This document shows positions 1 to 33,290 of a stretch of DNA of 33,290 nucleotides, piece by piece; position 1 is the first letter of the stretch, and each line of letters begins with the position of its first letter. The notes below the pieces were generated by a model. It saw nothing but the letters and a program-made list of their open reading frames with translations. It was not told the DNA's origin and made no database searches. Location: positions 1 through 33,290 of the forward strand of contig JAPLRU010000039.1 in the NCBI GenBank assembly GCA_026399025.1, in the 5' to 3' direction. The DNA comes from Methylobacter sp. GTDB taxonomy: Bacteria; Pseudomonadota; Gammaproteobacteria; Methylococcales; Methylomonadaceae. The translations under genes were made by a program, and so were the position numbers.

Positions 1-2
1 AA

Positions 3-548
3 TCAAGGCAACCCCCGAGGAAACCCCGGCACCGTCGTCCACAACTGCGATTTTTGGTTTGTGGGTTCGTCGTCGGGCATGTCGACCCTGTCCATTTCCG
101 GCAACAAGCGCATCGCGACTTCAAGATTATATTTGGCATCCCAGTTGCCGCTGTCCAATGCCAACGATTGCCGGTAAGACTGTTTCGCCAAACCCAGCAA
201 GGGCAGAGCTTCATTAATATGTGTGTCTTTTACCTGCTGTATGGCCTGCTCCAGGTATAGGTTGCCGAGGTTGTAGCGGGCTTTGGCCTGGAATTTTTGA
301 TCGCCTTTATCCATAACCAGGCTGAGGGTCGATAACGCTTCATCGTAACGGTGTTTTTGCTTGAAATGCCGTAATTCCGGTTCGCCGCCGATCACTTTAT
401 TAACGGCCACATCCTTGCCCGAGGTTAATTGCCGGATTAACTCATTGTCTTGATGGATGCCGTACAGCATCGCGGCGCTGTAGAGAGCGCCCGATAAACT
501 AAGCGCTAATGCACTCCACAAAGATATATGCCTGAGCCTTCTAATCAT
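3..548 (-). CDS. mxaK: MxaK, methanol dehydrogenase accessory protein
   Basis: A 181-residue protein with an N-terminal membrane segment (about residues 9-28) followed by a soluble, helix-rich part. Residues 65-150 look TPR-like, with pairs such as YDEALSTL and ARYNLGNLYLEQA. In methylotrophs MxaK belongs to the MxaACKL group needed for maturation (calcium insertion) of methanol dehydrogenase; its biochemical role is not well defined. The start codon overlaps the mxaC stop by 4 nt (ATGA), so translation is probably coupled. The identification rests on position directly after mxaC, length, and the membrane-plus-TPR architecture rather than on a catalytic motif. The stop lies at bases 3-5, so the expected next gene, mxaL, would be outside the window. 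Confidence 0.8.
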   Translation of the reverse strand: MIRRLRHISLWSALALSLSGALYSAAMLYGIHQDNELIRQLTSGKDVAVNKVIGGEPELRHFKQKHRYDEALSTLSLVMDKGDQKFQAKARYNLGNLYLEQAIQQVKDTHINEALPLLGLAKQSYRQSLALDSGNWDAKYNLEVAMRLLPEMDRVDMPDDEPTNQKSQLWTTVPGFPRGLP

Positions 549-1525
549 CGTTTGACCTCACAAAATTTTGCGCCCAGCAAAATCAGCAGTAATAGCGCCG
601 CCACGCCGTAGCAGGCCGCCGATACGTCCTGCTTGGGGATATGTTCGACATAGTGCATCGGCAGGTTTTCCAGCCGGTTGATGTCGGCAATCGCCTGTTT
701 TAACGCGTCCGGGCTTTCCGCTTCATAAGCCTGATAGGGACTGCCCAAGCCGGAAAAGAACTTGTGCAGATACAGTTCCGGCATCGCTTGGGCATTGTCG
801 TCCCGGCTGTCTTCAGGTTGATCGAAAATGCCGGGGCTGTTCGCGGTGCGCAGGAAAATCCAGTACAGCCTGACTTGTTGCTTCCTGAACCACTCCCGCA
901 ATTTCAACTCGCTGTCATGATCGATCGCCGCCGCGCCGTCCGAAACCAGCAACACAATGCGCGAGCCGGTGACGGGTTGTTGTTCGAAAAACGAGATGGC
1001 CATCCCCAAGCCTTTGCTGACATGGGTAAAACCCAGCGCCGGTGTTGCGGTCGCGGCAATCGCAGCCTGTACCGCGTTTTTGTTTTCGGTCAGCGGCATT
1101 ACAAATAACGGCGAGGTGCTGTATTCGGCGACTCCGATCAAATCGGTTTGCCGATGTCCGACAAAATCGGTCAACAGGCGCCTTGCCGCCGTCGCTTTCG
1201 ATTCATCCGAGCCGTTCGGTGCGCGTCCGGCAAAGCTGTTATCCATGCTGCTGCTGCGATCCAGCAATAACACGATATGCGCGCCGTGGCCTATCCGCTC
1301 CCGGCTTTGTTCGGTGCGATGCAGGCCCGCCATGCCCAGCACCAGCCCGGCGATTGCCGCGATTGCGCACAGCCGCAAACAACAGACGATAAAAACCGAT
1401 AATGTATCGGCGGGTATTAAGCTTAGCCACGGAGCGGGGCCGGCGCGCATACCGCTATTGAACAGCGGCAACAGGGTGAGCAGCAGGCCCGACAGGACCC
1501 ACGGGGTATCGACCGCCAAATTCAT
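545..1525 (-). CDS. mxaC: MxaC, VWA-domain protein of methanol dehydrogenase maturation
   Basis: A 326-residue inner-membrane protein with hydrophobic segments near the N-terminus, a von Willebrand factor A domain, and a C-terminal membrane helix (GVAALLLLILLGAKF). The MIDAS metal site is visible as DRSSSMD (D-x-S-x-S) about 90 residues in, and VSDGAAAI further on fits the later MIDAS loop. In the mxa system it works with the MoxR ATPase MxaR and with MxaA/K/L in activation of the enzyme. I chose the ATG at 1525 (MNLAVDTPW) because it overlaps the mxaA stop by 4 nt, as at the neighbouring junctions. The frame stays open upstream to 1645, but that part lies inside mxaA and reads as non-native sequence. 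Confidence 0.87.
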   Translation of the reverse strand: MNLAVDTPWVLSGLLLTLLPLFNSGMRAGPAPWLSLIPADTLSVFIVCCLRLCAIAAIAGLVLGMAGLHRTEQSRERIGHGAHIVLLLDRSSSMDNSFAGRAPNGSDESKATAARRLLTDFVGHRQTDLIGVAEYSTSPLFVMPLTENKNAVQAAIAATATPALGFTHVSKGLGMAISFFEQQPVTGSRIVLLVSDGAAAIDHDSELKLREWFRKQQVRLYWIFLRTANSPGIFDQPEDSRDDNAQAMPELYLHKFFSGLGSPYQAYEAESPDALKQAIADINRLENLPMHYVEHIPKQDVSAACYGVAALLLLILLGAKFCEVKR

Positions 1526-2397
1526 CGGCTGCCCCGTTCGATTTTCCGGCAGCGCTCGCATAAGTCTTTGAGTTGTTGTAGATCCTGCGTTACCGCAATC
1601 ATGCCGTCGGAAAAGAAATAGCGGTTGGAGTAGTTGAAAAACCAAGCCAATTGAGAATTTATTTGCCGATACTGTGGGTTACGCTGGTAAAAATCGCTCA
1701 AACGGTCGGCAAACAGCGGTTGCCCGTTCAGGCTGTTCAAGGCCTGATGGATAAGGGTCAAGGCTTGCGCCATGTCGGCTTTGGACAAGCCCGCCAATTT
1801 TCGCAATGCCCGCTTGAACACAGTGCGTCGCGATAGGCCGGGAAAGCAAGCGTATAAATAACCCAGATATGCCGCTATCGGCGCGGCAACGCTCAGGCCG
1901 GCGGCCAATCCGTACCCAGCCCGGTCGTTCGCCAATAACGACGGCGGACTGTCGGGGCGCATGTATTCGCCTTGTTCGGTTTGGCGCACCACCAGCTCCC
2001 GGAGCGGGGACAGGGTAAAAGTCCAAGCCGGTATGCTTTTGCCGACAGTTTTTTCACCCTGGCTGAGCTGCACGGTAAAGCCGGGCAGGGTTAATGCTTT
2101 AACCTCCAGCGGGGCGTAAAAAACCTGGTACAGCAAGTCGATTTGGTAGCGCTGTCCGCTTTGCTTAACCGTGACCCGGTTCAGGTTAAGCCAACGATTG
2201 ATTTGGCCTTTGGCCGGTAAGCTGCCGGTTTGCAAGGTGATACCCGAACGGGTTTCGATAATGATGCGCTGGGGAATTTCATCGCCGTTAAGGTAACCGA
2301 ACGGGCGCGGCGTTTCGACGTTAAAGTAACTGACCGGCTCGTCAATCGAGCCGGAACAGCCCAGCAGCGAAAATATCAGGATTAGTGCGATTCTCAT
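1522..2397 (-). CDS. mxaA: MxaA, methanol dehydrogenase maturation protein
   Basis: A 291-residue exported protein. The N-terminus is a short signal peptide with a possible lipobox (SLLGC, Cys14), so it may be a lipoprotein. A beta-rich periplasmic part of about 150 residues follows, then one membrane segment (about 160-182, AAGLSVAAPIAAYLGYLYAC) and a helical cytoplasmic tail. This matches the MxaA layout known from methylotrophs, where the protein is needed for calcium-dependent activation of methanol dehydrogenase. It overlaps mxaS upstream and mxaC downstream by 4 nt each. Having both a lipobox and an internal helix is slightly unusual; the first segment may simply be a cleaved signal or an anchor. 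Confidence 0.83.
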   Translation of the reverse strand: MRIALILIFSLLGCSGSIDEPVSYFNVETPRPFGYLNGDEIPQRIIIETRSGITLQTGSLPAKGQINRWLNLNRVTVKQSGQRYQIDLLYQVFYAPLEVKALTLPGFTVQLSQGEKTVGKSIPAWTFTLSPLRELVVRQTEQGEYMRPDSPPSLLANDRAGYGLAAGLSVAAPIAAYLGYLYACFPGLSRRTVFKRALRKLAGLSKADMAQALTLIHQALNSLNGQPLFADRLSDFYQRNPQYRQINSQLAWFFNYSNRYFFSDGMIAVTQDLQQLKDLCERCRKIERGSR

Positions 2398-3275
2398 GCC
2401 AGTCTCTGCTGCAAATGGCGGTTAACGGTTTGTGTGCTGTAAGGTTCGGTAATGAACAACGGCTCAGTGCCGAAAGCCCTGAAGCTGTTTTTCAACTCGC
2501 GTTGACGCTGACGGTAGGTTGCCATTATTTTTTGCCGTAATGCCGGGCGCATGAACAGCGTGCGGCTCTCGTGGTTTTCCATATCCTGGAAGGAAATCAG
2601 TCCCCAGTTGGGCAGGGCGGCATATTCATCCTGATTCCATAACACTAACGGGATCAGATCGTGACCCTGCAACGAACCCAGCACCGCACGTAATTGGGCA
2701 AGCGGAAAATGACAGTCGGATAACAAAAATACCAGCGAACGTTCGGCAGGCAAAAATGCCGATGCGTTTTTCAGGCCGTTTGCGCTGTCGGTAAAGGTCA
2801 GGCCTTGCAGTTGTTTCGCCAGTGCCGTTACCCGGCCCAAGTGCTGACCGGCGGGAAGCAGCCGGCAGTGTTCGATACGCTCGGTGCAGCCGATAAAGCC
2901 GAATTTGTCGCCGTAATCGAATGCGGAGTTGGCGGCGGTCAATAAAAAACGGATCAAGGTTTGTTGTTTATCGGCGTAGCCCATCGATGCAGATAGATCG
3001 GCCAGCAGATAGACGTTGACGACGCTTTGCTGCTGATAGACGCGCACCCGATAGCCCGAAAACGGGTCGAGTACGCTGGCGCGCAAGTCTATGCGTCTGG
3101 GATCGGGACTGGCGATCAACGGCTCATGGCGCTTGAACAATTGCCCTGCGCCGACCATTTGTCCGGGATGCGCTCCCGGATAAACGGAACTTGATTGCCA
3201 GGGTAAGCGGTAATGTAGCGTTTCGGTCATGGGGGGATATTTTTCTTGTTTTATGTCATTAAGCGAAATGGCCAT
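2394..3275 (-). CDS. mxaS: MxaS, DUF58-type VWA protein
   Basis: A 293-residue soluble protein of the DUF58/VWA-like class that accompanies MoxR ATPases. The VWA-like strand and metal-site region is YLLADLSASMG (D-x-S-x-S, about residue 95), and LVFLLSDCHFP later on fits the following core strand. In mxa clusters mxaS follows mxaR and is thought to act with it in enzyme assembly. The start is uncertain: the ATG at 3275 has no clear ribosome binding site, and a second ATG at 3230 (MTETLHYRLPW) is close to where many family members begin. A palindromic repeat fills the gap to mxaR, so this gene may have lost its original upstream signals. Confidence 0.85.
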   Translation of the reverse strand: MAISLNDIKQEKYPPMTETLHYRLPWQSSSVYPGAHPGQMVGAGQLFKRHEPLIASPDPRRIDLRASVLDPFSGYRVRVYQQQSVVNVYLLADLSASMGYADKQQTLIRFLLTAANSAFDYGDKFGFIGCTERIEHCRLLPAGQHLGRVTALAKQLQGLTFTDSANGLKNASAFLPAERSLVFLLSDCHFPLAQLRAVLGSLQGHDLIPLVLWNQDEYAALPNWGLISFQDMENHESRTLFMRPALRQKIMATYRQRQRELKNSFRAFGTEPLFITEPYSTQTVNRHLQQRLA

Positions 3276-3287
3276 ATATTCGATTAG

Positions 3288-3526
3288 TTCACCACGAAGA
3301 CACGAAGGACACGAAGAAAAAATATAAAACTTCGTACTCTTCGTGTCCTAAGCGGGACGGGGTTTGAAACCCCCGTCCCCAACGTTTTACGATGCCTGAG
3401 CAAAGTGGTTATATTTAGCTAACGCCTTACGTTTCGGACGGGGCAGCATGACCCGTCCGGCTCAACAGCGCGTGGGAACGAGAGTAAAAATATAAAACTT
3501 CGTACTCTTCGTGTCTTCGTGGTGAA
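3288..3526. repeat. Interrupted palindromic repeat between mxaR and mxaS
   Basis: The outer arms are inverted copies of TTCACCACGAAGACACGAAG (3288-3316 against 3498-3526). A 30-bp stretch is present twice in direct orientation (3318-3347 and 3486-3515), bracketing 138 bp. That inner segment holds two further GC-rich hairpins, 3353-3380 (GGGACGGGG arms) and 3436-3460 (CGGACGGG arms). The same outer-arm family recurs at 27656-27747 and at the right edge of the window. It looks like a mobile or amplifying intergenic repeat with a second element nested inside it, sitting within the mxa operon. Confidence 0.85.
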
Positions 3527-3535
3527 GTTTTTTTA

Positions 3536-4552
3536 TTAAGGCGCTGCCACCTGGTCCAAAATCCCCTTGATCAATTCGGGCAACAGCTGTTCTTTTCTGT
3601 AGGCATACATCGGATTTAAAAACAGCCGATGGGTCATACAAACCGGAAAAACCGCTTGCAGATCTTCAGGCAACACATGATTCCGGTTTTCCAGCCAAGC
3701 GCGGGTTTTGGCGGCGCGGATCAAATAACTCATCGCGCGCGGGCTGGCTCCGGCCATTAATAATTGCGGCATTTCGACGTCGCTCAGTTGAACGCCGTAG
3801 TGTTGCGGCCGATGCGTGGCTTTCCATAAAGCCAACGCGTAAGCATGGAGCTTGGGACTGGTTTGTATCTGCTGTTGCAGCGTTTGCGCCAGCTCATTGA
3901 GCCGGTAGTAAACGCCGCTGCCGGTGACGTCTTGGATAAGCCGGTCGGTATCATGAAAACGCGGGTTAAACATCAGTTCATCCAGTACCGCGTCGGAGTC
4001 GGGCATATCGATGTGGATTTCCATCATGAAGCGATCTTTGGCGGCCGCGGGCAGCTCGAAGGTTTCTTCTTTTTCGACGCGGTTGCGATCGGCAAAAACC
4101 TGGATATGCGGCAGTGCATAGTCGCGGTTGAACGCGTTGATGCTGCGTTCGGCCATCGCCCGTAACAGCAGGGCATGGACTTGCGGGCGGGCGCGATTGA
4201 TTTCATTAAAGAAGAAGGTGGCGAGCGTGTCGCCGTGTTTCAATAAAGGCCCCGGATCGACGCAGGGACGGCCTTGATCGTTTAAATAAGTGTAATAGAT
4301 CAAATCGGCGGGCATCAGGTCAATGGTGCCTTCAATCCGCTGGTAATCGCCACCCAAACCTTGGGCAACCGCTCTTAACAGCGTGGTTTTACCGACGCCG
4401 ACATTGCCTTCCAGCAATACATGGCCTCTGGCGAAAACGGCCAGCACGATATTCCGGACCGCAGGTTGCAGGCCGATCACGGTTTGGTTGATTTGCTGTT
4501 CAAACTGTAACGCCAGTTCGCGCCAATCGGTAAGTGGGGTGTCTGTGTTCAT
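3536..4552 (-). CDS. mxaR: MxaR, MoxR-family AAA+ ATPase
   Basis: A 338-residue cytoplasmic AAA+ ATPase of the MoxR family, whose founding member is this gene (moxR). Walker A is GNVGVGKT (about residues 54-61), Walker B is FFFNEINRA (about 113-121), and the C-terminal lid contains GASPRAMSYLIRAAK, typical of MoxR proteins. MoxR ATPases act with VWA-domain partners (here MxaS and MxaC) as chaperone-like machines; in methylotrophs the set is needed for active methanol dehydrogenase. The gene is set apart from mxaI by 237 nt and from mxaS by 260 nt, both gaps containing palindromic repeats, so it may be transcribed at a different level from mxaFJGI. Confidence 0.9.
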   Translation of the reverse strand: MNTDTPLTDWRELALQFEQQINQTVIGLQPAVRNIVLAVFARGHVLLEGNVGVGKTTLLRAVAQGLGGDYQRIEGTIDLMPADLIYYTYLNDQGRPCVDPGPLLKHGDTLATFFFNEINRARPQVHALLLRAMAERSINAFNRDYALPHIQVFADRNRVEKEETFELPAAAKDRFMMEIHIDMPDSDAVLDELMFNPRFHDTDRLIQDVTGSGVYYRLNELAQTLQQQIQTSPKLHAYALALWKATHRPQHYGVQLSDVEMPQLLMAGASPRAMSYLIRAAKTRAWLENRNHVLPEDLQAVFPVCMTHRLFLNPMYAYRKEQLLPELIKGILDQVAAP

Positions 4553-4601
4553 TGGCTTTGTAAAAAACTTCGTAACTATTCAGCGTAGGCAAACCATGAT
4601 T

Positions 4602-4690
4602 AATGGAACACGGATGACACGGATTAAACGGGTTTGAACGGATTTTTTATCTGTGTTTATCGGTCAAATCCGTGTCATCCGTGTTCTATT
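4602..4690. repeat. Palindromic repeat between mxaI and mxaR
   Basis: Two 24-bp arms (4602-4625 and 4667-4690) are inverted copies with one mismatch, built around AACACGGATGACACGGATT. The 41-nt loop carries a related degenerate copy (ACGGGTTTGAACGGATTTTT). Weaker GCGTAG/CTACGC arms lie outside at 4583-4588 and 4705-4710. Transcribed from the mxa promoter it would fold into a long hairpin that could pause transcription or protect the upstream mRNA. Confidence 0.85.
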
Positions 4691-4789
4691 GTTAAATCCA
4701 AACACTACGCAAAGTAAAAAAGGGCATAAGATACAAACAGACTCACAAGGGGACGGAAGGGTAGAATGCATTTATGCCCAAAACAAGGC

Positions 4790-5074
4790 TTACTCGATAT
4801 CGTCTACGTCATAAACAAACTTGCCGGTCTTGGCTAAATGTTCCTGGCGTTTTTTATTACGCGCTTCCATTTCCACAACCGACTGGGCTTGTTTATTAAG
4901 CTCATTAACATCGTGTTTCGGGTCATACTTGCTGCCCGCGACTTTGTCCGGATAACCCGGCTTGGGTTCCCAGCAAACGCCGGGTTCGCTGCAATTTTGA
5001 CCGTCGTAAGCGATAGCCGAATAGGACAACACCGCCAACACGAGACCTACATTGATTAAAAGCATTTTTTTCAT
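4790..5074 (-). CDS. mxaI: MxaI, methanol dehydrogenase small (beta) subunit
   Basis: A 94-residue precursor with a signal peptide ending about residue 22 (SYSAIA, then YDGQNC). The mature chain has the hallmarks of the beta subunit: a disulfide-forming pair Cys28/Cys34 in QNCSEPGVCWEPKPG, and a long, highly charged, lysine-rich helix (EMEARNKKRQEHLAK) that wraps round MxaF. It forms the alpha2beta2 enzyme in the periplasm; XoxF-type enzymes lack this subunit. It lies 15 nt after mxaG. The ribosome binding site AGAGG is 8 nt before the ATG. Confidence 0.96.
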   Translation of the reverse strand: MKKMLLINVGLVLAVLSYSAIAYDGQNCSEPGVCWEPKPGYPDKVAGSKYDPKHDVNELNKQAQSVVEMEARNKKRQEHLAKTGKFVYDVDDIE

Positions 5075-5089
5075 GGGTTTTTCCTCTCT

Positions 5090-5560
5090 TTATTTTAACC
5101 ACTTGGCTTTTTTAGGATCGCCGTTATAAATGTCCCGAATCCAGGACATAATCTTCAGCATTTCATCGGTTGATAAGTTGACGTATTGCGGCCCCATCAT
5201 GCCGTTAGCGCCGCCGAACAGCACTTCGAACAAGCCCTTGTCAGTCGCATTGGCCGGATAGGTCCAGTAATCGTCGGCCAGTCCGGGCCCCAATTTACCT
5301 TCGGCTTCGTGGCCGTGGCAGCCGGAGCAGGCGGTCAAATAAAGATCATGACCTTTTTGTATGGCTTCCTTATCGCCGTTGTAAGGATTTTTTCCGGTTT
5401 CCTTGAATTGATTGAAAACAGCCTCGTTACCGCCCGATTTGGCGACGCTCATATCCAGCGGCGCGCCGGTAATCGCGTTACGAAAGGTTATTTCCGCTAC
5501 AGCCGCAGTGCTGATCAACGCAGTGCTGACAGCCGCTACGGCGAATAATTTTTTCTTCAT
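5090..5560 (-). CDS. mxaG: MxaG, cytochrome cL, electron acceptor of methanol dehydrogenase
   Basis: A 156-residue secreted c-type cytochrome. The signal peptide ends about residue 22 (STAAVA). One haem attachment site is present, CSGCH (Cys78, Cys81, His82); the axial methionine is probably in GGANGMMGPQY (Met121/122). Cytochrome cL takes electrons directly from PQQ methanol dehydrogenase and passes them to a cytochrome cH and on to the oxidase. The position between mxaJ (20 nt upstream) and mxaI (15 nt downstream) is the canonical one. It is rather short for the family; the haem motif and the DDYWTYP region are conserved. Confidence 0.93.
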   Translation of the reverse strand: MKKKLFAVAAVSTALISTAAVAEITFRNAITGAPLDMSVAKSGGNEAVFNQFKETGKNPYNGDKEAIQKGHDLYLTACSGCHGHEAEGKLGPGLADDYWTYPANATDKGLFEVLFGGANGMMGPQYVNLSTDEMLKIMSWIRDIYNGDPKKAKWLK

Positions 5561-5580
5561 ATTAAGATCTCTATTTAGGG

Positions 5581-6420
5581 TTACGGCGCATCGGGTTCAT
5601 CGACTAAAGGAATGCCTTCCTCTTCCAGCAACTCGGTTATGTCATCTTGGTTGTCTTCAATAACCTTGTTCAACTGAGCCAGTAAGGTTGGATCGTTTTT
5701 TCGAACGCCCATCGATGTGCTGTAATGAAAGTCGACTTTTTGCCCGTCGGCGCGAACGTTGTCGTCGGGAATCATCGTCATCGTTAACGGCGTTGCCGAT
5801 GCTTTGACATAACGCGCGGCGGACGGCCCCCAAAGCGCGGCCACTTCGGCATGACCTGATGACACTTCGGAAACCAGTTTCGAGGACTCGTATTTCACAT
5901 ACTGATTACGCCTGGATTTAAAGCCGACCAGCTCCTGCGAATAATTGAACATATCGTTATAACGTCCGATAGTCCGCAGCATGACTTCCGGCGGCGTGCC
6001 GGGCACAAAAGCGATGAGTTTTACTTTGCGTAACGCCTCGCTAGACCAATTGTCCAAAACCAGATTATCGGCCTCACGCGAGATGAAGACGTAACCGGAA
6101 CGGTAATAAGGCCGAGTGGTTAAAACGCTCGGATCGCCTTTATCGACGCCGAGCACCACATCGCACAGTTCCTTATACAAAGTGTCCCGTATGTAATAAC
6201 GCGGATCGTTCCAGAACACATATTCGACTTTTTTGCCCAGCGCTTTGCCGACCAATTCCGCCAATTTATTCTCGAAGCCTTCGCCTGCCTTGTTGGAATA
6301 AGGCATTTCGTTTTCCGCCGCGCAGACTTTTAGCGCTTTGTTTTGTTCGGCTTGGGCTGGGGCTATTGCCAAACTGCCGCCCAAACACAAAGCCGTTATT
6401 AAAAACTTGTTTATGTGCAT
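5581..6420 (-). CDS. mxaJ: MxaJ, periplasmic binding-protein-like accessory protein
   Basis: A 279-residue periplasmic protein with a signal peptide (FLITALCLGGSLAIAPAQA) and the fold signature of extracellular solute-binding family 3 (KVCAAENEMPYSNKAGEGFE at the mature start). MxaJ is needed for methanol dehydrogenase assembly and is encoded between mxaF and mxaG in all known mxa operons. I place the start at 6420 (MHINKF), 7 nt after GAGAG; an in-frame ATG at 6459 would add 13 residues in front of a normal signal peptide. A palindromic repeat separates it from mxaF (214 nt gap). Confidence 0.92.
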   Translation of the reverse strand: MHINKFLITALCLGGSLAIAPAQAEQNKALKVCAAENEMPYSNKAGEGFENKLAELVGKALGKKVEYVFWNDPRYYIRDTLYKELCDVVLGVDKGDPSVLTTRPYYRSGYVFISREADNLVLDNWSSEALRKVKLIAFVPGTPPEVMLRTIGRYNDMFNYSQELVGFKSRRNQYVKYESSKLVSEVSSGHAEVAALWGPSAARYVKASATPLTMTMIPDDNVRADGQKVDFHYSTSMGVRKNDPTLLAQLNKVIEDNQDDITELLEEEGIPLVDEPDAP

Positions 6421-6506
6421 ATTTACTCTCGTCAATGCCGGTTTAAAAACGGATGTCACTGTAGGGATGGTTTTAGCCAGAAACTGTTAACTTAAGCAGA
6501 GTAAAG

Positions 6507-6593
6507 CCCTCTCCAGAGGGAGAGGGTTGGGTGAGGGGAAATCAAAATATTATTTGAATCCCCTCATCCCAGCCTTCTCCCTGAGGGAGAAGG
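6507..6593. repeat. Palindromic repeat between mxaF and mxaJ
   Basis: The arms are 6507-6540 (CCCTCTCCAGAGGGAGAGGG plus GTGAGGGGA) and 6559-6593 (TCCCCTCATCCC plus TTCTCCCTGAGGGAGAAGG). They are inverted imperfect copies around an AT-rich centre, and each arm also contains a smaller hairpin of its own. It belongs to the CCCTC-rich intergenic repeat type seen in many proteobacteria. It lies just after the most strongly expressed gene of the operon and could stabilise the mxaF mRNA 3' end or partly terminate transcription. Confidence 0.85.
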
Positions 6594-6634
6594 AGCGTGC
6601 TCCTAAGCGGCTAAAGCTCCTTCTACACGCAGTT

Positions 6635-8449
6635 TTAATAACCCAATGCAAAAACCATCACACCGCCACCTTGTTGCGTGTAGTGAGCCAGTTCTTTAAA
6701 CGCACCGACTGCACCCAAACCTGCGGTAGGATCCTGCAAGTCGAACACTAAACCAACGCCGGGCCAGCCGCCGACACCGTAGTAAATCGCCACATATTGC
6801 TTGCCTTTATGTCCGAAGGTAATCGGGTGACCGATAACGCCGGAAGGCAGTTTGAATTTCCACAATTCCTTGCCGTTCCGTGAATCCAGCGCTTTGATGT
6901 AACCATCTAAAGTACCGTAGAACACCAAGTCGCCCGCGGTTGCGGTGGTGCCGCCCCAGACTGCGAATTTTTCCTTGATTTCCCATTCGAATTTGCCGGT
7001 TACGGAGTTCATCGCTTTCACTTGGCCCAAGGTGCCTTTAGGTCCCGGATACATGTTCAGCGTCGCGCCGACAAAGAACTGGCCTGCGCGGTAAGGCAGC
7101 ATGAACGGTTCCCAGTCCATGCAGATATGGTTGGTGCCCATGAAGAACAGCTTTTTGTTCGGATCGTAAGATTCGATACCCTGGTTGTGATAACCCATTG
7201 CTGACGGACAAATGCCTTTGGCTTCATGATCCATGTGCGTGGAAAACTCAGGATCGCGAACCGGCAGGCCGGTTTTTAAATCGACTTTTTTAACCCAGTT
7301 GACGGTATCGTCGATTTTAAACGCGTTGACCAAATCGCCGTTTTCACGGTTTAGCGTATAAACCAAGCCGTTACGGTCGGGGTGGGTTAGCAATTTGGTC
7401 ATTTTGCCGTCAACCAGCTGCTCGGATAAGCCCATATAGTTGACGCCTGCGTAATCCCATTCGTCATGCGGCGTTTTTTGATAACCGAATTTGGCTTCGC
7501 CGGTATTGATGTCGCGGCCCCAGATAGTCATCGTCCATTTGTTGTCGCCGGGGCGCATGGTTTCATTCCACGGCGCGGGGTTGCCCGAGCCGTAATAGAG
7601 CATATCCAGGTCAGGGTCGAATGCATACCAGCCCCAGTTGGTGCCGCCGCCGATTTTCCAGGCATCGCCTTCCCAGGTTTTCAGACCCAGGCCGAATTGG
7701 CCGTAATGCGGGTTGGCGCTGTTAAAATCCTTGGCCAGTTTGATGTCGGCGTCAGGGCCGGTCGCGTAAACGCGCCAAGCTTGTTTGCCGTCTTTGATGT
7801 TATAGGCGGTGGCATAACCTCTTACGCCCAATTCCGCGCCCGAGCTGCCGACGATAACTTTATCTTTAGCGACAAAAGGCGCGACAGTCAGCGTGGAGCC
7901 CATCGCGATGTCGGAGTTTTCCATTTTCCACAACAACTCGCCGGTTTTCGCATTTAACGCAACGATATGTCCGTCCAGTTGATTCTGGAAAATAGTGGCC
8001 GGATAACCGTCACCGGCAGGCGCATAGGCCAAGCCCCGGTTTACTACGTCGCAACAGGCGACTGCGCGGGCTGCCGGGTTTTGTTTAGGTTTGAATTCCC
8101 ATAAAATTTTGCCGGGATCGTCCAGGTCGATCGCGAAAATGTTGTTAGGGAAGGGCGTATGCACATACATGATGCCGTCAATGACCAGCGGTCCGCCTTC
8201 ATGCCCGTTCAGCACGCCCGTCGAAAACGACCAGACCGGCTGTAGATGCTGGACGTTGTGCGCGTTAATCTGGGTCATTTCGCTAAAGTGGGTTGCACCG
8301 TAGTCTTTGGTCTGCATGACCCAGTTAGTATCTTCTTTCGATAGCCTATCCAGGGTTTTATTGGCGTGCGTCGGCATCGAAACCGTCAATAAAGCGCCGC
8401 TACAGACAGCGGATGCGACAGCGGTGCGGGTGAATTTGGAAATCCGCAT
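6635..8449 (-). CDS. mxaF: MxaF, PQQ- and Ca-dependent methanol dehydrogenase large subunit
   Basis: A 604-residue precursor; it oxidises methanol to formaldehyde in the periplasm using PQQ. A 29-residue signal peptide (SMPTHA) leaves a mature chain beginning NKTLDRL. With that cleavage the known active-site residues fall at their classical mature numbers: Glu177 (GAELGVRG), Asn261 (GSGNPAPWN) and Asp303 (WDYAGVN). The adjacent-cysteine disulfide is Cys132-Cys133 (precursor). The residue two after Asp303 is Ala, where lanthanide-dependent XoxF enzymes have a second Asp, so this is the calcium type. Repeated tryptophan-docking blades run through the chain, as expected for an eight-bladed propeller. 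The start has a strong GGAGG site. Confidence 0.98.
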
Positions 8450-8453
8450 AGTT

Positions 8454-8458
8454 CCTCC
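8454..8458 (-). promoter_or_regulatory. Ribosome binding site of mxaF
   Basis: Read on the minus strand the sequence is GGAGG-AACT-ATG, a full Shine-Dalgarno core at close spacing. It fixes the mxaF start and fits very high translation. Confidence 0.85.
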
Positions 8459-8477
8459 AGGGGTTATGATTGTTGTA

Positions 8478-8506
8478 CTTATATGAAGTCAGCCCGTGCG
8501 TATCAA
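8478..8506 (-). promoter_or_regulatory. Candidate sigma70-type mxaF promoter
   Basis: On the minus strand a -35 box TTGATA (8501-8506) is followed by exactly 17 nt and a -10 box TATAAG (8478-8483). Transcription would begin near 8471, giving a short leader of about 20 nt that contains the GGAGG site. The match to the sigma70 consensus is good for a regulated promoter. Activation by the divergent response regulator is inferred. Confidence 0.65.
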
Positions 8507-8673
8507 TAAAGTTTGAGTAAGGTAACTAAGCTTTCTTGATCAAAACGTTGGTAATGCCCCCTATTGAGATGCAGGGCTGAACAGGCGGTCATGGTACGGC
8601 AGCGGCAGCATGCTGCGTTACGGAATAAGCCCGGAAATCGTAAGGAAAAACACCGGAAATAAATCGAGAAAAC

Positions 8674-8705
8674 TTCCTGTACGCTTGAGCGAAATAAAAC
8701 AGGAA
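8674..8705. promoter_or_regulatory. Inverted repeat in the mxaF-mxaB intergenic region
   Basis: TTCCTGT (8674-8680) and ACAGGAA (8699-8705) form a perfect 7-bp dyad with an 18-nt spacer, about 70-100 bp before mxaB and about 170 bp upstream of the mxaF -35 box. A separate perfect 12-bp palindrome GCAGCATGCTGC lies at 8605-8616. Either could be a regulator site; nothing in the sequence says which protein would bind. Confidence 0.4.
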
Positions 8706-8774
8706 AAGCTCCTATCGATTTGCCGTGTATAAACAGGCATCATGGCTGTTTTGACATTGTTATGAGGCAAACGA

Positions 8775-9431
8775 ATGGCGGATAAGCTGAGTGTGTTATT
8801 GGTCGACGATCACGCTGTGGTTCGGGCGGGTTACAAAGCGTATCTGGCCTTATCCGATAAAATCGGACTGATTTATGAGGCGGACCGGGGCGAGGCGGCC
8901 TGTCAACTCTATAACCAATATCGACCGGATATTGTGGTGATGGATTTATCGATGCCGGGCATAGGCGGTTTTGAGACGCTTAGAAGGCTGTTAGGCCGTG
9001 ATCCGCATTGTAAAATTCTGGTATTCAGTATTCATAACGAACTGGTTTACGTGACGCGGGCGCTGGTGGCCGGAGCCAAGGGTTATATTACCAAAAGCAG
9101 TACGCCGGAAACGCTGGTTACTGCGGTCTGTAAAATAGCGCTGGGCGGTTCTTATGTCGATCCTGAGATTGCCCAGCAACTCGCGGTTTCTATCGCCGGG
9201 GAGCAGGATGAAGCGGAAAAAATCAAGCTGCTTTCGCCCAGGGAGTTCGATGTTTTTTGTTTATTGGCGAATGGCTATACCGTTCGAAAAGCGGCGGAAA
9301 AATTGTGTTTAAGTTACAAAACGGTGTGCAATCACGGTACCGTCATCAAAGAAAAAATGGGCGTGGAAACGTTGGCCGAGCTGACTTTAATGGCCAGCCG
9401 GCAAGGACTTATCGAAGTGCGCGAGAGTTGA
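8775..9431 (+). CDS. mxaB: MxaB-like LuxR/NarL-family response regulator
   Basis: A 218-residue two-component response regulator. The receiver domain (residues 5-120) has the acidic pair Asp11/Asp12, phospho-acceptor Asp57 (VVMDLSMPG), switch Ser85 and Lys107 (YITKSS). The C-terminal LuxR-type helix-turn-helix (about 152-215) contains LSPREFDVFCLLANGYT and the recognition region LSYKTVCNHGTVIKEKMG. It is divergent from mxaF with no histidine kinase beside it, like the orphan MxaB regulators that control methanol dehydrogenase expression in methylotrophs, including the metal-dependent mxa/xox switch in methanotrophs. The gene name follows from family and position; the target is inferred. The ATG is at 8775; no strong ribosome binding site is evident. 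Confidence 0.8.
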   Translation: MADKLSVLLVDDHAVVRAGYKAYLALSDKIGLIYEADRGEAACQLYNQYRPDIVVMDLSMPGIGGFETLRRLLGRDPHCKILVFSIHNELVYVTRALVAGAKGYITKSSTPETLVTAVCKIALGGSYVDPEIAQQLAVSIAGEQDEAEKIKLLSPREFDVFCLLANGYTVRKAAEKLCLSYKTVCNHGTVIKEKMGVETLAELTLMASRQGLIEVRES

Positions 9432-9467
9432 TTGGTGTGGCGGTGGGGATTTTCATGCTTTTTGCGT

Positions 9468-9504
9468 AAGTCTCGCGCCTTAATTTCCTTACAAAGGGAG
9501 ACTT
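9468..9504. terminator. Weak stem-loop after mxaB
   Basis: AAGTCTC (9468-9474) and GAGACTT (9498-9504) form a 7-bp inverted repeat with a 23-nt loop, 37 nt after the mxaB stop. There is no T-run after it, so if it ends transcription it is not a classical intrinsic terminator. Confidence 0.3.
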
Positions 9505-9662
9505 GCGATTAAATGATCGCTTCGACTAGAGCCTCCTGCAAATCCGGAAGGGCGCAATTCACGATTCTGGTATAGTAAGGATGAATCAGTGAACATATGC
9601 CGTTTTGTATCCACGCGAATGGATTTCTTCATAATAACCAACCTAATCTATGAGCTAATCTA

Positions 9663-9869
9663 ATGAACATAGCCGAACGCATTTATGAAACCGTCAAAAC
9701 CCTGCCCGAACACAGCGCTGCCGAGGTACTGGATTTTGCGGAAAGCTTAAAGGCCAAACAAGCCGATGATGAGCGTATACGCAGAGAAAATGCACTAGCC
9801 ACTTTGGCGAAATATCGCGGCCGCTTCAAAGCAGGCACATTTAGCCGCGAAGAATGCTATGACCGCTAG
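9663..9869 (+). CDS. VapB-like antitoxin (DUF2281-type)
   Basis: A 68-residue protein. Its N-terminal half (IYETVKTLPEHSAAEVLDFAESLKAK) matches the short helical proteins of the DUF2281/antitoxin type that precede PIN toxins. The charged C-terminal half (residues 33-68, ending GTFSREECYDR) would be the toxin-neutralising arm. It overlaps the PIN gene by 11 nt, as is usual for type II toxin-antitoxin pairs. Such antitoxins bind their partner toxin and usually their own promoter. No good ribosome binding site is visible before the ATG. Confidence 0.75.
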   Translation: MNIAERIYETVKTLPEHSAAEVLDFAESLKAKQADDERIRRENALATLAKYRGRFKAGTFSREECYDR

Positions 9870-10269
9870 AGTCTTTGCCGACACCAATTTGTTTATCTAT
9901 GCCGAATCGCAAGATCAGGATAAATCGTCCCGCGCCATTGAAATTATTCAGGATGCGCCGGTGATCAGTAGCCAAGTAGTCAATGAGACAATTAGCGTTT
10001 TGACTAGAAAACATGGATTTTTATTATCGGAAGCTCACGAAATAGCCGAAAGCTTGCTGGATTTATGCGAAGTGGTAGCCGTCGATGCCGATACGATTCG
10101 TAAAGCTATCGACTTGGCAAAACGATATTCGCTATCGCACTGGGACAGCCTGATTATTGCCGCCGCATTGCTTGCAGATTGCCGGACGCTGTTTTCCGAA
10201 GATTTGCAGCACGGGCAAGTGTTTGATGGTCAATTGACAGTTATAAATCCTTTTGACCACTTGCCTTAA
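9859..10269 (+). CDS. PIN-domain toxin (VapC-like ribonuclease)
   Basis: A 136-residue single PIN domain. The acidic residues that bind Mg2+ are visible in order: Asp in FADTNLFIYAE, Glu in VVNETISVLT, Asp in SHWDSLIIAAAL, and Asp in LFSEDLQHG. PIN toxins of VapBC pairs cleave RNA, often tRNA or rRNA, when the antitoxin is lost. The C-terminus (LTVINPFDHLP) is like that of the second PIN protein at 15633-16046. The gene ends 30 nt before the convergent helicase gene of the Gabija-type pair. Confidence 0.85.
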   Translation: MTARVFADTNLFIYAESQDQDKSSRAIEIIQDAPVISSQVVNETISVLTRKHGFLLSEAHEIAESLLDLCEVVAVDADTIRKAIDLAKRYSLSHWDSLIIAAALLADCRTLFSEDLQHGQVFDGQLTVINPFDHLP

Positions 10270-10298
10270 TTCCATACTTGTACGACAAACCAATCTTG

Positions 10299-11963
10299 TC
10301 ATTCCAAAAACGGCAAGGCATAGCCAATAAATTCTTTATGATAATTTCGCCGCTCACTCCAACGGTAAGGATTACTAGGAGGTGTGCAGCGTGTTTGACA
10401 AGCAGTTAAAATCAAGCGCCGTTTTGCACGCGACATACCAACGAAGAACGCGCATCTCTGCTCGGTTTCATCACCCCAGAATGTCTCATTTTCCACACCC
10501 AAAATGATCACCGAATCGAACTCCAAGCCCTTACTTTTGTGTATGGTCAAAATACGTACCGCTTGGTCATCTGAAAATTTAGTCAAAGCCTTTATTAAGT
10601 CTGGCTCGATTTTGAGTTGCTCTTCGATCCGTGTCTTTGTTTCCTGAATTACATCGATTAGCCGAGCTGCTGACTCGTAATCTGGCGATAGCGCTGTTAA
10701 GCTGCTGATGCCGAGCCTGTTCAGAAAATTATCAACAAATGACCAACCGTTTGGCCACCTGTTCTCACCCAATAGATCAAGGAATTCGGCTTGCTTGCGT
10801 TCCGATTTAATAAATCGTTGCCAGTCATGCCGCTTGTCGGCTTGTTCAGTTTCATCGGCAAACGGTATCAATTGATCCATCAAGCGCAACCACGCTTTAG
10901 GTTCTCGTCCACCATAAAGTGATAGCAAGTAATCCACAATCAACCTTGCTGCTGGTTCAACGGAAAGGTCTTGTAGTTGCTGTTCATTGCGATAAGGAAT
11001 ACCTCGTTTTTCCAGTTCGACCATCAACAGATTGGCATAAAGATCGGGTTGCCTGGACACCAAGACGGCGGTTTCTGAATGAGGGATTCCCTCATCCTGT
11101 ATCCAGCCAGCCATCAGGTCTGCTAAGTATTCGGCTTCGTGTTGGCTAGTAGCGAATCTCCAATCCCAAATTTCCCCTTCATTGCCCGCGATTTGATCAT
11201 TCGACATCATTGATGCTGGATCTAGGACTCGAATAATCTCATTCTGCATACGTAACAGTTTGTCTTTAGAACGAAAATTCCGGTACATATTCAACGGCAC
11301 CGCATTAAAATCATTTGCGAAGGTCGAGAAGATCCCATCCAATGCACCAGCCCACGCCATAATCCTTTGCTTGGTATCGCCCACGGCAGTCAGGCGTATT
11401 GTGGAGCCTTGAAACACCAGCTTAACCAGCTCGTATTGCCGATTGGTACAGTCCTGAAATTCGTCTAAGAATACATCGCTATAAGTCTTGCGAATTGCGT
11501 TGCGTGCGACCTGCGACGTTTTTAGAATCTGAATTGCCAGCGGGACAAGATCGTTGAATTCAATTTGTCGGCGAGTAACCCTGGGAGAATCGATTTTGTA
11601 ATCTGGATCAAGTGCGTCATTCCCTGTCAGTACAGGACGAAAGCGATCAATGATTCGCTTGGCAAAAGCGTGGAAAGTGTAGCTATCAAACCGGGCGGCA
11701 AGATCCGCACCACAGCGTCGCCTTACTCGGTCTTTCAGGTTCCGACTTGCATCGACCTTGAATGATATGGCGAGGATTCGCATTGGATAACGACAAGTAC
11801 CTGTACGCAACAAGAAGTCCGCACGCTGGGCAAGCATCTCAGTCTTTCCCGCGCCTGGGCCAGCAGTCAGTGCAAGGCAACGCTCACGTTCGGTTGCGGC
11901 TCGAAGTGCATTGGGTTCCAAAGTTAAGCCATCAGCGGGCCACCAAATTTCCGGCCTGATCAT
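10299..11963 (-). CDS. gajB: GajB-like UvrD/Rep helicase of a Gabija-type defence system
   Basis: A 554-residue superfamily 1 helicase. Motifs in order: Walker A GPGAGKT (35-41), Walker B FLDEFQDC (165-172), motif III AVGDTKQRI (193-201), a region like motif IV (PLNMYRNFRS), motif V LTIHKSKGLEFD, and motif VI VGMSRAKRRLIL near the C-terminus. It follows the OLD-family nuclease gene with a 4-nt overlap (ATGA). A TOPRIM/ABC-ATPase plus UvrD-like helicase in one operon is the definition of Gabija, in which GajB acts with the GajA nuclease complex after sensing nucleotide depletion or DNA ends. It is somewhat longer than the B. cereus GajB of about 494 residues. Confidence 0.85.
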   Translation of the reverse strand: MIRPEIWWPADGLTLEPNALRAATERERCLALTAGPGAGKTEMLAQRADFLLRTGTCRYPMRILAISFKVDASRNLKDRVRRRCGADLAARFDSYTFHAFAKRIIDRFRPVLTGNDALDPDYKIDSPRVTRRQIEFNDLVPLAIQILKTSQVARNAIRKTYSDVFLDEFQDCTNRQYELVKLVFQGSTIRLTAVGDTKQRIMAWAGALDGIFSTFANDFNAVPLNMYRNFRSKDKLLRMQNEIIRVLDPASMMSNDQIAGNEGEIWDWRFATSQHEAEYLADLMAGWIQDEGIPHSETAVLVSRQPDLYANLLMVELEKRGIPYRNEQQLQDLSVEPAARLIVDYLLSLYGGREPKAWLRLMDQLIPFADETEQADKRHDWQRFIKSERKQAEFLDLLGENRWPNGWSFVDNFLNRLGISSLTALSPDYESAARLIDVIQETKTRIEEQLKIEPDLIKALTKFSDDQAVRILTIHKSKGLEFDSVIILGVENETFWGDETEQRCAFFVGMSRAKRRLILTACQTRCTPPSNPYRWSERRNYHKEFIGYALPFLE

Positions 11964-13903
11964 TCAGGCAACTCAGCGAGTTTGGAGATGACAGCATCAG
12001 CGAGGCGATTCAAAGAAAGCGGCATATTTGCCAAAAGCTCTTCATCGGAAAGCTTTGAAAGCCCATTAATGTGGGCGGCAGGTTTACTTTTGAGCTTGAA
12101 TCGCTTGTGATAGGTAATGAAGAGTTTTTGCTCCTCCTCAGTATACTGATCAACGCCGTGGTGGCTGTCGCCAAGAACAGCTTTGATTTTAGCATCCACT
12201 GGAAGGACCTTATCGGCTTCATCTAACTCGTAGGCTACCGGAAAACTCTTCAACATTGCAAAGTCGATATCCAAAGGAGATGAAAAGAAAATACCAAGAA
12301 ACTCAAGTTCACTCAAGTAATTGATATACTTAGGGTTGCTCTCGACCTCAAAAAGCTTCCAATCGTCATTGTTCCATTCAGGAATTTCATCTATCTTACC
12401 AACAGAAGGAAACGTTACTTCCGGGGAATAGGTCTTCAATTGGTTGGCAATATTGCGCACTCGCCCCCAACCACCTTGATGTCTCGCAAGATCCAGATCC
12501 AAGAGAGTAATGAACGGTATCTCCAACACGGTGAGTAATCGCCAAAAATGATTAACATGGCGGCCGCCGAGCGGAACCACTGAAATGGCGCACTCATCGA
12601 CTGGAACACCTTTTGCTTTGAGTAAACGAGGAAGCACAATTTCTTCACTGTCACCTTCACCAAGCACCACCAACCTTGAGAAATACAGTTCTGGAAACGC
12701 CTGAACTGCTTCACGAACAAACTTATGGGCCTCGTCCGCGACAGGCGGCATTTCAATCCGAGTTACCCGCGTTTGACGCGATTCAGTCAATCGTAAATAA
12801 CGAATGCTTTCTGGCTCAACTCTGCGCAGCATGGATGGGGCATGAGTGGCAATGATTGCCTGCGCGTCTTTATTGCCAACCAAATCTGTTAAGGCTGAAA
12901 CAATGCGGCCAAGATAGTGGGGAGATAGGCTGTTTTCCGGCTCCTCGACAGCAATGACTGTGAACACAGCAGGTTTAAGTTTGTCAGGATTAAATGTTCC
13001 GTCTTCTCCGTTGAGTACTGCGCGGCCTATGGCTTGAGACGAAAGAACCAACGACAAGTAAAGCATAGATTTTTGTCCATCACTCAGCCGTGAGAAATCC
13101 ACCAATTGCTCGCCGTGGCCTGGAGAAAATGATACCGACAGATGTCGCAACAGGGCTTCAATTTCACTCGTCACAAAAGTAATCGAAGGATCAGCAAAAT
13201 AACAGCCTTTGTGTAGTCCTTTCCAAGTTTCAGTCAACTTAGTGCTCAGAGAAGAAACCGATGAGTTCTTAGCTAAATTACTGCTAATCTGGTCAGTCAG
13301 ACTTTTAATTGTTGTTCGCTCGCCATCCCAATTAACTGCCCGTAGCAGGCGGCCAAGTAAGGCGTTTGCACTGAAAGCGATGTGGTCCGCCGGATCGCGT
13401 CTTGCCGGCAGATAGTGGACTTGGATATTGTTGCGTTCGGCGCGCGGTACTGGGACTGGGTTCAAGGGCGAACCATCCGTGTTCAAGTCGAGCACGTACA
13501 GCAAGGTGTCTTCTATATCACCATCTAGGCCCATACTCGCCTCAAGTCGAAAACGGACTCGAGGAATATCATCCGCATCATCCAATCGCATATGAGCAAA
13601 GTGAGTTGGTATCGTAGGATGCTCTCCGGCGTCGTCCAGCAATTCAGGCAGCAGAAAATTAGCTTCGATCCAGAAGCTACGCTCGTCTGGTGTATCCACC
13701 TCAGTTGGAGGCACATGGAAGTCAGTCTTTTGAACCCGTTTCAATGTTGAATCAAAAGCAAATAAGCGGCACAGCGCTTGCAAAACTGCTGTTTTGCCGG
13801 CACCGTTAGGTCCTATCAAAAAGGTCAGGTTTTCCAAGTCTATTTCAGTTGGCTCTGGACCAAAGCATTGGAAATTCGATATACGGATAGTTTGGAGTTT
13901 CAT
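11960..13903 (-). CDS. gajA: GajA-like OLD-family ATPase/TOPRIM nuclease (Gabija-type)
   Basis: A 647-residue protein with an ABC-type ATPase domain and a C-terminal TOPRIM nuclease domain. ATPase: Walker A GPNGAGKT (31-38), signature LSDGQ (273-277), Walker B VIAVEEPENS (316-325), switch His354 (IIATHAPSML). TOPRIM: Glu416 in VVLGEGDSEE and the DLD pair Asp469/Asp471 in LLDLDLARHQ. This is the OLD (overcoming lysogenisation defect) architecture. Partnered with a UvrD-like helicase it matches Gabija, whose GajA is a DNA nickase. It is about 70 residues longer than the B. cereus GajA (about 578). AAGGAC before the ATG is a reasonable ribosome binding site. Other OLD-containing systems exist; the helicase partner decides the call. 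Confidence 0.87.
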   Translation of the reverse strand: MKLQTIRISNFQCFGPEPTEIDLENLTFLIGPNGAGKTAVLQALCRLFAFDSTLKRVQKTDFHVPPTEVDTPDERSFWIEANFLLPELLDDAGEHPTIPTHFAHMRLDDADDIPRVRFRLEASMGLDGDIEDTLLYVLDLNTDGSPLNPVPVPRAERNNIQVHYLPARRDPADHIAFSANALLGRLLRAVNWDGERTTIKSLTDQISSNLAKNSSVSSLSTKLTETWKGLHKGCYFADPSITFVTSEIEALLRHLSVSFSPGHGEQLVDFSRLSDGQKSMLYLSLVLSSQAIGRAVLNGEDGTFNPDKLKPAVFTVIAVEEPENSLSPHYLGRIVSALTDLVGNKDAQAIIATHAPSMLRRVEPESIRYLRLTESRQTRVTRIEMPPVADEAHKFVREAVQAFPELYFSRLVVLGEGDSEEIVLPRLLKAKGVPVDECAISVVPLGGRHVNHFWRLLTVLEIPFITLLDLDLARHQGGWGRVRNIANQLKTYSPEVTFPSVGKIDEIPEWNNDDWKLFEVESNPKYINYLSELEFLGIFFSSPLDIDFAMLKSFPVAYELDEADKVLPVDAKIKAVLGDSHHGVDQYTEEEQKLFITYHKRFKLKSKPAAHINGLSKLSDEELLANMPLSLNRLADAVISKLAELPE

Positions 13904-14276
13904 TCGATGTCCTTTGTTTTTATAAAATCATCCAGCGTTTTCTATAGATAAATCTATCTGATACAAGAAAATTAGACCGCTACCTTACTAACGGACTAAA
14001 ATGAGCGGCTACGCGTAGAAGAATATAGAAAAAAACACTGCCAGTCTTCAATTATTGGTCCTAACCTAAGAATAAGTTTTTCATATTCAAATTACACATA
14101 ATTTAGCGGCCAGCTTGGATCGTTAACCTAATAGACTGTCCGTTTATGCCCAGCGTTTTTATGCTGCGCTTTTGCAGAAAATTTCAAGGTTACCTGGCTT
14201 AGGTCGAGCAATTTAGATTGAAAGACACTATCAAACGTACTACTCTAAGTACCAATAAACAGCCTTGGAGTCAGTC
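13904..14276. other. Divergent promoter region between gajA and a toxin-antitoxin pair
   Basis: No gene is seen here. The region is AT-rich on the gajA side. It contains ATAGATaaATCTAT (13944-13957), a 14-nt dyad 40-55 nt upstream of gajA, and CTACGCGTAG (14009-14018), a perfect 10-bp palindrome. On the other side GTACT-N6-AGTAC (14237-14252) lies just before the antitoxin gene and is a candidate autoregulatory operator. A TATAAAA stretch (minus strand, near 13920) could be the gajA -10 region, but no matching -35 is convincing. Confidence 0.5.
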
Positions 14277-14525
14277 ATGACAAGCATCATTTTGGCGGAA
14301 ATCTCCGCCAGCGTTTCCGAATTAAAAAAGAATCCTATGGGAACAGTAGCCGCGGGCGAAGGCTTTCCGGTTGCCATTTTGAACCGCAATGAACCCGCTT
14401 TTTATTGCATCCCCGCCAAAGCCTATGAAGCCCTACTGGAAAAACTGGAAGACCTGGGGCTCAATGCCATAGCTGACGCGCGAGAAAATCAAGCCGAAAT
14501 CAAAGTCAGTTTGTCCGACTTATAA
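14277..14525 (+). CDS. Phd/YefM-family antitoxin
   Basis: An 82-residue antitoxin. The N-terminal segment ILAEISASVSELKKNPMGTV and the following strand VAILNRNEPAFYCIPAKAYE are characteristic of the Phd/YefM (StbD) DNA-binding fold; the acidic C-terminal part (from LLEKLEDLGL) would wrap the toxin. The start is ATG 14277, preceded by GGAG at 6-nt spacing; an in-frame TTG at 14265 is less likely. It lies 20 nt before the RelE-like gene. A dyad at 14237-14252 is a candidate operator for self-repression, as is usual in this family. Confidence 0.85.
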   Translation: MTSIILAEISASVSELKKNPMGTVAAGEGFPVAILNRNEPAFYCIPAKAYEALLEKLEDLGLNAIADARENQAEIKVSLSDL

Positions 14526-14545
14526 GCCCACCAAACTATACACTT

Positions 14546-14827
14546 ATGGCTTACAGCCTCGCTTTTAAAAAAGATGCGCTGAAAGAGTGGCGAGCGCTTG
14601 ATAATACGGTGCGAGAACAATTCAAAAGCAAATTAGAAGAGCGACTTACCAATCCACATGTCCCTGCCTCGAAACTCTTGGGGCAAAAAAGCCGATACAA
14701 AATCAAACTCCGCAATATGGGGTTTCGGTTGGTTTATGAAGTCAGGGATACTGAGTTAATTGTCATTGTAGTGGCTATTGGCAAGCGCGAACGTAACGCT
14801 GTTTATAAAGCAGCTGCCAAACGGTAG
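14546..14827 (+). CDS. RelE/StbE-family toxin
   Basis: A 93-residue basic protein of the RelE/ParE fold. Recognisable features are the opening YSLAFKKDALKEWRALDNTV, the central ASKLLGQKSRYKIKLRNMGF, and the last strands RLVYEVRDTELIVIVVAIGKRERNAVY. RelE toxins cut mRNA in the ribosomal A site; the arginine and lysine residues of the GFRLVYEV and GKRERNAVY strands fit the family's catalytic surface. It is cotranscribed with the Phd/YefM antitoxin 20 nt upstream. The AAKR tail ends the protein; DNA to mxaD (14828-15063) has no credible gene. Confidence 0.88.
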   Translation: MAYSLAFKKDALKEWRALDNTVREQFKSKLEERLTNPHVPASKLLGQKSRYKIKLRNMGFRLVYEVRDTELIVIVVAIGKRERNAVYKAAAKR

Positions 14828-15063
14828 CGATGTAAGCCAGATAGGATGGGCAACGCATTTCTGCCCACTATTCATGTCGGCAAATGATGGACAAACGATA
14901 CCAATAGACCTTAATGCCGGAAATGCCTATCGCATTGAGATGTGTATAACCATGAGCGCTCCGGCGAATAAGCGGAAATTTACCAGCGATAATCGGGAAA
15001 CTTGCCCGATGCCTTTGGCCCGGATGCATGAATAATAAGCCATTTTACTAAGGCCTTAATGAC

Positions 15064-15594
15064 ATGAACCGCTTAACTTTACTATTATTGAGTTTCCTCG
15101 TTTTCCCCGTTGTTTCCGTTGCTCACGGACCCACCCCGCAAAAAGCCAATGAGAGCATTACTATTAATGCTCCTGTTGACGCTGTCTGGAATGTGATCAA
15201 GCAATTTGACGGCATTGCCGATTGGCATCCGGATGTCAAAGCCAGTTCGGGCGACGGCAAAAACGCCTCTGACGGCACTCGAACCATGACCCTGAAAAAT
15301 GACGGGCAACTGGTGGAAAGCCTGGATTATTACAGCGATAAAGATCATGAATACAATTACCGGCTTAAAGTCGAAAATGTTACGGCATTTCCGGTCAGTT
15401 CATACACTACGAATCTTAAGGTAGCGGTCGGGGATAATGCCAACAGCAGCGTGGTTACATTAAAAAGCCGTTTCTACCGTGGCGATACCGGCAATACTCC
15501 GCCGGATAACTTGAATGATGCGGCGGCGGTTACCGCGATGAAGACATTTTTCAGCAACGGCTTGGCCGGGTTGAAACAAAAGCTGGAAAAATAG
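15064..15594 (+). CDS. mxaD: MxaD-like periplasmic SRPBCC protein
   Basis: A 176-residue secreted protein. The signal peptide ends about residue 20 (VVSVA), then HGPTPQK begins the mature chain. The rest is an SRPBCC (START/polyketide cyclase-like) domain, with the family pattern TINAPVDAVWNVIKQFDGIADWHPDV. In Methylobacterium, MxaD is a periplasmic protein that promotes the interaction between methanol dehydrogenase and cytochrome cL. The HGPTPQK start, export signal, fold and nearness to the mxa operon support the name. It is unusual in being 6.6 kb from mxaF on the opposite strand, with defence genes between. Confidence 0.75.
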   Translation: MNRLTLLLLSFLVFPVVSVAHGPTPQKANESITINAPVDAVWNVIKQFDGIADWHPDVKASSGDGKNASDGTRTMTLKNDGQLVESLDYYSDKDHEYNYRLKVENVTAFPVSSYTTNLKVAVGDNANSSVVTLKSRFYRGDTGNTPPDNLNDAAAVTAMKTFFSNGLAGLKQKLEK

Positions 15595-15632
15595 ACGTAC
15601 CGGACACAAACAGCTTGGCCTTCGTTGATGGT

Positions 15633-16046
15633 TTAATTTTTGAAGGGATTAATAATTATTAAACTGCCCTCAATGAGCTGTTTGTGTTGCATATCTTCTG
15701 AATAAAGACACTGACATTCGGCTTCTAACGCGCTTGCTACGATCAAGCTGTCCCAGTAAGAAAAACCGTATTTTAATTTGATTTCATGAGCGAGGCGTAT
15801 TGTTGCTATCCGGATAAGCTGCATATCCGCGATAGCAATAATAATTTCGGCATTGTCCTGAATTAAACAGTCGGCTACTTTGTTTTTCAGCATCACGCTG
15901 TAATATTCATTTAAAACTTGCGTGCTGCTAACCAAAATAGGTAACGCTTCGAGTAAGGCTAAGGCAATATTGCATTTGTTATTATTGACGTCCTGTAAAT
16001 GCGCGTAAACCCAAATATTAGTATCAATAAAGGGTTTAGCGTTCAT
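15633..16046 (-). CDS. PIN-domain toxin (VapC-like)
   Basis: A 137-residue PIN domain starting at MNAKPFIDTNIW; the frame is open 12 codons further upstream, but that would extend the overlap with the upstream gene. The catalytic acidic residues are Asp in FIDTNIWVYAHL, Glu in VLNEYYSVML, Asp in SYWDSLIVASAL and Asp in LYSEDMQH. It resembles the PIN protein at 9859-10269, especially over the last 40 residues (both have WDSLI, SEDxQH and INPF). The start overlaps the putative antitoxin by 11 nt, as in the first pair. Predicted to be an RNase toxin. Confidence 0.85.
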   Translation of the reverse strand: MNAKPFIDTNIWVYAHLQDVNNNKCNIALALLEALPILVSSTQVLNEYYSVMLKNKVADCLIQDNAEIIIAIADMQLIRIATIRLAHEIKLKYGFSYWDSLIVASALEAECQCLYSEDMQHKQLIEGSLIIINPFKN

Positions 16047-16248
16047 GCAACTCATCTCTAGTCGGCAAGTCAATACTGTCAACGACTATGCGGTGGGCGT
16101 ACACCTTCCGGGTTGTGTTTTGGGTAGGATGCGCGTCATCACGCATGACGATAACAGTAAATTTCTCGCCAACCGGAATGGGCAAATCGGATAATACAAA
16201 GCTGTGTGAGTTGTCCATGATTAAATCTTTTGTTAATACGATTTGCAT
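16036..16248 (-). CDS. Putative antitoxin of the second PIN pair
   Basis: A 70-residue protein without a recognisable DNA-binding motif. The middle (FVLSDLPIPVGEKFTVIVMRDD) could form a beta-rich fold, and the C-terminus is charged (LPTRDELHER). Its place directly before a PIN gene with an 11-nt overlap argues that it is the cognate antitoxin. AGAGG lies about 6 nt before the ATG at 16248, which supports this start over the later Met at residue 11. The function is assigned by context only. Confidence 0.6.
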   Translation of the reverse strand: MQIVLTKDLIMDNSHSFVLSDLPIPVGEKFTVIVMRDDAHPTQNTTRKVYAHRIVVDSIDLPTRDELHER

Positions 16249-16404
16249 GAGGGCCTCTTTAAATGTCGATTGTTATCTTAATTTCTCTGCAAAAGCTTGG
16301 TGTAGTATGGATTTTTAACTCAGTTCGGGCAACCGCTTTTCGGCTATTTCCTGGTGCCGATCAGACGCCAAATGGTGAAACGACTCAATTTCAGATTATT
16401 TAAA

Positions 16405-19400
16405 CTACAGCTCGAAACTATACTCAAACCCTGCCCAATAGGCGCGGGGCGCGCCCGGCCCGATTAAGGTGCTGCTGAGCCAATCGTTGGAATTGTAATT
16501 CCAGCCGCTGCTGCCGATGGCGCCTTTTTCGGACGGAGAAAAAGGATTAATCCCGAGCCGCCCGGCGGTGGCGTATTGGTTGTCGAACACATTGTTGATC
16601 ATGCCGAAAACCGAGAGTTCCTTGGTGACCGCATAACGGGTTTTTAAATTGAACAGCGCGTAACCCGGCACGCTGCCCGAGTCAGTGAATTGACGGCCCT
16701 GAATGCGAACGACTTCGGTGCCGGTGCTGTTGGGGCGTTCGACATAGTCGTAAGCGCCTTGCGTATGGTCGTTGTTTTCGTTGCCGCGCACAAACGACGA
16801 CGAATGAGCGGTCATGCTGACGCCAAAATCCCATTTGTTGGTGAGATGCAGGTTTACCGATGCGTTGATGTTGTGCAGCGGTATGCCCGGCATACGGTCG
16901 CCGGGGTCGATTTGAATCATGTCTTTCATCGCTGTCAAAGGCCGCCCTGCGGCATCGTACTCCGCTTCCAACGGCGAGCTGACCGCGGCGCTGCTGTTGT
17001 GAGGACTCAACATGAACAAACGCGACTGGAAAGTCGCTTCGGTGTAGCCGTAATTAACGCGAAAATCCGCTATCCCGGCTTTGCCGGAAAAGCCGAATTC
17101 AATGCCCTGCCTGCGGGTGTCGCCGATGGTATCGAAAAAACTCCGGGTGGCGGTGATGCCGACCAGATAAATATCGTCGCGAAGATCGGTTCTATACAAA
17201 CCGGCATTCCATTCCCAGTCGCCGAAGATTTTGTCGCGGAGCCCGACTTCGTATGAGTCGGCAAAGATTTGCGGCAAATAAGGATCGCCCGACAGGGAAG
17301 TCGGCAAAGTGCAGGCGCCGCCGATGGAAGCAAAGCTTTTGGGAATCTTCGGCGAATCGGGATCGCCCGGATTCTGCTCGACCAGAGTGTTGTCGTAAGC
17401 GCAGCCCAGCTCTACGCTTGACGGTGTTCGAGTGCCTTGACTCCAGTTGAAAAACACATTGATGTCCTTGAGCGGTGCATTGAGCTGTGTAAACGGCAAA
17501 TAACTGATCCCGACCGACGGGTTGAACGACTGGTAATTGAATTGCTCCGAGGTCGGCGTTTCGCTGTAGCTGCCCAAACCGTAATAGGGATTCTGGGACT
17601 GCAAAACATCCTTATACCAATTGGCGGCCAAATTATAATTGGCCGCAGCCGGACAAGACGCCGGGTCTCGGCTTTGGCAGACAATGACGGTCGGACGATA
17701 AGCGTTGAGATCGAGAATGTCGTGCAGATTTTCAAAACCGGCGCGGGTTCTGGCTTTAAGCTTATTGTTGACGTCTGTATGGTTATAGCGCCCGGAAACG
17801 CTCAAGTGCAGATTATCCCAAGGCGAAAAGGTTTCGCTGAAATAGCCGCTGAGAGTCGTCGATTTGCCGGTAAACGAGTTGTTGTGAATATCTTCACGGG
17901 CGGCGACAAAGATCGGATCGATGCCGGCCGGGTCGCTGTAAACCCGATGGGACGCGTCCATCAAGCCCAGGCGTTGGCTGGTGTCGAATGTCGAATCGGA
18001 GGAATCGATAGAGCTGCCCAGCATGAATTTATGTTGTTCGCTGTTCCAGTTGAGCTGGAGCGAAGCGCCGTCGGTCATTTGCTCAACCAAGGTATTGCTC
18101 AGCACGCCAATCGGCGTGCCGTCGGCCCAGCCGGTTGACGATAGGCCGGGCGTCTGGTTTTTGGGATCTCCGGCGGCACCGTTACGCGGCCCGGAAGCAG
18201 GGCTGACCGGAGTGTAGTTGATCCGGTCGCAATTAACATTAATAGGCGGCGCCAGCGCGACATAATCTTTATTACGCGCATTCAAAGGCTTATTGAGGGT
18301 GCCGGCGTCAATAACGCCGTCGAAATTTCGATCCAAACCATAATCCGGAATGCCGTCTTTATTGGCATCCCGATAGCGGCAGACACGCTGCCCGGTTCGG
18401 GTGCCGTTGGCTTGCAGCGGATTTTCCCAGCCGCTGTCCATGTCCTGGAAATCCTCGTAGATATCGCCGGTTAACGATTTTCGGTTGCTGTTACGGCGAT
18501 AAATCTGTCCGGTCAGGCTTAAGCTGTCGGTAAAGAAAAGTTCCCCGCCCAGACTGTATTGCTGTAGATCGTTTTCGGTGCTGTCCGGCGAGCTGAACAC
18601 GGCTTCCGGGCTTTGCCGGTACAGTTCGGTAGGAATCAGGCCGTTACCCAGCAGTGTATTGCCGACCAGCAGCGCACTGGCTTTTAGCGAAAATTTATCT
18701 TCCCGCCAATCGAAGCGGGTAAAGCCTTGCTTGACTTGCGACGGCGAATTATCGCGCCAGCCCGCTTCATCGAAGCCGGTGAGCGCCAGAAAACCGCCCA
18801 GCGTACCGTTATTCCAGCCGGCGGCTAATTCGCCTTTTTTACGTTCCCAGGAACCGCCCTGAAAACCGACGGTAACGCCGGCATCGTCGAAGCCGTTTTT
18901 AGTTCGCATGGACAAAGCGCCGCCCAAGGTGTTGAGTCCGAACAGCGGATTGGAGCCGGGAAAAACATCCATGCCCGACAAGGCGTTCATCGGGATTAAA
19001 TCCCAGTTCACGATATCGCCAAACGGCTCGTTGACCCTGACGCCATCCAGGAAGACTGACAAGCCTTGCGGCGTGCCGATTTGAGGCGATGCGGAAAAAC
19101 CGCGATAACTGATGTCCATCTGAAACGGATTGCCTTGATAGTCGTTGACATTCACCGATTGCAAGCGGTTATTCATCAAATCGCCGAGACTGGTTGCCAA
19201 CGAATCCTTGATGTCCTGACGGGTGACGGACTGTATGTTGCCGGGGATTTGTTCTTTGCTCAGCTGGAGGCCTTCCCAAGGACCGAGTTTGACGCGCTCG
19301 GCCTGGCCTTCTACCACGATGTCTTCCAGTTCCAGGGGGGCGGAATCGGGAGCGTCGGCAAAACAAGGACGGGGCGGGGCATAGAGCGAAACTATCAGTA

Positions 19401-19449
19401 GAAATGCAGAGCGCGCGCGGAACAGCACAGGGGAGGGGATCAGTGACAT
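16405..19449 (-). CDS. TonB-dependent outer membrane receptor
   Basis: A 1014-residue outer membrane receptor. A signal peptide (residues 1-31) is followed by a TonB-box-like segment (LEDIVVEG), a plug domain (about 70-190; ISYRGFSASP, GLSVFLDGVRVNEPFGD, NPLFGLNTLGGALSM) and a 22-strand-type beta barrel ending in YSFEL. There is no N-terminal signalling (STN) domain and no sigma/anti-sigma pair beside it. The barrel portion holds a cysteine-containing insert with two EF-hand-like loops (DANKDGIPD and DRNFDGVID, residues 361-381), unusual for this class. The substrate is unknown. The neighbouring methanol dehydrogenase genes make a metal substrate thinkable, since TonB receptors import lanthanides or copper chelates in methanotrophs, but no motif proves it. 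Confidence 0.93.
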   Translation of the reverse strand: MSLIPSPVLFRARSAFLLIVSLYAPPRPCFADAPDSAPLELEDIVVEGQAERVKLGPWEGLQLSKEQIPGNIQSVTRQDIKDSLATSLGDLMNNRLQSVNVNDYQGNPFQMDISYRGFSASPQIGTPQGLSVFLDGVRVNEPFGDIVNWDLIPMNALSGMDVFPGSNPLFGLNTLGGALSMRTKNGFDDAGVTVGFQGGSWERKKGELAAGWNNGTLGGFLALTGFDEAGWRDNSPSQVKQGFTRFDWREDKFSLKASALLVGNTLLGNGLIPTELYRQSPEAVFSSPDSTENDLQQYSLGGELFFTDSLSLTGQIYRRNSNRKSLTGDIYEDFQDMDSGWENPLQANGTRTGQRVCRYRDANKDGIPDYGLDRNFDGVIDAGTLNKPLNARNKDYVALAPPINVNCDRINYTPVSPASGPRNGAAGDPKNQTPGLSSTGWADGTPIGVLSNTLVEQMTDGASLQLNWNSEQHKFMLGSSIDSSDSTFDTSQRLGLMDASHRVYSDPAGIDPIFVAAREDIHNNSFTGKSTTLSGYFSETFSPWDNLHLSVSGRYNHTDVNNKLKARTRAGFENLHDILDLNAYRPTVIVCQSRDPASCPAAANYNLAANWYKDVLQSQNPYYGLGSYSETPTSEQFNYQSFNPSVGISYLPFTQLNAPLKDINVFFNWSQGTRTPSSVELGCAYDNTLVEQNPGDPDSPKIPKSFASIGGACTLPTSLSGDPYLPQIFADSYEVGLRDKIFGDWEWNAGLYRTDLRDDIYLVGITATRSFFDTIGDTRRQGIEFGFSGKAGIADFRVNYGYTEATFQSRLFMLSPHNSSAAVSSPLEAEYDAAGRPLTAMKDMIQIDPGDRMPGIPLHNINASVNLHLTNKWDFGVSMTAHSSSFVRGNENNDHTQGAYDYVERPNSTGTEVVRIQGRQFTDSGSVPGYALFNLKTRYAVTKELSVFGMINNVFDNQYATAGRLGINPFSPSEKGAIGSSGWNYNSNDWLSSTLIGPGAPRAYWAGFEYSFEL

Positions 19450-19540
19450 AGCGAATGGTTCGGGAAGGAAGCGTTTTTTGCTTGAGTATTCAAATACAGA
19501 TGGCAGGCATAGTAGAGGCTATCTAAAAAATACGATACGG

Positions 19541-19571
19541 GAAAAATTCCCGAATATTACGGGAATTTTTC
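19541..19571. promoter_or_regulatory. Perfect 12-bp inverted repeat upstream of the TonB receptor
   Basis: GAAAAATTCCCG (19541-19552) and CGGGAATTTTTC (19560-19571) are exact inverted copies around AATATTA. The site lies in the divergent region, 91 bp before the receptor gene and 111 bp before the pentapeptide-repeat gene. Between divergent genes a terminator is not expected, so an operator or a leader hairpin is more likely. It does not match the Fur or Zur consensus as I know them. Confidence 0.6.
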
Positions 19572-19682
19572 TTGTTGTTTCGGTGGGCATATTTCCCGCG
19601 TGAGTTTTTCTATAGAATTTCCGTTTCAGCGCCAACAACCGTGAAGGGTTTTTCCCACCATACCGCCCGGAGAATCTAGCTA

Positions 19683-20834
19683 GTGAAAAGCGTGAAGCTG
19701 ATTTTTGCAGCCATACTATTAATTGGAGGAATACTCTGCACGGCCTACGCGTTCATCGGCAAAGACCCGCAGCATCCGGCGCTTAATAAAGTGCTGCAAG
19801 CGGCCGAAGCCGCAAGATTTGACAGCGGAACGGCCGAATCCACGGGCATAAAATCCTTAAGCGGGGTTGCGCTACACACCTTGCCGGACAATCCGAGGGG
19901 CGTATATAAGCAACAAAAAAGCAAAACCCTGCCCGGCGTTTTCCGGGGCGATTGGGGGGAAACGCCGGTTTACGATCACAACGACAGGGTCAATTACCAA
20001 GGCGCGGCTTATTTGAGCTTGGCGGGCGAGAACCAAAACCGGCAGCCTTCGTTAAGTCCGGATTTTTGGCGAATGGTCAAAAAAGCCGGCGATAACAACG
20101 AAGAGGCGTGCTACCTTCCCGGACCGCAAACGAAATTGAGCGAATGCGACTTTAGCGAGGAAAACAGTTTGAAAGACAGGGATTTGAGCGGAGCGAATCT
20201 AGCCAAAACGCGCCTTAACGGCGACTTGGGCGCCGCCAATCTGAGCGGCGCCAATCTGAGCGGTGCAGCCGTGGTCGGGTCATTAACCATAAGTCCCGAG
20301 ACCTTGATTGACCATGCCAATTTGAGCGGACTGCAATCGAATGGAAACAATCCGCTGATTGCCGAATCGGCAAACCTGAATGCAACTAATTTTACCAATG
20401 CCAATCTTTACGGCGCTAAGCTGAAAAATGCCAATCTGGAAGGCGCCAAATTAACCGGAGCCACGCTGACCGGCGCGGATTTGGCCTCAACCCATTTAGT
20501 AAGCGCCGATCTAAGCAAAACGGATTTGACCTACGCGAATCTTGCCGAGAGTTCTCTGTCGGGTTCAACGCTTAGCCAAGCCGATTTGACCGAGGCCGAT
20601 TTGAGTCGCGCCGATCTTTCGCTGGCCAATCTGCACGACGCTAATCTGGCCGGCGCCAACTTCGCAGGAGCCGATTTTTCCGGCGCCGACCTTAGCGGCG
20701 CCAACTTGAGCGATGGGCAAGGCGCGGATTCGGCCCTGATCGATGCTCAAACCGATTTTAGCGCGGCCATTTGTCCGGACGGCGTGACTGTCGATGGAAT
20801 CCGGATTAGCACTTGTGTTGGGCATGGCTTCTAA
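19683..20834 (+). CDS. Membrane-anchored pentapeptide-repeat protein
   Basis: A 383-residue protein beginning with GTG. An N-terminal hydrophobic segment (residues 5-24) would export or anchor it. Residues 88-131 (DWGETPVYDHNDRVNYQGAAY to DFWRMV) resemble the small carbohydrate-binding module of families 5/12, with the pattern Y-x(3)-D-x-V-x-Y-x-G-x-x-Y and a final W. Residues about 155-345 are pentapeptide repeats of the A(N/D)LSG type, forming a right-handed quadrilateral beta-helix; a short break at 195-230 lacks them. The tail has CPDGVTVDG and a second Cys. GGAG lies upstream of the GTG. Function unknown; the combination suggests a cell-surface or periplasmic scaffold. The next gene, 93 nt on, may be cotranscribed. 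Confidence 0.85.
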   Translation: MKSVKLIFAAILLIGGILCTAYAFIGKDPQHPALNKVLQAAEAARFDSGTAESTGIKSLSGVALHTLPDNPRGVYKQQKSKTLPGVFRGDWGETPVYDHNDRVNYQGAAYLSLAGENQNRQPSLSPDFWRMVKKAGDNNEEACYLPGPQTKLSECDFSEENSLKDRDLSGANLAKTRLNGDLGAANLSGANLSGAAVVGSLTISPETLIDHANLSGLQSNGNNPLIAESANLNATNFTNANLYGAKLKNANLEGAKLTGATLTGADLASTHLVSADLSKTDLTYANLAESSLSGSTLSQADLTEADLSRADLSLANLHDANLAGANFAGADFSGADLSGANLSDGQGADSALIDAQTDFSAAICPDGVTVDGIRISTCVGHGF

Positions 20835-20927
20835 TGCCGCTGTTTTCAGGGACGAATTTTTATGCCTGCCGCCGGCTTGTTTGGGCTCGGTGACCGGACT
20901 GTATCAACTTTAAACTTAGGAAAAATC

Positions 20928-21785
20928 ATGAACAAGACTGTTATCCTCAATACCGCCCTGTGCGCTAACTTATTGATTGCTTCGGTTCCGGCAATGGCGA
21001 CCGGCTTTGTTAATTTGCCTGCCGACGGCGTCGCCGTTCCCGGCGGTACATCGGCTTATGTCTCCTGTAACCTGACCGGAGACTTCGGCTCGAATCCCAA
21101 CGGTTCCACGCCGCCCACCTTTGCACCCGGTGGCGGTGTTAATAATACGTGCGCGATTCCCAAAATATCCCCGCCCCAAGCCGGTTATATTCAAACCGCG
21201 AATAAGGTCCGCAATATTGTGATGAACAATGCCTATACCCTGAATAAGCCGGTCACTCTGGGGACTGTCGTCGACAGAGTGTGGCGTAGCGGCAATAGCT
21301 GTATTTACGGCGCTAAAATCAGGCTGAATGATGTCGACTATGACCGCAGAGCATCCAGTCCGGGGGCTCAATATTTCGAAGTCAACGACATTCTGCGAGC
21401 GGGTTTTAAAAACCGCGGGCCGGTATCCATCGCTTACAATTTCGCCGCAAATGGGGCAGGGCAGTCGGACGATGTGTTGTATAGGGCCGGGTTGAGTTTT
21501 AAGTCGGTGGTTCATAAACCGGGCGATTCCGCTCAACCGCTGACCAGCGTAGCGCCGTTAAGCCAGAATTGGGTGGATTTTACTTCGGATATCAACTTCG
21601 AGGACGATGACGGCTCATCGGTCAGGGATTCGGCATGGTTGTTGGTTAAGAGCGCTTGCACCAGCGCGGCTCCGGCAACCGTCGCCGGGGTATTGAGGTT
21701 CCGTCAGATGGGCCAGGAAGACCAGCCCTTGATTGATGTGCAAATCAGCGGCTATGCTCCGGCGGGAGCGAATACAGCGCCTTAA
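20928..21785 (+). CDS. Secreted protein of unknown function
   Basis: A 285-residue protein with a signal peptide (MNKTVILNTALCANLLIASVPAMA). I start it at 20928, about 8 nt after AGGA; the frame is open to 20862, but the added residues do not look like a protein start. The mature part is beta-rich, with four cysteines (SCNLTG, NTCAIPK, NSCIYGAK, KSACTSA) that could form two disulfides, and an acidic patch (NFEDDDGSS). No catalytic motif or known domain is recognised. It follows the pentapeptide-repeat gene in the same direction and is probably in its operon. The gene ends 57 nt before the convergent cyclase gene without a clear terminator. Confidence 0.75.
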   Translation: MNKTVILNTALCANLLIASVPAMATGFVNLPADGVAVPGGTSAYVSCNLTGDFGSNPNGSTPPTFAPGGGVNNTCAIPKISPPQAGYIQTANKVRNIVMNNAYTLNKPVTLGTVVDRVWRSGNSCIYGAKIRLNDVDYDRRASSPGAQYFEVNDILRAGFKNRGPVSIAYNFAANGAGQSDDVLYRAGLSFKSVVHKPGDSAQPLTSVAPLSQNWVDFTSDINFEDDDGSSVRDSAWLLVKSACTSAAPATVAGVLRFRQMGQEDQPLIDVQISGYAPAGANTAP

Positions 21786-21842
21786 TGGGGGGCCGAGTCC
21801 TTAAGGCGATGCTTAAAACCGGGAGGGTATCGAGTTGGCGGC

Positions 21843-23729
21843 TTATTTATCCAGCATGGAATGGATACCATCCCAGTTTTCGGGCGTGTTTTGGTGTAAA
21901 TAGTTACAACGTTGCAACATCGTTCGGCTAGGGGCGTCGGCGCTTAGACTGGAAAAAATTTGCGCCGCCAGGCTAAAGTCGGCATTTTTGTAGAAAGCCA
22001 ACGCCTGCCGGTAACGGTTGATTTTTTCAAGCAGCGCATCGTCGGCTTCATCGGTTTCGCCGATTAATTCGTAAATACTTTCACCGGCTTCCCGGCCTTT
22101 AACCCGCACGGTATCGATTTCCCTGACAACAAAGCCGGTTAGTTCAGCCGCTGTTTTCCGATCGATTAAAATCCGGGTGCCATAGTATTTATTCAGGCCT
22201 TCAAGACGGGAGCTGTAATTGACCTTGTCGCCTATGCAAGTATAACTGCGCGCTTGTTCGGAGCCAATATTGCCGACGATCATTTCTCCGGTCGCGATGC
22301 CGATACGGACATGGATTTCGGGCGCTCCGTTAGCCAGCCAATGCGGACGCAGCCGCTGCAATGCATTTTGCATGGCTAGCGCCGACCGGCAGGCGTGAAC
22401 TGCATGCTTGCCATGGCACAGCTCAGGACTCCAGAAAGCCATGATCGCATCGCCGATAAATTTATCCAGGATGCCGTGTTGCCGGCTGATTTCTAAAGTC
22501 ATCGCCGATAAATAATCGTTGAGAATTTTGATCAGCGCTTCGGCGGGCAGTTTTTCGCTGAACTCGGTAAATCCGGCAATATCGCTGAATAAAACCGTTT
22601 GCTCTTTGCGTTCGCCGCCCAGCCTTAATTTGTCCGGTTGACTGAGCAATTCGCTGACAATAGCGGGATCGACATATTTGTTAAAAGTGCTGCGTATCAG
22701 TTCTTTTTCTTGTAAATCGCCCGCCATCACATTAAACGCGGCGGCTAATTGTCCAACTTCGTCCGAATTTCGATAATCGATACGATGCCGGTAATTGCCT
22801 TGTTTAATTTCCAAAGTGCCTTTGGCGATTAAGCGTAGCGGACGGGTGATGCGTTGCGAAATCAGCATGAATAATAACGCGCCTACCGACAAAATGCCGC
22901 CACCGGTCAATAAAACCTGTTGTTGCAATTGTTTGAACGTGCGTAAAGCCTGATCCAGGTTAGCGCTAAGAATATAGCCGGTTTGCTGATTTTGCGGATC
23001 GAACAGTACCTGCTTGGCAATGTAACGCTCGCTGTTCCAGCTATACCTGCCGCTTTCCCGGATAGTTGACCGATGGCGCAAGATGTCGTCAGCCATTTCC
23101 GGGCCGGTATTTTTGGCGACGACTTGATTGTTGTTAAAGAAAACGGCTTGAAATTTATTGTTTTTGGCTAATAACTTGGCGATCCAGCTGTCGTTTATTT
23201 GATTGCAAACCACGATCAGGCCTACCGCATAGTCATCGCTCAGGTTTTCTTTCAGAGGAATAAAATGGCTGCTGTATAAGCCTTCGTTTAAACCGACCAT
23301 TCTTGACGAGGTCAGGCCCGAATCCAGGCTGCTTTGGATATCGAAGCTTGCCAAGTTGTTTGCCGGCGGCTTGGCTTGATTGTTTGGCGCATAAACCGCT
23401 CTGACGATGGGCTCATCATCGAGCATAAAAACGAAATCCGCTTCCGTGTCCTTACCGATTTCTTCAACGAAGGGATAAAAGTTATCTTTTATTTTTGCTA
23501 AAAAAGAACGGAATTTTTGGTCCGCGGTTATCACATGGGTCAGCGTTTGGATTTGTTTTTGTTCGGCTTCCAAATCCTGCTGAAATTGGGCTTGAGTGTT
23601 ATCCAGGTCGGCGATAATCCGGTTTATTTCATGCTGTTCGGCTTGCGTATCAATTAGATAGAGAGTGGTGCATAATAAACCGGTCACTGAAATAAAGAAG
23701 GTGATGAATATCTTTTTATTAAGATTCAT
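21843..23729 (-). CDS. Membrane-bound class III adenylate cyclase with HAMP domain
   Basis: A 628-residue sensor enzyme. Membrane helix about 6-27, extracytoplasmic sensor domain about 28-270, second helix about 273-291, HAMP domain about 292-345 (RITRPLRLIAKGTLEI), then a class III cyclase domain about 370-560. Metal-binding residues are Asp383 (FSDIAGFT) and Asp427 (FIGDAIMAF); Lys423 and Thr497 (SYTCIGD) are the adenine-selecting residues of bacterial adenylate cyclases, and Asn504/Arg508 (VNYSSRLEG) are the catalytic pair. It therefore should make cAMP. The tail (ALAFYKNADFSLAAQIF) is TPR-like. The divergent cupredoxin gene starts only 41 nt away. Confidence 0.92.
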   Translation of the reverse strand: MNLNKKIFITFFISVTGLLCTTLYLIDTQAEQHEINRIIADLDNTQAQFQQDLEAEQKQIQTLTHVITADQKFRSFLAKIKDNFYPFVEEIGKDTEADFVFMLDDEPIVRAVYAPNNQAKPPANNLASFDIQSSLDSGLTSSRMVGLNEGLYSSHFIPLKENLSDDYAVGLIVVCNQINDSWIAKLLAKNNKFQAVFFNNNQVVAKNTGPEMADDILRHRSTIRESGRYSWNSERYIAKQVLFDPQNQQTGYILSANLDQALRTFKQLQQQVLLTGGGILSVGALLFMLISQRITRPLRLIAKGTLEIKQGNYRHRIDYRNSDEVGQLAAAFNVMAGDLQEKELIRSTFNKYVDPAIVSELLSQPDKLRLGGERKEQTVLFSDIAGFTEFSEKLPAEALIKILNDYLSAMTLEISRQHGILDKFIGDAIMAFWSPELCHGKHAVHACRSALAMQNALQRLRPHWLANGAPEIHVRIGIATGEMIVGNIGSEQARSYTCIGDKVNYSSRLEGLNKYYGTRILIDRKTAAELTGFVVREIDTVRVKGREAGESIYELIGETDEADDALLEKINRYRQALAFYKNADFSLAAQIFSSLSADAPSRTMLQRCNYLHQNTPENWDGIHSMLDK

Positions 23730-23770
23730 AAGATAAGCTCATAGACTGACTTTGCGAGAATAACACCCAA

Positions 23771-24376
23771 ATGAAAAAACGTAGTCTTTATTTTGTAGGG
23801 GCCGGTTTAACTTATTTTGTCGGGCTGCAACCTTTAGCGGCCCAATCCGTTTCGGGGCATATTGAGGCGCCGGCGCAAGTCAAACAACTGGTTGTTTACT
23901 TGCAGGCGGAAGCGGCTGTTAAACCGAATCCGTCTCAAAAAACACAGGTGATTTCGCAAAAAGACACCACGTTTCATTCGCCGCTAACGGTTATCGTGGC
24001 CGGGGATAAGATCCAATGGAGCAATGATGAGGACAAGGAAATAGACCATAACATTTATTCTTTAAGTCCGTTGACGAGTTTCGATTTAGGCTTGGGCGAA
24101 AAAGGCTCCAAACTGGAGCAGGTTTTTAAAAATACCGGCGTGCTTAATTATTACTGTTCGGTTCATAAAAACATGGAAGGCAAAATAATCATTTTGCCTG
24201 ACCGTTATTATCAAGTGTTAGAGCAGCCTGGCGATTTCTTCATCGACAATCCGCCGGAAGGCAACTGGACTTTAAATGCCGTGGTTTTGCATTTGCGCTA
24301 TAAAGCGGAGCCTATTCAATTAACGGTCGGTAAAGCGCCTGTTAAAAACCTGACGTTAAAGATTATAAAAAAATGA
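23771..24376 (+). CDS. Secreted cupredoxin (blue copper domain) protein
   Basis: A 201-residue exported protein with a signal peptide ending about residue 24 (QPLAA). A plastocyanin-like domain covers about 60-145. The type 1 copper ligands are all present: His93 (DHNIYS), Cys129, His132 and Met135 in YYCSVHKNMEG. A further 55 residues with a beta-sandwich look follow. Proteins of this kind are often labelled methylamine utilisation protein in databases, but nothing here indicates methylamine. It would be a periplasmic electron carrier or copper-binding protein. Its stop overlaps the next gene by 4 nt. Confidence 0.85.
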   Translation: MKKRSLYFVGAGLTYFVGLQPLAAQSVSGHIEAPAQVKQLVVYLQAEAAVKPNPSQKTQVISQKDTTFHSPLTVIVAGDKIQWSNDEDKEIDHNIYSLSPLTSFDLGLGEKGSKLEQVFKNTGVLNYYCSVHKNMEGKIIILPDRYYQVLEQPGDFFIDNPPEGNWTLNAVVLHLRYKAEPIQLTVGKAPVKNLTLKIIKK

Positions 24377-25086
24377 AATATTTATGGTTATGCGTTGTTT
24401 TCATTCTGACCGCTTGCATAAGCGCGCCTAACGTTGTCAAAGGCAAAGGCGGTGTTTACGGCGTGTTGTCCGCCGATTCCCATCCCGCGATTAGTAAAAA
24501 GCGGGAACACGATCCCGGCTCTAATTCAGGGTATGGGGAAATGGGCACGGCCGGAGCTGAACATCAAGAAGACAGGGTCGATTACGCCAAGCTTGATGAG
24601 TTATATGTAGGCTTGGTGCAAACGAACTTGCCGCCCCGGCAACATCAATTGGTTGCAAGCATTGACGGCATGTCGAGAAAGTCGATCGCATTGGCGACGG
24701 GCGATAGCCTACAGCTACACAACAATACCCGGCAAAGCCAACATTTTTTCGTGGCCGAGCCGGCGACCGGGAACATTCAAACCTTTCCCACGTTGGCCGC
24801 GGGGGCTGTTGCAAACTGTAAAATTGATTTGGAAGGCGATTTAGAGCTGTTGTCCGAGGATAATGACGCGCTTAAAACGGTGCTGTTTTCCAAAAAAAAT
24901 ATGCTGGCAAAACGCATGTCCAGCGGCGAACATTATCAATTCGACAAGCTTGAACCGGGAAGCTATCAGTTGATTTTTTGGTATTGGCGTTTAGGTAAAA
25001 TTCAGCAAACCGTTCACATTCAGGCCGAAGAAAATAGCCGTGTCGATAAAACTTTAACGGTGGATAGCGTTATTAATTCGAACTAA
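24373..25086 (+). CDS. Lipoprotein partner of the cupredoxin
   Basis: A 237-residue lipoprotein: the signal peptide has the lipobox LTAC (Cys15). It starts by a 4-nt overlap with the cupredoxin gene. Residues about 85-140 (MSRKSIALATGDSLQLHNNT, HFFVAEP) look like a cupredoxin strand pattern in which the Cys-x2-His-x2-Met loop is missing, so it probably does not hold type 1 copper. The C-terminal part (FDKLEPGSYQLIFWYWRLGK) resembles carboxypeptidase-regulatory-like beta-sandwich domains. Function unknown; the coupling suggests it docks or receives the cupredoxin at a membrane. Confidence 0.7.
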   Translation: MKYLWLCVVFILTACISAPNVVKGKGGVYGVLSADSHPAISKKREHDPGSNSGYGEMGTAGAEHQEDRVDYAKLDELYVGLVQTNLPPRQHQLVASIDGMSRKSIALATGDSLQLHNNTRQSQHFFVAEPATGNIQTFPTLAAGAVANCKIDLEGDLELLSEDNDALKTVLFSKKNMLAKRMSSGEHYQFDKLEPGSYQLIFWYWRLGKIQQTVHIQAEENSRVDKTLTVDSVINSN

Positions 25087-25222
25087 GGAACATGCACAAA
25101 ATAACTTGAGCAAGTTGCCAATAGCCGGAGTGCAGGCTTCGCCTGCAAACGCAAGCAAAGCTTGCACTCCGCTGAAAACTTACGGAGCGAGCCGTTCAAG
25201 TTATTCCATGCTCATTCCTAAG
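25087..25222. repeat. Long imperfect inverted repeat between convergent genes
   Basis: Outer arms AATAACTTGAGC (about 25100-25111) and GTTCAAGTTATT (about 25193-25204) pair with one mismatch, and similarity extends outwards (GGAACATGC against GCTCATTCC). Inside, GGAGTGCAGGCTTCGCCTGC (about 25127-25146) pairs with GCAAGCAAAGCTTGCACTCC (about 25151-25170); each inner arm is itself palindromic, giving a cloverleaf-like fold. It lies between the converging lipoprotein and queA genes, where it could end transcription from both sides. Confidence 0.75.
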
Positions 25223-25257
25223 CAGGGACGGTTTGCTTTTCGAAAAAAATCAGCCGC

Positions 25258-26307
25258 TTAGAAACGGTCTTTTAAACGCCTGATTTCAGTACTCAAAAAC
25301 ATCGCATCGCCATAACTGAAAAACCGATAAGAATGCTCGATAGCGTGGCTGTAGGCGTTCATCACGGACCGGTAACCGGCAAAGGCCGAAACCAGCATCA
25401 ATAAGGTGGACTCGGGCAGGTGAAAGTTGGTCAGCATTGCATCGACCGATTTAAATGCATAGCCGGGGGTAATAAACAAGTCGGTATCGCCAAAACCGGC
25501 TGCCAAGCGGCCGCTTTGGGATGCGGATTCCAATGCCCTGACCGCCGTTGTGCCTATCGCGATAACGCGTCCGCCTCTTGCTCGGGCTTGCTGAACGGCC
25601 GCTACCGTTTCCGGCGGCACGGCAAAATATTCTTTGTGCATTAAATGCTCGGATAAATCTTCCACTCTGACCGGCTGAAAGGTGCCGCTGCCGACATGCA
25701 AGGTCACAAATGCGCGTTGTACGCCTTTGCTTTCAAGTTTTTCCATTAAGGTTTGATCGAAATGCAGGCCTGCGGTGGGCGCGGCAACAGCGCCCGCCTC
25801 TTTCGCGAACACCGTCTGATAGCGGGTCAGGTCGGATTCGTCGTCTTCGCGGGTAATATAAGGCGGCAACGGGATATGACCGATTTGCTCCACTATAAAC
25901 AGCACACTGTCGTCGCCTTTAAATTCGAGTTGAAACAGATCATCCGCTCTGCCCAAGACTTCGCAGCAATAGTTTTTATCCAGTTCTATTAAAGTTCCGG
26001 CTTTCGACGCTTTGCTCGATCTAACATGAGCAATGGCGCGATGGTCATCCAGGATACGTTCGATAAGAATCTCGACTTTGCCGCCGCTGTGCTTTTTGCC
26101 GAACAGCCGGGCCGGAATCACTTTGGTATCGTTAAAAATCAGCAGATCGCGTTCGTCGATTAAATCGATAAAATCGGTAAATTGCCGGTCGATGATGCGT
26201 CCGCTCGTTCGATCCAGACACAACAAACGGCCGGCATTGCGTTCCGCCAAGGGTTTTTGCGCAATCAGCGCTTCGGGTAATAAATAGTTAAAGTCGGTTT
26301 TTTTCAT
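25258..26307 (-). CDS. queA: QueA, S-adenosylmethionine:tRNA ribosyltransferase-isomerase
   Basis: A 349-residue cytoplasmic enzyme. It transfers and isomerises the ribosyl part of S-adenosylmethionine onto preQ1-modified tRNA, making epoxyqueuosine at position 34. Family motifs are clear: the start [49 protein letters not shown] and [15 protein letters not shown], with [10 protein letters not shown] and [17 protein letters not shown] near the C-terminus. Length is normal. The usual downstream partner tgt is not next to it; the convergent repeat region follows instead. It is a housekeeping gene and gives no hint of transfer. Confidence 0.97.
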
Positions 26308-26518
26308 AGCGCGCGATATTAGCAGTTTAAGCGGCAGACACCCAGCTCTTTAGCATTTTAAATGTGATAGGGGCAACGCACCGATGCGTCGGGAAAATAA
26401 GCACCTGTACCGATTTATCGGGGCTCGCAAACAAGACATACTTTTTATTATTAATACCCTCTATCCTAAATATCGATAATCTTGCTTAAATAAGCGCTTT
26501 AGGTAAAAGGATAAAGCC

Positions 26519-27373
26519 ATGAAACAATTACACCGAATTACCCGCACCGATGAATCTCACTGGGTAGGCGACGGTTTTCCGGTACGCACCCTGTTTTCTT
26601 ATAACACCCCCGATGCCGAGATGAGTCCGTTTCTAATGCTGGACTATGCGGGACCTATGGAATTTCCCCCCGCATCGAAGCCAAGAGGCGTCGGCATGCA
26701 TCCGCATCGCGGTTTTGAGACGGTTACTATCCTTTACCGGGGCGAGGTCGAACACCGTGATACCGTCGGTCACGGCGGTATGATCGGACCCGGCGACGTG
26801 CAATGGATGACCGCGGCAAAAGGGCTTTTGCATGAAGAGATGCATTCCGCCGCTTTTACCCGGCAAGGAGGCGTGTTTGAGGCGATACAGCTTTGGGTAA
26901 ACCTGCCTGCCGAATATAAGATGATTGCGCCGCACTATCAGTCTATTCTCAATGATCGAATTCCTGTGCAAAAACTGGATCGACAAGGCGGATTTATACG
27001 CATCATTGCCGGCGAGTATCAAGGCATTAAAGGCCCGGCAAGCACCTACACGCTGATTAATTTATGGGATCTGCGCTTATCGGAAGGACACACGCTTGAG
27101 CTTGATTTTCCCGAAAACCACACGACCATGCTGTTTGCGTTGAAAGGCAGTGTAAAAATCAATAATGCTTCAACGCTGAACGACGTCGAGTTGGCGTTTT
27201 TTGAGCAAGCGGGCACGAAGGTTACCTTGACCGCACTCAAAGACACGACTCTGCTGGTTATGAACGGGGCAGCGATTAATGAGCCGATAGCCGGTTATGG
27301 GCCGTTTGTGATGAATACTCAAGAGGAAATTCAGCTGGCTATTAAAGATTTTAATGCCGGGCATTTCGGATAG
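26519..27373 (+). CDS. Pirin family protein
   Basis: A 284-residue bicupin of the pirin family. The N-terminal cupin has the metal ligands His61 and His63 (GMHPHRGFETV), His105 and Glu107 (KGLLHEEMHS), which fit the iron site of pirins. The C-terminal cupin (from about 165) has lost metal ligands, as is typical. Bacterial pirins include quercetinase-like dioxygenases and regulators of central metabolism; which applies here cannot be told. AGGA lies 8-9 nt before the ATG. An AAGCGCTT palindrome sits 20 nt upstream of the start (26492-26499). Confidence 0.93.
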   Translation: MKQLHRITRTDESHWVGDGFPVRTLFSYNTPDAEMSPFLMLDYAGPMEFPPASKPRGVGMHPHRGFETVTILYRGEVEHRDTVGHGGMIGPGDVQWMTAAKGLLHEEMHSAAFTRQGGVFEAIQLWVNLPAEYKMIAPHYQSILNDRIPVQKLDRQGGFIRIIAGEYQGIKGPASTYTLINLWDLRLSEGHTLELDFPENHTTMLFALKGSVKINNASTLNDVELAFFEQAGTKVTLTALKDTTLLVMNGAAINEPIAGYGPFVMNTQEEIQLAIKDFNAGHFG

Positions 27374-27418
27374 TGCCGACTGTTGAGCGATGTCGACATG
27401 TATGGCGGAGCATTTGCA

Positions 27419-27520
27419 CTACGCGTCCTAAAACGTCTTTGCATTGCGTTAATGCTGATATTGAGCGCTTGCAATCCCGAACAACAATGGCAATTGACTA
27501 CCATTACAAACCTACCCATT
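27419..27520 (+). pseudogene. Possible truncated SCO1/SenC gene fragment
   Basis: Reading the frame that starts nearby gives LKRLCIALMLILSACNPEQQ followed by WQLTTITNL, a lipoprotein signal (lipobox LSAC) and the first residues typical of SCO1/SenC copper chaperones. The expected continuation (a PDL-F-L-D strand and the CxxxC copper site) is absent; after about 27515 the frame runs into unrelated sequence and stops at 27587-27589. An inverted-repeat element begins at 27599. I read it as the 5' remnant of a gene cut by rearrangement. The match is short, so this is tentative. Confidence 0.35.
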
Positions 27521-27598
27521 CAGGATGGATTTGATGCCCCCCCCTGTAAAGCAACACGGCTCGCTCCTACGCAATGTCGATCTATTTAACTTAATGCT

Positions 27599-27807
27599 AT
27601 CGTTCCCACGCTCCGGAGACTGTGAAAGTATTATCAAAATCGGTTTAAAAAACTCTTCACCACGAAGACACGAAGATCACGAAGGAAAAATAATTCTTTA
27701 AACTCAATGTATTGAAAACTTCGTGTCCTTCGTGCCTTCGTGGTGAATGCTTTTGCTTTTGTTCTAAAACGAATACTTTCACAGTCTCTCCGGCGCGTGG
27801 GAACGAT
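27599..27807. mobile_element. Nested inverted-repeat (MITE-like) element
   Basis: Terminal arms 27599-27632 and 27772-27807 are inverted copies with one mismatch and a 2-nt indel, starting ATCGTTCCCACGC. Within them is a second inverted pair of the CACGAAG family (27656-27685 and 27719-27747), the same family as at 3288-3526. The element is about 209 bp and has no coding capacity. GTGGGAACG, part of the outer arm, also occurs at 3472-3480 in the mxaR/mxaS repeat. No target duplication is obvious. Confidence 0.75.
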
Positions 27808-28201
27808 GTCGCTTTATTCACTTCGGGCTCTATAAAATAAGGAAAAAAGCTTAAAACACCTCTTTTAGTATTGTATAAATATCGAGTTCCGGCTCATCGG
27901 GCCCTATGGTATTTCAATTGCGCTTCGGCGCTGAATCCGCCTATAATTCCACATCGTTTTTTTCATCACATCAAGCGTTAGGTGCTAGGTGTTGTTCTAG
28001 TAGCAACTTCGGAGTGGAATTCGCCTATCGCTTTGTACAAGTGATTTTTTCATTAAATTTAAGCGGCTCAAGAATATGCGACCGATTAAGTAACAAGCGC
28101 TTAATAGGAGTCCTCGCGTTTCCTTTATTTTTCGGGTTTACATAACTTAACTCAAGCGCTTACTTTTTCTACTTCAAACAAGCCAAACCACTCTCTTAAT
28201 C
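27808..28201. other. Gene-free region upstream of the P-type ATPase operon
   Basis: No convincing gene. A 79-codon open frame (27906-28145) is rich in Ser and Phe, lacks a ribosome binding site and is probably chance. The region has a 21-bp imperfect direct repeat (27924-27944 and 28008-28028, 4 mismatches, 84 bp apart) and two copies of CAAGCGCTTA (28094-28103 and 28153-28162). The latter site occurs again at 33252-33261, after the operon. The promoter of the operon is likely here, but I could not pick one confidently. Confidence 0.55.
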
Positions 28202-30346
28202 ATGATCGATCTTGCCATCATTTTGCTCTCTTACTCCGGCGTTAGGTTTTATGAAAAACGCAAAAAAAACAAAGCGCTAAAGGAGATTCAAAAAGCGGCT
28301 AAAGATCAGAGCATCGTCCCGTCGGCAGACGAATCCACGCTGACCCAAAAAGAACGGCAGCATCAAAATAATATAATGAGCGGCGTCACCCTGGGTACCG
28401 CGACATTACGCCTGTTAAGCCCCGCCCCGGTATTTGCGCTGCTTAACATCGCCTCTTATACCTACACCATGTTTCCCTTCTTTCGCCAAGTCGAGACCGC
28501 GGTAAAACAGCGGCTGATTAAAGAGCATAAAGTCGACAGTTATTTACTGATGGGGCTTGGCAATTTGCTGCTGTTGGGGACGGGGCGTTATTTTATCGCC
28601 GCCCTGGGTTTGGGCTTGGCTTATATCAGCGAAAATATTATTACTAAAGCAACAGACACGGCGCAACAAAACCTTCACGATAAGCTCTTTGACCAATTGT
28701 TCGATCCCAACCAAAAAGTCTGGATTAGCCAGGACGGCGCGGAGTTGGAAGTTGCGCTGGAATATGTCCAACAAGGCGATATTTTGATCGTAAGGGCGGG
28801 CGAATCCATTCCTGTCGACGGCGTGGTGGTTGAGGGCATGGCCAGTGTCGATCAACATGCGTTTACCGGCGAATCTTATCCTGTCGAAAAAGGCGTCGGC
28901 GAAGCCGTTTTTGCATCAACCTTGATGCTGACCGGTAAGCTTCTGGTTCAGGTTGAAAAGTCCGGGCGGGATACCGCCATCGGCAAATTGAGCGATATTT
29001 TAGATCAGGCCTTCCAGGGTAAAACACAACTGCAATTGCGCGGCGAACAATGGGCGGAAGCGGCTAACCTGCCTTTTCTGGCGTTGGCCGGCGCCGGTTT
29101 TGTTTTCTTCGGCCCGACAGGCGCAATGGTGATTCTTGGCGGCAATACCGTCCAGGCGATTCGCTTGCTGGCGCCCTTAGCCACCATCAACTATCAGGCG
29201 GTCGCGTCCTCCGAACATATTTTGCTTAAACAAGGCCAACGCCTCGAACAAATCAGCAGTATCGATACCTTGTTGTTCGACAAAACCGGGACATTGACCG
29301 ACGGCGCATTGAATGTCAGCGCTATTCATGTGGTTCATACTGACTTTCAGCAAGCCGATGTCCTGTTTTACGCCGCCTTGGCCGAACACCAATTGACCCA
29401 CCCCATTGCAAAGGCGATTATGCAACATGCCGCGCTGGCCGGTTTGGACGTCAACAATCTCGATGACATTGAATACCGCCAGGGCTTTGGCATTGTGGTG
29501 CAATATAAGGCCCACACTATTCACGTCGGCAGCGCCCGCTTTATGGTCGCGGAAGGCGTTGCCATTCCCGATTCGGCGCAAGTTTTACAGACGGCCATCC
29601 ATCAGCAAGGCCATTCCCTGGTGATGGTTGCGATTGATTCGGCCGTTGCAGGCCTTATTGAATTGCAGGCGACGTTACGGCCCGAAGTACAAGCGGTTTT
29701 TAACAGTCTCAGAGAACACGGCATCAAACATATCGGCATCGTTTCCGGCGACCATATGGCCCCCACCCAAAAATTAGCCGAACAGCTGAAGGTTGACAGC
29801 TTCTTCGCCGAAGTGTTGCCTGAAGATAAGGCCGATATTGTTAAACAGTTCCAAGCCGAAGGCCGCAGTGTGTGTTTTATTGGCGACGGCGTCAACGACA
29901 CCATTGCCATGCGTCAGGCCGATTTGTCCGTTTCCTTGCGAGGCGCGACTACATTGGCAATCGATGTGGCCGATATTATCCTGACTAATTCCGACCTTAA
30001 CAGCCTCTGCGAGCTGATGGTGCTGTCCGAAAAACTGGAAAATAATCTTAAACGCGGGCTTTGGATTTGCTACACCGGTATGGGTATTGTTCTTGGCGGT
30101 ACCGTATTCGGGAGTATTGGCGTTCTTACCGCTTTGGGCGTACATTTCGTGTTAGGTTCCGGGGCTATCGGCAATGCTATGTTACCTCTGCTGGAAATTA
30201 ACAAAGACAATGCGGGAGACATAGCGGAAAACGGTGACGTCGACACCCTAACTACCGCCTCCGGACCGGTCGTTCAAGCCTATGACGACTCTGACCAGTT
30301 ATCCGCCGCCACTACAAAAATACCAAAATATCCCACAGCCGCTTAG
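28202..30346 (+). CDS. Atypical P1B-like P-type ATPase without CPC motif
   Basis: A 714-residue membrane ATPase with the order of a heavy-metal P1B pump: actuator TGES (222-225), phosphorylation site DKTGT (Asp360), the HP dipeptide of the nucleotide domain (His400-Pro401), and hinge GDGVND (561-566). There is no N-terminal metal-binding (HMA) domain; residues 1-58 are one hydrophobic segment plus a lysine-rich stretch. The membrane motif that is CPC, SPC or similar in true metal pumps reads RLLAPLATINYQA (about 321-333), without Cys. A 45-residue acidic tail (IAENGDVDTLTT, YDDSDQ) is added. The transported substrate is therefore uncertain. It is 3 nt from the next gene. No good ribosome binding site precedes the ATG. 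Confidence 0.88.
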   Translation: MIDLAIILLSYSGVRFYEKRKKNKALKEIQKAAKDQSIVPSADESTLTQKERQHQNNIMSGVTLGTATLRLLSPAPVFALLNIASYTYTMFPFFRQVETAVKQRLIKEHKVDSYLLMGLGNLLLLGTGRYFIAALGLGLAYISENIITKATDTAQQNLHDKLFDQLFDPNQKVWISQDGAELEVALEYVQQGDILIVRAGESIPVDGVVVEGMASVDQHAFTGESYPVEKGVGEAVFASTLMLTGKLLVQVEKSGRDTAIGKLSDILDQAFQGKTQLQLRGEQWAEAANLPFLALAGAGFVFFGPTGAMVILGGNTVQAIRLLAPLATINYQAVASSEHILLKQGQRLEQISSIDTLLFDKTGTLTDGALNVSAIHVVHTDFQQADVLFYAALAEHQLTHPIAKAIMQHAALAGLDVNNLDDIEYRQGFGIVVQYKAHTIHVGSARFMVAEGVAIPDSAQVLQTAIHQQGHSLVMVAIDSAVAGLIELQATLRPEVQAVFNSLREHGIKHIGIVSGDHMAPTQKLAEQLKVDSFFAEVLPEDKADIVKQFQAEGRSVCFIGDGVNDTIAMRQADLSVSLRGATTLAIDVADIILTNSDLNSLCELMVLSEKLENNLKRGLWICYTGMGIVLGGTVFGSIGVLTALGVHFVLGSGAIGNAMLPLLEINKDNAGDIAENGDVDTLTTASGPVVQAYDDSDQLSAATTKIPKYPTAA

Positions 30347-30349
30347 CTT

Positions 30350-31498
30350 ATGTCAGCATTATCTCCCGCACTCGTTATCGCAGGTGCCGGCGCTACAGGG
30401 CTTGCCTGTGCGCTGGCCGCCGCCCGGCAAAACATCCCGGTGCTGTTGCTGGAACAATCGGCGCAGCTCGGCGGCACCGTAACCGGGGCCTTGATTCATA
30501 CCTTAGGCGGTTTTTTTGATGACCGGGGCGACATCCTTAACCCCGGCCTGTCGGCGGAACTGATTGATCGACTGGTTGAAGCGAGCCCTTTTAGCTGCAA
30601 GCGGCGCATCGGCAAAACTTGGGTCTTAAACGTAGACCCTGCTATTTATCAACAGGTTATTAGCGATTGGCTGAACGAGTATCCCTCTATTAAGGTCTGT
30701 TACCAAACCCGTATTAACCATGTAGCGATTAATGCCTCGCGTATTGATGCGGTAACGGTGACCTGCAACGGGCAATCCCGTAAGCTCAATACGCTTGCCG
30801 TCATTGATGCGACAGGACGGGCCGACATTGTGCGCAGTATCGATTCGCGCTTGGTCACTGAGGGGTCGGCGTTAGCGGGACTGATCGTGCAATTGGGCGG
30901 TATTAGCCCCGGCGCATTGGACTTCCCCAAAGGCCTCGCGTTATTACGGCATATTCGAAAGGCAGCCGAAAACCATGAACTACCTCCGGAATGCGCGACC
31001 TTATGGCTGGATAGCGGCGTTCATCCGGAAGAAATTTATCTGAAATTTAATTTGTCGGCAAAAAGTTACGACCGCGAGCATATGATCGCCGTGACCCAGC
31101 AACTGTTAGCCTTTATTCAGGCATGGCCGGGTTTTGCCAAGGCCTTCGTCCGTTGCCATAGTCAGTTGGGTATTCGCGACGAGGGGCGCGTACACGGCGA
31201 TTACACGCTCACCGAAGCCGATCTCAAACAAGGCCGACACTTTGACGATGCCGTATGCCGCGCCGCTTGGCCGATTGAATATTGGCATCCGGAACACGGG
31301 GTCAGCCTTGATTACTTGCCTACCGGCCACAGCTACGAAATCCCCTTAAGTGCGCTCAAAGTCGGCGGCTTAACTAATTTTTTTGTGGCCGGAAAATGTT
31401 TTTCAGCGGAACCGCGCGCCCAAGCTTCGGCACGAGTGGTCGGAAGTTGCTGGGCAATGGGGGAAGGTTTGGTTAACGCACACTTTGGGGACTCTTAA
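30350..31498 (+). CDS. FAD-dependent oxidoreductase
   Basis: A 382-residue flavoprotein. The dinucleotide-binding motif is at the N-terminus (VIAGAGATGLACALAAA, GxGxxG at 12-17), followed by LLLEQSAQLGG. A second FAD contact appears as VIDATGRADIV (about 145), and the C-terminal FVAGKCFSAEPRAQASARVVG is typical of the FAD_oxidored/GR2-like class. It lacks the WxWxIP signature of flavin halogenases. The substrate is not known; its place before an acyl ligase and a carrier protein suggests it oxidises a carrier-bound or ligase-related substrate. It starts 3 nt after the ATPase stop and ends 1 nt before the ligase start. Confidence 0.85.
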   Translation: MSALSPALVIAGAGATGLACALAAARQNIPVLLLEQSAQLGGTVTGALIHTLGGFFDDRGDILNPGLSAELIDRLVEASPFSCKRRIGKTWVLNVDPAIYQQVISDWLNEYPSIKVCYQTRINHVAINASRIDAVTVTCNGQSRKLNTLAVIDATGRADIVRSIDSRLVTEGSALAGLIVQLGGISPGALDFPKGLALLRHIRKAAENHELPPECATLWLDSGVHPEEIYLKFNLSAKSYDREHMIAVTQQLLAFIQAWPGFAKAFVRCHSQLGIRDEGRVHGDYTLTEADLKQGRHFDDAVCRAAWPIEYWHPEHGVSLDYLPTGHSYEIPLSALKVGGLTNFFVAGKCFSAEPRAQASARVVGSCWAMGEGLVNAHFGDS

Positions 31499-31499
31499 A

Positions 31500-32978
31500 A
31501 TGACACTGAATTTGTCTGGAATTTTCTTTAAACAAGCGGCTTTAACGCCGGAACATCCCGCAATTCTGGGGCCGCATGAACACAGCTCAGTCAGCTACGG
31601 AGCCTTGCGAGAAGAAATTCAAACCCTGGCGAAACACTTACTCGCCGCAGGCATCCATCCCGGCATGAATATCGGCCTGCACTATCCCGGCGGTCACGCT
31701 TACATTGCCTTTACCTACGCACTGTGGGCCTGTGGGGCGTGTGTTACGCCGATTCCGATGGAGCTGGCAACGGAAGAAAAACAACTTATTTTCCGGCATA
31801 TTGCTATTGACGCCGTTATTTCTACGGCTAACTGTACGCTGTTTGCCGCATTTACTGTAGGTGAAGCAACAGCGTTAACGGAACAAGCCTGCTTACTGAA
31901 TCTTAAAGCCTTACGCACGCCACCCATAGAGTTGGCCGGATTGAATCCGGCGTTCATCCGTTTTACCTCGGGCACCACGGGCGAGGCCAAAGGCGTGATC
32001 CTTTCCCATGACAGCATCTTTGCCCGCATCCAGGCCGCCAATCAAGGTTTGCACATCAATGCCAATGACCGTATCGTTTGGCTGTTATCCATGGCCTATC
32101 ATTTTGCGGTGTCCATCGTCGCTTACCTTAGCTTTGGCGCCACCATCATTTTATGTAAGAACAGTTTCGGCAGCACGATTTTGCAGGCGGCCAACCGTTA
32201 TCAAGCGACGCTGATTTATGCGGCGCCCACGCATTACGAATTAATGAGCCACGACCGCAGCGAGCAAACATTATCAAGTTTACGCCTGGCTATCGTGACC
32301 ACCGCTTACCTTCGTCCCGACATTAGCGAGGCTTTTTATCAGCGCTTCGGCATCGCGCCCAATGAGACTTACGGCATTATTGAAGTGGGCCTGCCTGCGG
32401 TAAACCTTGATGCGCCTAAACAGAAACGGGGTTCCGTCGGTAAATTATTGCCCAGCTACAGTGTCAAACTGGACACGCCCGATGAAAACGGCATCGGCGA
32501 AATTATGCTCCGGGGGCCGGGATTATTAGACGCTTATTACCAGCCCTGGCAAGCGCGCGATGTTATCCTCAACCAGCACGGCGGTTGGTTGGCGACCGGC
32601 GATTTGGGCTTCATTGATGAGGACGGCTATCTGTTCATTGTCGGTCGCAGTAAAGAAATGATCAGCGTGGCCGGCATGAAATTTTTTATCCGGGAAGTCG
32701 AAACGGTGCTGGAACGTCATCCGGCTATCCAGGCCGCCTGCGTATTTGCCGTTAAATCGCGCCGCTTAGGCGAAACGCCGATGGCCCATGTCGTGGCGGC
32801 CGATAACCACGAGCCGCCCGATGAGGATCAACTCAAAAAATACTGCGCCGAACATTTGGCCGCTTACAAAATCCCCGACCGGTTTCACTGGGTCGATAGC
32901 TTGGCGCGCACCGCCAGCGGCAAATTGATCCGCAATACCGATAAATTATTGACCACTCAAAAGACAAAAATACTATGA
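31500..32978 (+). CDS. AMP-forming acyl/aryl acid ligase (adenylation enzyme)
   Basis: A 492-residue member of the ANL superfamily, starting at MTLNLSG one nucleotide after the preceding stop; the frame is open upstream inside the FAD gene but that part is out of context. Core motifs: A3 FTSGTTGEAKG (155-165), A5 YGIIE (291-295), A7 TGDLG (366-370), A8 hinge VGRSKEMISVAGMKFF (381-396) and the catalytic A10 lysine Lys475 (TASGKLIR). It should activate a carboxylic acid with ATP and load it on a thiol, most simply on the carrier protein encoded next, which overlaps it by 4 nt. The acid cannot be read with confidence; the replaced Asp of A4 (HFAVSIVAY region) does not suggest an alpha-amino acid. 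Confidence 0.9.
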   Translation: MTLNLSGIFFKQAALTPEHPAILGPHEHSSVSYGALREEIQTLAKHLLAAGIHPGMNIGLHYPGGHAYIAFTYALWACGACVTPIPMELATEEKQLIFRHIAIDAVISTANCTLFAAFTVGEATALTEQACLLNLKALRTPPIELAGLNPAFIRFTSGTTGEAKGVILSHDSIFARIQAANQGLHINANDRIVWLLSMAYHFAVSIVAYLSFGATIILCKNSFGSTILQAANRYQATLIYAAPTHYELMSHDRSEQTLSSLRLAIVTTAYLRPDISEAFYQRFGIAPNETYGIIEVGLPAVNLDAPKQKRGSVGKLLPSYSVKLDTPDENGIGEIMLRGPGLLDAYYQPWQARDVILNQHGGWLATGDLGFIDEDGYLFIVGRSKEMISVAGMKFFIREVETVLERHPAIQAACVFAVKSRRLGETPMAHVVAADNHEPPDEDQLKKYCAEHLAAYKIPDRFHWVDSLARTASGKLIRNTDKLLTTQKTKIL

Positions 32979-33226
32979 ACCTAGCACAGCGCCTACGCGA
33001 ACACATTTTTAACCACTACATTAAAGACAACGAGCCTGAGGGGTTTAATGACGATTACAACCTGATCGATGAAGGCATCCTCGATTCTTTGGCGGTCATG
33101 AACTTGATTACCTGGCTGGAAAAGCATTATTCGATCGAGTTTGACGAAGGCGACATCGTGTTGGAAAACTTTAGTTCCGTGAATGCTTTGCTCGATTTTG
33201 TACAACACAAACGGGCGGTTAGCTAA
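32975..33226 (+). CDS. Acyl carrier protein
   Basis: An 83-residue acidic four-helix carrier protein. The phosphopantetheine attachment Ser38 lies in EGILDSLAVMNLITWLE, the conserved DSL motif at the start of helix II. The remaining helices (LEKHYSIEFDEGDIVLENF and SVNALLDFVQHKR) fit the family. It starts inside the stop of the ligase gene (ATGA overlap), a strong sign that the two proteins work as a pair. No phosphopantetheinyl transferase, condensation enzyme or thioesterase is visible in the window. It is the last gene; 46 nt later a repeat begins, so it may close the operon. Confidence 0.92.
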   Translation: MNLAQRLREHIFNHYIKDNEPEGFNDDYNLIDEGILDSLAVMNLITWLEKHYSIEFDEGDIVLENFSSVNALLDFVQHKRAVS

Positions 33227-33271
33227 GTCCGCTGTAACTTCTTATTAGCCGCAAGCGCTTAAAATGCTTTA

Positions 33272-33290
33272 TTCACCACGAAGGCACGAA
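33272..33290. repeat. Partial copy of the CACGAAG palindromic repeat at the window edge
   Basis: TTCACCACGAAGGCACGAA matches the outer arm of the repeats at 3288-3316 and 27656-27685 with one base different (GGC for GAC). It is cut by the end of the window, so the second arm is not seen. Confidence 0.7.

Follow-up and report, generated by a model that had tools for sequence, protein, structure and literature searches.

A tightly spaced Methylobacter operon headed by a cysteine-less P1B-like ATPase is probably the start of an NRPS-PKS hybrid cluster

Which pathway is served by four closely packed genes that combine a P-type ATPase with a flavoenzyme, an acyl ligase and a carrier protein? This question is raised by the 3' end of a contig from Methylobacter sp. 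(the window: the whole stretch of DNA that was analysed, 33,290 nt), which carries the following features:

28202-30346, + strand: P1B-like P-type ATPase (714 aa; Pfam E1-E2_ATPase and Hydrolase)
30350-31498, + strand: FAD-dependent oxidoreductase (382 aa; 3-nt gap; Pfam FAD_oxidored, PF12831)
31500-32978, + strand: ANL ligase (ATG start, 492 aa; 1-nt gap; Pfam AMP-binding and AMP-binding_C)
32975-33226, + strand: free-standing carrier protein (83 aa; 4-nt overlap with the ligase; Pfam PP-binding)
33227-33290, + strand: contig end, whose last ~19 nt form one arm of a dispersed repeat

ORF calling confirmed the arrangement described in a previous sequence-only reading of this DNA, namely four plus-strand genes that fill positions 28202-33226 and are separated by 3 nt and 1 nt and then overlap by 4 nt. 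A longer ORF for the ligase, with a TTG start at 31383, was also listed.

To place the operon in its genomic context, a sample of 151 family genomes was searched. The order ATPase-FAD oxidoreductase-ligase-carrier was found in four genomes from two genera (the window genome, G001, G003 and G525), and a close homologue of the ATPase (80-100%) occurred only in those four. The recurrence in G001, G003 and G525 shows that the gene order is not due to chance and disposes of the concern, raised with the first reading, that it might not be conserved in relatives. The ATPase heads the cluster in 4/4 genomes, while the recognisable genes 5' of it differ in each of the four; the cluster therefore begins at the ATPase, which keeps its place in the set.

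The sequence-only reading had further stated that no condensation enzyme or thioesterase is present. This absence reflects the contig end and not the pathway, because the window takes up all of C63, a contig of a draft genome, and stops 64 nt past the carrier stop codon, inside the dispersed repeat. In three of the four genomes an NRPS gene starts on the same contig past the carrier, at a distance of 310 nt (G001), 216 nt (G003) or ~185 nt (G525, counted to the conserved start), and its product opens with a condensation domain. In fully read copies, this NRPS is followed by a TE-ended PKS-NRPS. The statement turned out to be an assembly artefact. A stand-alone four-gene pathway would fit the lack of anything further after the carrier within the window, yet we dismissed this explanation as having almost no probability left, since the window ends with its contig and three relatives run into the NRPS unbroken.

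The orthologous NRPS of the window genome begins contig C105, showing 80% over the first C domain, compared to at most 39% for the other 11 matches. The repeat arm at the end of C63 was found in opposite orientation near the head of this contig. A second megasynthase was the best match in 4/4 genomes (87-100% over the first 790 aa) and showed the domain order KS-DH-KR-T-C-A-T-KS-AT-KR-T-TE where it could be read to its end (G001, G525); in the window genome it ends at a contig end ahead of its TE. The NRPS tail lies immediately 5' of megasynthase 2 in G003 and G525. Domains were assigned by Pfam for the window genome's NRPS and the G525 megasynthase 2, and by motif for the other copies that were read. 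Overall, a single contig holds the cluster in G001; G003, G525 and the window genome have it in pieces on separate contigs. For the window genome, we infer the join C63-C105-C65, across unbridged contig ends, from the relatives and the repeat arms. With C, A and T as well as KS, AT, T and TE domains beside tailoring genes, the locus is an NRPS-PKS hybrid cluster. The window genome also contains two matches to the phosphopantetheinyl transferase family PF01648, one of which lies ~2.4 kb from another ATPase of the clade described below.

The proposal that ligase and free carrier act as a loading module gained support from their active-site residues. In adenylation domains that activate amino acids, Asp235 binds the amino group, and a C-terminal Lys of the ligase is catalytic. 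The ligase of the operon carries His at the D235 position and retains the C-terminal Lys, and the carrier protein shows a phosphopantetheine serine within DSL. By these residues, the ligase is assigned to the ANL acid:carrier (or acid:CoA) ligases of the acyl/aryl-acid type. An amino-acid-activating ligase of the PltF/PigI type was ruled out by the D235 position, despite the resemblance of the carrier to PigG and PltL.

The flavoenzyme was modelled as a GR2/PHBH-like flavoprotein fold (pLDDT 75). Foldseek returned many GR2 flavoproteins as about equal, with TM scores below 0.5 among the 50 matches listed, and a sequence search against the PDB gave only a weak match to thioredoxin reductase (E 0.0025). 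The WxWxI motif is characteristic of flavin-dependent halogenases; it is absent from the flavoenzyme, which also had no match to PF04820 (Trp_halogenase) at E 0.001.

The ATPase itself combines the P-type catalytic motifs TGES, DKTGT and GDGxND with a predicted P1B fold, and a plain hydropathy scan flagged only part of the helices of the model (115-148, 285-326 and 629-663). Ahead of DKTGT, however, it reads LAPLA, with APL at the position of the CPC, SPC or TPC site that defines P1B metal ATPases, and no Pfam match to an N-terminal metal-binding domain was found. A single tree of 98 sequences placed the ATPases of this type apart from 39 canonical pumps, and the dividing edge had a FastTree support of 1.0. 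The groups were named by the CPC motif, and the split coincides with a gap in TIGR01525 scores: all 39 rows with at least 460 bits have CPC or TPC, and none of the 61 clade members (0/61) has a Cys at the CPC site. In some clade ATPases, a Cys occurs several residues earlier within the CPC region.

These features bear on whether the cluster could make a metal-binding lipopeptide, perhaps a copper chelator, with the ATPase as a cooperating metal pump. In its favour, the ATPase exceeds the TIGR01525 (heavy-metal subfamily) cut-off, Cu and Zn pumps are the nearest structures to its model, and the mycobacterial P1B gene ctpB is co-induced with the acyl-ligase/NRPS operon nrp (PMC7924339). Nevertheless, we consider this explanation unlikely, since the CPC site has lost both its cysteines, the three that remain in the protein (Cys 558, 603 and 623) are not near it, and the scores do not reach the cut-offs of the cadmium and copper subfamilies. 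Furthermore, kin of the ATPase adjoin EgtD-type, norspermidine-type and ComA-type genes, none of which are metallophore genes to our knowledge. No ORF of isonitrile-synthase size was found between the ATPase and the PKS in G001 (C88, 2190-30028; greedy ORFs of at least 90 aa), where the only ORF besides ATPase, FAD oxidoreductase, ligase, NRPS and PKS was one of 93 aa antisense to the carrier. PMC7924339 also states that ctpB showed no difference between strains in copper-poor medium.

NRPS, PKS, ligase or carrier genes were present within 8 kb of 23/61 clade ATPases and of none of the 40 canonical pumps; counted by cluster, the numbers were 16/44 and 0/7 (Fisher P 0.058). Natural-product genes were thus a more frequent neighbour of the clade than of the examined canonical pumps. 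The clade set comprised 41 rows from 18 genomes (above the family cut-off and below 450 bits), 18 further non-own matches and two chance finds. As controls served 39 canonical ATPases (at least 460 bits) from these 18 methanotroph genomes, together with one chance find in G240. The count left out five rows that did not reach the family cut-off and a partial row of undefined group (G507:C110), and two fragments lacking DKTGT (L064, L146) were dropped. A manual tally of the 18-genome subset gave a marker for 18/41 clade ATPases, or for 14/37 once the operon's own four copies were removed. Markers were found by phmmer/HMM with the domains of the own cluster, an approach that overlooked at least one probable PKS fragment (L061); the marker at L078, a 733-aa protein, may be a housekeeping acyltransferase/acyl-ACP synthetase. 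The remaining 38/61 clade ATPases had no marker within 8 kb; some of these lie close to the end of a contig or stretch. Genes without an obvious biosynthetic role adjoin some clade ATPases.

It could also be assumed that the ATPase is a bystander at the cluster edge and that only the FAD oxidoreductase, ligase and carrier serve the NRPS-PKS line. Indeed, FAD and ligase genes stand side by side at two loci of G216 and, as a FAD-ligase-carrier cassette, in Thiothrix, and the stretches fetched there contained no ATPase. For a carrier-like ORF close to the G216 cassette (L058:15709-15957), Pfam gave no match at 1e-4. We regard a bystander role as quite improbable, given the spacing of 1-3 nt to the FAD gene, the conservation in 4/4 genomes despite differing upstream genes and the repeated occurrence of the clade near NRPS, PKS and ligase genes.

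Taken together, the four genes are likely to form the 5' end of an NRPS-PKS hybrid cluster in which an acid would be loaded in trans and the ATPase may act in export. In the proposed pathway, the ANL ligase would activate a carboxylic acid other than an amino acid and load it onto the free carrier, and the flavoenzyme would oxidise this acid before or after loading. From the carrier, the acyl group would then go to the NRPS, entering at its first condensation domain; this enzyme is predicted to add two amino acids in the window genome and three in G001 and G525, with Thr as the probable last one. Megasynthase 2 would contribute two ketide units that flank a single residue, for which Gly is probable, followed by product release, and a glycosyltransferase may glycosylate the product in G003 and G525. 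The ATPase would most likely transport either the product or a precursor of organic nature through the inner membrane, for export or self-protection; we suggest export of the product as its putative role.

For the cysteine-less clade as a whole, loss of the metal site followed by a role as organic small-molecule pumps or flippases, each paralogue serving the adjacent biosynthetic pathway, is a tentative and rather doubtful extension of this reading. Pathways found beside clade ATPases are NRPS-PKS and, elsewhere, ergothioneine/hercynine-type, norspermidine-type and sulfolactate-type. If organic metabolites are indeed what the clade transports, the label 'heavy metal ATPase' would be wrong for many proteins of such genomes and a new class of natural-product exporters would become testable. 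As several of the neighbouring pathways would make amines or betaines, the clade would then be a bacterial counterpart, for organic cations, of the P5B ATPases that move polyamines. The clade resembles metal pumps and passes the NCBI heavy-metal cut-off, yet carries no metal site. The window's best candidate for an unknown pathway appears as the loading end of an NRPS-PKS line for a peptide-polyketide product. In Candidatus Methylobacter oryzae KRF1 the line can be traced along a single contig, and the product can therefore be sought.

No description of the gene set, or of P-type ATPases in such clusters, was found among the open-access papers listed by the searches. The ATPase is like the P1B pumps CopA and ZntA (PDB 4bbj, 7r0g and 4umw by fold) in its fold, the order of long helices in the model and the motifs of the A, P and N domains, but differs from them in lacking a CPC/SPC-type site and a Pfam match to an N-terminal metal-binding domain. 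The mycobacterial isonitrile lipopeptide operon, which also includes a carrier, shares with the present cluster an acyl ligase, an NRPS and a P1B-family ATPase gene. There, the ATPase gene ctpB lies near the operon (rv0096/0097-rv0101) and is co-induced with it (PMC7924339). Here, by contrast, the ATPase gene is part of the operon itself and its product has no Cys site, the line includes PKS modules, and the G001 cluster has no ORF of isonitrile-synthase size. The oxidation of carrier-bound substrates by flavoenzymes is a known theme, and in the PigG and PltL systems the flavoenzyme is of the acyl-CoA-dehydrogenase type. The small free carrier is similar to PigG and PltL of these prolyl/aryl carrier loading modules, whereas the ligase lacks the amino-group-binding Asp and the flavoenzyme (FAD_oxidored, PF12831) is of another type. 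Whether the set belongs to a known pathway, as the sequence-only reading had asked, can be answered for the pathway class, an NRPS-PKS line with an acyl starter supplied in trans, and not for the exact set. Hybrids of NRPS and PKS in which an ANL ligase and a free carrier, acting in trans, provide the acyl starter are known from FAAL/acyl-ACP ligase lipopeptide systems. The cluster has in common with them the ligase, the free carrier, the C-starting NRPS, the PKS modules and the terminal TE, and is set apart by a flavoenzyme and a Cys-less P-type ATPase within the operon and by a MenE/4CL-like ligase of 492 aa.

The ATPase, FAD oxidoreductase, ligase and carrier genes, which the sequence-only reading had put forward as the best candidate for an undescribed pathway, form a tight run on the plus strand with gaps of 3 nt and 1 nt followed by an overlap of 4 nt, exactly as described there. 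All four are present in the ORF list with the expected Pfam domains:

28202-30346, plus strand, ATPase
30350-31498, plus strand, FAD protein
31500-32978, plus strand, ligase
32975-33226, plus strand, carrier

The same reading had stated that no condensation enzyme or thioesterase is present, which was not supported. The window spans contig C63, one of 138 in a 5.2 Mb draft genome, and stops 64 nt past the carrier stop codon; it is therefore uninformative on the absence of downstream genes, and relatives continue into an NRPS starting with a C domain, reaching a TE in G525 and G001. The window tail has 14 other genomic matches (E <= 0.001, own-genome search), and dispersed repeat arms (TTCACCACGAAGG... 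/ ...CCTTCGTGGTGAA) lie in opposite orientation at broken contig ends, at window 33272-33290 and at the head of contig C105 (L029:50-100).

A close ATPase (80-100%) was found in 4/151 genomes of the family sample, namely our own, G001, G003 and G525, the last from a different genus, and gene order was conserved, with ATPase-FAD-ligase-carrier in all four. An NRPS starts 310 nt downstream of the carrier in G001, 216 nt in G003, where the gene leaves the contig, and ~185 nt in G525, with the distance there taken to the conserved start. In our own genome, the orthologous start lies at C105:218, close to the contig head, and shows 80% over the first C domain, with the remaining 11 matches at <=39%. 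Upstream of the ATPase, the window carries a pirin gene, G001 TIM-barrel isomerase-like and 3-hydroxyisobutyrate-dehydrogenase-like genes, G003 a gene for a 1115-aa protein and G525 an IS240-type transposase fragment; since these recognisable genes are unlike in 4/4 genomes, the cluster seems to start at the ATPase gene. The operon is almost certainly the head of an NRPS-PKS cluster. The ligase was present in 3/23 genomes of the genus (E <= 1e-60) and the FAD protein in 2/369 of the class sample, our own included in both. When contigs were scanned for the FAD protein, four loci emerged, two in Methylobacter (one being Candidatus Methylobacter oryzae KRF1) and one each in Thiothrix and Phycisphaerae. 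Elsewhere in the window, two further stretches were annotated, the first consistent with a methanol dehydrogenase locus:

5090-8449, minus strand, PQQ dehydrogenase, 292-aa ORF and cytochrome c gene
16405-19449, minus strand, TonB-dependent receptor gene, ~9 kb upstream of the operon (none seen in the G001 cluster stretch)

Our own NRPS (C105:212-7297, 2361 aa) reads C-A-T-C-A-T by Pfam; by motif, its counterparts in G001 (3352 aa) and in G525 each contain three C-A-T modules. Past the last T, a tail follows (~190 aa in G001), without a Pfam match in our own protein. A stretch starting TKPSPEGEGWV lies in frame at aa ~2141-2225 of our own NRPS (L029), is absent at that place in G001 and G525, and its opening peptide also forms the end of contig C65 (L206); a repeat element therefore appears to lie within the coding sequence. 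A second megasynthase, the best match in 4/4 genomes (87-100% over the first 790 aa), adjoins the NRPS on one contig in G001; in G003 and G525, it lies directly 3' of the NRPS tail. In G525, its order is KS-DH-KR-T-C-A-T-KS-AT-KR-T-TE (Pfam), identical in G001 by motif; our own copy is interrupted at the C65 end, ahead of the last T and TE. The end of the second megasynthase is overlapped by a glycosyltransferase gene in G525 (GT28, Pfam) and by a putative one with an identical start in G003; the G001 cluster ORF list holds none 3' of this megasynthase. Past both genes in G525 (L208:14372-16000), a further NRPS gene start resembles the first on reading. A-domain residues were read at what we take to be the specificity positions and codes; on this basis, the last NRPS module is predicted to be Thr-like and the PKS-embedded module Gly-like. 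In the first NRPS module these residues vary, being hydrophobic in our own genome and acidic in G001 as well as G525; the acidic ones would suggest a basic amino acid.

The ligase aligns with acyl/aryl ligases, and the amino-group-binding Asp of A domains is His in the window ligase and its aligned relatives, by which its predicted substrate is a carboxylic acid with no amino group required. The carrier is nearest to free carriers (OlsHI ACP, AmcB, AsbD and DltC families, every score below cut-off), with PDB matches including PigG and PltL. It is quite probable that ligase and carrier furnish the first C domain with an acyl starter. The flavoenzyme keeps GxGxxG and other invariant positions, its model shows a GR2-type fold (pLDDT 75), and it may well act on the acyl group. 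FAD and ligase genes are adjacent at two loci in genome G216, at 45% for FAD and 51% for the ligase. They also adjoin in Thiothrix, with FAD at 58% and the ligase recognised by reading the ORF; there, a PP-binding carrier and then a halogenase-like flavoprotein follow 3' of the pair. As the fetched G216 and Thiothrix stretches contain no DKTGT ORF, flavoenzyme and ligase look like a portable acyl cassette for which the ATPase is not needed. The Thiothrix stretch (L010:9081-19921) is a separate, biosynthetic-looking cluster. Besides the FAD-ligase-carrier cassette and the halogenase-like flavoprotein, it encodes a sulfotransferase, a DUF3865 protein, and PLP and GNAT enzymes.

The ATPase scores above the heavy-metal cut-off TIGR01525 and below those for copper and cadmium, and its TGES, DKTGT and GDGxND motifs are intact. 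Its model is nearest to CopA and ZntA and has eight long helices beyond the soluble domains (counting 113-126 and 130-166 as one), only part of which a plain hydropathy scan flagged. The CPC site reads LAPLA, in a protein with only three Cys. TIGR01525 matches in 18 genomes fell into groups of >=460 and <=446 bits: CPC or TPC occurred in 39/39 of the former, and Cys at this site in 0/41 examined of the latter and 0/20 additional class-genome members, some of these Cys-less proteins having a Cys several residues ahead of it. One FastTree phylogeny, built on 98 sequences, splits the Cys-less clade from canonical pumps along a branch supported at 1.0. Relatives of the ATPase (E <= 1e-95) occur in 9/369 class genomes, our own included.

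A KS, C, ANL or carrier ORF lay within 8 kb of 23/61 clade members (KS or C in 16/61) versus 0/40 canonical pumps, a single-gene contrast (Fisher P 1.2e-6) that overstates independence; by 65%-identity clusters it was 16/44 versus 0/7 (P 0.058), owing to the small number and high conservation of canonical pumps. EgtD-type genes lay within 4 kb of 6/61 clade ATPases versus 0/40 canonical pumps (phmmer), and four such neighbours were Pfam-confirmed; EgtD-family methyltransferases stand beside Cys-less ATPases at L062, L068, L161 and L165, with EgtB at L062 only. Other neighbours are carboxynorspermidine decarboxylase/synthase genes (L077, L158), ComA-like genes of the phosphosulfolactate synthase family in methanotrophs (L065, L067, L070; Pfam-checked for L067 only) and an adenylosuccinate-synthetase homologue; among controls, NspC-like and L074-type membrane ORFs each lay near one canonical pump. 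One of two PPTase matches in our own genome is ~2.4 kb from a clade ATPase (C96). Long KS-match runs, marking very large PKS clusters, have a Cys-less ATPase at one edge in two Methylobacter genomes, G000 (C79, ~22071-82838) and G001 (C93, ~147152-208622). We tentatively regard the operon's ATPase as a candidate mover of the product or an organic precursor, a role that is possible at somewhat under even chances, and consider a metal pump improbable.

P1B pumps are metal exporters in PMC10654040, where the passages covered do not mention the Cys-less clade. The methanotroph survey PMC11964084 handles NRPS-like clusters by class in the parts consulted, and the word "atpase" is absent from its main text. 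The G001 cluster ORF list holds no ORF of isonitrile-synthase size. In contrast to the mycobacterial isonitrile lipopeptide operon, PKS modules belong to the present set, and its Cys-less pump sits within the operon.
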